A DNA stretch of 64,000 bases from an uncultured Dehalococcoidia bacterium (GTDB lineage Bacteria > Chloroflexota > Dehalococcoidia > Bin125): the NCBI GenBank assembly GCA_958295515.1, contig CATQGW010000004.1, positions 1 through 64,000 of the forward strand. The letters are read 5' to 3'. The translations under genes and the position numbers were made by a program. The stretch's first letter is position 1, and every line of letters begins with the position of its first letter. The notes under the pieces were generated by a model. That model worked only from the letters and a program-made list of their open reading frames with translations. It ran no database searches and was not told the DNA's origin. Below are positions 1 to 64,000 of this stretch, one piece after another.

Positions 1-29
1 CTACCCGACCAGCCCCGGCGAAGATCCGC

Positions 30-1124
30 TCAGACCTCCGCCGGAAACGCAATCGCCGGCTCTTCAATGCTCACCGAGACCGCCTCCGCCGCCGACCAGG
101 CCCGCGCGTGGCGCAGACGCGCCTCCAACTCCGGGCCCGAATCCAGCGCTACCCGAACCAATTGATCGTGACCGTAATACTCGCTGTCCACAATCCGCCC
201 CCGCCGATCCGCCCCCGCCGCCTCCGGCGGACCCAGCGAAATCTGCTCCGGACGCAGCACCACATCCAACCCCGCGCCCGGCGCAGCCTCCGCGCCCGGC
301 TCTTCGATCGCCAGCCGCCCCAGCGCCGTCTCCGCGCCGTCCTCCGCCCGCGTCCCCGCCAGCACGTTCGCGTCGCCCGCGAATTTCGCCACAAACAGAT
401 TGCGCGGGTGGTAGTACACCTCCAGCGGCGTGCCCAGCTGCTCCAGCCCCCCCTCGCGCATCACCGCGATCCGGTCCGCCAGACTCAGCGCCTCCTCGCG
501 GTCGTGCGTCACAAACACCGCCGCAATCTGCGCCGCGCGCAAAATCTCCCGCAACTGCAACCGCAGACTGGAGCGCAAATTCTGATCCAGATTGGAGAAC
601 GGCTCATCCAGCAGCACCGTCGCCGGCGACGGCGCCAGCGCCCGCGCCAGCGCCACCCGCTGCGCCTCCCCGCCCGACAGCTCGTGCGGGTAACGCGCGC
701 CGAATTCCGCCAGGCCGACCAGCTCCAGCAGCTCTTGCGCCCGCGCCGGCAGCGCCGCACCCCCGAACCAGCGCCGCGCCGGCGACGACGCCCGCTTGTC
801 CAGCCCGAAGGCCACATTCTGCCCCACCGTCAGATGCGGAAACAGCGCGAAATCCTGCGGCACAATCCCCACCCGCCGACGCTCCGGCGGCAGCCAGACG
901 CCGTCGCCCACCACCGCCCGACCGTCAATCTGCACCGTCCCCGCATCGGGACGCTCGAAGCCCGCCAGCAGCCGCAGCACCGTCGTCTTGCCGCAGCCGC
1001 TCGGTCCGAGCACCCCGAGCAGCTCGCCGCTGCGCAGCTCGAAGCCGACCGAGCGCACCGCCGCCACATCGCCGAACCGCTTCGACAACCCCTCCACCGA
1101 AATCGCCGCAGCGTCGTCAGGCAC
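30..1124 (-). CDS. fbpC: Ferric-iron-type ABC transporter ATP-binding protein
   Basis: 364 aa ATPase that would energise import by the adjacent permease at the inner face of the membrane. Visible motifs in order: Walker A GPSGCGKTT (residues 40-48), Q-loop Gln90, signature LSGGE (149-153), Walker B VLLDEP (170-175), switch His207 in FVTHD, then a C-terminal region of about 120 residues of the TOBE type seen in FbpC/PotA-like importers. Its start overlaps the permease stop by 8 bases, so the two are translationally coupled. Iron as substrate is inferred from the binding protein two genes upstream. Spermidine or sulfate importers share this ATPase architecture. Confidence 0.9.
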   Translation of the reverse strand: MPDDAAAISVEGLSKRFGDVAAVRSVGFELRSGELLGVLGPSGCGKTTVLRLLAGFERPDAGTVQIDGRAVVGDGVWLPPERRRVGIVPQDFALFPHLTVGQNVAFGLDKRASSPARRWFGGAALPARAQELLELVGLAEFGARYPHELSGGEAQRVALARALAPSPATVLLDEPFSNLDQNLRSSLRLQLREILRAAQIAAVFVTHDREEALSLADRIAVMREGGLEQLGTPLEVYYHPRNLFVAKFAGDANVLAGTRAEDGAETALGRLAIEEPGAEAAPGAGLDVVLRPEQISLGPPEAAGADRRGRIVDSEYYGHDQLVRVALDSGPELEARLRHARAWSAAEAVSVSIEEPAIAFPAEV

Positions 1125-2742
1125 GGAGCAGCCTCGTTCGTCCGAACAGCAGCGGCATCGGCAACGCCGCGCAGAGTACGAGTAACAGACCGGCCGCGGC
1201 CGCGCGCGCGAAATACACGTCGTTCTGGTCCGCCCACACCCGCGTCGCCAGCGTGTCGAAGCCCGTCGGCGCGAGCAGCAGCGTCGCCGGCAACTCTTTC
1301 ATCGTCGTCAGAAAGACCAGCGCAAAGCCGCTGATCAGACCCGGCGCGATCAGCGGCAGCGTCACCTGCAACAGCGTCTGCCGCGGATTGCGCCCCAGAC
1401 TGCGCGACGCCTCCTCCATACTCGGCGGCACCCGCACCAGTGCCGCCCGCAGCGCCCCAATCGCCTGCGGCAGGAACAGCACCACATACGTGAACACCAG
1501 CACAACCAGCGTCTGGTACAGCCCCGGCGTCACCCGCAGCGAGAAAAAGATCATCGCGAAGGCCACCACCACCCCGGGCAGCGCATACCCCGTATACGAC
1601 GCGCGGTCGATCAGCCCCGCCAGCCGTCCCGGACGCCGCACCACCACGATCGCGATCGGCAGCGCCGCCGCCACCGCCACCGCCCCGGCCAGCGCCGAGG
1701 CTTCCAGCGAGCGCAGCGCCGCAGGGCCGAGACCGCTAAAGCTCTCGCCCTGGCTCAGCCCCCGCGCCAGCCAGTGCAGCAGCACGCCGAGCGGAATCAC
1801 CAGCGCCACCGCGGTCAGCGCGACCAGGAACGCAATCGCGCCCCAGCGCCGCCGACCCAACCGCACAATCCGCGGCGAGCGCGCCGCGCCCGCCCCCAGC
1901 CGGTGATACCGCTCGCCCCGCCGCCGCTGCCCCGCCTCCACCGCCAGCACCAGCGCCACCAGACCGACCAGCACCAGGCTCAGCACCGCCAGCGACGAGC
2001 GATCGAAAGTCGTCCCGAAGCGCACATAGATCGCCCGCGTGAACGTGTCGAAGCGCATCATCGAGACCGCCCCGAAATCGCTGATCACATACAGCGCCAC
2101 CAGCAGCGCCCCCGCCGCCAGCGGCACCCGCAGCTGCGGCAAGGTCACCCGCAGAAACGTTTGCCAGCTGCTCTTGCCCAGCGACCGCCCCGCCTCCTCA
2201 AGCGCCGGATCCAGATCGCGCAGACCGGCCCGCAGCACCAGCAGGATGTACGGGTAGGTGAACAGCGTCAGCACCAGCCACGCGCCCGGGAAGCCGTACA
2301 GCTCCGGCAGCGAGTCCACGCCGAGCGGCGCAAGCAGCCGCTGCAACGATCCCGCCGGCCCCAGCGCCGCGATCACCGCCAGCCCGGCGACGTACGACGG
2401 CACCGCGAGCGGCACCACCGTGATCGTCCGCCACCAGCGCGCGCCCGGCAAGTCCGTGCGCTCCGTCAGCCACGCGCAGGGCAGCGCGATCAGCGTCGCC
2501 GCAGCCGTCACCGAAACAGCCAGCGCGACCGTGTTGAGCAGCAGCCGCGCCGTGTCCCGGCCGAGCACATCGCCCCAGCCGTCGGCGTCCGCCGACGCCG
2601 CGCGCACCACCAGGTAAATCAGCGGAATGCAAGCCGCCGCAGCAGCCGTGAGCGCAAGCAGCCAAACCACGGAGATGCGCCCGGCCGCGCGCTCCAAGAG
2701 AACGCGCGGCGAACGGGGCGGCAGGACGCGGCTGAGGCTCAA
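1117..2742 (-). CDS. fbpB: Ferric-iron-type ABC transporter permease (fused two-module)
   Basis: 541 aa integral membrane protein with two tandem permease modules, as in FbpB/SfuB iron transporters. Each half carries an EAA loop that docks on the ATPase: EEAGRSLGKSSWQT near residue 182 and EEASRSLGRNPRQT near residue 442. Hydrophobic segments alternate with short loops along the whole length, about 12 in all. It lies between the binding-protein gene and the ATPase gene and overlaps the latter. A strong GC hairpin separates it from the binding-protein gene, which suggests a lower permease than binding-protein dose. Confidence 0.9.
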   Translation of the reverse strand: MSLSRVLPPRSPRVLLERAAGRISVVWLLALTAAAAACIPLIYLVVRAASADADGWGDVLGRDTARLLLNTVALAVSVTAAATLIALPCAWLTERTDLPGARWWRTITVVPLAVPSYVAGLAVIAALGPAGSLQRLLAPLGVDSLPELYGFPGAWLVLTLFTYPYILLVLRAGLRDLDPALEEAGRSLGKSSWQTFLRVTLPQLRVPLAAGALLVALYVISDFGAVSMMRFDTFTRAIYVRFGTTFDRSSLAVLSLVLVGLVALVLAVEAGQRRRGERYHRLGAGAARSPRIVRLGRRRWGAIAFLVALTAVALVIPLGVLLHWLARGLSQGESFSGLGPAALRSLEASALAGAVAVAAALPIAIVVVRRPGRLAGLIDRASYTGYALPGVVVAFAMIFFSLRVTPGLYQTLVVLVFTYVVLFLPQAIGALRAALVRVPPSMEEASRSLGRNPRQTLLQVTLPLIAPGLISGFALVFLTTMKELPATLLLAPTGFDTLATRVWADQNDVYFARAAAAGLLLVLCAALPMPLLFGRTRLLRA

Positions 2743-2820
2743 CAGTTCTTGCCTGCCATCCCGCCGCCGTGCGAGCCCCTTCGGGCAGTTCGAGCCGCGC
2801 GTGTGCGGTCAGCGTAAACG

Positions 2821-2844
2821 CCCGCCCCCGGCTGAGGGGGCGGG
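2821..2844 (-). terminator. GC hairpin between iron-binding protein and permease genes
   Basis: Perfect 9-bp inverted repeat (2821-2829 with 2836-2844, CCCGCCCCC/GGGGGCGGG) and a 6-nt loop, lying just after the stop of the binding-protein gene. No clear U-run follows, so it may act as a partial terminator or as a 3' stabiliser that lets the binding protein be made in excess. The role is inference; the palindrome is direct observation. Confidence 0.55.
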
Positions 2845-2849
2845 AGCCG

Positions 2850-4145
2850 TTAGGGCAGCGCGCCCACTTCCTGCAGCAGCTCGAGCGTGCCCTCGAGGTC
2901 AGCGAGCGAGGTCAGCGCCAACGACGGCGGATCGAGCTGCTCGAGCGGCGTCAGCTCGGACCGCGCGGCGATCCCCGCGGCCAGCGGGTACTCGCTCGTC
3001 TGATCACGGAAATACTCCTGCGCATGCTCGCCGAGCAGATACTCGATAAAGCGCAGCGCGTTGCCGCGATTATCGGATGCGCTCAGCATCCCCACCCCGG
3101 CCGCATTGATCAGCGCCCCCGCCAGCCCCGGGTCCGTGAAATGGTTGACTGCCGCGAAGTCAGGGTCCTCGTCAAGGAAGCGGTACAGGTAATAGTGATT
3201 GACCAGCCCGATATCCAGTTCGCCGTCGCCCACCGCCTGCACCTGCGGCGAATTCTTCGGATACTCCCGCACCTCGTTCGCGATCATGTCCCGCAGCCAC
3301 TGCTCCGTCACATCGTCGCCGTGGATCTGGCGCATCGCCGTCACAAAGGCCTGGAACGAACCATTGGTCGGAGCCCAGCCGACCCGACCGCGCCACTCGG
3401 GCTCGGTCAGGTCGAAGATCGAACTCGGCGGGTTCGGCACCCGCTCAGGCGAGATCACCAGCACCCGCGCGCGCCCCGAGGTCCCAACCCAGCGCCCCTC
3501 GGCATCGCGGAACTTGGCATCGACGCGATCCAGCACCGAGCCCGGCAGCGCCGCCAGCGCCCCGGCTCCAGCCAGCGCGCCGAGCGCCCCCGCGTCCTGC
3601 GCGTAGTACACATCGGCGGGGCTGCGATCGCCCTCTTCAAGGATCGCGACAGCGAGCTGCGCAGTGTCCGCGTAGCGCACCTTGACGCGGATGCCGGTCT
3701 CCGCTTCAAAGCGCTCGAGCAGCGCGCCGACCAGACTTTCGCCGCGCCCCGAGTAAATCGTGATTTCGCCGGGGTCTTCGTCGGCCGGTTCGCCGGCGGC
3801 GCTGGACTGAGCGGCGCGCTCCGCAGCGTCGGCCGCGCGTTCCGCAGCGTCGGCGGCGCGCTCCGCCGCCGCGGTTGCCGCCGCGCCGCCATCGTCCGAC
3901 TGCGCCCCATCATCGGCCTCAGCCTCGGAGCCGGCCTGCTGCGCGGCGCTGCGGGCATCCTGCGAGGCGTCCGCCGCGCGCTCCGCCGCCTGCGCGGCGC
4001 GTTCGGCCGCCGCCGCCGCCCGCTCCGCAGCCAGCGTCGCCATGTCGGTCGATTCCGAATCACTGGAGCAGGCAACGAGCGCAAGCGCCGCGACCAGCAA
4101 CGCCAGCGCCGACGCGAAGATGAATCGTCGGATCGAATCGGTCAT
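2850..4145 (-). CDS. fbpA: Iron(III) ABC transporter substrate-binding lipoprotein
   Basis: About 431 aa. A signal peptide ends in a lipobox (LALVAC then SS). It is followed by an Ala/Glu/Arg-rich stretch of about 70 residues with repeated AERAADAAERAA units, probably a coiled-coil or helical spacer. The family 1 iron-binding domain follows, with EITIYSGRGESL at its start, DVYYAQDAG, and LVNHYYLYRF, whose tyrosine pair matches the Fe3+-binding tyrosines of FbpA. The frame opens with GTG-ATG (4148/4145). I prefer the ATG at 4145 because AGGAG lies 6 nt before it and only 3 nt before the GTG. The leader folds over this start (see 4137-4195). The long spacer is unusual for the family. Confidence 0.88.
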   Translation of the reverse strand: MTDSIRRFIFASALALLVAALALVACSSDSESTDMATLAAERAAAAAERAAQAAERAADASQDARSAAQQAGSEAEADDGAQSDDGGAAATAAAERAADAAERAADAAERAAQSSAAGEPADEDPGEITIYSGRGESLVGALLERFEAETGIRVKVRYADTAQLAVAILEEGDRSPADVYYAQDAGALGALAGAGALAALPGSVLDRVDAKFRDAEGRWVGTSGRARVLVISPERVPNPPSSIFDLTEPEWRGRVGWAPTNGSFQAFVTAMRQIHGDDVTEQWLRDMIANEVREYPKNSPQVQAVGDGELDIGLVNHYYLYRFLDEDPDFAAVNHFTDPGLAGALINAAGVGMLSASDNRGNALRFIEYLLGEHAQEYFRDQTSEYPLAAGIAARSELTPLEQLDPPSLALTSLADLEGTLELLQEVGALP

Positions 4146-4195
4146 CACGATCTCCTCACGACGCCGATCTGCGGCGTCATGGAGATCATGACAGT
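4137..4195 (-). promoter_or_regulatory. Leader hairpin that sequesters the fbpA SD and start codon
   Basis: On the minus-strand transcript, GATCTCC (4181-4187) pairs with GGAGATC (4149-4155), which contains the Shine-Dalgarno sequence. Inside it, GACGCCG (4172-4178) pairs with CGGCGTC (4160-4166) around a 5-nt loop. Outside it, several further pairs including G-U wobbles extend through the ATG at 4145. Two perfect 7-bp arms are too much for chance in 60 bases. Possible roles are an iron-responsive or temperature-responsive translational switch, or an operator dyad. The structure is read directly; the function is inferred. Confidence 0.6.
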
Positions 4196-4215
4196 TTTTT
4201 GCAGTTTATGCAAGT
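4187..4215 (-). promoter_or_regulatory. Possible promoter for the iron-uptake genes
   Basis: On the minus strand TTGCAT is followed after 17 nt by CATGAT, a moderate match to -35/-10 boxes. The site lies between the rpsN stop and the fbpA leader hairpin. The local A/T-rich patch (a run of six A with AAACTGC repeats) stands out in this GC-rich window. It would give the importer its own promoter, independent of the PAC2-FTR-S14 genes upstream. Confidence 0.35.
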
Positions 4216-4240
4216 AACCCAGCCAGCGCCTCCGCGACGG

Positions 4241-4543
4241 CTACCAGGACGACTTACGGACGCCGGGCAGCAGGCCGAGCGAGGCCATCTCCCGGAAGGT
4301 GATGCGCGAAAGCCCGAACTTGCGCATGTAGGCGCGCGGACGCCCCGTCACCTGGCAGCGGTTCTTCAGCCGCGTCGGGCTGCTGTTGCGGGGCAACTGC
4401 TGGAGCTGCCAGTGCAGCCGCTGGCGCTCCGCCGGGTCCTGCGCGTTCTTCATCTGCTGCTTCAGCTGCGCGCGGCGATCCTTGTACTTCGCGTGCATTT
4501 CGCGACGCTTCAGGTCCCGGTGAATGTTGCTCTTACGCGCCAC
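4241..4543 (-). CDS. rpsN: 30S ribosomal protein S14, zinc-independent form
   Basis: 100 aa, colinear with E. coli S14, including the C-terminal stretch [20 protein letters not shown] and the terminal KSSW. It is the long form without the CxxC-CxxC zinc ribbon; only one cysteine is present. S14 binds 16S rRNA in the head of the small subunit. The gene is not in a ribosomal-protein operon but lies between an FTR-like gene and an iron importer. Stand-alone zinc-free S14 copies are often alternative copies used under zinc shortage. I see no clear Zur site here, so that role is inference. Confidence 0.93.
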
Positions 4544-4600
4544 GTATCGCTCCGCTGTTCTTGCCGTCGGCCTGCTTGCTGCCAGCCTTGCGAGCCTAGC

Positions 4601-5062
4601 TCAGTCCGACGCTTTGCGCTTCTCGATTTTGCGCCCCTCACGCTCTTCCAGACGGCCCAGCGCGCGACCCTTCTCCGGCATCGGGTCCGGGCGCTCCCCG
4701 TAGGCCGTGCGGCCTTCGTGGTCGGCGGGCAGGTATTCGGTGATGGGAAGACCTTCCTCATCGCAGAAGAGCAGTCAATGGCAGTATTTCCAGCGCTGCA
4801 TCTCCTCGCAGGGGCAAATCCAGGTCGAAGACTTGACCTCCTCGGCCTTGTCCTCATAGAAATTGCAGGGGCAGAGCGGGCGGCCAACCTCGTCGATGTG
4901 CTTCGCCAGCCCGATCACGAGAAACTCGGTGATCTCTTCCTGGGGGTGGAGATGAGTGCCGCTCTTGTTGGCGAAGTTGCGCACGAACTTCCACATCTTG
5001 TCCAGGTTCTTCTGCGAAGCCTGGCCGCGATCAGCGTCGCTCGGCTGCTCGACATCAGTCAT
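4601..5062 (-). CDS. Ferredoxin-thioredoxin reductase catalytic-type protein with in-frame TGA (candidate selenoprotein)
   Basis: Conventional translation stops after 95 aa at TGA 4775-4777. Before it the protein shows Cys64-Pro-Cys66, Cys83-Pro-Cys85 and Cys94-His, exactly the CPC-X16-CPC-X8-CHC spacing of the FTR catalytic chain, with TGA where the last Cys is expected. Reading through gives 57 more codons (LLFCDEEGLPITEYLP, then DHEGRTAYG and PMPEKGRAL), which look like the normal family C-terminus, ending at TGA 4601-4603. Total 153 aa. In the plant-type enzyme the first, third, fourth and fifth cysteines bind the 4Fe-4S cluster and the second and sixth form the redox disulfide. The TGA would therefore make a Cys66-Sec96 pair. 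The start ATG lies 2 nt after the PAC2 stop. Alternatives are a nonsense mutation or a sequencing error. Confidence 0.82.
4742..4762 (-). promoter_or_regulatory. Candidate bacterial SECIS hairpin downstream of the FTR TGA
   Basis: Counting U of the UGA (4777) as 1, positions 16-36 fold as GAUG/CAUC plus GGAA/UUCC with one bulged A and an apical GGUC tetraloop at positions 25-28. E. coli fdhF has its essential loop GU at about 23-24 and a bulged U in the stem, so the spacing and loop agree with the bacterial SECIS pattern. The codons used here (GAT, GAA, GGT, CTT) are A/T-ending, unlike the strongly GC3 neighbouring codons, as expected if RNA structure constrains them. Confidence 0.6.
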
Positions 5063-5064
5063 GG

Positions 5065-5952
5065 TCAGTTGTCCGGTTCCTGGCGCTGGCGGAGGAAGTT
5101 CTCGAGCCCCTCGATCAGTTCGTCGGCCGAGGGCAGCTCCGACTCGGCGGGCGTCTCCTGCGCCTGCTGCGGCGACGCCTGCTCCAGACGCGAGACGTAC
5201 TCGCGCAGGTCCTCGTTCTCCTCCAGCGCCTCGTCGAGCTGCTGGTGAAAGTGCTCGATCGCCCCGTCCAGCGGCTCCAGATCGAGCGGCACATCGATCA
5301 TCTCCGTGACCGCCCGCAGCAACGCCCGCGCGCCGACCGGATTCGTGATGCCCGGCAGGTAATGCGGCACCGCCGCCCAGAGCGAAACGCCGCCGATGTC
5401 CCGCCGCCGGCAGTGATCGTGGAACACGCCGACAATGCCCGACGGTCCCTCAAAGCGCGAGGGGCGCATGCGGTAGCGCTCGGCCAGACTCGGATTGTTC
5501 GCCGAGCCCGTCACCGGCACCGGCTGCGTGTGCGGCGTCCCCGAAGCCACCGCCCCCAGACTGATCACCAGCCGCGCGTCAATCGCCTCCACCAACTCCG
5601 TCATCGCGCGCAGATAACGCTTCCAGCGATAATGCGGCTCAATCCCGAAGCCCACCACCACATCCCGGCCCCCCGACCCGCGCAACTGAATGAAATCCGT
5701 GCCCGGCCAGACAATCACCCGCTCGCCGTCGCGGTAGCGCGCCATCGGGCGCGCCTCCGTAAAGTCGTAGAATTCCTCCGGGTCGATCGTCGCGAACGGA
5801 CGCCCGCCCAGCTGCCGCGCCAGAAAGTGCGCGGCCGTCGACGCCGACTCCCCGGCGTCGTTCCAGCCCTCCCAGGCGACGATCAGAATCGAGTCGTGCA
5901 GCTCGGGCAGGGATTCGATGGAGAGATCGGAGCGATCAGTGCTGTCAGTCAT
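5065..5952 (-). CDS. PAC2 family protein
   Basis: 295 aa. Recognised as PAC2 (proteasome-assembly-chaperone-like) from the overall pattern: an N-terminal ILIVAWEGWNDAGESA segment, then VISLGAVASGTPHTQPVPVT and SNNP-like AAN residues, and a late GVSLWAAVPHYL. The C-terminal 60 residues are acidic/Gln-rich and predicted helical (HFHQQLDEALEENEDLREYV), likely coiled coil. The bacterial function of PAC2 proteins is not firmly known. It is the first gene of a tight minus-strand group with the FTR-like protein (2-nt gap) and S14, and is divergent from the methyltransferase with only 48 bp between them, which must hold both promoters. Confidence 0.85.
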   Translation of the reverse strand: MTDSTDRSDLSIESLPELHDSILIVAWEGWNDAGESASTAAHFLARQLGGRPFATIDPEEFYDFTEARPMARYRDGERVIVWPGTDFIQLRGSGGRDVVVGFGIEPHYRWKRYLRAMTELVEAIDARLVISLGAVASGTPHTQPVPVTGSANNPSLAERYRMRPSRFEGPSGIVGVFHDHCRRRDIGGVSLWAAVPHYLPGITNPVGARALLRAVTEMIDVPLDLEPLDGAIEHFHQQLDEALEENEDLREYVSRLEQASPQQAQETPAESELPSADELIEGLENFLRQRQEPDN

Positions 5953-6000
5953 GCCCCAAGTCTACCCGACGCTCGGGCGGGCCGACGTTTGCGCCCCGCA

Positions 6001-6840
6001 ATGAGCGCCGACGCCCTCGCGCAGGCCTGGGCCGACGCCGTGCGCGGCAACCGCGAACAGGCCGAGCGCCTGCGCGAACGCGCCGCCGACGGCGACCACT
6101 ACGCGCCCATCGCCTCCGTCTTCCGCGCCGACCCCAACCGCCGCGACGACGCCACGCTCAACGCGCTGCGGGAGATCGCGCAGCCCGACGACGTCTGGAT
6201 CGATGTCGGCGCAGGCGCCGGCCGTTTCACGCTGGCGCTGGCTCGCTCGGTGCAAGAAGTGATCGCGATCGAGCCCAGCGCCGCAATGCGAGCCGAGTTC
6301 GAAGCCGTGCGCGCCGAGCACCGGATCGAGAACGTGCGGCTGCTCGACCAACGCTGGCCGACGGCGAATCCACCGCGCGGCGATGTGGCGATGATCTCCC
6401 ACGTCGGCTACGACATCGAGCCAATCGGCGCGTTTCTGGACACCATGGAACAGGCCGCGCGACGCGAATGCGTCGCCGTCATGTTCGAGTCCGCGCCGGG
6501 CGGCCTCTTCCACGAACTCTGGCCGGCGGTACATGGCGAGGCGCAGGTGGCGCTGCCCGGGCTGACTTCGCTGATTGCGCTGCTCGAGGCGCGCGGAGCC
6601 GAAATTTCGCTGCACCGCTCGCAGGAGCGCGCCTGGAGCTTCGCCTCCCGCGAGGACGCCGAAGCCGCCGCGCGACGCCGACTCTGGCTCGATGCCGATT
6701 CCCCTAAGATCAGCGCACTGCGGGCCGCGCTCGACGACCTGCTGACCACCACCGAGGACGGACTGTTCGCCGCGCCGGGCGCGATGACCCAGGGCATCGT
6801 GCGCTGGCGGGCGCGCCCACAGGAGAGGACCACCCCATGA
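6001..6840 (+). CDS. SAM-dependent methyltransferase, class I
   Basis: 279 aa. The motif I loop VWIDVGAGAGRFTLALA (about residues 65-81) followed by VIAIEPSAAM marks a Rossmann-fold SAM-binding domain. The substrate is unknown. An open frame runs much further upstream, but it overlaps the PAC2 gene antisense. The ATG at 6001 fits the domain start and leaves a 48-bp divergent promoter region. The stop overlaps the next gene (ATGA at 6837-6840), so it is probably co-translated with the AhpD-like protein. Confidence 0.8.
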   Translation: MSADALAQAWADAVRGNREQAERLRERAADGDHYAPIASVFRADPNRRDDATLNALREIAQPDDVWIDVGAGAGRFTLALARSVQEVIAIEPSAAMRAEFEAVRAEHRIENVRLLDQRWPTANPPRGDVAMISHVGYDIEPIGAFLDTMEQAARRECVAVMFESAPGGLFHELWPAVHGEAQVALPGLTSLIALLEARGAEISLHRSQERAWSFASREDAEAAARRRLWLDADSPKISALRAALDDLLTTTEDGLFAAPGAMTQGIVRWRARPQERTTP

Positions 6841-7436
6841 ACCGCGTCGCACCGCTGAGTACGGAAAAACTGCTGGAGGCCGCACCGTTTCTTGCGCCGC
6901 TGGCCGCTTCGGGCGTCACACTGCCGACCAGCTTCCACGTGATGGGACGCCGCCCGCGCGTGCTCGAAGAGTTCCAGGGCTTCTTCGGCTCGATCATGCG
7001 CGAGGGCGATGTCGACCCCGGCCTCAAACAGCTGATCGCCCACGTGGTCTCGCGCAGCGCCGGCTGCCTCTACTGCCAGGCGCACACCGGACACTTCGCC
7101 CACACCCTCGCCGGCGTCGAGCTCGCCAAAATCGAGGCCGTCTGGGAGTTCGAGCAGTCCCCGCTGTTCAACGACGCCGAGCGCGCCGCGCTGCGACTCG
7201 CCCTCGCCGCCGGCCTCGTCCCCAACGCCGCCACCGACGAGCACTTCGCCGACTTGCAGCAGCACTACAGCGAAAGCGAAATCGTCGAGATCGTCTCCGT
7301 GATCTCAATGTTCGGCTTCCTCAACCGCTTCAACGACACGCTGGCCAACAATCTCGAAGAAGACGCCATCGCCTTCGCCGGCGAGCACCTCAGCGAATCC
7401 GGCTGGCAAATCGGCAAACACGCCGCCGCCGACTAA
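6837..7436 (+). CDS. Carboxymuconolactone decarboxylase / AhpD-like protein
   Basis: 199 aa, all-helical CMD-family protein with a CLYCQAHTGH motif near residue 77, i.e. the CxxC plus downstream His of AhpD-type peroxidase-linked disulfide reductases. The family commonly handles peroxides or serves as a reductase partner. The residues for redox activity are present, so a thiol role is more likely than lactone decarboxylation. It is translationally coupled to the methyltransferase in front. No terminator is obvious in the 115-bp gap before the RCC1 gene. Confidence 0.85.
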   Translation: MNRVAPLSTEKLLEAAPFLAPLAASGVTLPTSFHVMGRRPRVLEEFQGFFGSIMREGDVDPGLKQLIAHVVSRSAGCLYCQAHTGHFAHTLAGVELAKIEAVWEFEQSPLFNDAERAALRLALAAGLVPNAATDEHFADLQQHYSESEIVEIVSVISMFGFLNRFNDTLANNLEEDAIAFAGEHLSESGWQIGKHAAAD

Positions 7437-7551
7437 CCCAGCCAACCGTCACACCCCGCCACCCCAACCACCTACGCCGCCCACTTCCCCTCGCCGCCGC
7501 CGGCGCTCAACGCCCACCCGCACCAGCACCCCAAAGAAGCAGCAACCACCG

Positions 7552-9168
7552 ATGCACATCGCCGCCGTTCCGCACACCAGGAGGTTGGCTACTGCGCTGG
7601 CGCTCGCCGCCTTGCTCCTGTTGGCCGGCCTCGCCCTCGGCGGCGGTTGGCAACAAGCGGAAGCCCAGGGTGAAGGTCGTGCGGTAGCGATCACGGTGGG
7701 CAATCAGCATGCCTGCGTGCTGCTCGACTCAGGCGCGCTGGAGTGTTGGGGAGACAACGGTTTCGGTCAAACCAACGCGCCGAGCGGCCGTTTTCGCGCC
7801 GTGAGCGTGGGCGTCTACCACACCTGTGGGCTGCGAGAGTCCGGCGAGATCGACTGCTGGGGATTTCAGTTTAACGGCCAGACGGATGCGCCGAGCGGTC
7901 ATTTCAGCGCCGTCAGCGCGAGCGGGTGGCACAGCTGTGGGCTGCGGGAGACGGGCACTGTCGAGTGCTGGGGAGGGAACGAGCATGGTCAAACGGACGC
8001 GCCGAGCGGTCGCTTCAGCGCCGTCAGCGCCGGCGGGTGGCACACCTGCGGGCTGCGCGAGACGGGCGGAGTCGAGTGCTGGGGATGGAACGGGGACGGC
8101 CAGACGGATGCGCCGAGCGGTCACTTCAGCGCCGTCAGCGCGAGCGGGTGGCACACCTGCGGGCTGCGGGAAACGGGCGAAGTCGAGTGCTGGGGAGGGG
8201 GAGGGGCTGGCCAAATGGATGCGCCGGGCGATCGCTTCAGCGCGGTCAGCGTGGGCGACTCTCACAACTGCGGGCTGCGGGAAACGGGCGTTGTCGAGTG
8301 CTGGGGAAACAACGGGGCTGGCCAAACGGATGCGCCGGGAGATCGCTTCACCGCGGTCAGCGTGGGCGGCTCTCACAGCTGCGGGCTGCGGGAAACGGGC
8401 GCTGTCGAGTGCTGGGGATCGAAGTACTACGGCCAAACGGACGCGCCGAGCGGTCAATTCAGCGCGGTCAGCGTGAGCAGCGTGGGCAGCGCGCGCAGCT
8501 GTGGGCTGCGCGAGACGGGCGTTGTCGAATGCTGGGGAGACAGCGAGTACGGCCAAGTGGATGCGCCGAGCGGCCAATTCAGCGCGGTCAGCGTGGGCAG
8601 CGCGCGCAGCTGCGGACTGCGCGAGACGGGCGAAATCGAGTGCTGGGCAGACAGCGAATACGGCGAAGTGGATGCGCCGAGCGGCCGCTTTAGCGCGGTC
8701 AGCGTGAGCAGCGCACACAGCTGCGGGCTGCACGAGACGGGCACAGTCGAATGCTGGGGAGACAACAGGTACGGTCAAACGGACGCGCCGAACGGTCGTT
8801 TCAGCGCAGTCAGCGCGGGTAGGGTGCATAGCTGCGGGCTGCGCGAGACCGGCGAAATCGAGTGCTGGGGATATCAGTTCGACGGCCAGGCACAGCCGCC
8901 CGCAGGCAAGCATCGCGCCGTCAGCGCCGGGCAGTACCACGCCTGCGCGCTGAGTGAAGACGGAACCGTCTCCTGCTGGATGATCTTCAACGGCGCAGGC
9001 GATGTGCCCACCTGGCTGCGCCCGGCCAGCCTCCCGCTCACCGGCACAGGCGGCCTACTGGACCGCCGCATTGGCGCTCTGGAGCTGGGTGCGATCGCCC
9101 TCGCAGCGCTGGGCATCTCGACGCTATCGCTGCTCACACTGTTGGCATGGCGTCGGAGCCGCACATAG
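7552..9168 (+). CDS. Secreted RCC1-repeat surface protein with LPxTG-like tail
   Basis: 538 aa. Signal peptide of about 38 residues ending QAEAQ, then twelve RCC1-type repeats of about 37 residues (residues 44-490), each built on FSAVSxGxxHxCGLRETGxVECWG and ending GQTDAPSG, with two cysteines per repeat. RCC1 repeats form a beta-propeller; seven make one propeller, so twelve imply one complete and one partial or a non-standard fold. The C-terminus is LPLTGTGG, a hydrophobic helix, then RRSRT, the layout of a sortase sorting signal. Partner or ligand is unknown. Paired cysteines suggest disulfides outside the cell. Confidence 0.85.
   Translation: MHIAAVPHTRRLATALALAALLLLAGLALGGGWQQAEAQGEGRAVAITVGNQHACVLLDSGALECWGDNGFGQTNAPSGRFRAVSVGVYHTCGLRESGEIDCWGFQFNGQTDAPSGHFSAVSASGWHSCGLRETGTVECWGGNEHGQTDAPSGRFSAVSAGGWHTCGLRETGGVECWGWNGDGQTDAPSGHFSAVSASGWHTCGLRETGEVECWGGGGAGQMDAPGDRFSAVSVGDSHNCGLRETGVVECWGNNGAGQTDAPGDRFTAVSVGGSHSCGLRETGAVECWGSKYYGQTDAPSGQFSAVSVSSVGSARSCGLRETGVVECWGDSEYGQVDAPSGQFSAVSVGSARSCGLRETGEIECWADSEYGEVDAPSGRFSAVSVSSAHSCGLHETGTVECWGDNRYGQTDAPNGRFSAVSAGRVHSCGLRETGEIECWGYQFDGQAQPPAGKHRAVSAGQYHACALSEDGTVSCWMIFNGAGDVPTWLRPASLPLTGTGGLLDRRIGALELGAIALAALGISTLSLLTLLAWRRSRT
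7681..9020 (+). repeat. Twelve tandem 111-bp coding repeats
   Basis: The RCC1 modules are also repeated at DNA level: units of 111 bp (one unit, number 8, is 9 bp longer by a VSS insertion at about 8476). Units 3-11 are highly alike, with blocks such as tgcgggctgcgggaaacggg recurring. Near-identity of the internal units compared with the first and last suggests recent expansion by recombination, so copy number may vary between strains. Confidence 0.85.
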
Positions 9169-9180
9169 AGGTTGGGCGCG

Positions 9181-9213
9181 GCGAGATACCCGCGGCGGAG
9201 CGCGGGTATGACG
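9181..9213. repeat. Dispersed palindromic element, copy 1
   Basis: ATACCCGCG (9186-9194) and CGCGGGTAT (9201-9209) form a perfect 9-bp inverted repeat around a 6-nt loop, flanked by GCGAG and GACG. The same element occurs at 27763-27859 and twice at 30455-30620. Here it lies between two convergent genes and could serve as a bidirectional terminator. Confidence 0.7.
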
Positions 9214-9229
9214 ATTCCCCTGCCCTCGG

Positions 9230-10123
9230 TCAGCGCGGCTTGGGCGGCGGCTCCTCGGTACCCCTAAAGAAGGCGGCGCGGTACAGATTGGCATCGCCGC
9301 GCAGGCGCTCCTCCCACTCCTGGTCCGTCATCGCCTCGCGCAGGCGGATCGTCTGCACCGTGTCCTCGCCGACCGGCCAGCGCATCGGCAGCTGCTGTAC
9401 CAGCTCGACGATGTCGGCCACCGCCGTCGCCACACTGCGCGAGCCGGGGCGGGTGGCGGCGCGCTTGCGGAACTCGGCCAGGGCGTGCTCCGCCGACTCC
9501 TGGTAGACGCTGCGGCCATCGCGCACCGCGGCAGCCACATCGAGGTTGGTCGTCTGCCAGTCGCTCTGGTACATGCCCGGCTCCAAAATCGTGACATCCA
9601 CGCCCCAGCGCGAGACCTCGTAGCGCAGCGCCTCCGACATCGCTTCAACCGCCCACTTGCTGGCGGCGTAGAGCCCCATCAGCGGCCCCACAATCCGACC
9701 CGCGAGCGATGAGACATTGATGATCTTGCCCGCGCCCTGCGCGCGCATCGTCGGCAGCAGCGCCTGGGCGACGCGGATTTGGCCGACGAAGTTGGTGTCC
9801 ATCTCGCGCAGGATTTCCTCCTCGCTCAAATCCTCAATCGGTCCGTACAACCCGTAGCCGGCGTTGTTGAAGAGCGCATCCACGCGGCCGAAGCGTTCCA
9901 CTGCGCCGTGTACGGCGGCGTCAATCGTGACCCGCTCAGTCACGTCGCAGCGCAGGACCTCAACGCGCTCCGGATCGAGCGCTTGCACGGCTGCGCCGTC
10001 CCGGTCGGGATTGCGCATCGTCGCCGCCACGCGATGGCCGCGCGCGACCAGCTCCTCGGCGGCGGCGAAGCCGAAGCCGCGCGATGCGCCGGTGATGAAC
10101 ACGACCTGATCTTCAAGTACCAT
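9230..10123 (-). CDS. Short-chain dehydrogenase/reductase
   Basis: 297 aa NAD(P)-dependent classical SDR. The cofactor motif TGASRGFGFA is at the N-terminus, then NNAGYG, a catalytic Ser in NVSSLAG, and the YAASKWA catalytic Tyr-Lys. Length is somewhat over the 250 aa norm because of a C-terminal tail resembling the retinol-dehydrogenase-like group. The substrate is unknown. It is monocistronic, convergent with the RCC1 gene and divergent from the zinc permease gene (98 bp). Confidence 0.9.
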   Translation of the reverse strand: MVLEDQVVFITGASRGFGFAAAEELVARGHRVAATMRNPDRDGAAVQALDPERVEVLRCDVTERVTIDAAVHGAVERFGRVDALFNNAGYGLYGPIEDLSEEEILREMDTNFVGQIRVAQALLPTMRAQGAGKIINVSSLAGRIVGPLMGLYAASKWAVEAMSEALRYEVSRWGVDVTILEPGMYQSDWQTTNLDVAAAVRDGRSVYQESAEHALAEFRKRAATRPGSRSVATAVADIVELVQQLPMRWPVGEDTVQTIRLREAMTDQEWEERLRGDANLYRAAFFRGTEEPPPKPR

Positions 10124-10221
10124 GCGGGGAACCTCCAGACTGGCGGGGATGTGTTGGTGCGGGACTTGAGGTTAGCTGCCAGCCCGAGTGCGGCGCGGCG
10201 TGTCGCGATTCGACGCGCCTG

Positions 10222-11100
10222 ATGGACTGGCTGACCGATCCGTGGCAGTTCGAGTTCATGCGCCGCGCGCTGCTGGCCGGGGTAATCGTGAGCGTCGCCG
10301 CCGCGGTGGTCGGGCCGTTCGTGGTGCATAAAGGGCTCGCGTTTCTGGGCGACGCGGTGGCGCATACGCAGCTGGCCGGAGCCGCGGTCGCCCTGGTGCT
10401 GGGCGGCGGCGCGCTGCTGATCACCGTCGGCGCCGGCATCGCAGCAGTGCTGACCGCGCTGGGCGTGGCGCTGCTCACGATGCGCGGCAGACTGCGCGCA
10501 GATACCGCGATCGGGCTGATGTTCGCGGGCTTCTTCGCACTCGGTGTCGTGCTAATCAGCCGCCAGCGCACGTTCGCGCTCGATCTCGGCTCGCTGCTGA
10601 TCGGCAACATCCTCGGCGCGAGCCCCAGCGATCTGATCGCCATGGGCGTGCTGGCCGGAGTGATCGTCGTGCTGGCAGCGCTCTTCTTTCACGAACTGCG
10701 CTTCGTCGCCTACGACCCCGAAATGGCCGCGGTCAGCGGCGTGCCCGTCGCGGCGGTGCAGGTCGGGCTGCTGGTGCTGGTAGCACTGGCGGCAGTGGTC
10801 GCGTTTCGGCTGGTCGGCGTCTTGCTGGCGGTGTCCGTGCTGGTCGCGCCGGCGACCGCAGCCGCGCTGCTCGTGCGGCGGCTCGTCTACTCGATGTTCG
10901 CGACCGGGCTGATCGGCGTGATCGCCACAGTGCTCGGGCTGTACGCGTCCTACTACGCGGACCTGGCGGCCGGGCCGTCGATCGTGATCACGGCGGTAGC
11001 GCTGGTGGTGCTGACGTTCGTCGCTTCGCCGCGGGGATTGCTCAGCAGCATGCGGCGCAGCCGCGAGGAAGTCGCCAGCGCGCACCACGAGCACGGCTAA
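10222..11100 (+). CDS. Zinc/manganese-type ABC transporter permease
   Basis: 292 aa, about eight hydrophobic segments, ABC-3 permease family (ZnuB/MntB/AztB). Recognisable features are VVGPFVVHKGLAFLGDAVAHTQLAG near the N-terminus and the FRLVGVLLAVSVLVAPATAA block. It would pass zinc delivered by a ZnuA-type protein; one is encoded 1 kb away on the other strand (12083-13306). No cognate ATPase gene is present in the window, so the system is split or borrows an ATPase. Convergent with the oligoribonuclease gene with a 6-bp gap. Confidence 0.88.
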   Translation: MDWLTDPWQFEFMRRALLAGVIVSVAAAVVGPFVVHKGLAFLGDAVAHTQLAGAAVALVLGGGALLITVGAGIAAVLTALGVALLTMRGRLRADTAIGLMFAGFFALGVVLISRQRTFALDLGSLLIGNILGASPSDLIAMGVLAGVIVVLAALFFHELRFVAYDPEMAAVSGVPVAAVQVGLLVLVALAAVVAFRLVGVLLAVSVLVAPATAAALLVRRLVYSMFATGLIGVIATVLGLYASYYADLAAGPSIVITAVALVVLTFVASPRGLLSSMRRSREEVASAHHEHG

Positions 11101-11106
11101 GCCGCG

Positions 11107-11655
11107 TCAGGTCGGCGGCAGGAAGACCCGCTCGCGGTACCAGCGCAGCTCGTCGATGCTCTCACGGATATCGTCCAGCGCGCGGTGCCGCGTCTGCTTG
11201 GCGAACGGCTCAAGCCCCGGATACCAGCGCTTCACCAACTCCTTGACCGTGCTGACATCGACGATCCGGTAATGCAGCCAGGCATCGAGGCGGGGCATCT
11301 GGCGGCGAATGAACGCGCGATCCTGATGGACGGAATTGCCGCAGAGGGGAGAGGTTCGCTCAATCGTCCACTCCGCGAGAAACTCGAGAATCTGGTCTTC
11401 CGCCTGCTCAATGTCGGTCTCGGACTCGCGCACCCGCCGCGTCAGCCCCGATTGACCGTGGGTGCGGCGGTTCCAGGCGTTCATCAGAGCAATCTCTTCC
11501 CGCGTGCGGCGAACCGCAATCTCCGGACCGTGCGCGACGATGTTCAGCTCGCCGTCGGTCACGAGCACGGCAGCTTCAATGATCACATCGCGATCCGGGT
11601 CGAGCCCCGTCATTTCGAGGTCCACCCAAACCATATGCTCGCGAGCGGCAGGCAT
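11107..11655 (-). CDS. orn: Oligoribonuclease (3'-5' exoribonuclease)
   Basis: 182 aa, close to the usual 180. DEDDh exonuclease: the first acidic pair is in VWVDLEMTGLD, conserved GNSVHQDRAFI in the middle, RYVDVSTVKEL-like RIVDVSTVKEL, and HRALDDIRESIDEL carrying the catalytic His and Asp. It degrades 2-5-nt RNA and pGpG, finishing RNA and cyclic-di-GMP turnover in the cytoplasm. An alternative start is the ATG at 11634; neither has a strong ribosome-binding site. It directly follows a toxin remnant and an antitoxin gene on the same strand. Confidence 0.95.
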   Translation of the reverse strand: MPAAREHMVWVDLEMTGLDPDRDVIIEAAVLVTDGELNIVAHGPEIAVRRTREEIALMNAWNRRTHGQSGLTRRVRESETDIEQAEDQILEFLAEWTIERTSPLCGNSVHQDRAFIRRQMPRLDAWLHYRIVDVSTVKELVKRWYPGLEPFAKQTRHRALDDIRESIDELRWYRERVFLPPT

Positions 11656-11658
11656 CCG

Positions 11659-11727
11659 TCAGCGATCCGCGCGGATGGTCTGAAGGGGCCCGGACCAGTT
11701 GAGAATGTGAGTGTCCAGCAGTAGCAC
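11659..11727 (-). pseudogene. VapC-type PIN toxin remnant (first ~22 codons)
   Basis: Immediately after the antitoxin stop, the minus strand reads GTG then LLLDTHILNWSGPL and continues eight more codons to a TGA. LLLDTHxLxW is the characteristic N-terminus of VapC PIN-domain toxins, holding the first catalytic Asp. The remaining 110 or so residues are missing and the orn gene follows at once. This looks like a toxin gene deleted down to its first strand, leaving the antitoxin. Confidence 0.65.
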
Positions 11728-12033
11728 TTATTCGGGGCGGCTTCCGTAGATGTTCTCAAGTTCGCGTTCGAGAAATGCGTCAACATCTTCATCGGTGAAG
11801 AGCGGCGACACGATGTCGCCGGTGACGGTAGCGACATCGGCATAGAGACCCCACGGCGGCCCCTGCGGGTACGGCACGGGGACCAGCCGCGCGACCGTGC
11901 GGCCGTCGCGGTTGACGTAGACCTCGACAACGCCCTCTTCGACAGCCCGCAAGAGCTCCTCGCCCTGCGCCGCGAAATCGCAAGCCTCAACGACCTTCGC
12001 GCGGAGTTGACCGGAGTTGCGCTGCTCACTCAT
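11728..12033 (-). CDS. Type II antitoxin (Phd/VapB-like), orphan
   Basis: 101 aa from ATG 12033 (GAGGAGCGAGCC precedes it); a longer open frame upstream is out of character and overlaps the znuA-like end. Middle region VVEVYVNRDGRTVARLVPV is the short beta-strand pattern of DNA-binding antitoxins. The acidic tail FTDEDVDAFLERELE is the sort that wraps a toxin. Followed directly by a VapC-like remnant, so its partner is lost. Function now may be regulatory only or none. Confidence 0.6.
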   Translation of the reverse strand: MSEQRNSGQLRAKVVEACDFAAQGEELLRAVEEGVVEVYVNRDGRTVARLVPVPYPQGPPWGLYADVATVTGDIVSPLFTDEDVDAFLERELENIYGSRPE

Positions 12034-12082
12034 GGCTCGCTCCTCAAGTCCAGCATAGCCAGACCGACAGGCGGCCACGCCG

Positions 12083-13306
12083 TTAGTCCCCGGCGATCGC
12101 TTCCGCGTTGGCGCGCAGAATGCTGAGGTAGGCGTCCTGTTCGGCCTGCGGCTGCGAGTAGATGATCGCGATCTCCGCGCCGCTCTCGTTGGCGACGGCC
12201 TCAATCGCAGCCGACTCGAACTGCGGCTCGCGGAAGATCCGGCTGATGCCCTCGTGCTCCATCAGTTCCACCAGATCAGCGATGGCCTCGGCGCTCACGC
12301 CCTGCTCAGGACCCTCAACGACGAAGCCTGCCACGGTCAGCCCGTAGCGGCGGGCGAAGTAGCCGAACGCGTCATGGAACGTGACCAGCAGTCGGCGTTC
12401 CTCGGGCAGCTCCGCGAAGATCGCGCGGAGCTCAGCGTCGGTCTCCCTGATCTCCGCGATGTACGCCTCGGCACGCTCGTTAAACCCATCCGCAGCGGCG
12501 GGGGCGAGTTCGCTCAGCGCCTCAGCGATTGCCTCAACCGCGGCGATGGCGAAATCGGCGTCAAACCAAAAATGCGGATCTTCCGCGCCATGCCCGTGCC
12601 CGTCGTGTCCGCCCTCTTCCTCCTCGTGCTCTTCATGCTCTTCGCCGTCGTGTTCGCCCTCTTCCTCCTCATGCTCTTCGTCGTGGTGTTCGCCCTCTTC
12701 TTGCTCGTGCTCGTCGTGCTCTTCGCCGTCGTGTTCGCTCTCTTCCTCCTCATGCCCTTCGTCGTGGTGTTCGCCCTCTTCCTCCTCGTGCCCGTCGTCG
12801 TGGTCTTCGCCCTCTTCCTCCTCATGCCCGCCGGCAGTGAGGTCGGAGAACGGCTGGAGTTCAAGTCCGCCGGCTTCCAGCGCGTCCGCGAGCACCAGCA
12901 GATTGCTCGCGTTGTCAACGACGGCGTCTTCGTAGCCGGCCTCCAGGCCGGCGCCGTTGATGACCACCAACTCCGCCTCGCTCACCGCGCGGATGTCGCC
13001 GGTGCTCAGCTCGAGCGTGTGGACGTCAGCGCCCGCGGGGACAAGCGCGGTGACACTCACCGCGTCCCCGCCGACCTGGCGCGTCCAGTCCGCGATCACC
13101 TGCGTCGAGACAACGACCTGCAAACGCTCCACCGCCTCCTGCGTCACCGCCTCCTGCTCCTGCTCCACCACTTCCTGCGCCACCGCCTCCTGTTCCACCG
13201 CCTCCTCCGGCGGCGGGGAGTCGTCGCCCGAGCAGGCAGACGCAAGCACAGCCGCGCACAGCGCGGCGAGCAGGGCGCAGAGCGCCCAAACAACGAAACG
13301 GGACAT
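12083..13306 (-). CDS. znuA: Zinc ABC transporter substrate-binding lipoprotein with His/acid-rich tract
   Basis: 407 aa, longer than the usual 300. Signal peptide with lipobox (LASAC then SG), a Glu/Gln-rich spacer, then the ZnuA/A-1 cluster 9 domain with LVPAGADVHTLELS. Between the two lobes is a tract of about 85 residues made almost only of His, Glu, Asp and Gly, followed by DPHFWFDADFA, and later LLVTFHDAFGYFARRYGL with a metal-ligand His. The His loop is typical of zinc importers but much longer than normal. Likely captures Zn2+ outside the membrane for a permease such as that at 10222. Confidence 0.9.
   Translation of the reverse strand: MSRFVVWALCALLAALCAAVLASACSGDDSPPPEEAVEQEAVAQEVVEQEQEAVTQEAVERLQVVVSTQVIADWTRQVGGDAVSVTALVPAGADVHTLELSTGDIRAVSEAELVVINGAGLEAGYEDAVVDNASNLLVLADALEAGGLELQPFSDLTAGGHEEEEGEDHDDGHEEEEGEHHDEGHEEEESEHDGEEHDEHEQEEGEHHDEEHEEEEGEHDGEEHEEHEEEEGGHDGHGHGAEDPHFWFDADFAIAAVEAIAEALSELAPAAADGFNERAEAYIAEIRETDAELRAIFAELPEERRLLVTFHDAFGYFARRYGLTVAGFVVEGPEQGVSAEAIADLVELMEHEGISRIFREPQFESAAIEAVANESGAEIAIIYSQPQAEQDAYLSILRANAEAIAGD
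12588..12837 (-). repeat. Degenerate tandem repeats coding the His/Glu tract of ZnuA
   Basis: Units of about 36 bp coding HxEEEEGEHxDE variants recur six to seven times. The DNA is a C/T-rich versus G/A-rich strand-asymmetric block (plus strand mostly c and t). Such tracts expand and contract by slippage, so length polymorphism between strains is expected. Confidence 0.75.
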
Positions 13307-13365
13307 GGGGAACAGGGTTTCCAGGCGCGCTGGTTATTCGATCCCGCGTGACCTGCGGGTTATCC

Positions 13366-13459
13366 GGCTGCGCGCAATGCCTCAAGCACGGCCTGCCCGT
13401 GGTTGGCGGCGCGGGCGCGCTTCCAAACCTTGGTCAGCAGACCATCGGGGCCAATGATA
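13366..13459 (-). repeat. Duplicated copy of the 3' end of bcp
   Basis: About 94 bp here match 13470-13563 at roughly nine in ten positions, offset 104 bp. It re-encodes the last ~30 residues of the peroxiredoxin (IGPDGLLTKVWKRARA, then a Leu-rich end) downstream of the real stop, so it is non-coding debris. It arose by tandem duplication and has since diverged slightly. Confidence 0.85.
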
Positions 13460-13463
13460 CGAG

Positions 13464-13937
13464 TTACCTGGCTGCGCGCAATGCCTTCAGCACGGCCTGC
13501 CCGTGGTCGGCGGCGCGGGCGCGCTTCCAAACCTTGGTCAGCAGACCGTCGGGACCAATGACAAACGTAGCCCGAGTCATCCCGATCGAAGTGCGCCCGT
13601 AGAGCGTCTTTTCGCCCCACGCGCCGTACTCGCTCGCCACCGCCGCGCCCTCATCCACCAGCAGCGGAAAGTTCAGCGCGTGCTTCTCGCGGAACTGCTG
13701 ATGCGACTCGGCGGAGTCCACCGAGACCCCGAGCACAACCGCGGCTTCATCGGCGATCTCACCGAGCGTGTCGCGGAAGCTGCACGCCTGCTTGGTGCAG
13801 CCCGGCGTGTCGTCGCGCGGATAGAAATAGAGCACCACCGTGCGCCCCGCATAGTCGGCGAGCCGGTGAATCTGACCATCCTGATCGGGCAGCGCGAAAT
13901 CGGGCGCGGCGTCGCCGGCTGCAAGCGTCACGGGCAT
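13464..13937 (-). CDS. bcp: Thioredoxin-dependent peroxiredoxin, Bcp/PrxQ type
   Basis: 157 aa from ATG 13937; the longer frame overlaps the NTF2-like gene. DFALPDQDG opens the thioredoxin fold, and FYPRDDTPGCTKQACSFRD carries the peroxidatic Cys and, five residues on, the resolving Cys of the atypical 2-Cys BCP group. Reduces H2O2 and organic peroxides in the cytoplasm using thioredoxin. The last 30 codons are duplicated downstream (13366-13459). Lies 23 bp after the NTF2-like gene, probably co-transcribed. Confidence 0.95.
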   Translation of the reverse strand: MPVTLAAGDAAPDFALPDQDGQIHRLADYAGRTVVLYFYPRDDTPGCTKQACSFRDTLGEIADEAAVVLGVSVDSAESHQQFREKHALNFPLLVDEGAAVASEYGAWGEKTLYGRTSIGMTRATFVIGPDGLLTKVWKRARAADHGQAVLKALRAAR

Positions 13938-13960
13938 CTGCGTCTCCTTCAGCGCGCCGG

Positions 13961-14326
13961 CTACTGGCCGGCGTGATCCTGCACCTGAATCACGGGGCTG
14001 CCGTGATGATGAATCATCCGCCACTCCCCATCTTCGCGCACGTAGATGTTGGTCGCCGCAATCGGCACCGCCGCGACCACCTCGCGCCCGGAAACCACGC
14101 CGACATCCCCGAAGATGCGCGGCGGCTCGGCGGCAAAGACGATCTTGGGCTGCTCCGGATGGCCCAGAATCGCCCGCCAGGAGCGCAGCACTTCATCGCG
14201 CCCAAGCAGCATCGCGCGGTGCGGGTGGATGCAGGTAACCTCGATCTGCCGCGCCCACAGCTCCGCCATCGCCGCCAGATCGCGCGCGTTGAAGGCATCG
14301 TAGAAGGCCTGGTTGGCGGCCAACAC
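13961..14326 (-). CDS. NTF2-like / SnoaL-like nuclear-transport-factor fold protein
   Basis: About 121 aa. AFYDAFNARDLAAMAELW at the N-terminus, HPHRAMLLGRDEVLRSWRAIL in the middle and TNIYVREDGEWRMIHHHGSPV at the end are the pattern of small SnoaL_3-type proteins. Catalytic role unknown. The start is uncertain: the frame is open further, but upstream of about 14403 it is antisense to the DUF3179 gene. No in-frame ATG exists, so I take GTG 14326 (a TTG follows immediately and has GGAGG 5 nt upstream). Probably transcribed with bcp. Confidence 0.7.
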   Translation of the reverse strand: MLAANQAFYDAFNARDLAAMAELWARQIEVTCIHPHRAMLLGRDEVLRSWRAILGHPEQPKIVFAAEPPRIFGDVGVVSGREVVAAVPIAATNIYVREDGEWRMIHHHGSPVIQVQDHAGQ

Positions 14327-14402
14327 CGCCTCCGTGTCGGTCTGTTGGGGGCGAATCGCTGTGCTCCATCTCCGAAACGCGAAACCGGGATAGGCTGCCG
14401 CA

Positions 14403-15851
14403 ATGCGAATTCTAGGGATTGCGCTGATCGCCGTCACCGCGCTGGCGCTCGCCGCCTGCGGCGGCTCCGACGACACGCCGCAAACCACCGCACAAACCGC
14501 CGCGCCCGCCCAACAGCAGCAGGCGCAGCAAACCGTCGCCCAGGCCAATCCGCAGCAACAAGCCGCGCAGCAGACCACCACCAGTCAGACGACCGAGCAG
14601 ACCGCGCAGCAGGAGCAGCCGGCGCCCGCCGACGCGGAACAACAGCAACAGCAGGCGGCGCCCACCCAACAGCAAGCGGCGCAGCAGACCCAGGCGGCGG
14701 ATGATGCCCAGCTGCCCACCTACCTCCCGCGCGACGCCACCCACACCGACGAAGGCATCCCGATCATCCGCGACGACTACGTGCCGAGCGATATCGGGCG
14801 CTACTTCACCACGCTCTGGGGGATTCGGATCATCGATGTCGACGATCTACGGGTCGGCGCGCCGCGCGACGCCATCCCGGCAATCTTCAGCCCCGACTAT
14901 CTGACGATGGAGGAAGCGTCGCAGACCTACGAGCCGCAGATCCCGCTGGTCCAGGTGCGGCTCGGCGACGACGCGCGCGGTTACCCCCTGGGCATCCTGA
15001 TCTGGCACGAGATCGTCAACGACACGATCAACGGACGCCCCATCGCGATCACCTTCTGCCCGCTCTGCAACACCGCGCTCGCCTTCGAGCGCCAGGTTGG
15101 CGAGCAGGTGCTCGATTTCGCCGTCTCCGGGCTGCTGCGCAACAGCGACCTCGTGATGTACGACCGCAACACCGAGACGCTCTGGCAGCAGGCCACGGGG
15201 CGGGCGATCATCGGCAACCTGGTCGGCGCGCGGCTGCAACCCGTCCCCGCCACCATCGTCTCCTTCGGACAATTCCGCGAAGCCTTCCCCGACGGGCTGA
15301 TCATGTCGCCCGACACCGGCTGGTTCCGCGCCTACGGCCAAAACCCCTACGTCAACTACGACTCGCCACAGCAACACCCCTTCCTCTACGGAGGCCATCT
15401 CGATGATCGGCTGCCGCCCAAGCTGCGCGTCGTCTCCGTCGAAACGCCGCGCGGCGCAACCATCGCCTACCCGTGGGATTTCGTCAGCGAACAGCGCGTG
15501 GTCTACGACACGCACGACGACACCCGCATCGTGATCTTCTGGACGCCGGGCACCGTTTCGGCGCTGGATCGGGGCATGATCGCGGAGTCGGAAGACATCG
15601 GCGCAACAGCGATCTTCGATCGCGAGCTCGACGGCCGCCTGCTCAGCTTCGCCGCCAACCCCGACGATGAGAGCGGTCAGACATTCGTCGATCTGGAAAC
15701 AGGCAGCACCTGGGACATCTTCGGCCGCGCCACCGGCGGCGAACTGGCCGGCGCACAGCTGCGCCCGGTCATCGCCTCCGAGCACTTCTGGTTCGCCTGG
15801 TGGGCGTTCCATCCGGAGACGGAGATCGTCACCGAGTCCGAGCCCGCCTGA
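14403..15851 (+). CDS. DUF3179 domain-containing lipoprotein (first paralogue)
   Basis: 482 aa. Lipobox LALAAC then GG, followed by about 80 residues of Gln/Ala/Thr (QQQQAQQTVAQ style) as a flexible spacer. The DUF3179 domain contains PLVQVRLGDDARGYPLGIL, WHEIVND, ITFCPLCNTALAFER with a CxxC pair, SGLLRNSDLVMYDR and a C-terminal FWFAWWAFHPE. Function of DUF3179 is not established; the CxxC may bind metal or be redox active. A second copy lies at 46351-47913. Starts 77 bp from the divergent NTF2-like gene. Confidence 0.88.
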   Translation: MRILGIALIAVTALALAACGGSDDTPQTTAQTAAPAQQQQAQQTVAQANPQQQAAQQTTTSQTTEQTAQQEQPAPADAEQQQQQAAPTQQQAAQQTQAADDAQLPTYLPRDATHTDEGIPIIRDDYVPSDIGRYFTTLWGIRIIDVDDLRVGAPRDAIPAIFSPDYLTMEEASQTYEPQIPLVQVRLGDDARGYPLGILIWHEIVNDTINGRPIAITFCPLCNTALAFERQVGEQVLDFAVSGLLRNSDLVMYDRNTETLWQQATGRAIIGNLVGARLQPVPATIVSFGQFREAFPDGLIMSPDTGWFRAYGQNPYVNYDSPQQHPFLYGGHLDDRLPPKLRVVSVETPRGATIAYPWDFVSEQRVVYDTHDDTRIVIFWTPGTVSALDRGMIAESEDIGATAIFDRELDGRLLSFAANPDDESGQTFVDLETGSTWDIFGRATGGELAGAQLRPVIASEHFWFAWWAFHPETEIVTESEPA

Positions 15852-15874
15852 CGCGCATCACCCCACCCGCTCCC

Positions 15875-16741
15875 TCAGTCGAGCACCTCCACGAGATCAC
15901 CGACGGCGACCTCCGCGGATTGCAGCACGTTCGCGTACGCGCCCAAATGCTGTTTGGTGTGCTCGATCAGAGCGCGGCCAACCGCGCCGCTGCGTTCGAG
16001 CTCCCGCTGACGATGGGAAGGCACCGAGCAGCGCACGGTCGTCGTCTTGACCTCGATCTCCGCGCCCCCGATCCGCAGACGCCGCCCGGCCCACTCCACC
16101 TCCGGCAAGCCCTCCGCGTCGCCGGTGTCGATCAGGATGTTCGGGCGAAAGCGGCGAATATCCACATCGTCGCCCGCGCCGAAGCCGCTCAGACTGACCA
16201 GCGAGGCGGTGGTCATCACGTGCAGCGGGTAGCAGTCGAAGTAGGTGCCGGGAGGGGTCGAGAACTGCGCGAGGTCGGCGGGCAGCCCGCTCAAATCCGG
16301 CAGCGGGTCGTCCTCGCGCAGACCGAAGACCTCGCGCAGCATCGCAATCGGATCGACATTCGGGTCGCCCGGCGCGCGGCGGTAGTGCGCATGGTCGTCG
16401 GCGGGGTGCAGCGGAGTGAGCGAAACCTCGCGCTCCAACGCGGCGGAAAGCAGCTCGCCAACGTTCTCCGCGTCGCTGCCAACGGCTGCGCCGTCGGGCA
16501 GGCTCAGCTCAACGCGCGGGGAGCGGCGGTCGGCGGCAGGCTCCTCCGCGTAGCTGGCGGCGCACTGCAGCAGGCGCGGGATTTGCCGCGCGCTGCGCGT
16601 TTCGTCGGCCTCGCGGTCCCGCACCGCCCAGCCCCGGTCGCCCGCAATCCCGTTGCCGTCGAGCAGCGAGCGCTGCACCTGCTCGCCGCCCATCGATTTC
16701 ACCGGATACCGCCAGATTTCCGCAACTCGGCCAACCTGCAT
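15875..16741 (-). CDS. MOSC domain-containing protein
   Basis: 288 aa from ATG 16741. N-terminal MOSC_N barrel begins IWRYPVKSMGGEQVQ and GIAGDRGWAVRD; the MOSC core has RRFRPNILIDT and TTVRCSVPSHRQ, with the conserved Cys that can bind molybdenum cofactor or carry sulfur. Similar to YcbX/mARC-type N-hydroxylated-base reductases, but no ferredoxin domain is present. It faces the tungstate/sulfate cluster divergently; a Mo/W-cofactor link is suggested by family and location only. Confidence 0.85.
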   Translation of the reverse strand: MQVGRVAEIWRYPVKSMGGEQVQRSLLDGNGIAGDRGWAVRDREADETRSARQIPRLLQCAASYAEEPAADRRSPRVELSLPDGAAVGSDAENVGELLSAALEREVSLTPLHPADDHAHYRRAPGDPNVDPIAMLREVFGLREDDPLPDLSGLPADLAQFSTPPGTYFDCYPLHVMTTASLVSLSGFGAGDDVDIRRFRPNILIDTGDAEGLPEVEWAGRRLRIGGAEIEVKTTTVRCSVPSHRQRELERSGAVGRALIEHTKQHLGAYANVLQSAEVAVGDLVEVLD

Positions 16742-16841
16742 CTCGCACACTCCATCCGCGCCAGATCCGCGCAAGGTGCGCTGAGCTACACAGCGCGACT
16801 GCGCGCGAGGGTAGCGCAGACGCCAATCTGTACCGAGATGG

Positions 16842-16847
16842 TATGAT
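16842..16847 (+). promoter_or_regulatory. Extended -10 promoter of the cysDN-tupABC cluster
   Basis: TGGTATGAT (16839-16847) matches an extended -10 (TGnTATAAT) 67 bp before the cysD start and sits in a short A/T-richer patch. I see no convincing -35 box, which extended -10 promoters do not need. Confidence 0.5.
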
Positions 16848-16914
16848 TTGTCAACATTCACCAACACTCACGTCTCGCCGCCCCAGAGCCGCGCGACTGT
16901 GCCCGAGAGCGCCG

Positions 16915-17862
16915 ATGGCCAGCACCCCGCCCGCGCCCCCCACGCTGCTCGGTGAACCCGAGACGCGCGCCGAATCGCTCGCCTGGCTCGAAGCCGAAGG
17001 CATCCACATCATCCGCGAGGTCGCCGCCGAGTGCGAGCGGCCGGTGCTGCTCTTCTCCGGCGGCAAAGACTCGATCGTGATGCTGCGCCTGGCCGAGAAA
17101 GCGTTCTGGCCGGCGCGCATCCCCTTCCCGGTGATGCACATCGACACCGGACACAACTTCCCCGAGGCGCTGGACTTCCGCGACCGCCGCGCATCCGAGC
17201 TGGAGGTCGAGCTGATCGTCGCCTCCGTGCAGGCCAGCATCGACGCCGGCCGGGTGGTCGAAGAGACCGGACCTCGCGCCTCGCGCAACCGCTTACAGAC
17301 GGTCACGCTGCTCGACGCGATCGCCGAGCACCGCTTCGACGCGCTCTTCGGCGGCGCGCGCCGCGACGAGGAAAAAGCCCGCGCCAAAGAGCGCATCTTC
17401 TCCTTCCGCGACGCCTTCGGACAGTGGGATCCCAAAAGCCAGCGCCCCGAACTGTGGAACCTCTACAACGGCAGCCTGCGCCCCGGCGAGCACATCCGCG
17501 CCTTCCCCCTCTCCAACTGGACCGAGCTGGACGTGTGGCAATACATCCGCGAGGAAGAACTGGAAATCCCCTCGATCTATTTCGCCCACGAGCGCGAGAT
17601 GTTCGAGCGCGACGGCATGCTCTTCCCGGTCAGCGCCTACATCGAGCGGCTGCCGCAGGAGACGCCGTTCCGCGCCGCAGTGCGCTTCCGCACGGTCGGC
17701 GACATGACTTGCACCGCCGGGGTGCGCTCGACGGCAGGCACGATCGAGGCAGTGGTCGCCGAGATCGCGGCCACGCGGATCACCGAGCGCGGCGAAACCC
17801 GCGCCGACGACCGCTTCTCCGAGGCCGCCATGGAAGATCGCAAGCGCGAGGGGTACTTCTAA
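16915..17862 (+). CDS. cysD: Sulfate adenylyltransferase subunit 2
   Basis: 315 aa from ATG 16915, close to E. coli CysD (302). PP-loop ATP pyrophosphatase fold with LLFSGGKDSIVMLRL, then MHIDTGHNFPEALDFRDR, FGGARRDEEKARAKERIFSF and the C-terminal DRFSEAAMEDRKREGYF. With CysN it makes adenosine 5'-phosphosulfate from sulfate and ATP, coupled to GTP hydrolysis. The stop is 3 nt before the cysN GTG. An earlier in-frame ATG at 16843 would sit on the promoter. Confidence 0.96.
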   Translation: MASTPPAPPTLLGEPETRAESLAWLEAEGIHIIREVAAECERPVLLFSGGKDSIVMLRLAEKAFWPARIPFPVMHIDTGHNFPEALDFRDRRASELEVELIVASVQASIDAGRVVEETGPRASRNRLQTVTLLDAIAEHRFDALFGGARRDEEKARAKERIFSFRDAFGQWDPKSQRPELWNLYNGSLRPGEHIRAFPLSNWTELDVWQYIREEELEIPSIYFAHEREMFERDGMLFPVSAYIERLPQETPFRAAVRFRTVGDMTCTAGVRSTAGTIEAVVAEIAATRITERGETRADDRFSEAAMEDRKREGYF

Positions 17863-17865
17863 GCC

Positions 17866-19146
17866 GTGGCCGCCTCCCTGCGCAGCGCAACGCCCACCGT
17901 CCTCAGGCTGGCCACCGCCGGCTCGGTGGACGACGGCAAAAGCACCTTGATCGGACGCCTGCTGTTCGACTCGCGGCAGACATTCATCGACCAGATGGAA
18001 GCAATCGAGCGCACCAGCCGCTCGCGCGGCGCCGATTATGTGGACCTGGCGCTGCTCACCGACGGCCTGCGCTCGGAGCGCGAGCAGGGCATCACCATCG
18101 ACGTGGCCTACCGCTACTTCCAAACCCCGCAGCGCAAGTTCATCCTGGCCGACACGCCGGGCCATGTGCAGTACACCCGCAATATGGTCACCGGCGCATC
18201 GACCGCCGATGCCGCGCTGCTACTGGTCGACGCGCGCAACGGGGTCATGGAGCAGACCCGCCGGCACGCCTATCTCTCGGCGCTGCTGGGCATTCGCCAC
18301 TTCGTGCTCTGCGTGAACAAGATGGACCTGGTCGAGTGGGATCGCGCCGCGTGGGACTCGATCACCGAGGAGTTGACACGCTTCGCCGGACGGATGGGCG
18401 TGGAGGATGTGCGCAGCATTCCGATCTCGGCGCTGCACGGAGACAACGTGGTCGAGCGCTCGGCGCGCTCCGAGTGGTACCACGGTCCGCCGCTGCTGGA
18501 GCTGCTCGAAGGGATCGATGTGGCGGAGCGCGAGGTTGCCACCGGCGGGCGGTTCCCGGTGCAATACGTGATTCGGCCGCAGCGCAGCGACTTCCCCGAC
18601 TACCGGGGCTACGCTGGAACGGTGGCCGCAGGCGCGCTGCGGGTGGGCGACGCGGTGCGAGTGCTGCCCGCAGGCCACGAGACGACGATCACAGCGATCG
18701 ACACGTTCGACGGTCCAATCACAGAGGCGTCGCCGCCGATGGCGGTGACTCTGCGGCTGGCGGATGATCTGGATGTCGCGCGGGGCTCAATGATCTGCAC
18801 ACTGGATCGGCAGCCGCTGGCGGCGCAGACGATCGAGGCGCACACCTGCTGGATGAGCGAAGCGCAACCCATGCGCGAAGGCTCGCGGCTGCTGATCAAG
18901 CACACCACCCAGACCACCCGCGCCCTGGTCGAAGACTTGACCGCGCGCCTCGATGTGAACACGCTCGACTACGATCTGACCGCGCGCCAGCTCTCGCTCA
19001 ACGAGATCGGCAGGGTGCGCCTACGCCTGATGACGCCGCTTTGCGTCGATCCCTACGAACAGAGCCGCACAACCGGCGCGTTCATTCTGATCGACGAAGC
19101 AACCCGCGCCACCGTCGGCGCAGGAATGGTGAACGGCGCTGAATGA
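17866..19146 (+). CDS. cysN: Sulfate adenylyltransferase subunit 1 (GTPase)
   Basis: 426 aa, GTG start. EF-Tu-like GTPase: P-loop GSVDDGKST, switch I EREQGITID, DTPGH, NKMD, followed by two beta-barrel domains. Length corresponds to CysN without a fused APS kinase (CysC), and no cysC follows. Drives the CysD reaction. Its stop overlaps the start of the tungstate-binding protein gene (ATGA at 19143), so the two functions are translationally coupled. Confidence 0.96.
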   Translation: MAASLRSATPTVLRLATAGSVDDGKSTLIGRLLFDSRQTFIDQMEAIERTSRSRGADYVDLALLTDGLRSEREQGITIDVAYRYFQTPQRKFILADTPGHVQYTRNMVTGASTADAALLLVDARNGVMEQTRRHAYLSALLGIRHFVLCVNKMDLVEWDRAAWDSITEELTRFAGRMGVEDVRSIPISALHGDNVVERSARSEWYHGPPLLELLEGIDVAEREVATGGRFPVQYVIRPQRSDFPDYRGYAGTVAAGALRVGDAVRVLPAGHETTITAIDTFDGPITEASPPMAVTLRLADDLDVARGSMICTLDRQPLAAQTIEAHTCWMSEAQPMREGSRLLIKHTTQTTRALVEDLTARLDVNTLDYDLTARQLSLNEIGRVRLRLMTPLCVDPYEQSRTTGAFILIDEATRATVGAGMVNGAE

Positions 19147-20039
19147 TCGGTGGGCGAGTGCGGCGCGCGGCCTTCCAAATCGGATACGGCTTGCTCGCCG
19201 GCTGCCTCGCGATCGCGGCCGCCTGTAGCAGCGCGCCCGAGGGACCGCTCGATCCGCAGACGCTGATTCTGGCGACCACCACAAGCCTCAACGACAGCGG
19301 CCTGCTCGACGAGCTCGCGCCGATCTTCGAGGCCGAGCACGATGTCGACGTGAAAATCATCGCAGTAGGCACCGGCGCGGCGCTGCGCATGGGCAAGCAG
19401 GGCGAGGCTGATGTGCTGCTGGTACACGCGCCGAGCTCCGAACGCGAACTCGTGGAGAACGGCGACGTGAGCGATCGCGTCCTGATTGCCTACAACGATT
19501 TCGTGATCGCCGGACCGGCCGCGGATCCGGCCGGCGTTGCAGGCATGACCGACGCAGCCGCGGCGCTGGCGAACATCCTCGATCAGCAGACGCCCTTCGC
19601 GTCGCGCGGGGACGACAGCGGCACCCACAAGAAAGAGCGCTCGCTCTGGCAGGCGGCCAACCTGGACCCCGCCGGCGAGTGGTACCTCGAAACCGGCCAG
19701 GGCATGGCGGCCACGCTGAACGTGGCCGATCAGCGCGAGGCCTACACCCTGACCGACCGCGGCACCTTCCTCGCGCTGGGCGGGCGGCTACAGCTGGTCG
19801 TCCTGGTCGAAGGCGACGCGCGGCTGCTCAACTACTACAGCGTCCTGCCCGTCGCCGCCGAGAAGGGCGGAATCAACGCCGAAGTCGCGGCAGCCTGGGC
19901 CGACTTCCTGGTCCGCGACGACATCCAGGAGCGAATCGGCGGGTTCCGCCGCGCGGAGTACGGGCGCTCGCTCTTCATCCCCGCCGCAGGCGACAGCGAG
20001 GCGGCGATCGCCGCGCGCGGCGGCGCGCCGCGCGAGTAG
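19143..20039 (+). CDS. tupA: Tungstate ABC transporter substrate-binding lipoprotein
   Basis: 298 aa. Lipobox IAAAC then SS. The mature part opens LILATTTSLNDSGLLDELAP, the diagnostic oxyanion-binding TTTS motif of TupA, and contains FASRGDDSGTHKKE. TupA binds tungstate, with molybdate bound more weakly. Downstream are the matching permease (24-nt gap) and ATPase genes. Overlaps cysN by 4 nt. Confidence 0.93.
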   Translation: MIGGRVRRAAFQIGYGLLAGCLAIAAACSSAPEGPLDPQTLILATTTSLNDSGLLDELAPIFEAEHDVDVKIIAVGTGAALRMGKQGEADVLLVHAPSSERELVENGDVSDRVLIAYNDFVIAGPAADPAGVAGMTDAAAALANILDQQTPFASRGDDSGTHKKERSLWQAANLDPAGEWYLETGQGMAATLNVADQREAYTLTDRGTFLALGGRLQLVVLVEGDARLLNYYSVLPVAAEKGGINAEVAAAWADFLVRDDIQERIGGFRRAEYGRSLFIPAAGDSEAAIAARGGAPRE

Positions 20040-20063
20040 CCTCCAGATCAACGAGGCGAAGCG

Positions 20064-20759
20064 ATGGACCTGATCTGGGACGGGCTGCGCGAAGCGGCGC
20101 GGCTGCTCGCGCAGGGCGACGCCGAGGTGATCGAGATCACCCTGCGCACGCTCGCGATCTCGGCGTCCGCGACCGCGCTGGCGCTGGCGCTCGGCGTCCC
20201 CTTCGGCGCGCTGCTGGCGCTCCGCCGCTTCCCCGGACGCGGCCTGATCGTCGCCGCCGTCAACACCGGCCTGGGCATGCCTCCGGTGGTCGTCGGACTG
20301 CTCATCGTGCTGCTGCTCTGGCGCAGCGGACCGTTCGGCTCGCTGAATCTGATCTACACGCCCTACGCGATGGTCGCCGCGCAGTTCCTGCTCGCGCTGC
20401 CGCTGGTGATCGGCTTTTCACTGACCGCAATCCAGGCGCTGCCCTCGAAGCTGCTTGACCAGATGCGCGCGCTGGGCGCCAACCGCGCGCAGATGCTCTG
20501 GCTGATGATGCGCGAAACTCGGCTCGGAATCCTCGCCGCCGTCATGGCCGGCTTCGGCGCGGCGATTTCCGAGGTCGGAGCGTCGATGCAGGTCGGCGGT
20601 AATCTCGACGGCGATACGCGGGTGCTGACCACCGCTACCGTGCTCGAAACCAGTCGCGGCAACTTCGAGGTCGCGATCGCGTTGGGGCTGATCCTGGTGA
20701 TGATGGCCTATCTGGTGAATCTGGCGCTGACCGGCGTCCAGCAGCGCCGCCCGGTCTGA
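20064..20759 (+). CDS. tupB: Tungstate ABC transporter permease
   Basis: 231 aa inner-membrane protein with five to six hydrophobic segments. The EAA-type loop is RALGANRAQMLWLMMRETR, followed by GFGAAISEVGASMQVGGN, which is typical of TupB/WtpB permeases. Middle gene of tupABC. Confidence 0.93.
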   Translation: MDLIWDGLREAARLLAQGDAEVIEITLRTLAISASATALALALGVPFGALLALRRFPGRGLIVAAVNTGLGMPPVVVGLLIVLLLWRSGPFGSLNLIYTPYAMVAAQFLLALPLVIGFSLTAIQALPSKLLDQMRALGANRAQMLWLMMRETRLGILAAVMAGFGAAISEVGASMQVGGNLDGDTRVLTTATVLETSRGNFEVAIALGLILVMMAYLVNLALTGVQQRRPV

Positions 20760-20769
20760 GCGGCGCGCC

Positions 20770-21885
20770 GTGTCCGATCCACACGTCGAAATCCGCGAAC
20801 TGATCGTCGAGCGCGGCGGGCGGCAGGTGCTGGCCGTGCCCGAACTACAACTGGCGCGGCGCGAGGTGACCGCGGTGATCGGACCCAACGGATCGGGCAA
20901 AAGCACCCTGCTCGCCGCGCTGCAATTGCTGCTCCCGCTCAAACAGGGCCGCCTGCTGCTGGACGGCGAGCCGATCGCCGGCGATCCGGTCGCCGCGCGA
21001 AGGCGGATGGCCGCGGCGTTTCAGGAGCCGCTGCTGCTGAGCATGTCCGTGCGCGAGAACGTCGAGCTGCCGCTGCGTCTGCGCGGCCTGGGACGCCGCG
21101 AGCGGCGGCAAGCCGCCGACGCGTGGCTCGAACGCTTCGGCATCACCGCGCTGGCGCGGCGTCCCGCCCGCGCGCTCTCCGGCGGCGAGGCGCAGCGGGT
21201 CAGCCTCGCCCGAGCCTTCGCCGCGCGGCCCGAGGTACTGCTGCTCGATGAACCGTTCGCCGGCGTGGACGCCCCGACGCGGGAGCAACTGCTCGAAGAC
21301 TTCGCCCGCATCCTCGCGGCGGCGCGCCCCACCACCATCTTGGTCACCCACGATCGCGGCGAGGCGCTGCGGCTGGCCGACCACGTGGCCGTGCTGATCG
21401 AAGGCCGCCTGCGACAGTGGGGCACGCCGCAGCAGGTCTTCAGCGCGCCGGCCGACGAAGAAGTGGCCGCATTCGTAGGCGTCGAAAACGTCTGGCCGGC
21501 GCGGCTGCTCGAGCTGCGCGACGGCCTGGCAATCTGGCAGGCCGGACCGCTGACGATCGAGACCGCGCCGCTCGACGGCGTCGAGACCTCGTTGATCTGC
21601 GTGCGGCCGGAGCAGGTCACGCTGTCATCGCCGAGCAATGCAGCGGATCCGTCCAGCGCGCGCAATCACGCCGTCGGACGGATTCGCGCCGCCCACAGCG
21701 AGGGTCCCTTCATGCGGGTCGCTGTCGAACTGGAGGGCGGCGGCGCGCAGCTGGTCGCCGACATCTCGCGCGTGTCGTGGGACGAACTGGAGCTCGCCGT
21801 CGGCGTGTCGGTCTCCGGCACGTTCAAGGCCAGCGCGGTACATGTCATCCCGGGGCGCGAGGGGGCAGCAGGCGAGCGAGGCTAG
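20770..21885 (+). CDS. tupC: Tungstate ABC transporter ATP-binding protein
   Basis: 371 aa, GTG start. Walker A GPNGSGKST, signature LSGGEAQRVSLARAF, Walker B VLLLDEPFAGVDAP, switch LVTHDRGEAL. After the ATPase core, about 130 residues form a TOBE-like C-terminal domain (ICVRPEQVTLSS and onward), which in molybdate/tungstate ATPases can sense the oxyanion. The 3' end overlaps the convergent glutaredoxin-like gene by 4 bp. Confidence 0.93.
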   Translation: MSDPHVEIRELIVERGGRQVLAVPELQLARREVTAVIGPNGSGKSTLLAALQLLLPLKQGRLLLDGEPIAGDPVAARRRMAAAFQEPLLLSMSVRENVELPLRLRGLGRRERRQAADAWLERFGITALARRPARALSGGEAQRVSLARAFAARPEVLLLDEPFAGVDAPTREQLLEDFARILAAARPTTILVTHDRGEALRLADHVAVLIEGRLRQWGTPQQVFSAPADEEVAAFVGVENVWPARLLELRDGLAIWQAGPLTIETAPLDGVETSLICVRPEQVTLSSPSNAADPSSARNHAVGRIRAAHSEGPFMRVAVELEGGGAQLVADISRVSWDELELAVGVSVSGTFKASAVHVIPGREGAAGERG

Positions 21886-22184
21886 CGGCGGCGCAGCCAA
21901 CTCGGGCCGTTAACGCGCGTCTTGGGCAGCTCAACACCGAACAGTTTGGCGAGCTCGTCGATTCGCGGCTCGGTGGCGACATGCTCCCCGTCAATCAGGA
22001 TCGTCGGCGTCGAGCGGTAGCCGCGATTCAGCCCCTCAACCACTTTGGCAGCGTTCTCATCTTCGTCGATATCGATGCTGCGGTAGGGAATCTCGTGTTC
22101 ATCGAGAAAGCGCACGGCGCGGCGGCTGTCACCGCACCACTCGGTGGTGTACACCAGCACATCCCGCGGTTGCTCGTCGGCCAT
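21882..22184 (-). CDS. Glutaredoxin-like protein with CxxS active site
   Basis: 100 aa thioredoxin-fold protein: VLVYTTEWCGDSRRA near residue 17, then YRSIDIDEDENAA, STPTILIDGEH with the cis-Pro. The resolving Cys is replaced by Ser (Cys-Gly-Asp-Ser), so it would act as a monothiol enzyme. The pattern resembles actinobacterial mycoredoxin. It starts 4 bp after pyruvate kinase ends, so the two probably share a transcript. Confidence 0.82.
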   Translation of the reverse strand: MADEQPRDVLVYTTEWCGDSRRAVRFLDEHEIPYRSIDIDEDENAAKVVEGLNRGYRSTPTILIDGEHVATEPRIDELAKLFGVELPKTRVNGPSWLRRR

Positions 22185-22188
22185 GCGC

Positions 22189-23670
22189 TCATCCTACTCC
22201 AGGCGGGATGATGTGCAGCTTGAGGAAGTTGGAGGGCTGGTTCTGACCCAGCGGAAGCCCGCCGGTGATCACGATCCGGTCGCCCGGGCGGAGGCCGAGT
22301 TCGCGCACGGCCGCGCGCTCAACATCGCCAAGCATCTCTTCCAGACTGTCAGGCGGCTCGCAGAGCGCCGGGCGAACGCCCCAAAGCAGCTGAAGTCGTT
22401 GCTGAATTTCGGGCGAGGGCGCGAGCACGACAGTAGGGACGGGCAGGCGATCCTTGGCGATCAGCCGTCCGCTGCGTCCGCTGCCGGTGAAGGCGATCAC
22501 CGCCTTGACATCGGGATGCTGCTCGACGGCGGCGGCAACAGCCCAGGCGATGGTGCGACCGATGTCGCCAACCCACGCGCCGGGCAGCGAACCCGCGCCG
22601 CGCGCAGGGTCGTTGGCTTCGGCGGAGCGGATAATCGCGTCCATCATCTCGACGGTTTCAACGGGACCGCGCCCCACGGCGGTTTCTGCCGAGAGCATCA
22701 GCGCGTCGGCCCCGTCCCAGACGGCGTTGGCCACATCGCTCGCTTCCGCGCGCGTCGGTCGGGTGCGCTGCACCATGCTTTCGAGCATCTGCGTAGCGAT
22801 GATCACCGGCGCGAGAGAGCGCCCCGCCGCGTCGATGATGCCGCGCTGGAGCACCGGGACTTCGGCGGGGCCGACCTCAACGCCGAGGTCGCCGCGGGCA
22901 ACCATCGCGCCGTCTGCGGCGCTCACGATTTCGGGCAGAGAATTGAGCGCCACGGCGGTCTCAATCTTGGCGATCAGCGGAATTTCGCGTCCGGCGGCAG
23001 CCAGCGCCTCACGGGCTGCCTCGACATCGTCGATCGTGCGCACAAAGGAAAGAGCGACGTAGTCCATACCGTGCTCCACGGCGAACCGGGCGTTGGTGCG
23101 ATCCGCGTCGGTGACGGCATCGAGCTGCGCGCCCGCCCCAATCGCGTGGAGCCCGGCGCGAGGCGTGAGCAGCCCGCCCCCGCGGACTTCAGTTTCAATC
23201 CGCGCTCCGCGCACAGCTTCAACGAGCACATCAATCTCGCCGTCGCGGAGGTAAACGCGATCGCCGGGCTGGACTTCATCGATCAAAGCGGGGTAAGAGC
23301 AACCCACGATCGCCCGGTCGTACTCGCGGCGCAGCGGTTCATGCGAGCCGGCGACGATGGTGAGCTTGTCGCCGCGGGCAAGTTCAAGCGGCGCATCGGC
23401 GTCGGCGATGCGAAGCTTGGGCCCCTGAAGGTCGCCGAGGATGGCGACCGGCTTGCCGGTCGCCTGCTGCGCGGCGCGCACCGCCTGAGTGAGCTGCCCC
23501 CAGGATTGCGGGTCGCCGTGCGAGAAGTTGATGCGCGCCACATCAAGGCCGGCCTCAACGAGGCGCAAAACAGTGGCGGGATCGGCGCTGGCGGGTCCAA
23601 GCGTAGCGACGATCTTGGTGCGCCGCCGGGCGGTACTCGGCTGCTCAGAGGTGCTCTTCAGGGCAGCGAT
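22189..23670 (-). CDS. pyk: Pyruvate kinase, probable non-AUG (AUC) start
   Basis: About 493 aa. Converts phosphoenolpyruvate and ADP to pyruvate and ATP. Visible: TKIVATLGPAS at the N-terminus, VARINFSHG, GDLQGPKLRI, PLIAKIETAVAL, MVARGDLGVEVG, IIATQMLESM and the C-terminal allosteric-type domain ending in VITGGLPLGQNQ. The only canonical start codon in frame (TTG 23568) would delete TKIVATLGPAS. Upstream to the TAG at about 23745 there is no ATG, GTG or TTG. AGGGAG sits 9 nt before ATC 23670, making AUC the best candidate; CTG 23661 is the alternative. Confidence 0.85.
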   Translation of the reverse strand: MAALKSTSEQPSTARRRTKIVATLGPASADPATVLRLVEAGLDVARINFSHGDPQSWGQLTQAVRAAQQATGKPVAILGDLQGPKLRIADADAPLELARGDKLTIVAGSHEPLRREYDRAIVGCSYPALIDEVQPGDRVYLRDGEIDVLVEAVRGARIETEVRGGGLLTPRAGLHAIGAGAQLDAVTDADRTNARFAVEHGMDYVALSFVRTIDDVEAAREALAAAGREIPLIAKIETAVALNSLPEIVSAADGAMVARGDLGVEVGPAEVPVLQRGIIDAAGRSLAPVIIATQMLESMVQRTRPTRAEASDVANAVWDGADALMLSAETAVGRGPVETVEMMDAIIRSAEANDPARGAGSLPGAWVGDIGRTIAWAVAAAVEQHPDVKAVIAFTGSGRSGRLIAKDRLPVPTVVLAPSPEIQQRLQLLWGVRPALCEPPDSLEEMLGDVERAAVRELGLRPGDRIVITGGLPLGQNQPSNFLKLHIIPPGVG

Positions 23671-23802
23671 GTTGTGCGGCTCCCTATCTCGTCGGAGGGT
23701 ATCAGGGGAGCAAGCGGTGAGGTGTTGTGCATCGTGGCGCGTCTACACAACACGCCGCGTCACACCGTCATTCCCGCGCCCCGCCACGGGAGAGAGAAAC
23801 GG

Positions 23803-23831
23803 AACAGGCCGCCCCAATGGGGCGGCCTGTT
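23803..23831 (-). terminator. groEL transcription terminator
   Basis: Perfect 13-bp inverted repeat AACAGGCCGCCCC/GGGGCGGCCTGTT with a 3-nt loop, 32 bp past the groEL stop. On the minus strand a T-rich stretch (TTCCGTTTCTCTC) follows. Isolates groEL from pyruvate kinase. Confidence 0.8.
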
Positions 23832-23863
23832 CGCTTGGCCGTCTTGGTTGTGCCGCCGGGTCG

Positions 23864-25483
<1,620 letters not shown>

Positions 25484-25543
25484 TTATTGATCGCGGCCCG
25501 CCCATGCGAGCCGGTGCTTCCGATGTGCTGTCGGTGGGTTCGG

Positions 25544-25570
25544 CTGGCACTCTCACAGTGCGAGTGCCAA
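25544..25570 (-). promoter_or_regulatory. CIRCE operator upstream of groEL
   Basis: CTGGCACTC and GAGTGCCAA form a 9-9-9 inverted repeat, one or two substitutions from the consensus TTAGCACTC-N9-GAGTGCTAA. It lies about 75 bp before the groEL start. It is the binding site of the heat-shock repressor HrcA; hrcA itself is not in this window. Confidence 0.92.
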
Positions 25571-25579
25571 CTGTGTGGA

Positions 25580-25608
25580 TTGTCGCGTACTGCGCGCCCG
25601 CGCGCAAG
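25580..25608 (-). promoter_or_regulatory. Probable groEL promoter
   Basis: On the minus strand TTGCGC, 17 nt, then GACAAT lie immediately upstream of the CIRCE, so the operator would cover the transcription start, the usual arrangement. Confidence 0.45.
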
Positions 25609-25646
25609 TGTCGCGGCGGGCGCAACGTCAAACCGACTACAGGAGA

Positions 25647-25946
25647 TCAGGCCAACAGCCAGGCGAGACGGCGAAGCGGACCGTAACGACAGAGGACAAC
25701 CGCCTCGATCGCCTCGTCGGGTATCGCTCCGAAGGCGCGGCTGTCGGTGCTGCGCGCGGGCTGATCGCCGAGCACAAACCAGCCATTGCGCTCGCGCGCG
25801 ACGATCCGCTTGATCGAGCGCCGCCCTCCCGCGCGCGGCTCGCGAAAGACCACGATCCGCCCGACTCGCGGACGCAGCCGACACGCGGAGACGGCGAGCA
25901 GCCAGTCGCCGTGCTCGAGCGTGGGCGACATGCTGTCGCCCGACAC
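25647..25946 (-). CDS. S26-family signal peptidase, nickel-SOD maturation protease-like
   Basis: About 99 aa, GTG start at 25946. The catalytic Ser is in VSGDSMSPTLEHGDWLL at the very N-terminus and the catalytic Lys in SIKRIVARE; FVLGDQPARSTDSRAFGAI is the conserved C-terminal S26 box. Short length and lack of a membrane anchor match the protease that trims the Ni-SOD precursor, but no Ni-SOD gene is in the window. A longer open frame overlaps the zinc-ribbon gene and codes low-complexity peptide. The real start could be slightly upstream with an unusual codon. Confidence 0.72.
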   Translation of the reverse strand: MSGDSMSPTLEHGDWLLAVSACRLRPRVGRIVVFREPRAGGRRSIKRIVARERNGWFVLGDQPARSTDSRAFGAIPDEAIEAVVLCRYGPLRRLAWLLA

Positions 25947-25971
25947 GGCGTAGGTCTCGAAGAGGCGCGGG

Positions 25972-26280
25972 CTAGAAGTCGTCGAAGCCGAAATCGTCGT
26001 GCGCGTGGCCGTGATCGTGGCCGTGCCCGCCCATCCCCGGCATCCCGCCCATCCCCGGCATTCCGCCCATGTCGGGCATGCCCCCCATGCCGCCAAGGTC
26101 GAAGTCGTCAAAGGAACTGGCGGAGGCGCCGGTGTGGATCGCGACCCCGGCGCCGAAGACGCGCGCTCCCGCGCCGCCGTCGTCTTTGGGGCACGCGGGC
26201 GCCTCGGGCGCTTGGCCCATGCGCGCGATCAGCTCGAAGGTCTCGCTGCATTCACCGCAGCGGTAGTCGTAGGCGGGCAT
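25972..26280 (-). CDS. FmdB-type zinc-ribbon protein with Met/Gly and His tail
   Basis: 102 aa. MPAYDYRCGECSETFEL is the FmdB/CxxC_CXXC_SSSS start. The second zinc pair is incomplete: only CPKDD follows, where CxxC is normal. Residues 63-88 are GGM/GMP repeats and the last 16 are a His/Asp run (GHGHDHGHAHDD), both unusual for the family and suited to soft-metal, zinc or nickel binding. Sits just upstream of the S26 protease and 0.5 kb upstream of groEL on the same strand. Confidence 0.82.
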   Translation of the reverse strand: MPAYDYRCGECSETFELIARMGQAPEAPACPKDDGGAGARVFGAGVAIHTGASASSFDDFDLGGMGGMPDMGGMPGMGGMPGMGGHGHDHGHAHDDFGFDDF

Positions 26281-26373
26281 CAGTGGCCTCTCCTCTCCCT
26301 ACCGTGGAGCATAACGCGGCCTATCCTCGCCACAGCGAAGCAGCGCGCCGACCAGCCGCCGAAGGAGGCCGCC

Positions 26374-27675
26374 ATGCCCGACATCCGCGATTTCTGCGAG
26401 CGACTCTGGAACGGTGAGATCGACACGATCCGCGAGGCGCACCCGATCGCCGGCATGTGGAACGATCGGCAGCCGGACGAAATCGCCGAAGGGCTGCTCT
26501 ATTACAAGTCGGTGGCCAGCGCGAACACGCTGGACACCGGCGACGGGCTGGTCATGCTGGACACGGGCACGGAGCAGGACGCCGAGCCGCTCTTCGAGGG
26601 CGTGCGCCGCTGGCGTCCCGACGCCCCGCTCGCGGCGGCGGTGTTCTCGCACCACCACGTCGATCACGTCTTCGGCGTGAACCGCTTCGACGCGGAAGCC
26701 TCGCAGCGCGGCTGGCCGCGCCCGACGGTCTACGGTCAGCACCAGATCGCGCAGCACTTCGACCGCTACAAGCGCACCCCGGGCTACAACACCGCGATCA
26801 ACTCACGACAGTTCCTGCGCCCCGGGATGGAGGCGCGCTCCTGGCTGGAGTGGCCGCAGGAGTTTCGCTATCCGGACGTGTCGTTCGAGAGCCGCCTGCG
26901 CTTCCAGCGCGGCGACTGCACGTTCGAGCTGACGCACACACGCGGCGAGACGGAGGACGCAGTCTGGACCTGGGTACCGGAGCGACGCCTGCTCTGCCCC
27001 GGCGACCTCTTCATCTGGGCGGTGCCCAACGCGGGCAATCCGCAGAAGGTGCAGCGCTGGTGCTCCGAGTGGGCAGCCGGGCTGCGCGAGATGGCCGCGC
27101 TGGGCGCGGAGACAATGCTGCCGGGACACGGCTTTCCGATCTTCGGAGCAGAGCGAATTCGCCAGGCGCTGACCGACACGGCGGAGCTGCTGGACGCCAT
27201 CGAGTCGCGCACGCTGGCGCTGATGAACGAGGGGGCGACGCTCGATCGGGTGCTGCATGAGATCGAGCTGCCGGCGGACTTGCTGGATCGCCCCTACCTG
27301 CGCTCCGCCTACGACCACCCGGAGTTCATCGTGCGCAACGTGTGGCGCTTCTACGGCGGCTGGTATGAGGGCGAGCCGGACCGCCTGCTGCCCGCCCCAC
27401 GCGCAGCGGAGGCCGCAGAGTGGGTCACGCTGGCAGGTGGCCTGGAGCCGGTGCTGGAGCGCGCGCGGGCGCATCTGAACCACGGCAATCTACAGCTGGC
27501 CTGCCACCTCATCGAGCACGCCGCCGCCGCCGCCCCAAGTCCGCAGGTACACGCCCTGCGCGCCGAGATCTACGAGGCGCGCGCCGCCGAGCAGGAGTCC
27601 TCAATGGCGCGAGGCATCTATTCGTTCGCCGCCGCCTCATCGCGGCAAAACAAACGCGACTTCTACAACCCCTAG
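26374..27675 (+). CDS. Metallo-beta-lactamase-fold hydrolase, alkyl sulfatase-like
   Basis: 433 aa from ATG 26374 (GGAGG 6 nt upstream). The dinuclear metal site is FSHHHVDHVFG, then GETEDAVWTWVPERRLLCPGDLF and MLPGHG. The C-terminal third, with YGGWYEGEPDRLLPAP, matches the alkyl sulfatase dimerisation domain (SdsA1/BDS1 group). The C-terminal SCP2-like domain of full alkyl sulfatases is missing, so the substrate may be another ester. Divergent from the FmdB-like gene. Confidence 0.82.
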   Translation: MPDIRDFCERLWNGEIDTIREAHPIAGMWNDRQPDEIAEGLLYYKSVASANTLDTGDGLVMLDTGTEQDAEPLFEGVRRWRPDAPLAAAVFSHHHVDHVFGVNRFDAEASQRGWPRPTVYGQHQIAQHFDRYKRTPGYNTAINSRQFLRPGMEARSWLEWPQEFRYPDVSFESRLRFQRGDCTFELTHTRGETEDAVWTWVPERRLLCPGDLFIWAVPNAGNPQKVQRWCSEWAAGLREMAALGAETMLPGHGFPIFGAERIRQALTDTAELLDAIESRTLALMNEGATLDRVLHEIELPADLLDRPYLRSAYDHPEFIVRNVWRFYGGWYEGEPDRLLPAPRAAEAAEWVTLAGGLEPVLERARAHLNHGNLQLACHLIEHAAAAAPSPQVHALRAEIYEARAAEQESSMARGIYSFAAASSRQNKRDFYNP

Positions 27676-27762
27676 CCCGCGAGACCCACCCCTCCGTCAC
27701 ACCCAAGCCCCATTTCCCGTCAAACCCGCGCCCCGTTTCCTGCCATACCCGCGCTCACCTAC

Positions 27763-27859
27763 TTCCGTCATACCCGCGCCCCGCCGCGGCTATCTCGCCG
27801 TCACAGCACCAAAGCCACGCAGCGAGGTTGCCGCGGCGGAACGCGGCAATGACGGAAGG
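27763..27859. repeat. Dispersed palindromic elements, copies 2 and 3
   Basis: Two adjacent copies in opposite orientation. The first reads CCGTCATACCCGCG-CCCCGC-CGCGGCTATCTCGCCGTC with one mismatch in the stem; the second is GCGAGGTTGCCGCGGCGGAACGCGGCAATGACGG, a variant stem. The 85 bp before it (27676-27760) contain repeated half-sites of the type CCCGCGCCCCG and TGCCATACCCGCG. Lies between convergent genes. Confidence 0.65.
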
Positions 27860-27906
27860 AAGCGCGAGAATCTCCCCGTCCAAGGTGCGAACGACGGAGC
27901 AACCAG

Positions 27907-28572
27907 CTACGGCAAGCGCTCCGTCCGAAAGTGATGAGCAGCCGCAGCAATACCCTCGCCAACTCGGATCATGGCGCGGTCGGCAATCAACTCATTCGAA
28001 ACCCCCTGCGCCCGTCCACGCTCCAGCCTGGCGTCCTGCAGCGGCCACTTGAGCCCAACCGCAGTGACGCCGGCTACATGGTCGCTGAGCGGGATGATCG
28101 AGACGTAATCCCCCGGGTGGCCGTGAAAGTGGGTCTCACGGATCCCGTCGCCGCGCAGGATCGTGAGCGCGCTCCAACCATCGACAGCCCAGGTGGGAAT
28201 ACCGCGCAGGCTGGGGTGGGTAAGCAGGTCGAGATTCCCGAGCGTGTGGTCAATCCGCCGGCCACCGAACGCGCCCAGCACGATTAACGAGGTTGCGCCC
28301 CGCTGGAGCGCGAGCTCAATCGCGACATCGGCGTCGGTGCGCTGCTGAGGCGCAGGGTGCGCAACGATCTCAACGCCGCCCGAGCGCAGCCGCCAAAGCT
28401 CGGCGGGATCCAGCGAGTCGAAGTCGCCGATCACGATCTGGCACTGAATGCCAATCGCGAGCAGCCGCTCCGCGCCGCTGTCCGCCGCCACGATCAGCCC
28501 CGCGCCGCTAAGCGCGGAGCGGACCAACGGAGAGTCGTGCAGATCGCCTCCCAGCGCGACGACGATCTGCAC
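27907..28572 (-). CDS. thiN: Thiamine diphosphokinase
   Basis: 221 aa. VAADSGAERLLAIGIQCQIVIGDFDSLDP is split over the nucleotide site; QRTDADVAIELALQRGA and GAFGGRRIDHTLGNLDLL are the family signatures. Transfers pyrophosphate from ATP to thiamine in the cytoplasm. Lies 18 bp after the LLM oxidoreductase gene, likely co-transcribed. No TPP riboswitch is visible upstream. Confidence 0.93.
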   Translation of the reverse strand: MQIVVALGGDLHDSPLVRSALSGAGLIVAADSGAERLLAIGIQCQIVIGDFDSLDPAELWRLRSGGVEIVAHPAPQQRTDADVAIELALQRGATSLIVLGAFGGRRIDHTLGNLDLLTHPSLRGIPTWAVDGWSALTILRGDGIRETHFHGHPGDYVSIIPLSDHVAGVTAVGLKWPLQDARLERGRAQGVSNELIADRAMIRVGEGIAAAAHHFRTERLP

Positions 28573-28590
28573 GACGGTTGCGCAGCCGGA

Positions 28591-29835
28591 CTAGTCGCCG
28601 GCCGGCTGCGCGATGGGCTCGGCGGGCTCGCCCACGCCGTTGGCGCTTTCGCCGCCCTCAACGTTCGGACGCAGGCCTTCAGGGATTTCCTTACCGCTGT
28701 CCGCGAAGGCCTTGGCCATCGCCTTGCTGCCCGCGCCGAAGATGTCGAGCTGGCGATCTTCAACGAAGTCGCGCGAGGCCACGAGCCGCTCGAGCTGACC
28801 CTGGTAGCGCGGCGCGACGTAGCGCATGAGCAGCTCGTAGCTGCGCTTGGTCGCTTCCGTCGAGCACCATTCGTGGTGCATGCCCAGCACGCCGCCGAGA
28901 CCGCCGGAGCGCTCGTGCAGGGCTTCGATCTGCTCGATGGCGTCATCCGGCGAGCCGACGATCACCTGGTTCTTGTCGATCGCCTCTTCGATGGTGGCGG
29001 CCTGGTGCAGGACGATCCCGCCCTCGCGTCCGTGGTCGCGCACATCGCCGACGTAGGTGCGCAGCAGGTAGCCGGCGCGCACCTCCTCGATCGCCTGCGC
29101 GCGGCTTTCGGCGATGTGAATCGCGGTCACCAGACGCCAGTTCTTGCGCGAGACTTCGTGCCCGTGCTCGGCGGCGGACTCCGCATACCACTCCCACACA
29201 CTGCGCATGCCGTCCGAATCGGCGCCGCCCAGCGAAAGCAGGCTGGCCCCGTGCTTGCCGGCCAGCTGCGGGCCGGCCGGAGTGAGAATCACAGCCACCG
29301 CGATCTCCGGGTGCGGGTCGGAGTACCAGGCCATCTGCAGGCGAGCCTCGGTGAGCGAGAACCACTCAGTCTCCATCGTGACCGGCTCGTCGCTGCGCGC
29401 CAGCTGGACGATCGCGTCGAGCGATTCGGCCATGCGCTGACGCTGCGTCTCAGGCGGGATGCCCATCTGCACCGCGTCGGAGGTCAGCGCCCCCGGACCC
29501 ACGCCGAGCATCACGCGCCCTCTGGTCATGTGGTCCAGCTGGAGCAGGTCGTCAGCCACCATCAGCGGGTTGTGATAGGGCAACGAGACAACCCCGGTGC
29601 CCAGCTTGATGTGCTTGGTGCGCTCGGCGGCGGCGGCGATGAAGATCATCGGGTTCGAGATCAGCTCCCGCGCGAAGGAGTGGTGCTCGCCAATCCAGGC
29701 CTCGTCGTAGCCCAGCTCATCGAGCGTTTCGATCAGCTCCATATCCCGCTTGAGCGCCAGAGTCGGGTGCTCACCAACGCGGTGGAAGGGCGCGAGAAAG
29801 ATGCCGAACTTCATGCGCTTCGGTCGCCAGGACAT
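28591..29835 (-). CDS. LLM-class flavin-dependent monooxygenase
   Basis: 414 aa from ATG 29835, which has GGAG 6 nt upstream. Luciferase-like TIM barrel: MKFGIFLAPFHR, WIGEHHS, IKLGTGVVSLPYHNPLMVADD, RVMLGVGPGALTSDA. Closest in style to limonene/alkanal-type monooxygenases of about 400 aa, longer than the pair at 51.7-53.9 kb. Would oxidise a small organic substrate with reduced flavin and O2. The C-terminal 25 residues are Glu/Ala/Pro-rich and probably disordered. Confidence 0.9.
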   Translation of the reverse strand: MSWRPKRMKFGIFLAPFHRVGEHPTLALKRDMELIETLDELGYDEAWIGEHHSFARELISNPMIFIAAAAERTKHIKLGTGVVSLPYHNPLMVADDLLQLDHMTRGRVMLGVGPGALTSDAVQMGIPPETQRQRMAESLDAIVQLARSDEPVTMETEWFSLTEARLQMAWYSDPHPEIAVAVILTPAGPQLAGKHGASLLSLGGADSDGMRSVWEWYAESAAEHGHEVSRKNWRLVTAIHIAESRAQAIEEVRAGYLLRTYVGDVRDHGREGGIVLHQAATIEEAIDKNQVIVGSPDDAIEQIEALHERSGGLGGVLGMHHEWCSTEATKRSYELLMRYVAPRYQGQLERLVASRDFVEDRQLDIFGAGSKAMAKAFADSGKEIPEGLRPNVEGGESANGVGEPAEPIAQPAGD

Positions 29836-29957
29836 GGGGAACTCCAATCAAGGACTGTGGGGTGCTTGATGAGAGGATAGCGGGGTGGGAATCGCCCCGA
29901 ACGCGGCAAACTACAATTGGGGACGCGGCACACGGCGCATCACTGAGTGGAGAGGCC

Positions 29958-30374
29958 ATGACGACGACAGCCGAACCGCAGGCAGGCGAGATCGTCGCCG
30001 AACTACAGGCGAACGGGATGGACAAGGCGGCCAGGCGGATTGCGTACCTGCTCAGCCTGGACGGCGACGATCCCGACGAAGCGCCGGTTGATCGCTGGTC
30101 CCTGCGAGCGCTCGCCGATTTGCTGGCGGCGGAGCCTCGCCTCGCTCAGGCGCGAATCGGGGTGGGACTCGACGGGCGAATGCACGCCGAGTGGGTAGTG
30201 GCACCCGATGGGCTGTTGGTGATGGAGTTTCCGGCTGACGGTTTGATTCACTTCTCGGGCGCGTTCGACCCACCGGACGCCGTTTCCGAGCACCCACCGG
30301 TCAGCGGCACGCTGTCGGCAACTGAAACGCTTGCGACAGTGCAGCCGTTGATTGCTCAGATCGAGCGCCTGTGA
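29958..30374 (+). CDS. Hypothetical protein, 138 aa
   Basis: ATG 29958 is preceded by GGAGAGG; the frame is open 96 nt further up but without a good start. I do not recognise the family. Predicted mixed helix-strand: an N-terminal helical part (ELQANGMDKAARRIAYLL) and a strand-rich middle (GRMHAEWVVAPDGLLVMEF). No signal peptide or membrane segment. Divergent from the LLM oxidoreductase gene. Confidence 0.6.
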   Translation: MTTTAEPQAGEIVAELQANGMDKAARRIAYLLSLDGDDPDEAPVDRWSLRALADLLAAEPRLAQARIGVGLDGRMHAEWVVAPDGLLVMEFPADGLIHFSGAFDPPDAVSEHPPVSGTLSATETLATVQPLIAQIERL

Positions 30375-30720
30375 GGCGCCACGCCGTCCCAAATCCATCA
30401 CACCCGTGTCCACCTCCGTCATACCTACGCCCGCACCTCCGCATACCCGCGCTTCCCTTTCCGTCATACCCGCGCCCCGCCGCGGGTATCTCGCCGTGCC
30501 GCCTCCAAGCCTCCGTGCCGCCTCCCGCTCCCCAACTTCCGCCATACCTACGCCCTCACCTCCGCACACCCGTGCTTCCCTCTCCGTCGTACCCGCGCTT
30601 GCCGCGGGTATCTCGCCGTGTCGCCTCCAAGCCTCCGTCCTGCCTCCGAGCCTCCGCGCTCCACACAACGAAATCGCCGCGGCAAGCACAGCAATGACGC
30701 AGGCGAGCGAGAACAGTCCC
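30375..30720. repeat. 346-bp intergenic repeat block (tandem 122-bp units)
   Basis: No gene is seen here. Two direct repeats of about 122 bp (roughly 30415-30533 and 30537-30652) share more than 85 percent by eye. Each contains the palindromic element ATACCCGCG/CGCGGGTAT (first at 30466-30489, second at about 30589-30611) flanked by CTCGCCGTG. Beyond them are short CCTCCAAGCCTCCG repeats and a final half-element near 30675. The block separates two convergent genes. Confidence 0.75.
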
Positions 30721-33141
30721 TCAGGCGATCACACCCTCAACAACCAGCGCATCGAACTCGCTCTGCGAGAGAGCCAAAAGCTCCCGCAGCACATATTCAT
30801 TGTGCTCGCCGAGCATGGGCGCGCGGTGCAACACGCGGTCCTGCTCGTGACCGAAGCGGACAGCCTCGGCGTCCACGGCGATCGGAAAATCAGGAGCGGT
30901 GGGCTGGTGCAGATACTGGTAGTGGTGCTTGAAATGCTCGTCAAGCTCCATCATGTCGCGCAGGTCTTCAACCGCGTTGGCCGCGATGCCCGCGGCCTGC
31001 AACTGCTCCGCAATCTGCCAACGGTCGCGCGTCTTCGTCCAGCCCGCGATCAGGGCGTCGAGCGCATCCTCGTTGACCTTGCGATCCTGGTGCGTGCGGA
31101 ACCGAGGGTCGTCGGCCAGCCCAGATTGACCGATCACGGCAGCCAACGCCTGCCACTGTTCGTCGCCGTCCACAGCCAGCGCCACCCACCGATCATCGTC
31201 CACATCATCCGCCCGAGCTGGATAGACGCCGTGCGGGCAGAGGTTGGGATCGCGGTTGCCCGGACGCTCGGGCATTCGGCCGCTCTGGGCGAACTGCATC
31301 CACTGAGCGCCGAGCAAGGCGACCGTAGCGGAGAGCTGCGAGAGCTCAATTTCCCGTCCGACGCCGCTGCGTTCGCGCGCGCGCAGCGCCGCGAGGACGC
31401 TGATCGCGAGCAGGTGCGGCGAGGTGAAGTCAGGGTAGGCGATGCCCATCCCGCGCGGCGCGCGTCCCGGGAAGCCCATCAGGAAGTTCATCCCGGAGGC
31501 CGCCTTAAGCAGGTTGCCGAGCGTGGGCAGCTTGCGCCACGGGCTATCGCCCCCGATCCCGGGCAAATGCGCCACGATGATCCCGGGGTTGATCTCGCGC
31601 AGCTGTTGGTAGGACAGCCCCATACGATCCATCGAGCCGGCGCTGTAGTTGTTGGTCACGACATCCGCGACGGCAACGAGTTTGCGAAAGAGCTCTTTGC
31701 CCTGTTCGGTAGCGAGGTTGATCGTAACCGACTTCTTATTGGTGTTGGCGTCGTTAAACAGGTCAGGCAGGTCGACATCGAAGCGCCCGCCGGGCAGCGG
31801 CTGGTTGCGGACGGGATCGATCCGAGCCGTCGATTCAATCTTGATCACCTCCGCGCCGAAGTTGGCGAGAATGCGCGCGCCGAGCGGACCGGCAGCCACC
31901 CAGGTCAGGTCCAGCACGCGGATACCAGCCAGCGGCTGGAGCGGCAGCTCCTGCGGCGTAGAAGGTTGCGCCCCCTCGTCGTGCGGCTGCGCAGCCGCCG
32001 CGCCGCCGAGCACAGGCGCAGACGCAATCGGCAGCGGCGACTGCACAGGGTCGAGCGGGCTGCGGCTATAGCTCAGCGCGGTACCGAGTTGCGGAACGTC
32101 GATATCGCGGAACTGCTCAGTCTGCCGGTAGTGCTCGGAGTCCGCAAAGTCCTCAAAGGTATAGGTAGGCATCGCCGGATGCCGGTCGTCCCAGAGCACG
32201 CGCAAGAGGTCGTCGCGGGTCATCCGCGCGGCGAGCTGCTTCGCCAGATCCTGCAGCGGATTTTCGAGATACTGCCAGGCCGCGCGGTCCCCGGCGTGCA
32301 GCACCAGCCAGTCGTCGGGCGTGAGGCCGTGTTCGATGCCCACCGCGTCGAGCAGCGGCAGAAAGGTATCGAGTCCGTCGCCGCGAATGTTGCAGCCGAT
32401 CCACTTCCCGTCCATGCACTGAATCGACTGGCTCAGTGCGGGGCGGACAGGGCGCTCCTTGCGCCAGAGCCAGACGTTCGGGTTGGAGGTCTGAACCAGC
32501 GCGAAGGACGTGGCCTCCTGGATCGAGATGTCAACGTGCGCGCCGGGGCGGGCGGGTGACTGGTCGCGCCCGTGCAGCGAGATCATCGCGGCGCTCGCAG
32601 CGGTCAGACCGGTCATCGTGTGGGCCGGATAGGCCGGCCCGTGCGTCGGCGGGTCGGCGGCGTCGCCGGAAACCTGGAGTAGGCCGGCGGCGGCGCAGGC
32701 GGTCAGGTCGGTCGCCCGCCAGTCGCGCCGCGGCCCGCGCTGCCCGTAGGGCGTGGCCGAGATGTAGATCAGGTGAGGGTTGAGCGAGCGCAGGTCGTCG
32801 TAGCCGAGGCCGAGCGCCGCGAGTTCACCCGGCGGGCGGGTCTCGATCAGCACATCGGCGGCGCGAGCAAGATTGCGCAGCTCCTCCGCGCCGCCAGCGG
32901 TCTCCACATCAACCACAAGAGACCGCTTGTTCGCATTGAAGTACAGGTGTTGGTAGGAGCGGTCGGGGCCGGCTTGGTCGTCAAGGAAAGGAGCTTGCCG
33001 ACGGGTGCTGACGCCGCCCGGCGGCTCAATCAGCGTCACATCCGCGCCGAGGTCCGCAAGTAGCCGCCCAGCCAGCGCCGCTCGCTGGTCGGCAAGGTCC
33101 AAAACGCGAATGCCATTGAGGGGAAGATCGGAGGAGTCCAT
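30721..33141 (-). CDS. Tandem-domain CaiB/BaiF (type III) CoA-transferase
   Basis: 806 aa from ATG 33141, twice the usual 400. Two complete family III domains in one chain: the first starts LNGIRVLDLADQRAALAGRLLADLGADV (residue 7 on), the second starts LAGIRVLDLTWVAAGPLGARILANFGAEVIKIES (about residue 395 on) and includes SVTINLATEQGKELF and FTSPHLLAISVLAAL. Family III enzymes swap CoA between carboxylic acids through an aspartyl-CoA anhydride and normally work as dimers, so a fused chain could be an internal dimer. It is 40 bp downstream of the fused carboxylase gene. Confidence 0.9.
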   Translation of the reverse strand: MDSSDLPLNGIRVLDLADQRAALAGRLLADLGADVTLIEPPGGVSTRRQAPFLDDQAGPDRSYQHLYFNANKRSLVVDVETAGGAEELRNLARAADVLIETRPPGELAALGLGYDDLRSLNPHLIYISATPYGQRGPRRDWRATDLTACAAAGLLQVSGDAADPPTHGPAYPAHTMTGLTAASAAMISLHGRDQSPARPGAHVDISIQEATSFALVQTSNPNVWLWRKERPVRPALSQSIQCMDGKWIGCNIRGDGLDTFLPLLDAVGIEHGLTPDDWLVLHAGDRAAWQYLENPLQDLAKQLAARMTRDDLLRVLWDDRHPAMPTYTFEDFADSEHYRQTEQFRDIDVPQLGTALSYSRSPLDPVQSPLPIASAPVLGGAAAAQPHDEGAQPSTPQELPLQPLAGIRVLDLTWVAAGPLGARILANFGAEVIKIESTARIDPVRNQPLPGGRFDVDLPDLFNDANTNKKSVTINLATEQGKELFRKLVAVADVVTNNYSAGSMDRMGLSYQQLREINPGIIVAHLPGIGGDSPWRKLPTLGNLLKAASGMNFLMGFPGRAPRGMGIAYPDFTSPHLLAISVLAALRARERSGVGREIELSQLSATVALLGAQWMQFAQSGRMPERPGNRDPNLCPHGVYPARADDVDDDRWVALAVDGDEQWQALAAVIGQSGLADDPRFRTHQDRKVNEDALDALIAGWTKTRDRWQIAEQLQAAGIAANAVEDLRDMMELDEHFKHHYQYLHQPTAPDFPIAVDAEAVRFGHEQDRVLHRAPMLGEHNEYVLRELLALSQSEFDALVVEGVIA

Positions 33142-33181
33142 AGGCAGAGGGTAGCGGGTGGAGCAGCCGCGTTTCGGAGAT

Positions 33182-36100
33182 CTACCAAGTGTCGATGTTC
33201 GGCCGCCGGCCGCGGCGGATCGGGTGCGGATTCTCACAAGCCATCAGGCCGCGCACAATCCAGCGGCGCGTGTCGGCCGGATCGATCACGCCGTCATTCT
33301 CATGCACAGCCGCCGCGTTGACGCCCTTGCCGCGCCGGTAGGCCTCGGCGACGAGCGCTTCGTAGCGGGCGGCGCGCTGCTCAATGTCCTCAATCGCAGC
33401 AAGCTCGGCGCGCTGACCCAGCCGCACCGCCGCCTCGAGATTCATCCCGCCCAACTCCGCCGTCGGCCAGGCCAGCGCAAAGAGCGGCGCGCGCGAACTG
33501 CCCGTCATCATCGCCTGCGCAGCGAGCCCGTAGGACTTGCGCAGAATGATGGTGAAGCGCGGCGACTGCGCGTTGGCCAGCGTGACGAACACGTTGTTGC
33601 ACTTCCGCGCCAGTCCCGTGCGCTCCACATCAGGACCCACCATCATCCCCGTCGTATCGACCAGCACCACGATCGGGATGTTGAAGCAGTCGCAGAGCTG
33701 CGCAAAACGGCAGATCTTGTCCGCGGCCGGGCTGTCCACCGCGCCGCCCAGATGCTCATTGTTGTTCGCGATCAGCCCGATCGGGTGCCCCTCGATGCGA
33801 ATCAGCGAGGTGACAATTCCCACACCGAACTCGGCGCGCAGCTCAAGCACCGAGCCGACATCGGCCAGCTGCTCGATCACCTTGCGCACACTGAACGGCC
33901 GCTTGCGGTTCTCCGGAATCGCGTGCCGCAGCAGGCGCTGATCAACGCATTCCCAGTCGCCAATCGGACCCTGGAAATAGGAGAGATACTGCTTCGCGGC
34001 GTCGATCGCCTCAAACTCGTCGTCGACGAGGATGTCCACGCTGCCGGCCGGACCGAGGTCCGACATCGGCCCGATCTCCTCCGGCGTGAACAGCCCCAGC
34101 CCGCCGCCCTCGATCGTCGCCGGCCCGCCCATCCCAATGTTGGCGTCGCGCGTGGCGATGATGCAGTCGGTGATCCCCAGGATCGAGGCGTTGCCGGCAA
34201 AGGTGCGGCCCGCAGTGATCCCGATCATCGGCACCGTGCCGCTGATCCGCGCCATCATGTCATAGGTCGGCACCCATTGGCCGGCCGCCGAGATATCCGA
34301 GAAATCGGTGTCCCCGGAGCGCCCCCCCGCGCCCTCCGCCCAGACGATCAGCGGCGTCGCCTGCTCATCAGCGAACTTGATGATCCGGTCCGTCTTCTGG
34401 TGCCCCATCATCCCCTGCGTGCCCGCCCAGACCGTCTCGTCGTACATCGCGATCAGCGTCGACGCCCGGTCCTCGGCGAAGAGCTCGCCGTTGACCGTGC
34501 CGATCCCGGTGATCATCCCGTCCGCGGGCGCGCGGCTGCGCATCTCCTCATCGGACATGATCTTGTGACGCGCGGGCAGCACCAGCGCGCCAAACTCCAC
34601 CCAACTGCCCGCATCCACCAGATCAGCCAAACTCTCGCGCTGCGTGCGCTTGCCCTTGGCGTGGCGCAGCGCCACCCACTCCTCGCGCTGCTCATCTTCG
34701 CCGGCCGCGAGCCGGTCAAGCAGCTCCTGCAGGTCGGGCCGCACGTAGTCCAGATCGATCTGCTCTTCGCGCTCCTCCACGGCATCGCCGACATCGGCCT
34801 CTTCAATGAACGCGAGCGGGTGCCCTTCGTAGACGACATCGCCCTGCTTGACGGTGAGTTGTCGCAGGTAGCCGGCGATGTCCGACTTAATCACGTGCTC
34901 CATCTTCATCGAGTCCATCACGAACATCGGCTCGCCCTCGCGCACCGCGTCGCCCTCGGCGGCGAGGATTTCGATGATCGTCCCCTGCAGCGGCGAGCGC
35001 ACCGGCGCGGTGTTGGGCGGTCCAACAATCTGCGGGACCGGGTGCGCGCCGGGCGCGAGAGTCGCCGTTCCGCCCTGGGTCCCCGCCCCCTCGCGGAAGT
35101 AGTTGAGCCCAGCGAGCGGATCGCGGGTGTCCAACTGGGCGCCCGCCAGCCCCGCCGCAACATTCGCCGCGGTCTGCGGCTCTTCAGCGATCGCCGCAGC
35201 CGCCAGCTCGCCGACATGGTCGTCGACCCAGCGGGTGTAAATGCTTCCGCCAACGAAGTCGCCGTGGGCGAGCGCGCGTTCGAGGAATTGCAGGTTCGTC
35301 TCGACGCCCTCAATGCGAAATTCGGCCAGCGCGCGCCGCGCGCGGCCCACCGCGTCGGCGAAATCGTTCGAGGCCGAGTGCGCAATTACTTTGGCGAGCA
35401 GCGAGTCGAAGTTGGGATTGGTCGTATAGCCGGGATAGCCGTAGCTATCAACGCGCACTCCAGGTCCGGCGGGCGGCTCGAAGGCGCTGAGCATGCCGCC
35501 GGAGGGGCGCACCTCACCGTCCAACTCCATGCGCTCCATATTCACCCGCGTCTGGATCGCAAAGCCGCGCGGCGCGGGTATCTCAGCCTGCGCGAGGCCG
35601 ATCTCCGCCAGCGACTCGCCCGCCGCGATGCGCAGCTGCGCATGCACGAGATCCACGCCGACAACCTCTTCGGTCACGGTGTGCTCCACCTGAAGGCGAG
35701 GATTGGTTTCGATGAACGCGAAGTCGCCGTCGTCGTCTGTGGCGACAAGAAACTCGAAAGTGGCGAGGCTCCGATAGCGGAGCGCGACGGCCATGCGCAC
35801 CGCCGCAGCGGTCAGCTGATCACGGGCGGCAGCGCTCAGCGAGGGGCTGGGCGCCCATTCAACAACCTTCTGATGGCGACGCTGGAGGCTGCATTCACGT
35901 TCGCCAAGCTGCGAGACGCCGCCCTCGCCATCGCCGATGATCTGCACCTCAATATGCCGCGCGCGCGGGCTGAGCCGCTCCACCAGCAGCGCGTCGTCGC
36001 CGAAAGCAGCCGCCGCCTCCGAGCGGCAGCGCGCATAAGCCTCCTCAATCTGGTCCGCGGCGGTCACCACGCGCATGCCGCGACCTCCGCCCCCGGCAAC

Positions 36101-36577
36101 GGCCTTGATCACCATCGAGCCGCCGTTGAGCGAGCCGAAAAAAGCCTGCGCTTCAGCCAGCCCGACCGTGCCGGGGCTGCCCGGCAGCACCGGCACGCCA
36201 TGCTTCACCGCGAGCGCCCGGGAGCGCGCTTTGTCGCCGAAGAGTTCGAGCGACTCGACCGACGGCCCCACGAATGCAATCCCCGCTTCCGCGCAGCGTC
36301 GCGCCAGCTGCGGGCTCTCGGCGAGGAACCCATAGCCGGGGTGAAGAGCGTCGCAGTGCGCCGCTTCCGCAGCGCTGATCACCGCCTCAATATCGAGGTA
36401 GGCGCGCGCGCCGACGCCATCAAGCGCCACCGCCTCGTCCGCGCGGCGCACATGCAGAGAGGCGGCATCATCCTGCGAGTGGATCGCGACCGACTGAATG
36501 CCAAGTTCGCGGGCCGCGCGAATAATGCGGATCGCAATTTCGCCGCGATTGGCGACCAGAAGCCTGCGGATCGTCAT
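33182..36577 (-). CDS. Single-chain acyl-CoA carboxylase (BC-BCCP-CT fusion)
   Basis: 1131 aa. Residues 1 to about 450: biotin carboxylase (LLVANRGEIAIRIIRAARE, LHPGYGFLAES, ATP-grasp AGGGGRGMRVV, ETNPRLQVEHTVTE). About 525-600: biotinyl carrier domain with the acceptor Lys558 in VMDSMKMEH. About 625-1131: complete carboxyltransferase (GRTFAGNASILGITDC, then NNEHLGGAVDSPAADK). ATP and bicarbonate carboxylate biotin, which is transferred to an acyl-CoA. The order resembles the long-chain acyl-CoA carboxylases. Its exact acyl substrate is not deducible. A separate CT gene (38009-39562) lies in the same operon. Confidence 0.93.
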   Translation of the reverse strand: MTIRRLLVANRGEIAIRIIRAARELGIQSVAIHSQDDAASLHVRRADEAVALDGVGARAYLDIEAVISAAEAAHCDALHPGYGFLAESPQLARRCAEAGIAFVGPSVESLELFGDKARSRALAVKHGVPVLPGSPGTVGLAEAQAFFGSLNGGSMVIKAVAGGGGRGMRVVTAADQIEEAYARCRSEAAAAFGDDALLVERLSPRARHIEVQIIGDGEGGVSQLGERECSLQRRHQKVVEWAPSPSLSAAARDQLTAAAVRMAVALRYRSLATFEFLVATDDDGDFAFIETNPRLQVEHTVTEEVVGVDLVHAQLRIAAGESLAEIGLAQAEIPAPRGFAIQTRVNMERMELDGEVRPSGGMLSAFEPPAGPGVRVDSYGYPGYTTNPNFDSLLAKVIAHSASNDFADAVGRARRALAEFRIEGVETNLQFLERALAHGDFVGGSIYTRWVDDHVGELAAAAIAEEPQTAANVAAGLAGAQLDTRDPLAGLNYFREGAGTQGGTATLAPGAHPVPQIVGPPNTAPVRSPLQGTIIEILAAEGDAVREGEPMFVMDSMKMEHVIKSDIAGYLRQLTVKQGDVVYEGHPLAFIEEADVGDAVEEREEQIDLDYVRPDLQELLDRLAAGEDEQREEWVALRHAKGKRTQRESLADLVDAGSWVEFGALVLPARHKIMSDEEMRSRAPADGMITGIGTVNGELFAEDRASTLIAMYDETVWAGTQGMMGHQKTDRIIKFADEQATPLIVWAEGAGGRSGDTDFSDISAAGQWVPTYDMMARISGTVPMIGITAGRTFAGNASILGITDCIIATRDANIGMGGPATIEGGGLGLFTPEEIGPMSDLGPAGSVDILVDDEFEAIDAAKQYLSYFQGPIGDWECVDQRLLRHAIPENRKRPFSVRKVIEQLADVGSVLELRAEFGVGIVTSLIRIEGHPIGLIANNNEHLGGAVDSPAADKICRFAQLCDCFNIPIVVLVDTTGMMVGPDVERTGLARKCNNVFVTLANAQSPRFTIILRKSYGLAAQAMMTGSSRAPLFALAWPTAELGGMNLEAAVRLGQRAELAAIEDIEQRAARYEALVAEAYRRGKGVNAAAVHENDGVIDPADTRRWIVRGLMACENPHPIRRGRRPNIDTW

Positions 36578-36664
36578 AGTGTTCCTCCGCAGGAAGGATA
36601 GAGGCGGCTGAGGACAAGCAACGCTTCGCCGCGCGCTGTTGACGCCGCCAAGCGCCGGCTGCGC

Positions 36665-37879
36665 CTAATCCAGGTGGTAGACGCGGGCGGCGTTGTCGTG
36701 CAGAATTTTCTGCAGGATTTCCTCGGAGATGCCGGAGTGCTCGAACTTGCGCTCGAGGTTTTCGCTCGCAGTTTCGGAGAACTCGAAGGTTCCCGGCGTG
36801 ATGCTGGTCGGGTGGGGGAAGTCGGTTTCGTAGAGCGCGTTGTCCTGAATCAGATCCAGCACGCGCAGCGCCGACTCCTGCTCGAACCAGAAGCTGCCGT
36901 AGACCTGTCGGCGGAAGTACTCGCTGGGCAGCAGGTCGCGCTCCGGATGCGCCTTGTCCAGGCCCAGGTTGATCCACTGCCAGTCCATCGATTCGAGCAG
37001 ATAGGGGATGTAGCCCAGGCCGCTTTCGACCGAGACGAAATCGAGCTTGGGGTAGCGGTGGCAGAGGCCGCTGAAAATCACTTCGGAGATCGCGTCGGTG
37101 TTGCCGAGGAAACCCATCACGGTCAGCTTGACCAGGTGGGTCGCCGGGTCGTAGCCGGGCCAGATATTCATCTCGCGGCCGGCGTCGATGTGGAAGGTGA
37201 TCGGCAGCCCGGCATCCTGTGCGGCATTCCAGATCGGATCCCAGTGCGGCTCGGCCAGCCAGGGCAGGCCGTAGCCGTCGGGCTGGTAGGTCATCATCAC
37301 CGACTTGTGCCCGGCCGCAGCGTTGCGCTCGATCTCGCGCACGCAGGCATCAAGATCCCAGAGCGGCAGCGAAACCTGGGCGAGCAGCCGCTGCGGGTCG
37401 ACGCTGCACCAGTCGGTCAGGAAGTCGTTGTAGGCGCGGCAACACTCCAGCGCCAGTTCAGGCTCCGAGCGCGCAATGCTGAGGTATTGGCGGCTCCCGC
37501 CGATATTGGGGAAGATCAGATTGGCGTGGACGCCGACCTCGTCCATCAAGCTGAGCCGCGCCTCCGCGTCGCTGGCCGCGGCGTGCGCATCGGCGAGGGT
37601 GTGGGGATGGCCGGGCCAGTGTTCGTTGTGCCCGGACCAGGCCAGCAGCGCGGTGGGCATGCTCGGCTTGCCGTCGATCACCCAGATGTCGTCGTCGGAG
37701 GCGCGGTCGATATTGATCCGCGCGAGCATCTCCGCGTCGCCCGCGTCGCCGGCTTTGACCACGTGCGGGACGCGATCACCCCACTTCGCAGAGACTCGCG
37801 AAGTCCAGACATCCTCCGGCTCGGAGATATGGGTGTCGACATCGATCACCTGGATACGATCGGTGATGCCAGTGGTCAT
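36665..37879 (-). CDS. Amidohydrolase 2 family protein
   Basis: 404 aa TIM-barrel metal hydrolase or decarboxylase. VIDVDTHISEPEDVW gives the N-terminal metal site (DxH), ITFHIDAGREMN the second His, and YETDFPHPTS the C-terminal Asp. Related to ACMSD-type decarboxylases and similar enzymes acting on aromatic or cyclic acids. It is in the operon between the fused acyl-CoA carboxylase and the separate carboxyltransferase, so it probably releases a carboxylic acid fed into CoA activation. Confidence 0.88.
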   Translation of the reverse strand: MTTGITDRIQVIDVDTHISEPEDVWTSRVSAKWGDRVPHVVKAGDAGDAEMLARINIDRASDDDIWVIDGKPSMPTALLAWSGHNEHWPGHPHTLADAHAAASDAEARLSLMDEVGVHANLIFPNIGGSRQYLSIARSEPELALECCRAYNDFLTDWCSVDPQRLLAQVSLPLWDLDACVREIERNAAAGHKSVMMTYQPDGYGLPWLAEPHWDPIWNAAQDAGLPITFHIDAGREMNIWPGYDPATHLVKLTVMGFLGNTDAISEVIFSGLCHRYPKLDFVSVESGLGYIPYLLESMDWQWINLGLDKAHPERDLLPSEYFRRQVYGSFWFEQESALRVLDLIQDNALYETDFPHPTSITPGTFEFSETASENLERKFEHSGISEEILQKILHDNAARVYHLD

Positions 37880-38008
37880 GGCAGGGCGCTTTCAGATACC
37901 CGCCGCGGACGGCCACGGCGCGGGTGATTGCGCCCATGCTAGAGAACCACGCGCGAGTCCGTGCGGGATATTTCGTCCAACGCGGAGGGGTTGGGAATGG
38001 CTCGGCGG

Positions 38009-39562
38009 TCAGGGGCGAAAGCCGGTGCGGGACTTCTTGCCCAGGTCCTGCGGCAAAGCGCGGTAAGCGAGATCGACAAAACGCTGGAGGTATTGACGAG
38101 TCTCGACCGGATCAATGATCTCCTCAACACCGCCGGCCTCAGCGGTGCGGAAGACATTGCGCAGCACCTGGAGTTCGGCCTCGATCTCGGCGGTGCGCGC
38201 AGCCGGATCGGGCGAGGCCTCGATTTCGCGCCTGAAGGCGGCGCTGACGCCGCCTTCAATGGGAATCGAGCCGAACTCGCCCGAAGGCCACGCAACGCGG
38301 TAGTTGAGCCGCGCCGCATCGCTCGTCGCCGCGCCGGCCATCCCGTAGCACTTGCGGATATGCACGGTGAACGTGGGAATCGTGATGTTCTGCCAGGTCC
38401 AGATCGCCCGCATACCGGAGCGCAGCGTGCCCGCGCGCTCCGCCTGTTCGCCGATCATGAAGCCCGGGATATCGACGAAATACACGACGGGGATGTGGAA
38501 GACATCGCAGAAGTCGAGGAAGCGCGCCTGTTTGTCCGCAGCACGGGCGTCGAGCGCGCCGCCGTGTTTGGCCGCGTTGTTGGCGATGATCCCGATCGGA
38601 TGGCCGTCGACGCGGGCCAGCGCGACAATCAGCGCCTCGCCGAAGTTGGGCGCGATCTCAAACAGCTCCCCGCGATCAACGCAGGCCGCCACGAGCGTTT
38701 TCATGGCGTAGGGGCGCTTGCGGTTTTCGGGCACGATCGTGGCGAGGGTGCGCCGCCAATCGTCGGGCGGCGGCTCCGCGGCTCGGACGGGCGGCAGTTC
38801 CCAAACGTTCGTCGGCAGGTAGCTCAGCAGCGCGCGAATCTGGCGGAATGCGTCGTATTCATCTTCCGCCTCGTTATCGACGCAACCGGATTCGCGGGTG
38901 TGGATTTGCGATCCGCCGAGCTCCTGCTTGGTCAGGTTGTGTCCGAGCGCCCGCTTGACCACGGGCGGACCCGAGGCGAACAGCTCGGATGTGTGCTTCA
39001 CCATCACGTTCCAGTGCGAGAGCAGCGCCACGCCGGCAGGACCGCCCGCGACGGAGCCGAGCACCGCGCAGATCAGCGGGGCCTGCTCCATGATCTGCAT
39101 CGGGCCTTTGAACACGGGATAGTCGCTGGGCAGATAGGAGTGCCCGCGTTCGGAGACGCCTTCAATGTTCGCCCCGGCGCCGTCCAGCAGATTGATGAAC
39201 GGCAGCTTGAATTCGATCGCGAGGTCTTGCAGCAGCCCGCCCTTACGGCCCGGCTTGGTTGCCGAGCCGCCGCGAATCGTGAAGTCGGTGCCGGTCACCA
39301 CGACGCGGCGTCCCTCGATGCGGCCGAATCCGCCGACGGTCGTCGCCGGGATAAAGCCGATCAGGTCTTCGCCGGCGTATTCGCCCGCACCGGACAGGCC
39401 GGAGATCTCGTCGAAGCTGCCCGGGTCGAGCAGCGCGTCAATCCGCTCGCGCACCGTGAGCTTGCCCCGCTCATGCTGCCGCGCGACGGATTCAGGACCG
39501 CCCATCACCGTGGACAGTTCGCGCCGGCGGCGCAATTCTTCAAGTTCGCGTTCCCAGGGCAT
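38009..39562 (-). CDS. Acyl-CoA carboxylase carboxyltransferase subunit
   Basis: 517 aa, the normal length of PccB/AccB-type beta subunits. Two crotonase-like halves: N-part ERIDALLDPGSFDEISGL, GRRVVVTGTDFTIRGGS, LLDGAGANI; C-part KRPYAMKTLVAACVD, IANNAAKHGGALDARAADK and FVDIPGFMIG. Would carboxylate an acyl-CoA using biotin carried by another chain, possibly the carrier domain of the 1131-aa protein. Followed on the same strand by the amidohydrolase gene after 129 bp. Confidence 0.92.
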   Translation of the reverse strand: MPWERELEELRRRRELSTVMGGPESVARQHERGKLTVRERIDALLDPGSFDEISGLSGAGEYAGEDLIGFIPATTVGGFGRIEGRRVVVTGTDFTIRGGSATKPGRKGGLLQDLAIEFKLPFINLLDGAGANIEGVSERGHSYLPSDYPVFKGPMQIMEQAPLICAVLGSVAGGPAGVALLSHWNVMVKHTSELFASGPPVVKRALGHNLTKQELGGSQIHTRESGCVDNEAEDEYDAFRQIRALLSYLPTNVWELPPVRAAEPPPDDWRRTLATIVPENRKRPYAMKTLVAACVDRGELFEIAPNFGEALIVALARVDGHPIGIIANNAAKHGGALDARAADKQARFLDFCDVFHIPVVYFVDIPGFMIGEQAERAGTLRSGMRAIWTWQNITIPTFTVHIRKCYGMAGAATSDAARLNYRVAWPSGEFGSIPIEGGVSAAFRREIEASPDPAARTAEIEAELQVLRNVFRTAEAGGVEEIIDPVETRQYLQRFVDLAYRALPQDLGKKSRTGFRP

Positions 39563-39601
39563 CGGTCGATCCTTCCCGGCGCGTCCCGCGGGCTGCGCAG
39601 G

Positions 39602-40564
39602 TCAGCCGAGCACGGAGGGATTGACGATCGCCGGCGGCATCTCGCCGCCGACCACGGCAGCGACATTCTGACAAGCCAGCTTGCGCATCGCGTAGCGCGT
39701 CTCCTCGGTGGCCGTGCCGATGTGCGGGAAGCTGATCACATTGGGCAGCGCGACAATCGGCTCGTCGGCCTGCGGCGGCTCCTGCTCGAGCACATCGAGG
39801 CCCGCACCGGCGATCCGATTCTCCTCCAGCGCCCGCTGCAGGGCGCGCTGATCCACCGTCGGCCCGCGCGACGTGTTGATCAGATACGCGCTCGGCTTCA
39901 TCAAAGCCAGTTCGCGCTCGCCCACCACATGGCGGGAGCTGTTGTTGAGATCGGTGTGAACCGAGACGAAGTCCGACTCGCGCAGCAGGTCGTCCATCTC
40001 GCGGCGCTCCGCAGGCGGCGCATCGGCGGGCGCGTCCTCGAAGACGTCGTACCAGATCACGTTCATCCCGAAAGCGTTCATCCGCCGCGCCACCTCCCGC
40101 CCAATCCGTCCGAAGCCGATCACGCCGAACGTCTTGCCCTGCGGGTCGTGGGCGAGCGCCGGCTGCCGCTCGCGCCGCCCCCACGCGCCGCTCCGGTTGT
40201 AGGCCTCGAAGCCCATCAGCCCGCGCGAGAGCATCAGCATGAACGCCGTCGTCAGATCGGCCACCGCGTCGTTCAGCACACCGGGCGTGTTGCAAAGCGC
40301 CACGCCGTGCGCGGTGAGGAAGTCCACATCGAAGGCGTCGTAGCCGACCGACGTAGTCGCAACGACCTTGAGCTCGGGCGCGGCGGCGAGCAGCTCCTCA
40401 TCGACGCGGATCAGCGGGTTGAGCAAAATGCCGTGAGCGCCCGCGGCCGCGGCGAGAAATTCGGCGCGCTCCGCGCCGAAAGGCACAACCGTCACCTCCC
40501 CGGCGGCGGCCAGAATCTCATGCAATTCGTCTTCCACGGGCACGGCCTGGATGATCTTGGGCAT
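39602..40564 (-). CDS. D-isomer-specific 2-hydroxyacid dehydrogenase
   Basis: 320 aa from ATG 40564 (GGGAG 9 nt before; an ATG at 40573 is the alternative). Rossmann motif FGVIGFGRIGREVARRM, catalytic Arg in LINTSRGPTVDQRAL, Glu in DVLEQEPP, His in FPHIGTATEETRYAM. Glyoxylate/hydroxypyruvate-reductase-like, NAD(P)H dependent. First gene of the catabolic operon, 39 bp before the carboxyltransferase gene. The longer open frame upstream is antisense to the binding-protein gene at 40763. Confidence 0.92.
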   Translation of the reverse strand: MPKIIQAVPVEDELHEILAAAGEVTVVPFGAERAEFLAAAAGAHGILLNPLIRVDEELLAAAPELKVVATTSVGYDAFDVDFLTAHGVALCNTPGVLNDAVADLTTAFMLMLSRGLMGFEAYNRSGAWGRRERQPALAHDPQGKTFGVIGFGRIGREVARRMNAFGMNVIWYDVFEDAPADAPPAERREMDDLLRESDFVSVHTDLNNSSRHVVGERELALMKPSAYLINTSRGPTVDQRALQRALEENRIAGAGLDVLEQEPPQADEPIVALPNVISFPHIGTATEETRYAMRKLACQNVAAVVGGEMPPAIVNPSVLG

Positions 40565-40762
40565 TGCGGACATCTCCCTCTCAGTCGCACATCGAACTGA
40601 TCGCGTCGGTGAATGTGTTGATGCTAACCGCCAGGAGCGTTCGACTCCTGCCTGGATCGCAGCCGATGCCAGCGCCGACGACCTTGAGCTCGGCGAAGCT
40701 GTCAGAGTGAGGCGGGTCTGATAATCGTAGGAGCTGTCTACAGCGATGCCGGTGGAAGGGGA

Positions 40763-42415
40763 ATGCGTGTGGCGCAGCGGAGCAATTGGCGGCGAATGGG
40801 ACAAGCGCGGCTGAGCCGCCGCGCGCTGCTGCGCGCCTCGCTGCGCGCCGGCGTCGGCGCGGCCGGCCTCGCGCTGGTCGGCTGCGGCGAAGACGACGAT
40901 GACGCGCCGACGCCGGACCTCGCCAAATCCCGGCGCGGCGGCAGAGCGCGCGGCGCGCAGATCGAGGAGATGATCGGCAACTTCGGCATGGACCCCCACA
41001 CCTCGCTGGAGCAGTCGGGACTCTGGCGGATGATCTTCGACCCGCTGATCGCGACCGCGCCGGACGGCCTGATCGACCAGGACGCCTCCCTCGCCGAGCG
41101 GCACGAGTTCGCCGACGACACCACAATCGTCTTCAGCCTGCGCGAGGGCGTGCGCTTTCACGACGGCACGCCGTTCGACGGCGAAGCGGTGCGCTACAAC
41201 CTGGCGCGCGCCGTCGATCCGATGCTGGCCGGCGGCGGCGTCTACGCGGCGGCGTTCGCAGCGATCGAACAAATCGATGTGCAGCACGAGCGCACCGTGC
41301 AGTTCAAGCTGGCCTCGCCGAACGCCGCGCTGCTGACCAATCTGCAGGAGCGCGGCGGGTTAATGCTTTCGCCGCACCACGCCGAAGCGAGCGACGCCGA
41401 GACGCTGCGCACCTCTCCGACCGGCACCGGCCCCTACCGCCTGAGCCGCTGGATCGCGCAGGAGACGACGCGCTTGGAGGCCTTCGAGCAGTACTGGCGT
41501 CGACGCGGCGACGGCGGCCGCTACGCGCTGCTGGACGAATTCGCGCTGGTGCCCATCGCCGATCCGGCCGAGCGCGCCGCAGCCGTGCTGAACGGCGATC
41601 TGGAGTTCACGATCATGCCCGAAGATCGGGCCGTGGACGATCTCCTCGAATCGGACGACCTCCAGATTTCAACCCGCTCCGGCTACGGGCATGTCTCGTG
41701 GTACGTCAATCACGCGCTCGCGCCCGCCGATAACGTCGATTTCCGCCGCGCCCTGCTGTACGGCTGGGACAAGCCGGGCATCAACGCCCGCTTCTTCGGC
41801 GGGCGCGCGGAACCGGCCGCATCGCTGTTGACGCCGGCATCGTGGGCATATCAGCCCGCCTCCGCATACCCGACCGCCTACGACCCCGCCAAAGCGCAGG
41901 AATACATGGAGCGATCGGGCGTCGCGGAAGCGGATCGCGTGATCGAGATCGCCCCGGTCGACGAAGTGATGGGGCGCTGGCTGGCGGTGATGGCCGAGAA
42001 CTGGCAGGCGCTGGGCGTGCGGACAGTCATCGCGCCGGTCGGCGACGCAACAACCCGCCCGTGGAAGAACCTCGGTCAGCCGGGCGATCTACAGGTGCTG
42101 GCAATCGGCGGGCACCGCGGCGAGCCCGACACCACGGCGCGGCTCGCGCTGACCCAGAGCGGCGCCTGGAATCTGGGCGCCGCCCCCACCCCGGAGCTGG
42201 AACCGCTCGTCAACGAAGCAATCCAAACCTACGACCGCGAGCAGCGGCGCGGCATCTACGCCCGCATCCAGGAGCTGCACGCCGAGCATCTCTACAGCGT
42301 GCTGCCCGGCCTCTACATCTCCGTCTACAGCGTCAACCGCCCAACCGTAACCGGCCTAAGCTGGGATCTGAACGGCATCGAGTCCTACACGGATCTGGCC
42401 CGCCGCGCACAATAG
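40763..42415 (+). CDS. Family 5 (peptide/opine-type) ABC substrate-binding lipoprotein, Tat-exported
   Basis: 550 aa. The N-terminus has a twin-arginine signal (LSRRALLRASLRAGVGAAG) ending in a lipobox LVGC then GEDDDD. The mature part has the SBP_5 layout: MIFDPLIATAPDGLI, FSLREGVRFHDGTPFDGEAVRYN, GTGPYRLSRW, VLPGLYISVYSVN. Binds a peptide or other solute outside the membrane. No permease genes adjoin it, so it is an orphan binding protein; its signal closely resembles that of the paralogue at 60776-62653. Confidence 0.88.
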   Translation: MRVAQRSNWRRMGQARLSRRALLRASLRAGVGAAGLALVGCGEDDDDAPTPDLAKSRRGGRARGAQIEEMIGNFGMDPHTSLEQSGLWRMIFDPLIATAPDGLIDQDASLAERHEFADDTTIVFSLREGVRFHDGTPFDGEAVRYNLARAVDPMLAGGGVYAAAFAAIEQIDVQHERTVQFKLASPNAALLTNLQERGGLMLSPHHAEASDAETLRTSPTGTGPYRLSRWIAQETTRLEAFEQYWRRRGDGGRYALLDEFALVPIADPAERAAAVLNGDLEFTIMPEDRAVDDLLESDDLQISTRSGYGHVSWYVNHALAPADNVDFRRALLYGWDKPGINARFFGGRAEPAASLLTPASWAYQPASAYPTAYDPAKAQEYMERSGVAEADRVIEIAPVDEVMGRWLAVMAENWQALGVRTVIAPVGDATTRPWKNLGQPGDLQVLAIGGHRGEPDTTARLALTQSGAWNLGAAPTPELEPLVNEAIQTYDREQRRGIYARIQELHAEHLYSVLPGLYISVYSVNRPTVTGLSWDLNGIESYTDLARRAQ

Positions 42416-42467
42416 CCGCACACATCAATAGAAGCGCGCGCCCGACAACGGGCTTGGCCGCGATGCC

Positions 42468-43184
42468 TCACGGAGCCCCGGCCAGCAACCCACTGACCGC
42501 TTCGATCAGCCGCTCAATCCGCGTCCGCGCAACGGTCGTCAAACGGGTCGCGGGCGCCACCAACGGCTCTCCCGTCTCATGCGCCTCCCTCAGCTCGTAG
42601 GTGGAGCTCCTGATCAGCTTCATTTCCGCCTCAAGCTCTGTGAGCGCGGCGAGGATCGACTCGTCTACGAAGACCGGCGACGGTTCGGTCAACTCCCTGA
42701 CGAAGTCGGACAGCTGGAAGGAGATACCATAAAGACGCAATGATGCGAACTCGAGCGCGGCGGCATTCTCGCGTTCGAGCGGCCAGCTGCCCGGGCGGCT
42801 GTCCGCCCGGGGCTCGATGATTGCGTCGATCATATCCAGCTCGATCTCGATCTGGCTGAGCAGCGCAAGCAGCCGCAGCGCTTCGGCCTTGACGAAGATC
42901 ACCTCGAATTCCGAGACATCCGCGGCCGGGGCGGCTGCAAATGGTTCAACGCCGCGGTCAACCCTGTCGGCGGCAGCCTCAACCCGCTCCGCCGCGTCCT
43001 CCAGTCCCACCGAGTCGACGACGGCGGGCCGCTCAACGGTGGGAGCAGGGTCGCTGCACGCGACGCCCACAGCCAACACCGGCATCGCCAAGAGAACAAT
43101 GATCCAGCGCCGCACGATCGGCGAGACGGCGTGAGCGCCGGCACGCCACTGACCATGCTGAACGGTCATTGCCAATCCTCTCAT
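42468..43184 (-). CDS. Lipoprotein of unknown family, short paralogue
   Basis: About 238 aa from ATG 43184 (GGAG 6 nt before; ATG 43169 also possible). Lipobox AVGVAC then SD. After it comes VDSVGLEDAAERVEAAADRVDR, a heptad-like helix, then a helical domain with KAEALRLLALLSQIEIELDMID and WPLERENAAALEFASLRL. It ends at ERLIEAVSGLLAGAP. I do not recognise the family. It is a paralogue of the first two-thirds of the next gene upstream (43198-44319), with which it forms an operon. Confidence 0.65.
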   Translation of the reverse strand: MRGLAMTVQHGQWRAGAHAVSPIVRRWIIVLLAMPVLAVGVACSDPAPTVERPAVVDSVGLEDAAERVEAAADRVDRGVEPFAAAPAADVSEFEVIFVKAEALRLLALLSQIEIELDMIDAIIEPRADSRPGSWPLERENAAALEFASLRLYGISFQLSDFVRELTEPSPVFVDESILAALTELEAEMKLIRSSTYELREAHETGEPLVAPATRLTTVARTRIERLIEAVSGLLAGAP

Positions 43185-43197
43185 CCCTTGCTCCACA

Positions 43198-44319
43198 TCA
43201 CCCGGCGCCGATCGCAACTCGGAGCGTGCATGTCAGAAGCGCACGGCGATAGAGCGAGCTGGGCGACAGAACGGAACGAGACGACAGATTCGGATACAGT
43301 CCGCCGCCCGGGTAGTCGAAGCCCGCGGCCCGGAAACGGCTCGCATATTGGGACCACACATAGGAGACCCCCCACAACGCGAATTCGGCATCCGCAACGG
43401 AACGACCGCAGTGTGCGTCGTCGAGTCCATCACTGGAGTACCCGCGTGCCTCGATCGACGCGCTGCGGAACTCGGCCACCGAGTAGACCAGGAAGGCGCG
43501 GCGGCGGAAGTCCAACGGGCGGAGGTGCCCGCCCTGACAGCTCCACACGAAGCAGTTGCCCTGAGCCGCCCAGCCGAGCTGCTCCAGCGCATTGACGGCG
43601 CTCCACGTCGCCCCGGGAATGACCGCCGCGCCCGTGCGGTCCGTCGCCACAAACGCGCCGACCGCCTCGATCAGCCCGTCAATGCGCGTCTGCGCGTCGG
43701 TCGAACGTCGAGTCGCCGGCGCAGCCGGATCGCCGCTGTCGTGTGCTTCCCAGAGCACGTAGGCGGAACGCTCGATCCGCGCCAGCTCGGCCTGAAGCCC
43801 GACCAACGCAGGGAGAATCTGCTCGTCGCCAAACACCGACGGCGACTCGACGAGCGACCCGACGAACTCGGACAACTCGATTTCAAGCCAGGCGAGCCGT
43901 GAAGAAGCGAAGCCCAGCGCGGCCCCATCCTCACGTTCGAGCGGCCAGTCCCGTGGGCGGATGTGGGACGGAGGATCGATCAGCGCGTCAATGATCCGAA
44001 TTTCGATCGCCAACTGGCTCAGCAGCGCAAGCAGCCGCAGCGCCTCTGCGTTCACGATGATCGCCCCGGATTCCGAAGCATTCGGCGTCGCAGCCGCTTC
44101 GAGTCGTTCAGCGGTGCGGTCGATTCGGTCGGCCGCGCCGTCAACACGCTCCGCCGCGTCTTCCACGGCTGCCGAGTCGACCACGGACGGCCCAACAGCC
44201 GGAATAGCGTCATCGCAGCCCGCAGCCACGACCGCAGCCAAAATCAGCACCGCAGCGCCCATCCGGAGCAGGAGCGCGCGCGCATTCGCCGCACCCATCG
44301 GCGCGAAGCCGCGCCCCAT
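43198..44319 (-). CDS. Lipoprotein of unknown family, long paralogue
   Basis: About 373 aa. GTG 44322 is followed directly by ATG 44319; I take the ATG, which overlaps the upstream stop as TGATG. Lipobox VVAAGC then DD. Residues 40-230 align with the neighbour (VDSAAVEDAAERVDGAADRIDR, NAEALRLLALLSQLAIEI, WPLEREDGAALGFASSRL). A further 140-residue C-terminal part rich in Trp, Tyr and Cys (WAAQGNCFVWSCQGGHLRP and FALWGVSYVWSQYASRF) has no counterpart. Function unknown; exported and membrane-anchored. Confidence 0.65.
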   Translation of the reverse strand: MGRGFAPMGAANARALLLRMGAAVLILAAVVAAGCDDAIPAVGPSVVDSAAVEDAAERVDGAADRIDRTAERLEAAATPNASESGAIIVNAEALRLLALLSQLAIEIRIIDALIDPPSHIRPRDWPLEREDGAALGFASSRLAWLEIELSEFVGSLVESPSVFGDEQILPALVGLQAELARIERSAYVLWEAHDSGDPAAPATRRSTDAQTRIDGLIEAVGAFVATDRTGAAVIPGATWSAVNALEQLGWAAQGNCFVWSCQGGHLRPLDFRRRAFLVYSVAEFRSASIEARGYSSDGLDDAHCGRSVADAEFALWGVSYVWSQYASRFRAAGFDYPGGGLYPNLSSRSVLSPSSLYRRALLTCTLRVAIGAG

Positions 44320-45224
44320 CACGGGTCTCGCACATCAAACACGATCACCGGTCGCCGCGGGTCAGTGAACGCACTCGGGTACTCGCCTGTCCCTTCATAG
44401 GTCACGTTGTCGATGCCGAATTTGGCCATGTCTTCGATCCTGAATGTCCAACCGTAGGCGCCCGAGGCCGCGTACCGCTCGTAGCGCGCGGGCATCAAGC
44501 CGTAGACCAAGGCTTCGACGGAGACGCCGATCCGAGCAAGAAACTCTTGTTCGTCGCCAACGTCGCGGGCTAAGCGAGCGAAGCTTTCGCGCAACTGCGA
44601 CCGCATCCGTGCTCGTTCCCCCTCGTCGATCTCACGGCTCTCGATCAGTTCTTGCCGGTCGATAGCCGCTTCGACGTCTTCGTCAATGAGTTCCTCCAGC
44701 GTGATCCCACGACTCTCCGTGATGTAGCGAGCTTGCTGCTCAGAACCATGCCAGCCCACAAGGGCGTCGGCGCGGATGATCTTGCGCGGCGCGGCGGTGA
44801 AAATGTAGTTCGCGCACGACGAGAAGCACATGTGATGAACGATCACCGTGATCCCGTTCTCATGCACCCAATCGCCGATCCGGCGTCCCGATACTGTGAT
44901 GCCGCCCGACGAGTTGATGATCAGCGTGTCGATCTGGCCCCGAACCGGCTCAATTCGACGGAAGAAGCGGTCAACCGACGCGAAATTCAGCACGCCGGCG
45001 AAGCGCACGACCGAACGATCAACCACAATGCGAGCGTCATCCCGAAGAATATTCGCAACGCGTCTCGCGCGGGTTTCACGGTCCTCGGGCGCTGCGGCAT
45101 CGGTCCACGCAGGCGCCGTCGGGATCGGATCAGTGCAGGCGACAACCGCCGCCGCCAGCAGCAGCGACGCGGCGACGGCAACAGCGCGGAGTAAGAGCCA
45201 AGCCAGCGTGCCGCGCATCGCCAT
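44319..45224 (-). CDS. ClpP/crotonase-fold periplasmic lipoprotein (COG3904-like)
   Basis: 301 aa from ATG 45224. Lipobox AAVVAC then TD. The core has RVRFAGVLN-like VVRFAGVLNFASVDRFF, LIINSSGGITVSGRRIGDWV, VHHMCFSSCANYIFTAA with the Ser that would be the ClpP-type nucleophile, and ADALVGWHGSEQQ with a possible catalytic His. Such extracytoplasmic ClpP-like proteins are of uncertain enzymology. It heads an operon with the two paralogous lipoproteins, the second starting inside its stop codon, so the three probably act together on the cell surface. Confidence 0.72.
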   Translation of the reverse strand: MAMRGTLAWLLLRAVAVAASLLLAAAVVACTDPIPTAPAWTDAAAPEDRETRARRVANILRDDARIVVDRSVVRFAGVLNFASVDRFFRRIEPVRGQIDTLIINSSGGITVSGRRIGDWVHENGITVIVHHMCFSSCANYIFTAAPRKIIRADALVGWHGSEQQARYITESRGITLEELIDEDVEAAIDRQELIESREIDEGERARMRSQLRESFARLARDVGDEQEFLARIGVSVEALVYGLMPARYERYAASGAYGWTFRIEDMAKFGIDNVTYEGTGEYPSAFTDPRRPVIVFDVRDP

Positions 45225-45389
45225 CACCGCTTTCCGAGCCGCAGGCAAGAATACTCGCACCGACGACGCCCCACCTCCGCCTACGAGCCGAACACCGCCA
45301 GATCGCGGCAGCGCAGCCGCGCTGCCGCCCGAACGGGCTACCCTGCAGGAGCGCGTCCCAGGTCCGACGCGCTGCCAAGGAGGACGACT

Positions 45390-46334
45390 ATGCGAGGCGT
45401 GGGAGTGGTGGAATTCGGCGGCCCTGAGGCGCTGCAAATCGTGGATCTCCCCGAGGTGCATGCCGGAGCAGGCGAAGTGCGGCTGCGCGTACACGCGGCG
45501 ACGGTGAACCCCACGGACACGTTCGTGCGCGGCGGCGCGCGCGCCGAGGCACTGCGCGCAGCCGGCCCGCCCCCCTACATCCCCGGAATGGACGCCGCCG
45601 GCGTAGTGGACGAGATCGGCGAGGGCGCGGAGACCGACCTACAGGTAGGCGACGCCGCAATGGCGATGGTCATCCCCAGCGGCGCCCACGGCGCCTACCG
45701 CGAGAGCATCGTGCTCAAGGCCGACGCAGTCTCCCGCGCGCCGGCCGGAGCCAACCACGCCGAGGCCTCGACGTTGCCGATGAACGCGCTGACCGCGCGG
45801 CTGTCGCTCGACCAGCTGGCGCTGGAGCCGGGCCAGACAATCGCAGTCACCGGCGCGGCCGGCTGCTACGGCGGTTATGTGGTGCAGCTCGCCAAGGCCG
45901 ACGGCCTCACCGTGATCGGCGACGCCTCGCCCGCAGACGAGCAGTTGGTCGCCGAGCTCGGTGCGGACATCGTGGTGCCGCGCGGCGACGATATCTCCGA
46001 GCAGATTCGCAAGGTGATGCCCGACGGCGTGGACGCGCTGGCCGACGGCGCAGTGCAGAACGAGCTGGCGGTCGGCGCAATCCGCGACGGCGGGCAGTTC
46101 GCCAGCGTGCGCGGCTGGCGCGGCAACGGCGAGCGCGACATCACCTTCCACGTCACCTGGGTCTTCGAGTACGACCGCCGCGCAGACCTGCTCGACCAGC
46201 TGCGCCGCCAAGTCGAAGAGGGCGCAGTAACGCTGCGCGTGGCCGCCACCTACCCGGCGGAGCAGGCGTCGGAAACGCACCGCCGCCTCAAGCTCGGCGG
46301 CACCCGCGGGCGCTTCGTAATCACCTTCGATTAG
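45390..46334 (+). CDS. NADPH:quinone-oxidoreductase-like MDR protein
   Basis: 314 aa, zinc-free medium-chain dehydrogenase. N-terminal GroES-like domain ([39 protein letters not shown]), Rossmann domain with [27 protein letters not shown] precedes the ATG. The stop is 16 bp before the second DUF3179 gene, so they are likely co-transcribed. Confidence 0.9.
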
Positions 46335-46350
46335 CGAGGCCGGGCGCACA

Positions 46351-47913
46351 ATGCGCCTGCTGGCGCTGCTCATCGCCTCGCTGCTGCTGGCGATCGCCTG
46401 CGCCGGCAACAACAACCCTTCCGCGCCTGCCGAGCAGCGCCGCCCCGCAGCCGCCCAGACCACGGAACAACTCCAACAGCAGCCACCGCCGACGGAGCCG
46501 GCCGACGGCTCCGAGGAAGTCGAAGCGCCGACCCCCGCGCCACAGGCGCAGCAGCAGACGCAGCAGCAGACGCAGGCGATCGCCGAAGCCCCATTCGACC
46601 CCGACATCGCCGACCTGAGCAAGCTGGTGTTCTGGGGACCGCTGGACGGATTCTTCGGTCTGCGCCTGCGCATTCCGACCGACGGACAGCGGCTGCTCGA
46701 ACAGCTGCTCAGCTCCGACTCGCCGGCCATCGACAAGTACGTAATCGATCTGGCCGCATTCCCGAATCCGTACCGAGATCAGGTCATGAGCTACCTGCGC
46801 CAACGCTCCGGACAGGACGAGTTGTCGAATGTCTTCGAGTATCGGCAAATCTTCGACTTCGACCCATCAGACAGCGACACACTCGCCTACCTACGCTTCA
46901 AGCAGGCACTGATCGCCGGTCAATTCCCGGATATGGCGGAACTGATGAACCCCGACGCGGCGCGCACGATCGACGCCCGAGAAGTGATGTGGGGCGGGGT
47001 GCGGGTAGACGGGATTCCCCCACTGGAATCTCCCGCGCAGGTCACCCAGGAGGACGCGGCGGAATGGATCAACGACAGCGACGCCGTGATCGGCATCAAG
47101 CTCAACGACGACGCGCGAGCCTATCCAATCCGAATCATCGCCTGGCACGAGATGGTCAACGATGTAATCGGCGGAGCGCCCGTATCACTGGCCTACTGCA
47201 CGCTGTGCGGTTCAGCGATTCTGTTCGACGGCCGCATAGAGGGCGAGGTGTACCGATTCGGCACGAGCGGGCTGCTGTACCGCTCAAACAAGCTGATGTA
47301 CGACCGCACAACCCGCACGCTCTGGAACCAGTTCAGCGGCAAGCCGGCCTGGGGCCCGCTAGTGGACAGCGAAATCCGGTTGCAAGTGCTGCCGGTGGTC
47401 GTCACCACATGGGGCGAGTGGCGCGCCCAACATCCGAATTCAACCGTGCTGAGCATCGAGACCGGCTTCCAGCGCGACTACGGACCCGGCGTAGCCTACG
47501 CGGACTACAACAGCAGCCCCGACACCTGGTTCAACGTCCCGCTGCGCGATGATCGGCTGGCAGCAAAGGATGACGTCTACGTGGTGCGCGTAGGCGAGGC
47601 ACTGACCGCATATCCCACAACGCTGCTGGCGGAGCGGAGGTTGATCGAGGATCAGGTTGGCGGGCTGAGCATCGTCGTGATAGCAACAGCGGACGGAGCA
47701 GGCGGCCGTTCATACGAGTCGAACAGCGTGCGCTTTACATCGGTAGACACGGGCACCGGCACACTAACCGACGCCGAAGGCCGCGTCTGGACGATCGACG
47801 AGGACGCGCTACGCGGCCCGAACGGAACAGCACTGCCCCGCATACCCGGTCACAACGCATTCTGGTTCGCAATCGTCAATCTAACCCCCAACGGCAGACT
47901 CTACGAAGGCTAA
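46351..47913 (+). CDS. DUF3179 domain-containing lipoprotein (second paralogue)
   Basis: 520 aa. Lipobox LLAIAC then AG, a Gln/Pro/Ala spacer of about 60 residues, a region of about 120 residues absent from the first paralogue, then DUF3179 with GIKLNDDARAYPIRIIAWHEMVND, LAYCTLCGSAILFDG (CxxC again), SGLLYRSNKLMYDRTTRTLWNQ and a C-terminal HNAFWFAIV. Same domain as 14403-15851. Likely exported and anchored; activity unknown. Confidence 0.88.
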   Translation: MRLLALLIASLLLAIACAGNNNPSAPAEQRRPAAAQTTEQLQQQPPPTEPADGSEEVEAPTPAPQAQQQTQQQTQAIAEAPFDPDIADLSKLVFWGPLDGFFGLRLRIPTDGQRLLEQLLSSDSPAIDKYVIDLAAFPNPYRDQVMSYLRQRSGQDELSNVFEYRQIFDFDPSDSDTLAYLRFKQALIAGQFPDMAELMNPDAARTIDAREVMWGGVRVDGIPPLESPAQVTQEDAAEWINDSDAVIGIKLNDDARAYPIRIIAWHEMVNDVIGGAPVSLAYCTLCGSAILFDGRIEGEVYRFGTSGLLYRSNKLMYDRTTRTLWNQFSGKPAWGPLVDSEIRLQVLPVVVTTWGEWRAQHPNSTVLSIETGFQRDYGPGVAYADYNSSPDTWFNVPLRDDRLAAKDDVYVVRVGEALTAYPTTLLAERRLIEDQVGGLSIVVIATADGAGGRSYESNSVRFTSVDTGTGTLTDAEGRVWTIDEDALRGPNGTALPRIPGHNAFWFAIVNLTPNGRLYEG

Positions 47914-47950
47914 CCCAGCGGCGTGGCGGTGCCTTCTCACTACTGCGAAT

Positions 47951-48223
47951 CTACCACTGCCGGCGGTCAATGATGTCGTGTCGGCAGTTATTGCGAAAGA
48001 TGAACAGATCACTTTCTCGCTGGTACGTGACGCGAGCGGATTTCGTGACGTATGCCTCCCAAACGCGCGCGTCGCGGTCGAGTAGGTGCGTGTTCAAACT
48101 GGGATGTCGGCTGTCGTTAACCACCTGCTCGACAGTGGACATCACAGCAGCATGCAGGCGAGGTGTGCGCTTCTTGCGCTCCAGCGACCGATCGAATCGC
48201 GGCAAGAATCGTATTCTCGGCAC
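47951..48223 (-). CDS. RelE/ParE-superfamily toxin
   Basis: 90 aa, GTG start 2 nt after the antitoxin stop. C-terminal half RVWEAYVTKSARVTYQRESD then FIFRNNCRHDIIDRRQW is the strand-strand-strand pattern of RelE/YafQ-type ribonuclease toxins with several basic residues; the N-terminus has the usual basic helix. Small size, order (antitoxin first) and spacing fit a type II system. Confidence 0.7.
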   Translation of the reverse strand: MPRIRFLPRFDRSLERKKRTPRLHAAVMSTVEQVVNDSRHPSLNTHLLDRDARVWEAYVTKSARVTYQRESDLFIFRNNCRHDIIDRRQW

Positions 48224-48225
48224 GC

Positions 48226-48483
48226 CTACAACCCTCGAAGATACTCGAGCGCGTCATCAACGTTGTCGAACTCAACATGGCGCCCGGCCTTGATGTCTTC
48301 GTCCGCCTCCCGCTCGCCCCGTTGCCACTCTCTGGTCCAGAAATAGGCCGAGTCCGGGTCAACTTCATCGAACACGCCCCAGCGCTTGATCGTCCGAAAT
48401 TCGCACGCGAGAGCCGCCGGCGTGGTGCGCGGCGCCGAGATCTGGGGCGCATCAGCCTCAGCAACCACGACTTCAGCTGCCAT
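48226..48483 (-). CDS. Type II antitoxin paired with the RelE/ParE-like toxin
   Basis: 85 aa. The segment AYFWTREWQRGEREADEDIKAGRHVEFDNVDDALEYL is a common motif of short antitoxins placed before RelE/PIN-like toxins; the C-terminus is acidic. GGAGGAGGCAG precedes the ATG. Its start overlaps the DUF6941 stop by 11 bp, so all three genes are likely translated from one mRNA. Confidence 0.7.
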   Translation of the reverse strand: MAAEVVVAEADAPQISAPRTTPAALACEFRTIKRWGVFDEVDPDSAYFWTREWQRGEREADEDIKAGRHVEFDNVDDALEYLRGL

Positions 48484-48898
48484 CTGCCTCCTCCTTCAGG
48501 TCGCCAGAGTACGTGACATCCAGCCCGATGCTGCGTTTGCGATCGCCGTCGATCAAGACCTCAAGCGCGTAACGACCCGGCTCGGGAAGGGTCACGTTCG
48601 GCAACGGCACGATCGTCTGAAGCGCCAACAGCTCGCCGATGCCCGAGCACTCCGGGATGGACAGCAGCCCGCTCACCTGCCCGATCGGGTGGTCGTCGGC
48701 GTTGACCAGTCGGACTGCCAAGCTGCGCTCCTTGGCCGCATCTGCAGGCACGGCGCTGAACCGCAGCGCCAGATGCATCAGCGGCAGTACGGTCGGGAAC
48801 GTTGCGGCCGAGATCGTGTCGAACTGCCCCAAAATGTTGAGTTTGCCGTCAGACGTGATGTTGGCGGAGTCGCAGAGGAGCGCGAGGCTGACATCCAT
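48473..48898 (-). CDS. DUF6941-type protein
   Basis: 141 aa. MDVSLALLCDSANITSDGKLNILGQFDTI is the hallmark N-terminus of this family; the rest is beta-rich (LHLALRFSAVPADAAKERSL-like strands, then PLPNVTLPEPGRYALEVLIDG), suggesting an immunoglobulin-like sandwich. No signal peptide. Function unknown. Overlaps the antitoxin gene. Confidence 0.72.
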   Translation of the reverse strand: MDVSLALLCDSANITSDGKLNILGQFDTISAATFPTVLPLMHLALRFSAVPADAAKERSLAVRLVNADDHPIGQVSGLLSIPECSGIGELLALQTIVPLPNVTLPEPGRYALEVLIDGDRKRSIGLDVTYSGDLKEEADGS

Positions 48899-48931
48899 CG
48901 CGCTCCTCCGCCCGCCGAAACATCGCCGCGC

Positions 48932-50116
48932 CTACGCCCGCGGCAATCCCAGGCCGCGGGTGGCGATGATGTTGCGCTGGATTTCGTTCGTGCCGGAGTA
49001 AATCGTGCTCGGCACCGCCAGCAGATACTGCTCGGGCATGTCCCCGCCCCACGGCGCCGTCGCCTCCTCCGGAATCAGCTGCCCGCTCAGGCCGAGCATC
49101 GCGATCCCGTAGTTGTAGATCTTCTGCCCCAGCTCGGACTGGAAAATCTTGATCACCGACGCCTCATAGTTGGGCACCTGACCGCTGGCCTGGATGTGGC
49201 CGATCCGGTAGCCGAGGTACTTGGCGACGTTGTTCGCCACCACCAGGTCGGCCAGCCCGAGGCGGTAGTCCTGGCGCTTGTGCGAGCCGCCGTTCTGCAG
49301 ATGCTCCGTCATCTGCTCCAGCGTCCGGCGCTGCCCGGCGGTCGTGCCGATCCCCGAACGCTCAAAGTCGAGCAGCGTCATGCCCACGTACCAGCCGCGG
49401 TTCTCCTCGCCGATCAGGTTGCGCGCCGGCACCCGCACATCCTCGAAGAAGACTTCGTTGAAGTGATGCCGGCTGGCCATGTTGATCAGCGGGCGCACGG
49501 AAAGCCCGGGCGTGTTCTTGATGTCGTCGATCAGCAGGAAGGAGATGCCGCGGTGCTTGGGCGCGTCGGGGTCGGTGCGCACGAGGCAGAACATCTGGTT
49601 CGCGCGGTGACCGCCCGAGGTCCAGATCTTCTGGCCGTTGATGATGTAGTCGTCGCCATCGCGGACCGCGCGCGTCTGCAGCGAGGCCAGGTCCGAGCCG
49701 CTGCCCGGCTCCGAGTAGCCCTGGCACCAGATGTGCTCGCCGCTGGTGATCTTCGGCAGGTACTCCGCCTTCTGCTCCTCGTTGCCGTGGATGATCAGGG
49801 TCGGGCCGATCATCCCCACGCCGAAGCCGCGCGTGCCCGTGTCGGGCGCCCCGTGGTAGCCGAACTCCTCGTTGAAGACCATCTGCTCCGTGATCGAAGC
49901 GCCGAGGCCGCCGTATTCCGTCGGCCAGGCGGGCGCGATCCAGCCGCGATCGGCGAGCTTGGAGTTGAACTCCTTCGACTTCTCGAAGTCGTCCGCGGAG
50001 CTCTCCCCCGAGCCGCCCGGTCCGGCCGGACCGTCGAGGTCGGGGATGTTGTCGAGCAGGAAGCCGCGCACATCGCTGCGCAGGCTCTCTTCGGCTTCGC
50101 TGAATCGGAGTTCCAT
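48932..50116 (-). CDS. Acyl-CoA dehydrogenase
   Basis: 394 aa flavoprotein of normal length. WCQGYSEPGSGSDLASLQTRA, INGQKIWTSGGHRANQMF, GYRIGHIQASGQVPNYEASVIKIF, and a final YSGTNEIQRNIIATRGLGLPRA that carries the IQRNIIA motif. Introduces a 2,3 double bond in an acyl-CoA, passing electrons to ETF. The catalytic base is not obvious from the primary sequence. Upstream of it is the tRNA-Gly gene on the same strand. Confidence 0.94.
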   Translation of the reverse strand: MELRFSEAEESLRSDVRGFLLDNIPDLDGPAGPGGSGESSADDFEKSKEFNSKLADRGWIAPAWPTEYGGLGASITEQMVFNEEFGYHGAPDTGTRGFGVGMIGPTLIIHGNEEQKAEYLPKITSGEHIWCQGYSEPGSGSDLASLQTRAVRDGDDYIINGQKIWTSGGHRANQMFCLVRTDPDAPKHRGISFLLIDDIKNTPGLSVRPLINMASRHHFNEVFFEDVRVPARNLIGEENRGWYVGMTLLDFERSGIGTTAGQRRTLEQMTEHLQNGGSHKRQDYRLGLADLVVANNVAKYLGYRIGHIQASGQVPNYEASVIKIFQSELGQKIYNYGIAMLGLSGQLIPEEATAPWGGDMPEQYLLAVPSTIYSGTNEIQRNIIATRGLGLPRA

Positions 50117-50148
50117 CGCGTTCTCCTGTCTGTGCGGTCAAGTTCAAC

Positions 50149-50224
50149 TGGAGCGGGAGACGGGACTCGAACCCGCGACCCTCTGCTTGGGAAGCAGATG
50201 CTCTACCGACTGAGCTACTCCCGC
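50149..50224 (-). tRNA. tRNA-Gly (anticodon CCC), CCA encoded
   Basis: Minus strand starts GCGGGAG (50218-50224) and ends CTCCCGC-T-CCA (50149-50159), a 7-bp acceptor stem. D arm TAGCTCAGTCGGTAGAGCA, anticodon stem TCTGC/GCAGA with loop TTCCCAA, T arm GCGGGTTCGAGTCCCGT. The 3' CCA is present in the DNA. 76 nt including CCA. Confidence 0.96.
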
Positions 50225-50322
50225 GCTGCGGTTGGAGTCAAGTCTACCGCCCCAACCGTGATGGGGAAGAGCAGCGGCGATTCGGGATAGGCTGTGAGCG
50301 GACCGAGGAAGGGTGGGGCGCA

Positions 50323-50571
50323 ATGGAGGACTGGGAAGAGCGAATCGAGCTCAATCCGAAAATTCTGGTCGGCAAGCCCGTGGTCAAGGGCACGCGGCTT
50401 TCGGTGGAATTCGTCCTCGATCGCCTCGCGGATGGCTGGAAGACTGAGGAGCTTGTCGACAAGTATCCGAACCTCACCACAGAAGATGTGCTCGCCTGCC
50501 TGCGCTACGCGAGCAAGTGCCTGGCCTTGGAGATGGCCTACCCCATCAAGGCCGGCGTCGCAACGCCGTAG
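50323..50571 (+). CDS. DUF433 domain protein
   Basis: 82 aa. IELNPKILVGKPVVKGTRLSVEFVLDRLADG and YPNLTTEDVLACLRYA are diagnostic of DUF433, a winged-helix-like domain found in antitoxins paired with Mut7-C/PIN toxins. No toxin gene follows: the next gene is on the other strand. So it is either an orphan antitoxin or a free-standing regulator. It starts 99 bp from the tRNA gene. Confidence 0.85.
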   Translation: MEDWEERIELNPKILVGKPVVKGTRLSVEFVLDRLADGWKTEELVDKYPNLTTEDVLACLRYASKCLALEMAYPIKAGVATP

Positions 50572-50605
50572 CCGCCCGCAACTCCGCCCCCGTCGGACTG
50601 AGCCC

Positions 50606-51637
50606 CTACCACCGCTCCAACCGATAAACCCGCAGCGCCGTGTCATGGAACAGCTGGGCGCGCTCCTCGGGCGGGAAGCCCGACGTGAGCTTCATGAACT
50701 GGTTCCATAGGATCGTGTAGCCGCAGGAGAGCTTGTCCACGGGAAAGTTGCTCTCGAACATGCAACGCTCCGGGCCGAAGCACTCGATCGTGTGCTCATA
50801 CCACGCGCGGTTCGCCTCCAGCAGCTCATCGGAGGACGGAGCGCTCGCACGCTCGTGCCAGCCGAAGCCGTTGATCGTCATCTGAATGCCGCCCACTTTG
50901 GCCACCACGTTCGGGCAGCTGGCCAGATCCGCGATCGACTCCCGCCAGTCGGCGAAGACCTCGTCGCGGCGCTCCGCATAGGGACCGACGCCCAGCGGCC
51001 CGCCGAGGTGGTTGAGGATGATCGTCGTCTCGGGAAAAGCGCGCGCAAGGTCGGTGAGTTCGGGAATCTGCGGATGGTAGAGCCAGCCCTCGAAGCTGAG
51101 GTTGCGCTTGCCCAACTCGGCAAACCCCGCGCGGAAGGTGTCATCGAGGAACAGCTGCGGTCCCGGCTCGATGCGCGAGTTGGGCACATCGGGGCTGGGG
51201 TCCCAGCTGCCGTGGTGCCGAATCCCGCGGAAGCGCGGGCTCATCTCCAGATGCGCGTCAAGCGCCTCGCCGACCGCCGCCCCCAGTGTGAGATCCGCAT
51301 GCCCGACGATCGCGGTGCAGGCGCGCATCTCGCCGTACGCCCCGTCGTAGAGCCCGCTCGCGCTCTGCGCCGCAACCCCCGCGACAAACTCCGTCTCGCC
51401 CACAGGCCGCAGCGCCTCCGGACCATCGGCCCGATACATCGCGCTGCACTCGATGAAGACGGTCTGCCGCACATTGAGGTCAACGGTGTCCTCATGCAGT
51501 TCGTCGAGGAAATACCTCAAGCTCGGCCCACCCGGCCGCGCATCCCACAGATGATGGTGCGGATCAATGATCGGCAGCTCCGGTTCGAGCGCCGCTTCAA
51601 CGGTCGTCGCCAGCCAGCCCGCGTTGTTCGTAACCAT
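50606..51637 (-). CDS. Amidohydrolase 2 family protein
   Basis: 343 aa from ATG 51637 (51649 is the other in-frame ATG). PIIDPHHHLWDARPG is the N-terminal metal motif of the gluconolactonase/2-pyrone-4,6-dicarboxylate-lactonase-like branch, followed by GIRHHGSWDPSPD, TIILNHLGGPLG and MFESNFPVDK with the final Asp. Probably a lactonase or hydrolase of small cyclic acids. Convergent with the DUF433 gene. Confidence 0.88.
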   Translation of the reverse strand: MVTNNAGWLATTVEAALEPELPIIDPHHHLWDARPGGPSLRYFLDELHEDTVDLNVRQTVFIECSAMYRADGPEALRPVGETEFVAGVAAQSASGLYDGAYGEMRACTAIVGHADLTLGAAVGEALDAHLEMSPRFRGIRHHGSWDPSPDVPNSRIEPGPQLFLDDTFRAGFAELGKRNLSFEGWLYHPQIPELTDLARAFPETTIILNHLGGPLGVGPYAERRDEVFADWRESIADLASCPNVVAKVGGIQMTINGFGWHERASAPSSDELLEANRAWYEHTIECFGPERCMFESNFPVDKLSCGYTILWNQFMKLTSGFPPEERAQLFHDTALRVYRLERW

Positions 51638-51747
51638 CGCGCCCCCCATTTCGCCCCGCTTGGTACAGCAGTCTAGCCGCGCCGAACGCTCCTATACTGA
51701 CGGCCCCAACTGGCAAGAGTGCCGGAGGAAGCAGGGGAGGGCTGACA

Positions 51748-52815
51748 ATGGCGGTTGAATTCTGGACATTCGGGCGCGGAGTGCCGGGCAGCGACGATCC
51801 CTCGGTGTTCGACAGCGTGCAGCAGGCGCAGCGTGCCGAGGAATTGGGCTTCGACGGAATCATCTACGTCGACAGCCAGAACCTGGCCGGCGACTGCTAC
51901 GTCGCAATGGGGCTGGCCGCCCGGGCGACCACCCGCTTGAAGCTGGGCACAGGCGTGACCAACTCCTACACGCGCCATCCCGCGGTCACCGCCTCGGCGA
52001 TCGCCAGCGTGCAGGCCGAGAGCCGCGGGCGCGCGTATCTGGGCATCGGACGCGGCGACTCCGCGCTGGCGCACCTGGGCCTCGCCCCGCACGCGGTCGC
52101 TCCCTTCGAGCGCTACCTCGAACAGCTGCAGGCATACCTGCGCGGCGCGGATGTGTCGTTCACCGAAAGCGATGTGGACGCGCTCGGACTGGCCGACACG
52201 CCGGAGGCAAGCCGCATCCGCTGGATTTCCGCAGCGGGCGAGAAGGTCCCGGTCGATGTCGCAGCGACCGGCCCGCGCGTGATCGCCGCCGCCGCGCGGC
52301 ACGCCGACCGCGTAAGCCTGAGCGTGGGCGCAGACCCCCAGCGCGTGCGCTGGGGAATGGATGTCGCGCGCAGCGCGCGCGACGAGGCCGGCCTGCCGCC
52401 GGAAATCCCCTTCGCGGCCTACGTGCCGCTGGTGGTCGACGAGGATGCGGAGCTGGCGATGGAGGTCGGCGCGGCCTCGCTCTCGCTGTTCGCGCGCTTC
52501 TCGAACATGTACGGCGAGGTGGTGGGACCTGCCAGCGAGCAGCAGCGCGAGGTGCTGGCTGCGGTCCACGACGCCTACGACATGCACAGCCACGGCCGCC
52601 CGGGCAGCGCCCAGGCGGCAGCCGTGACCGCCGAGTTCGGGCGTGACTTCGGCATCTTCGGCCCGCCCGACCACTGCGCGCAGCGGCTCGGCGAGTTGAT
52701 CGAGCTGGGCATCGACAAATTCTTCCTGGTCGGCGCGCCGATTGACCCCTCCCACCCGGCCAGCCTCGCCAGCGAGCGCTTCATGCAGGAAGTCGCGCCC
52801 CAGCTGCGAGCTTGA
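51748..52815 (+). CDS. LLM-class (F420/FMN) oxidoreductase, tandem copy A
   Basis: 355 aa luciferase-like barrel: LGFDGIIYVDSQNLAGDCYVAM, TTRLKLGTGVTNSYTRHP, SRGRAYLGIGRGDSALAHLGL, then the C-terminal FGIFGPPDHCAQRLGELIELGID. The pattern is that of F420-dependent 5,10-methylene-H4MPT-reductase-like proteins. Nearly three-quarters identical over the first 60 residues to the following gene. GGAGGAAGC lies 18-26 nt before the ATG and GGGGAGGG nearer. A TATACT -10 box is at 51693-51698. Confidence 0.9.
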   Translation: MAVEFWTFGRGVPGSDDPSVFDSVQQAQRAEELGFDGIIYVDSQNLAGDCYVAMGLAARATTRLKLGTGVTNSYTRHPAVTASAIASVQAESRGRAYLGIGRGDSALAHLGLAPHAVAPFERYLEQLQAYLRGADVSFTESDVDALGLADTPEASRIRWISAAGEKVPVDVAATGPRVIAAAARHADRVSLSVGADPQRVRWGMDVARSARDEAGLPPEIPFAAYVPLVVDEDAELAMEVGAASLSLFARFSNMYGEVVGPASEQQREVLAAVHDAYDMHSHGRPGSAQAAAVTAEFGRDFGIFGPPDHCAQRLGELIELGIDKFFLVGAPIDPSHPASLASERFMQEVAPQLRA

Positions 52816-52839
52816 GGCCGCGGCCGCCTTTCCTATACT
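52812..52839 (+). promoter_or_regulatory. Promoter of LLM oxidoreductase copy B
   Basis: TTGAGG (52812-52817), 16 nt, TATACT (52834-52839), 38 bp before the ATG. The -35 overlaps the stop codon of copy A. The same TCCTATACTG string precedes copy A (51690-51699), so the promoter appears to have been duplicated with the gene. Confidence 0.55.
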
Positions 52840-52876
52840 GCCCTCGCATTGACATTGCCGAGCCTGGAGGTGCGCG

Positions 52877-53944
52877 ATGGCGGTCGAGTTCTGGACGATG
52901 GGCGGCGGGCAGCCGACGAGCGACGATCCGCGCGTCTTCGACGGCGTGCAGCAGGCCGTGCGCGCGGAGGAGATCGGCTACGACGGCATCGTCTACGTCG
53001 ACAGCCAGAATCTGGTTGCCGACTGCTACGTCTCGATGGCGCTGGCCGCACACGCGACGACCCGCATTCAGTTGGGCACGGGCGTCACCAACTCCTACAC
53101 CCGGCATCCCGCGATCACCGCTTCCGCGATTGCGACAGTGCAGGCCGAGAGCCGCGGGCGCGCGCACATGGGCATCGGGCGCGGCGACTCCGCGCTGGCG
53201 CATCTCGGACTCGCCCCGCACGCCGTGGACCCGTTCGAGCGCTACCTCGAACAGCTGCAAGCCTATCTGCGCGGCGACGAGGTCGCGTTCGACGACACCG
53301 ATGTCGACGCGCTCGGACTGGCCGACACCCCGACCGCCAGCCGCATCTTCTACATGCAGGCGATGGGAGCCAAGGTCCCCGTCGATGTGGCGGCGACCGG
53401 CCCGCGCGTGATCGAAGCCGCCGCGCGGCACGCCGATCGCGTCTCGCTGAATGTCGGCTGCGACGCGGAGCGGACGCGCTGGGGGATGGAGGTCGCCGGA
53501 GCCGCGCGCGAAGCCGCAGGGCTGCCCCCGGAAATGCCCTTCGCCTCCTACCTCCCGCTGGTCGTGCACGACGATCCGGAGCAGGCGATGCGCATCGGCG
53601 CGGGCCAGGTCTCGCTCTTCGCCCGCTTCTCCAACATGTACGGCGAGGTCGTGGGACCCGCGACCGAGCAGCAGCGCCAGGTGCTGGGCGCAATCCACGA
53701 CTCCTACGACATGCACGGACACGGCCGCCCGGGCAGCGCCCAGGCCGGCGTGATCCCCTCGGAGTTCGAGCGCTCGTTCGGCGTCTTCGGCCCGCCCGAC
53801 TACTGCGTGCAGCGGCTCGGCGAGCTGGTCGAGCTGGGCATCGACCGCTTCATCCTGCGCGGCTCGCCGCTCGACCCCGCCGATCCCGACTCGCAGGCCA
53901 GCGAGCGCTTCGCGCAGGAGGTAGTCCCGCAGCTGCGCGGCTAA
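52877..53944 (+). CDS. LLM-class (F420/FMN) oxidoreductase, tandem copy B
   Basis: 355 aa, same length and motif order as copy A (IGYDGIVYVDSQNLVADCYVSM, IQLGTGVTNSYTRHP, AHMGIGRGDSALAHLGL, FGVFGPPDYCVQRLGELVELGID). GGAGG 7 nt before the ATG. Substrate unknown; the two copies probably act on related compounds. Ends 21 bp from the convergent alcohol dehydrogenase gene. Confidence 0.9.
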   Translation: MAVEFWTMGGGQPTSDDPRVFDGVQQAVRAEEIGYDGIVYVDSQNLVADCYVSMALAAHATTRIQLGTGVTNSYTRHPAITASAIATVQAESRGRAHMGIGRGDSALAHLGLAPHAVDPFERYLEQLQAYLRGDEVAFDDTDVDALGLADTPTASRIFYMQAMGAKVPVDVAATGPRVIEAAARHADRVSLNVGCDAERTRWGMEVAGAAREAAGLPPEMPFASYLPLVVHDDPEQAMRIGAGQVSLFARFSNMYGEVVGPATEQQRQVLGAIHDSYDMHGHGRPGSAQAGVIPSEFERSFGVFGPPDYCVQRLGELVELGIDRFILRGSPLDPADPDSQASERFAQEVVPQLRG

Positions 53945-53965
53945 ACAGCAATCAAGCGCAGCAGA

Positions 53966-55024
53966 CTAGACGGCTTCCTGCCAGGGGTCGATCACCACTT
54001 TCACACCCTGCGCGCTGAAGGCGGTGTCGAACGCGGCGGCCGCGTCATCAATCGCGTAGCGGTGCGTGATCAGCCGCTCAACCGGGAGCCCGCCGCGGAC
54101 CAGCTCGATCAGTTCGAGATATTGGTCCGGGCTCACGCTCCAGCTGCCGATCAGCGTCAGCTCTTTCGGCAGGAGATGTCCAGCCACGGTGACCGGGGTG
54201 GGGCGCGGAACGGGACCATCAGGCGTTTCGTCGTACTTGAGGCCCAGGAAGCCGACCGAGCCGCCACTGCGCGCGGCATCAAGGCAAAGCAGCTGCGGTT
54301 CGGTCAGTCCCGTGAAATCCATCGCGACATCAACCCCGCGCTGGTCGGTCAGCTGCATAATCCGCCCGAGCGCGTCTTCGCGTTGCGGATTGATCGCGTG
54401 ATCGACGCCGAAGTCCGAGGCGCGGCCGAGTCGAAACTCGCTGACTTCGGTAGCGATGACCCGCGCGCCAAGCGCGCGGCAGAGGATCGATGCAGCCGCG
54501 CCGAGCGGACCGAGGCCCGTGATCAGCACCGTGTCAAACGCGTCGACGCCGAGCCGACGGATGCCGCGGTAAGGAGTGCCCACGCAATCCACCAGCGTTG
54601 CCCCAACCTCGAAAGAGATATCGTCCGGCAGCACGAGGCAGTGGCTTTCGGCGCGGAGGATGAACTGCGCGTGCGCGCCGTGCCAATCATTGAAGGTGGG
54701 GCGGGGATTGAGGCAGAGCAGCCAGACGCCCCGGTAGCAGTTGACGCAGCGCCCGCAGCTCTGCGCGAGGTCCGGGTGGATCGCAACGCGCGCCCCCTCC
54801 GCAATCCGCGCGCCGGGAGCGGTCTTCCAGACAATCCCCGCCGCCTCGTGGCCGGAGTTGCGATGGCCCGCCTCGCGCCCGCCGTCTACCTGGTAGCTGC
54901 GCGCTTCCGTGCCGCAGATCGTGGACGCCATCACCTTCACCACGACCAGCTCATCGCGCGGCGTCGGTTCGGCTGCGTCGACCACTTCGACGCGCCGATC
55001 TCCGAGCATCTCGACGATCTTCAT
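53966..55024 (-). CDS. Zinc-dependent alcohol/sorbitol-type dehydrogenase
   Basis: 352 aa MDR enzyme. Catalytic-zinc residues: STICGTEAR (Cys), GHRNSGHEAAG (His/Glu). The structural-zinc region has CGRCVNCYRGVWLLC, i.e. four cysteines. Rossmann motif TGLGPLGAAASILCRALGA. Oxidises or reduces an alcohol with NAD(P). Last gene of a minus-strand block, 7 bp after the NHL gene. Confidence 0.9.
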   Translation of the reverse strand: MKIVEMLGDRRVEVVDAAEPTPRDELVVVKVMASTICGTEARSYQVDGGREAGHRNSGHEAAGIVWKTAPGARIAEGARVAIHPDLAQSCGRCVNCYRGVWLLCLNPRPTFNDWHGAHAQFILRAESHCLVLPDDISFEVGATLVDCVGTPYRGIRRLGVDAFDTVLITGLGPLGAAASILCRALGARVIATEVSEFRLGRASDFGVDHAINPQREDALGRIMQLTDQRGVDVAMDFTGLTEPQLLCLDAARSGGSVGFLGLKYDETPDGPVPRPTPVTVAGHLLPKELTLIGSWSVSPDQYLELIELVRGGLPVERLITHRYAIDDAAAAFDTAFSAQGVKVVIDPWQEAV

Positions 55025-55031
55025 CGCCGGC

Positions 55032-56057
55032 TCAGGCGTTGAACTGCGGGATCACGTAGTCGTGATCCTTGACGTAGACCTGCACCCGCCCGCGCGCACC
55101 GTCGGTCACCGCGATCCGGTCCTGACCATCGATCGCAATCCCGCGCGGGCGGTCGAACTTGCCGAGGTTGATCAGTTCCAGCGGTGTCACGCGGTTGAAC
55201 GCGCGCATGTAATCCGCATTCACATCCATGACCGCTTGCGCCGATTTGGAGAAGACCCGCGCGTCTCCGTAGAGGCCGCAGATAATGTCTCCGTCGGGGT
55301 AGTAGATCTGCACCCGATTGTTGCCCCAGTCAACGACGTAGACATCGCCCTCGCTGTCGACGGCGACATCGGCAGGACGGTTGAGCGCGCCGCCATCGTC
55401 AACATCGTCGAAGCGTGAGCCGAAGCGCACTAGGAACTCGCCGTCAGGGGCGAACTTCTGCACCCGGTCGTTGCGCCAGTCGGCGATGAAGACCGCCCCC
55501 TCCTGGTCGATCGTCATGCCCCAGGGCTGGCTGAGCTGTCCCTCCTCGCTGCCCTCGCTGCCCCAGCTGCCGAGATACTGTCCGTCCTTCGTGTAGCGCT
55601 GCACCCGGTGGTTGAGGCTGTCCACCACGAACGCCGTGTCATCCGCGTCGAAGGCGATCCCGGACGGACGGTTGAACTGCCCCTCGCCGGAGCCGAACTC
55701 CCCCCAGCGCCCAACCTCGTTGCCCTCGCGGTCGTAGCCGACCACGAAGTGCTGGTAGGCGTCGGTGCACCAGACATTCCCGTCCTGGCAAAGCGCGAGG
55801 CCTTCGGGCCAGATCACCTCGCCGCGGCCCATCTCGGCGAGGAACTCATCCGTGATCCGCCGCCGCCGGATCACCGAGCCGAGCGCGCCGCCGGTGGCGC
55901 TACCGGCATACTCGGACAGGCCGGTGTCGGCAACGTAGAGCACGCCGTCGCGCGTACTGGCAATCGGTGTCGAGTGAGTGAAGCCCTCGGGGCCGACAAA
56001 GTGCCCAATCGAGTGGCTGAAGTGCCAGGTACGCCCGGCAACCGACTTCGTCAGCAT
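55032..56057 (-). CDS. NHL-repeat beta-propeller protein
   Basis: 341 aa from ATG 56057. At least five NHL repeats of the type GQFNRPSGIAFDADDTAFVVDSLNHRVQRY, GQLSQPWGMTIDQEGAVFIADWRNDRVQKF and NRPADVAVDSEGDVYVVDWGNNRVQIY. No signal peptide is visible, so cytoplasmic or exported by an unusual route. The fold fits a lactonase-like enzyme (SMP-30/gluconolactonase style) or a binding platform. Lies 28 bp after the DUF1501 gene and 7 bp before the alcohol dehydrogenase gene. Confidence 0.85.
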   Translation of the reverse strand: MLTKSVAGRTWHFSHSIGHFVGPEGFTHSTPIASTRDGVLYVADTGLSEYAGSATGGALGSVIRRRRITDEFLAEMGRGEVIWPEGLALCQDGNVWCTDAYQHFVVGYDREGNEVGRWGEFGSGEGQFNRPSGIAFDADDTAFVVDSLNHRVQRYTKDGQYLGSWGSEGSEEGQLSQPWGMTIDQEGAVFIADWRNDRVQKFAPDGEFLVRFGSRFDDVDDGGALNRPADVAVDSEGDVYVVDWGNNRVQIYYPDGDIICGLYGDARVFSKSAQAVMDVNADYMRAFNRVTPLELINLGKFDRPRGIAIDGQDRIAVTDGARGRVQVYVKDHDYVIPQFNA

Positions 56058-56085
56058 GGCCGACCTCCCGCTTGTTCCGAGTCTG

Positions 56086-57237
56086 CTAGGCCGCGCCGAC
56101 CAGCGGGTCGACGAAGCTGAGCTTCTCGAACTGGCCGTCGACGATCGGCACTGCGTCAAGCCGCAGCCAGTCCTCCAACAGCGTCGAGTAGACGCCGCGG
56201 AAATCGTGGTTGGGCACCAGATCGCCCTGGTCGAGGTCTTTCGGATTGATGCTCGGGAACTCGCCGTGCATCCCGCCGCGCACATTGGGCCCGATCACGA
56301 AGCAGCCGCCCCCCGCGCCGTGGTCCGAGCCGGAACCGTTGTCGCGCACCCGCCGCCCGAACTCCGTGAACAGGAACATCACCACGTTGTCGTCCGCGTT
56401 GTGCGCCCGCAGGTCGTCCCAGAAGTCCGAGATCGCCCGCGACAGGTCAGTCCAGAGCTTCTCGAACACCGGCTGCTGGTTCGCATGCGTGTCGAAGCCG
56501 ATCAGCTGCGTGTAGAACAGCCGCGTCCCGAGGTCCGCGCAGTGGATCGTCGCGATATCGCGCAGGTTCCGCGAGATCTGCTCCGTCCCGTATTCAACCT
56601 CCGACGAGTAGCGGCCCAACCCCTCCTTGAGGATGTCCGCACCCTTCAGCGCGTCCAGCCCGGTCCGGCCGAGGTATTCCCGCACTGCGCCGGTGCCGAT
56701 CGCGCGGCCGTACATGTTGACGAAGCGCCCCAGCATTTTGTCGCGCTGCTGCTCCTGCTCAATGCTGGTCAGCAGGCCGTAGGTCGAGAGATCGGCGACC
56801 GACGCGACCGGCACGCCCGAGACCACCAACGAGCGCGGCAGCCCCTGGCCGATGTAGACGCCCGTGACCGGGTTCTCGCCGGCCGGGTCAAGGTCGCGAA
56901 TCGCGCGCCCCGCCCAGCCTTCCGTGCCCACCTTGTTCGGCTCGCAGGTGTGCCAGATGTCCATCGAGCGGAAGTGCGAGCGCGGCGAGTTGGGGTAGCC
57001 GACGCCGTGAATCAGCGCCATGTCGCCCTGGTCGTAGAGCTCCTTGAGCGGACCCATCGTCGGGTGCAGACCGAACTCGTCGTCGATCTTGAGCACCTCG
57101 TCCGCGCCGATCCGCAACCCGCCCTGCCGCGCGTCGTGGTAGTGCCCATCCGCGTACGGCACGACGCTGTTCATGTAGTCGTTCCCCCCGCTCAGCTGGA
57201 TCACGACCAGGACGGGATCTTTGCTGCTGGTGGTCAT
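56086..57237 (-). CDS. DUF1501 domain-containing protein
   Basis: 383 aa. VLVVIQLSGGNDYMNSVVPYADG at the start and FTEFGRRVRDNGSGSDHGAGGGCFVIG near residue 270 are the defining motifs of the sulfatase-like DUF1501 family. Usually these carry a Tat signal; none is seen here. Always found with DUF1800 proteins, as here (41-bp gap from the DUF1800 gene). Biochemical role unknown. Confidence 0.9.
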   Translation of the reverse strand: MTTSSKDPVLVVIQLSGGNDYMNSVVPYADGHYHDARQGGLRIGADEVLKIDDEFGLHPTMGPLKELYDQGDMALIHGVGYPNSPRSHFRSMDIWHTCEPNKVGTEGWAGRAIRDLDPAGENPVTGVYIGQGLPRSLVVSGVPVASVADLSTYGLLTSIEQEQQRDKMLGRFVNMYGRAIGTGAVREYLGRTGLDALKGADILKEGLGRYSSEVEYGTEQISRNLRDIATIHCADLGTRLFYTQLIGFDTHANQQPVFEKLWTDLSRAISDFWDDLRAHNADDNVVMFLFTEFGRRVRDNGSGSDHGAGGGCFVIGPNVRGGMHGEFPSINPKDLDQGDLVPNHDFRGVYSTLLEDWLRLDAVPIVDGQFEKLSFVDPLVGAA

Positions 57238-57277
57238 TGCTGCGCTCCTCCTCGCTCGCTTGCTTGGCTTGCTCGGT

Positions 57278-58693
57278 CTAGCCGAACTGGTACTCGGTCG
57301 TCGCGGCGATCAGCGCCAGCATCTCGCCGACGCGCTCCGACGAGCGCGACCAATTGTCATCGCCCGCCCACGAGAGCGGGCCTTCCTCGGTGGCGTGGCT
57401 GATCAGCTCCAGCCGCGTCTGCTCGGACACATCGAGCGGGCCGACCAGATCAACGCACTGGTCGACGAGCTGATCGGCGGTCATCTGCTGCCCGTTGGAG
57501 GCCGCAACGCGCTCCACGATCCGCCGCACGCCGGGCAGCTCGGTGTTGCTCACCCGGTCCGCGACGAAGTTGATCCGCCCCACCACCGCGCCGCTGTTGA
57601 TCCAGTCGCGCCCCGTCTGCCAGCCCTCGACGCTGGGCGGGTTGTGCAGGCTCTGCCCCATGTGCGCGGAGGCCTGGCTGACCTGCGGCAGCTCGCGCTG
57701 CACGCCCTGCAAATCGCCGGTCATGCGCAGCGTGCCCACAACCGTCTCGATCGGGCTCCTGACCTTCTGGAACATCGCCTCTTTGAAGAAGTCCGAGTTG
57801 AACAGCGTGCGCAGCACCGGCTTCAGCTCGAAGCCCGAGTCGACGAAGACGCCCGCAAGCTCCTCAATCGCCTCCGGGTCGCGCGGCGGCTCAATGTTCC
57901 AGGCCGGCACCTGCGTCTCGTCGGCCACGAAGAAGTTGTAGAGGTGGCGCACAATAAAGCGCGGGCAGGCCGGCTGCTCGAGGATGATGTCGATGATGTC
58001 GAAGCCGTCGAAGTTCCCTCGATGCCCGAGGAACTCCTTCTGTCCGTAGTCGTGCTCCTCCGGGCGGAACTCGTACTGGAAGAAGAAGCGGTGGTTGGGC
58101 ACCCGCGGCATCTTCGGCCCAATCGTCCACCCGGTGAACGCCCGGGCGCACTCGAACACGTCCTTCTCGGTGTAGTGCCCCACCCCCAGCGAGAACAGCT
58201 CCAGCAGCTCGCGCCCCCAGTTCTCATTCGGCGCGCGCTTGTGGTTCTCGTGGTTGTCCAGCCAGTAAATCATCGCCGGATTCTGCGCCAGCATGACCAG
58301 CAGGTCGCGGTAGTTGCCCATCCCGTGATCGCGCCACATATCGATCTGCGCGATCAGATGGTTGTCGTTGTCCACCTTCGAGTTCCCGGTCGCGAAGACA
58401 TGATGCCAGAACAGCGCCATCTTCTCTTCCAGCGGGCGCTGCGTGTTGACCATGTGGTAGAGCCAGTTGGCCGCCCCAGGCGTGGTGTCCGGCCCCCCGG
58501 AGGCCAGCGACGGCATGTAGCGAAAGAGCTCGTCGATATCCGCGCGCGGCACATCCGCAGGCGGATCGACCAGCTGCTCCACCGTCTCTTCGTAGCCCTG
58601 CGCGACCAGCCGTTCGAGCTGGTCGCGGTCCGCGCCGAACCCGGCGCGGCGCATCAGGTGCGCCATCAGCGCAATTTCATCGTGATTCGACAT
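57278..58693 (-). CDS. DUF1800 domain-containing protein
   Basis: 471 aa from ATG 58693. MAHLMRRAGFGADRDQLERLVAQGYEETVEQLV opens the family, then MALFWHHVFATGNSKV, NENWGRELLELFSLGVGHYTEKDV and FTGWTI. Partner of the DUF1501 gene downstream. In other bacteria the pair is often near export genes; here it follows an oligopeptide importer. Confidence 0.92.
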   Translation of the reverse strand: MSNHDEIALMAHLMRRAGFGADRDQLERLVAQGYEETVEQLVDPPADVPRADIDELFRYMPSLASGGPDTTPGAANWLYHMVNTQRPLEEKMALFWHHVFATGNSKVDNDNHLIAQIDMWRDHGMGNYRDLLVMLAQNPAMIYWLDNHENHKRAPNENWGRELLELFSLGVGHYTEKDVFECARAFTGWTIGPKMPRVPNHRFFFQYEFRPEEHDYGQKEFLGHRGNFDGFDIIDIILEQPACPRFIVRHLYNFFVADETQVPAWNIEPPRDPEAIEELAGVFVDSGFELKPVLRTLFNSDFFKEAMFQKVRSPIETVVGTLRMTGDLQGVQRELPQVSQASAHMGQSLHNPPSVEGWQTGRDWINSGAVVGRINFVADRVSNTELPGVRRIVERVAASNGQQMTADQLVDQCVDLVGPLDVSEQTRLELISHATEEGPLSWAGDDNWSRSSERVGEMLALIAATTEYQFG

Positions 58694-58792
58694 TGGCTCC
58701 CCCGGTCCACACAGCCGGTTCACACGGCGACGCGGCCGTCGCCGCACAACATACAGAATTCCGCAAGCCTCCGTGCGGCCAGCCCCGCGCCC

Positions 58793-59707
58793 CTACACCC
58801 GCCGCCGCCGCACCGGATCAAGCCGCTCGGTCAGCACATCGCTGAGGAAATTCAGCGAGGTCAGCATCAGCGCCAGAATCACCACCGGACCAATCACAAA
58901 GTGCGGCGCGTCCCGCATAAACGGGCGCCCCTCCTGCATAATCGCCCCGAGCGTCGGATCGGGCAGCTCCGCCCCGAGCCCCAGGAAATTCAGCGCCGCC
59001 ATGATCAGCACCGACGCCACAATCGCCAGCGGCACCTGCACCGTAAACGCCCCAAACGTGTTGGGCGCCACATGCCGAAAGAGAATGCGCGCGCCGGACA
59101 ACCCCAGACAGCGCCCCGCCAGCACATAGTCCCGCTCCCGCTCGCGCAGCACCCCCGCCCGAGCCAGCCGCGCCGAGCCGGGAATGTTGAAAAAGGCGAT
59201 CGCCACCGCGACGCTGAAAATGCCCGAACCGAGGATGGTGATCAGCAAAATCGCGAAAATGATCCCGGGGAACGCGAGCAGCACATCAACGCCGCGCATA
59301 ATCAGCGTGTCCGTGCGCCCTCCTCTCCAGCCGGCCGTGTAGCCGATCACGATGCCGATCACCCAACCGACCAAAACCGCCACGAAGCCATGCTTAATCG
59401 TGCGCCCGAGACCGATCGAGTTGCGCGCCAGCAGGTCCCGCGAGAGATGATCCGTGCCCATCGGGTTGTCCCAGCTGATGTCCCCGTTCTTCGGCCCGTC
59501 CCCGGGCTGGTTGGGATCGGTCGGGTCGAGCAGCGGAAAGATGAACGCGAAGAAGAGCAGCAGCACCAACACGGAGACCGCCAGCGCCCCGCGCGGCTCG
59601 CGCATGATCGCGCGCAACTCCGACCACGCGAAGCGCAGAAAGTGGAAGCGCTCCACATCGCCCAACTGCGGCGTCTCAACCTGCCCCGCGGGCGCCGCGC
59701 TGCTCAT
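58793..59707 (-). CDS. Oligopeptide-type ABC transporter permease, OppC family
   Basis: 304 aa. An N-terminal hydrophobic segment (ALAVSVLVLLLFFAFIFPL), then MGTDHLSRDLLARNSIG and the EAA-like loop CLGLSGARILFRHVAPNTFGAFTVQ. Forms the channel with the OppB-like protein, whose stop overlaps this start. Confidence 0.93.
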   Translation of the reverse strand: MSSAAPAGQVETPQLGDVERFHFLRFAWSELRAIMREPRGALAVSVLVLLLFFAFIFPLLDPTDPNQPGDGPKNGDISWDNPMGTDHLSRDLLARNSIGLGRTIKHGFVAVLVGWVIGIVIGYTAGWRGGRTDTLIMRGVDVLLAFPGIIFAILLITILGSGIFSVAVAIAFFNIPGSARLARAGVLRERERDYVLAGRCLGLSGARILFRHVAPNTFGAFTVQVPLAIVASVLIMAALNFLGLGAELPDPTLGAIMQEGRPFMRDAPHFVIGPVVILALMLTSLNFLSDVLTERLDPVRRRRV

Positions 59708-60675
59708 CAGCGCGCCTCCGCCGACCCGCCGATTCGAATCCGCGGATCCAGGCCCACGTAGACCAGATCAACAATCAGGTTCACCACCACGAACACGAAC
59801 ACGAGCAGCAGCGTGGTCGCCTGGATCACCGTGTAGTCGCGGTTGTTGACCGCGTTGATCAGCGCCCGCCCCAGACCCGGCCAGGTGAACACCGTCTCAA
59901 TCACCAGCGTGCCGCTCAGAATCGAGGCCAGCTCCAGACCCATAATCGTGACCACCGGGATCATGCTCGGCCGCAGCGCGTGGCGCGCGATCACCGCCGT
60001 CGAGGTCAGCCCTTTGGCCCGCGCCGTGCGAATGTAGTCCTCGGTCATCGTGTCCAGCAGCGACTGCCGCGTGAAGCGGCTGATGTTGGCCGCCACGATC
60101 CCCCCCAGCGCCAGCCCCGGCAGCGCCAAATGCTTGAGCGCCTCCGCCGGATCCTCCGTCAGCGGCACCCGCCCCGACACGGGAAAAAGATCGAACCAGA
60201 CGGCGAAGACGATCAGATACACGAGCCCGGCGATGAACGAGGGAACGCCGATATTCCAGCCGGTCCAGCCGGCCGCGAACCAGTCGAGCGGTCCACCCCG
60301 ATTGACCGCCGCCGCGATCCCCAGCAGCAGTCCCAGCGTGAAACCGAGAATGATCGCAACCCCGGCCAGCTCCACCGAGGCCGGGATCGCATTCCAGAGA
60401 ATCTCAGTCACGGGCAGGCCCGTCAGCGAGTCCCCGAAATCAAGCGTGAGCACATCGCCCAGCCAGATCCAGTACTGCTCATAGATCGGGCGGGTCAGAC
60501 CAAGCTCTTCGCGGAGCCGCTCGTACGTGTCGGCGTCAACGCCGCCCATCGAGTCGCCGATCGCAGCGGCGACCGGGTCGCCGGGGATCAGCCGCACCGA
60601 GATGAAGATCAGGACCGAGGCGACGAAGAGGACCGGGATGAGCTGAGTGATCAACCGCCGCAGAACGTAAGCCAT
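59707..60675 (-). CDS. Oligopeptide-type ABC transporter permease, OppB family
   Basis: 322 aa, six hydrophobic segments. MAYVLRRLITQLIPVLF start, RLIPGDPVAAAIGDSMGG, and the EAA loop RTARAKGLTSTAVIARHALRPSMIPVVTIMG. Channel partner of the OppC-like protein. No OppD/OppF ATPase genes follow. Confidence 0.93.
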   Translation of the reverse strand: MAYVLRRLITQLIPVLFVASVLIFISVRLIPGDPVAAAIGDSMGGVDADTYERLREELGLTRPIYEQYWIWLGDVLTLDFGDSLTGLPVTEILWNAIPASVELAGVAIILGFTLGLLLGIAAAVNRGGPLDWFAAGWTGWNIGVPSFIAGLVYLIVFAVWFDLFPVSGRVPLTEDPAEALKHLALPGLALGGIVAANISRFTRQSLLDTMTEDYIRTARAKGLTSTAVIARHALRPSMIPVVTIMGLELASILSGTLVIETVFTWPGLGRALINAVNNRDYTVIQATTLLLVFVFVVVNLIVDLVYVGLDPRIRIGGSAEAR

Positions 60676-60737
60676 GACCGTTCAACGCCTCTAGCTGCGC
60701 GGCTTCAGATCAACGCCGGTCCCGGAGACGCAAGCGG

Positions 60738-60771
60738 GCCGGAGCCGCGCGCTTGCGCGCGCGGCTCCGGC
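60738..60771 (-). terminator. 15-bp GC hairpin between the binding-protein and permease genes
   Basis: 60738-60752 and 60757-60771 are perfect reverse complements (GCCGGAGCCGCGCGC arm) around TTGC. It begins 5 bp past the binding-protein stop and ends 62 bp before oppB. No U-run, so it more likely blocks 3' exonucleases or terminates partially, raising the binding protein over the permeases. Confidence 0.7.
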
Positions 60772-60775
60772 GGCG

Positions 60776-62653
60776 CTACGCGTTCTCGAGCCAGATCGTC
60801 TGCGGGCTCGGAGTGGTCGGCCCCGGATCGGGCACATGCACCCGGTTGGTATAGAACTCCGCCCCGCGCTGGCGAGCAATCGCCTGCGCGAACATCACCT
60901 CGTGGAACTTCTCGTTGAACGAGCGCCAGTAGGCCTCGCTGTCGTCGTGATTCCCCTGCTGGACATCCGCGATCATGTCCAGCCAGTCGAAGTAGTTGTC
61001 CATGTAGGGGCGCTCGCGCACCGGGATCGGATTGGTCGCGTCCCCGCCCCGCTTCGCGTTCCCCTCGCCGTGCAGCGCGTCCTGCATCACCATCGCCAGC
61101 GCCGCGCTCTCCGGGCGAATCCAGTTCCCGAAGCCGATCAGGAAGTTCCCGAAATCGCCCGCCTGCTGCTTCTCGATCATCACGTTGTACTCGGTCGGAT
61201 CCAGCTCCAACTCGATGTCGCGCGACGCGAGCTCGGCCTGCAGCAGCTGCGCCAGCGCCGGCGCGTACGGCCGAATCGGCAGCGTGCTCGCGGTCAGCAC
61301 CGTGCCCTCGCCCAGACCCGCCGCGTCCAGCAGCAGGTTGCCCTCCGCCGGGTCGTAGTTCGGCCGGTCCAGATCCTCGATGTAGCCCTGCGAACCGCGC
61401 TGGAAGAACAGCCGCCCCGCATCGTCGTACGGACCGAAGTAGTCCCGCACCACCCGCTCCTGGTCCACGAAGCGCCAGACGCCCTGCCGCGCGCGCGGGT
61501 CCGTCGTCGGCTCCACATCGATCGCGAAGCGGAAAATCTGCCCGCCCAGGCTCGTCCCCGCCCAGCCCCAGTGCTCATCGCTGGCGATCAGCCGGTCGAT
61601 CGTCTCCGGGTTGTTGAACGGGATGCCGTTGTGCGAGTCGATGTCGCCCGCTTCAAGCGCGATCCCGATCGCGTCGGCGTCGGAGAAGATCGTGTAGTTG
61701 ATCTCCTCCATATGCGGCGCGCCCATGTGACTCTCGGCGAACGGCAGCAGCCGCCAGCCGGTGTTCGGGTCGTAGCTGTCGGTGTCGAAGCGCCACGGAC
61801 CGGTGCCGATCAGCACCGCCTCCTCATTGCGCGCCACATCCATCGCCGGCGCCGTCGCCGAACCCGCCGTGTCCGGGTCGCCCATCCGCACGTAGGCCGT
61901 CAGCGCCCCCACAAACCCGCGCGGCTCGCCGAGATTGAGCCGGAACGCGAGGTCGTCAATCGCCTCCGTGCCCGAGATCACCTTGCCCAGGTTGAACGCG
62001 GGCGAGCCGCCCCCGCTCACCCCCTGGTCGCGGATCGCCTCATAGCTGTGCGCCGCGTGCTCCGCGATGAAGTCTTTGCCGTCGTGGAACTTCACGTCCG
62101 GGCGGATGTTGAACACCCACGTCAGGTTGTCCGGCGTCTCCCACGACTGCGCCACATCCGAGCGGATCTCCCACTCCGGGCCGGTGAACTCCCAGAAGTT
62201 GTTCGCCAGCTCGTTGAGCGACACCCCGCCGTACTGCGTCAGGCAGTTGTACATGTAGCCGGTCGGGTCGATCGTCCCGTTGTTGCCCGCGCTGTTCCAG
62301 GGGAAGCGAATCAGCGTCAGCTGCGACGCCGCCGCGCGCTCGAAGACGCCGCCCTTCTGAATCACGTTGCCCTGGCTGTCGCGCTCCGCCTCGTCCGCCG
62401 CAGCGACGGCGGCCTGCTGCTGCTGCTGTTCCTGCTGCTCCTGCGCGGGAGCTTCCTGCTGCTCCTGCTGCTGCGCGGTCTGCGCCGCCGCTGCCGCCGG
62501 CGCTTGCGCCTGCTGCTCCGCGTCGTCATCGTCGTCGCCGCAGCCCACCAACGCCAGGCCGGCCGCCCCGACACCCGCGCGGGCGCTCGCCGACAGCATC
62601 GCGCGCCGCGTAATTCGCCGGCTGCGCATCCGCGACCAATAGTTGCTCTCCAT
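60776..62653 (-). CDS. Family 5 ABC substrate-binding lipoprotein, Tat-exported
   Basis: 625 aa from ATG 62653. Twin-arginine signal RRITRRAMLSASARAGVGAA, lipobox LVGC then GDDDDD, then about 50 residues of Gln/Ala/Glu as spacer. Mature domain: LTWVFNIRPDVKFHDGKDF, GPWRFDTDSYDPNTGWRLLPF, YFGPYDDAGRLFF. Delivers a peptide or similar solute to the permeases downstream. Longer than the usual 530 aa because of the spacer. Confidence 0.93.
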   Translation of the reverse strand: MESNYWSRMRSRRITRRAMLSASARAGVGAAGLALVGCGDDDDDAEQQAQAPAAAAAQTAQQQEQQEAPAQEQQEQQQQQAAVAAADEAERDSQGNVIQKGGVFERAAASQLTLIRFPWNSAGNNGTIDPTGYMYNCLTQYGGVSLNELANNFWEFTGPEWEIRSDVAQSWETPDNLTWVFNIRPDVKFHDGKDFIAEHAAHSYEAIRDQGVSGGGSPAFNLGKVISGTEAIDDLAFRLNLGEPRGFVGALTAYVRMGDPDTAGSATAPAMDVARNEEAVLIGTGPWRFDTDSYDPNTGWRLLPFAESHMGAPHMEEINYTIFSDADAIGIALEAGDIDSHNGIPFNNPETIDRLIASDEHWGWAGTSLGGQIFRFAIDVEPTTDPRARQGVWRFVDQERVVRDYFGPYDDAGRLFFQRGSQGYIEDLDRPNYDPAEGNLLLDAAGLGEGTVLTASTLPIRPYAPALAQLLQAELASRDIELELDPTEYNVMIEKQQAGDFGNFLIGFGNWIRPESAALAMVMQDALHGEGNAKRGGDATNPIPVRERPYMDNYFDWLDMIADVQQGNHDDSEAYWRSFNEKFHEVMFAQAIARQRGAEFYTNRVHVPDPGPTTPSPQTIWLENA

Positions 62654-62846
62654 CGATTCTGCCTCCAGTGTTCGCTCGCTCACAAAACGGGGCGCACGCC
62701 TCCTCAGACGGGCCAACCGGTTCGTCTGCCACGCAGATTAGCAGCCGTGTTCGTAGAGACTGCTCCCCAGGTAACGGAGGGGTAATCAGCCGCGCTCAAC
62801 CTCGGTCATCTCCGCGAACGCGGCGGGCGACGGTGGCACAGCCCGG

Positions 62847-63605
62847 CTAATCGAGACGTTGGAGCGTGACCGCCGCCTCGGCGTCCGCCTGCGTCCACAC
62901 CCCGCCGCGGCCGCGGCCGCTCCAGAACGCAATCCCCTCGCAGTCGCCCTGCGGAGTCCGGCTGTGGCGAAGCACGCACTCCTGGCCGGGCGCGAACTGG
63001 AACGGCTCCGCCCGCTCCGGATCCTGCGCCGCGCTGAGGAAGACATAGCAGCGCGTCTCCGGCACGAACACCACCGCGTCAACGCGACCGCGCTCGTTGA
63101 ACGACTCCGCGTTCACGCTCAGCACGAGCGAATCAACCCCCTGACAACCGGATGCGTCTGCGACGTTTGACACGGAGCTGATGACGGCGCCGGGCTGCGC
63201 GCGGAACCAGTCGCAGTCTCCCAGATACGCCGCACCTCTCTCCCCGATATACGGAATGATCGGGCCGGGGTACTCGATGACGCAGGCGCCGCCCGCCCTG
63301 GGATCGTGGTCAAAGGTCAGCGTGAACGTCGTAGTGCATTGACCAGACGGCGCGGTGATCACACGGACCATGCGCTCGTCCTCGTCAAACGATGCCGGCG
63401 TGACGAGAATCGTCTGCGTCGGCAGCCCCTCGCAGAGCTCCGACCGCTCGACGCCAAGGCTCGCCGCGCCGACGCTCTGCGACGGACTCGCGCCCTGCTC
63501 CACAAGCTGTTGCGGCGCCTCCGGCAGCGCGTCGGAGCAGGCAATCGCCAGCAGCGCCCCGAACGCGGCTAACACCACCACCGCCCATCCTCGCCGCGTC
63601 CTCAT
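62847..63605 (-). CDS. Lipoprotein of unknown function
   Basis: 252 aa. Lipobox LLAIAC then SD. About nine cysteines in the mature part (for example SELCEGLP, SGQCTTTF, GACVIEYPG, LGDCDWF, ETRCYVF, GQECVLRH, QGDCEGIAFW), regularly spaced, which suggests several disulfides. Beta-rich pattern. Family not recognised. Upstream of it is a partial SEC-C gene. Confidence 0.68.
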   Translation of the reverse strand: MRTRRGWAVVVLAAFGALLAIACSDALPEAPQQLVEQGASPSQSVGAASLGVERSELCEGLPTQTILVTPASFDEDERMVRVITAPSGQCTTTFTLTFDHDPRAGGACVIEYPGPIIPYIGERGAAYLGDCDWFRAQPGAVISSVSNVADASGCQGVDSLVLSVNAESFNERGRVDAVVFVPETRCYVFLSAAQDPERAEPFQFAPGQECVLRHSRTPQGDCEGIAFWSGRGRGGVWTQADAEAAVTLQRLD

Positions 63606-63742
63606 GATTATCTCCCATCACCGCGTCCTCTGAACGCTCAAGCGTACACCCAAACGACGACGATGAACGCAACAGGCGCGGCTCCGAGCCGTGCCACCAC
63701 CCGCGTAGCGGTCTGCCACGCAGAGCAGCAACGCGCGGCTTC

Positions 63743-64000
63743 CTACGCCCCGTGGCAGCGCTTGTACTTCTTGCCCGAGCCGCACGGACAGGGCTGGTTG
63801 CGCCCCACCGTCGGCGTCTGCACATCGATCAGCCCCGCGCCAATCAGCGTCGGCAGATCGCGCTGCACAATCTCCGTCAGACGCGCCGCGCCCCGCAGCT
63901 GATGCTCCGCATCCACCGCGCCAATAATCTCTCCCAGCGTCGCCCGCCCATCCATCTTCCCGATGCACGCCGCCATCACCGCCGTCACCGGATAGCCGTC
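63743..64000 (-). CDS. SEC-C-motif protein, C-terminal part (runs off the window)
   Basis: The frame is open to the last base, so at least 86 codons and probably more upstream lie outside. The C-terminus [20 protein letters not shown] is the SEC-C zinc motif ([13 protein letters not shown]) found at the end of SecA and in many stand-alone proteins. The preceding part [19 protein letters not shown] is helical. Confidence 0.8.

Follow-up and report, generated by a model that had tools for sequence, protein, structure and literature searches.

Why should a gene for iron uptake that lies directly behind a ribosomal protein gene carry, just before its start codon, an inverted repeat able to bury its own ribosome-binding site? 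The repeat stands before a ferric-iron transporter operon in the 64,000-nucleotide stretch of Chloroflexota DNA analysed here (the window). An earlier note on this DNA read it as the leader of a translational switch, opened by a ligand, a protein, temperature or an sRNA. Is the left arm of the repeat part of the messenger, as such a switch demands, or is it promoter DNA? All genes, promoter elements and hairpin arms of the window described below lie on the minus strand unless the plus strand is named.

The iron transporter locus and its hairpin

The gene concerned (2850-4145, with its ATG at 4145 and an alternative GTG start at 4148) encodes an FbpA-type ferric-iron-binding lipoprotein-like protein. 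Its top match among solved structures is 7w3w, a ferric iron-binding protein (310 bits), and many further iron-binding proteins, HitA and FbpA among them, come next, which supports the identity given to it in the earlier note; the SBP_bac families are also matched. NCBIfam models match it only far under their cut-offs, with phosphonate-type transporter models ranking first, so that the assignment to iron depends on the matches to the sequences of solved structures. Two genes of the same operon follow on its 3' side in the same direction, a two-domain ABC permease (1117-2742; BPD_transp_1, in two stretches) and then an ABC ATPase with a TOBE domain (30-1124; ABC_tran and TOBE_2). Directly upstream of fbpA is rpsN, encoding ribosomal protein S14 (4241-4543; Pfam PF00253), the sole S14 gene found in the genome (a single match). 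The gap between rpsN and fbpA, reading down from 4220, is gggttacTTGCATAAACTGCAAaaaactgtCATGATctccatGACGCCGcagatCGGCGTCgtgAGGAGatcgtgATG, and a terminator scan found no minus-strand terminator between the two genes. Because this is the only S14 gene found and no such terminator precedes fbpA, read-through from rpsN is plausible.

Two perfect 7-bp stems occupy this gap, as the earlier note had described. The outer stem pairs GATCTCC (4187-4181) with GGAGATC (4155-4149), and the inner stem pairs GACGCCG (4178-4172) with CGGCGTC (4166-4160) around the loop CAGAT. In the minimum-energy fold the two merge, with extra pairs and wobbles, into a helix of about 21 bp that is interrupted by a 2-nt bulge (GA, 4157-4156). 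The outer left arm, GTCATGATCTCC, extends over 4181-4192 around the perfect core at 4187-4181. The outer right arm (4144-4155) comprises most of the Shine-Dalgarno sequence AGGAG (4152-4156, 6 nt before the ATG) together with the start codon's first bases; the helix thus takes in most of AGGAG and extends, by wobble pairing, into the start codon.

How unusual is such a hairpin? The 52-mer folds with -33.0 kcal/mol, and in absolute terms stability of this order is common in the GC-rich window, where 135 clusters of 60-nt windows are at least as stable. Corrected for composition it is uncommon. The hairpin 60-mer has a z of about -5.4 relative to dinucleotide shuffles; in separate folding tests none of 200 shuffles folds equally well, and a z of -4.5 or lower is reached by just 6 of 2665 sampled plus-strand 60-mers, the hairpin site being among the six. 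From these counts we estimate the chance of a comparable hairpin over any given start codon at roughly 0.5%. The hairpin-forming sequence before the ferric-iron transporter gene is real. It has no match in Rfam, so that a known riboswitch is rejected, in keeping with the earlier note, which had recognised no riboswitch class. A repeated element was also considered and rejected, as the region, used as a BLAST query on the genome, returns only itself.

Several other features of the locus deserve mention. Between its signal peptide and its binding domain, the iron-binding protein has an N-terminal Ala/Glu/Arg-rich repeat (AAERAADAAERAA...; about 3780-4100), with related repeats in some relatives (L014) and none in others. 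A second form of the protein, found in relatives L018, L021, L025, L028 and L031, has in the same position an extra N-terminal region of about 130 residues ('FDVQVRAxLxxDGxIEFxLRADGxxLTP...'), and the genomes of some relatives hold both forms in tandem. At 4602-5062 the gene for the catalytic chain of ferredoxin-thioredoxin reductase has an in-frame TGA at the last Cys of its CHC motif (KYCH-TGA-LLFC), beyond which the conserved frame runs for about 57 residues and ends in KRKASD followed by TGA. The in-frame TGA is present in every family locus that reaches the gene (L004-L006, L012-L017, L019-L023, L025 and L028). Since a tRNA-Sec gene is present in the genome, this chain is probably a selenoprotein, of a kind already known from the Sec-containing homologues reported from ocean metagenomes (PMC2398784). 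Finally, a 538-residue open frame on the plus strand (7552-9168) has repeats of the form HSCGLRETGxVECWGxNxxGQTDAPSGxFSAVS that resemble RCC1-type repeats by eye.

A predicted promoter at the left arm

Where would transcription of fbpA begin? The comparison covered 20 genomes of one Chloroflexota family, the relatives being of genera other than the window's. In eleven loci, the window and 10 relatives, rpsN lies directly upstream and a box can be recognised, and these were aligned on the TTG of the -35 element. A locus with a degenerate box (L030) was not counted as support, and neither were L024 and more distant genera, in which no box is recognisable, nor four loci with a different arrangement (L018, L025, L028 and L031). 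The 11 loci share, in ungapped alignment, a -35 element, a 17-nt spacer, a -10 element and an invariant C. In the window the -35 element is TTGCAT (4208-4213), its TTG being invariant, and the -10 element, 17 nt away and within the outer left arm, is CATGAT (4185-4190), where the relatives have GATAAT, AATAAT, CATAAT, GACAAT, AATGAT and similar sequences. The predicted transcription start is the G at 4178, seven bases after the -10 element and kept in nine of the 10 relatives. The anchors were picked by eye with the -10 element in view, so that its conservation, though it follows from the alignment, is no blind test. Mean pairwise identity among the 11 loci is 0.70 in the box, 0.73 in the -10 element and 0.49 from there to the start; it is 0.33-0.37 past the predicted start and 0.34 in the upstream gap. 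The -35 element resembles the consensus modestly, and a consensus scan missed the promoter at fbpA. Taken together, the comparison argues that fbpA has a promoter of its own, with its -35 element at 4213-4208, its -10 element at 4190-4185 and a predicted start at about 4178. Because the outer left arm consists of the -10 element and its spacer, this start falls within the hairpin and, if it is correct, the outer left arm would be promoter DNA, not leader RNA.

With transcription starting within the repeat, as predicted, the normal mRNA would be without the outer left arm, and both arms would be present only in RNA that enters from upstream, that is, from rpsN. The calculated folds of the two RNAs differ. 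RNA with the left arm has a z of -5.5, whereas RNA from 4178 has a z of -0.4, no better than shuffles. In the latter, the predicted mRNA, the inner hairpin, GACGCCG-cagat-CGGCGTC (4160-4178), stands at the very 5' end, and AGGAG lies outside it. Opening of the ribosome-binding region is calculated to cost 19.2 kcal/mol with the left arm, compared with 11.8 kcal/mol for RNA starting at 4178; as this second cost is still considerable, the calculation does not predict a fully accessible site in the promoter's RNA. A hairpin peculiar to read-through RNA should place a stem over the ribosome-binding site in the long RNA, which the calculated fold does, and should lose one arm in the RNA of the gene's own promoter, which is predicted here from sequence comparison.

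These results bear directly on the proposed switch. The fold was expected to shut off translation, and by calculation the ribosome-binding site would indeed be hidden in RNA that carries both arms (19 against 12 kcal/mol). For a ligand, protein, temperature or sRNA to open it, however, the main mRNA would have to come from upstream of 4192, whereas the conserved promoter gives a predicted start at about 4178, which by comparison lies downstream of 4181 and so leaves the left arm outside the leader. Compensatory changes in related leaders, which had been put forward as a check on the fold, are not convincingly present. Leader identity among the 11 loci is at background; in the relatives, all of other genera, pairing is not retained, and folding the aligned leaders jointly gives an empty consensus. 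When pairs of the window's structure are counted across the alignment, they barely outnumber those of slid controls; this covariation test is weak, since the leader alignment is poor. In the 10 relatives with the same arrangement, moreover, the opening energies of the two RNAs show little or no difference in most cases, implying that the hairpin is not characteristic of the family. No conserved structure with covariation was found in the transcribed leader, such as would mark a riboswitch or other conserved cis-regulatory leader. With the predicted start inside the hairpin, an unconserved leader, no covariation and no Rfam match, the opened switch is unsupported, and we regard it as improbable.

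Could the repeat instead act on the opposite strand? A scan reports a plus-strand terminator-like site at 4176-4192 with the tail AGTTTTTTGC, and a hairpin followed by TTTTTT (in the 4193-4199 region) might serve as an intrinsic terminator for an antisense RNA. Yet 0.4 such sites are expected by chance in the scan, no plus-strand gene is recognised upstream in the window, and the T run belongs to the promoter spacer and is not shared by relatives, all of which makes this explanation very unlikely.

A putative Fur-type palindrome over the -35 element

The box that overlies the -35 element is the palindrome TTGCATAAACTGCAA (4199-4213), of the form TTGCA-N5-TGCAA, and it is conserved in the family. 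In the 2.6-Mb genome the exact pattern occurs once, at the fbpA promoter. Boxes with a single mismatch number 29 elsewhere in the genome, near the level of a backwards-pattern control (14); a single-mismatch box at L045 is apparently non-intergenic. A family-wide search that allowed up to two mismatches returned, besides the sites at fbpA, another recurrent site, TTGCAATCTATGCAA, which adjoins an imelysin gene in G006, G010, G012, G013 and G014. This second copy of the palindrome is conserved in the relatives' loci L061, L063, L055, L056 and L057. On its opposite side, in several loci and as far as the sequence records extend, are genes for a chlorite-dismutase-family (HemQ-like) protein and ferrochelatase, the gene identities here being assigned with Pfam for G006 and G010. 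The copies beside imelysin, HemQ-like and ferrochelatase genes suggest a small iron/haem regulon in the relatives. No counterpart of the relatives' box-bearing imelysin gene was found in the window's genome.

What protein might bind this palindrome? The genome encodes one Fur homologue (one PF01475 match over the cut-off), and a palindromic operator over a promoter, common to iron genes, is what a Fur-regulated promoter would be expected to show. TTGCAA half-sites are also present in TTAATTGCAAATCATTTGCAATTGC, the operator that was co-crystallised with the Fur of Magnetospirillum (PMC4506495), and at the feoAB1 site of that Fur the TTGCA/TGCAA half-sites stand, as at fbpA, at an iron-uptake promoter (PMC4506495). 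The half-sites are 5 nt apart at fbpA, compared with 7 nt in the crystallised Fur operator. We infer that the palindrome is a putative iron-responsive operator of the Fur type. A brief literature search surfaced no described Fur motif for this Chloroflexota family.

The repeat might also be a DNA site for a second regulator acting at the -10 element, as 4176-4192 contains GTCATG-GAGAT-CATGAC, itself a short palindrome. This sequence is absent in relatives, and a BLAST search of the genome with the region finds no second copy; we consider such a site highly improbable.

Proposed insulation against read-through from rpsN

We propose that control of the ferric-iron transporter operon is transcriptional and acts at its own promoter, through the Fur-type palindrome over the -35 element. 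The mRNA from this promoter would lack the outer left arm and keep a small 5' hairpin, with the Shine-Dalgarno sequence left outside it. The full hairpin would form solely in rpsN read-through RNA, whose translation would be blocked, and the iron-controlled gene would then not be made from a ribosomal-protein transcript. To this reading as a whole, a promoter with a Fur-type box and a hairpin that insulates against rpsN read-through, we give a probability of about 0.55.

Arrangements of this kind have been described elsewhere. In Bacillus subtilis, spoIIGA-sigE (spoIIG) read-through RNA is proposed to form a hairpin of 20+ bp that keeps sigG from being translated, and RNA from the sigG promoter cannot form it (PMC5942855). 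The fbpA hairpin is similar in its length of 20+ bp over the ribosome-binding site and in the predicted inability of own-promoter RNA to form it; it differs in serving an iron transporter downstream of rpsN, in a different phylum, rather than a sporulation sigma gene, and here read-through is presumed. The ribosome-binding site of gene e in phage T4 is hidden in the long early transcripts, whereas RNA from the late promoters just upstream, in which the 5' portion of the structure is missing, is translated well (PMC3014915); I-TevI is similar (PMC2988022). In gene e, as in soc, 49 and I-TevI (PMC3014915, PMC2988022), the late promoter lies in the 5' strand of the stem, as is predicted at fbpA. 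The T4 system concerns phage timing and its effect on translation has been demonstrated, whereas that of the fbpA hairpin is predicted. On paper, then, the fbpA arrangement resembles those of sigG and T4 gene e.

Was the repeat selected for insulation? It may instead be functionless, a quasi-palindrome that chance or mutation produced in a GC-rich genome, beside a promoter and Fur-type box that are just as described above. Relatives without the repeat, the frequency of equally stable folds in the window and the lack of covariation would all fit this explanation; the composition-corrected z of about -5.4 and the span of the repeat, exactly from the -10 element to the start codon, count against it. 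We hold it possible, though clearly less probable than insulation. The promoter and its box, which both explanations share, are the firmer part of the result.

A broader version of the insulation proposal would have the -10/start region of fbpA kept complementary to the ribosome-binding region by selection in this Chloroflexota lineage, silencing read-through RNA so that only RNA from the iron promoter is translated. A mild excess of complementarity between these regions (p 0.006 by permutation, window excluded) weakens to p 0.025-0.31 when each subclade is represented by a single genome. The idea draws on weak complementarity that some relatives show, and we consider it doubtful. A related candidate, a conserved leader stem pairing the region after the -10 element with the ribosome-binding region in some relatives (TCCCG...CGGGA or TCCCTG...CAGGGA), was rejected because the excess is weak by subclade and the opening energies barely change.

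We conclude that the promoter with an insulating hairpin stands at about even odds, followed by the functionless repeat, with the ligand-operated leader switch low. What appeared to be a riboswitch candidate thus becomes a testable promoter prediction, and TTGCA-N5-TGCAA is offered as a candidate iron operator for a Chloroflexota family. If the insulation works, it illustrates how a gene under iron control can follow immediately on a ribosomal-protein gene and yet escape activation by it.
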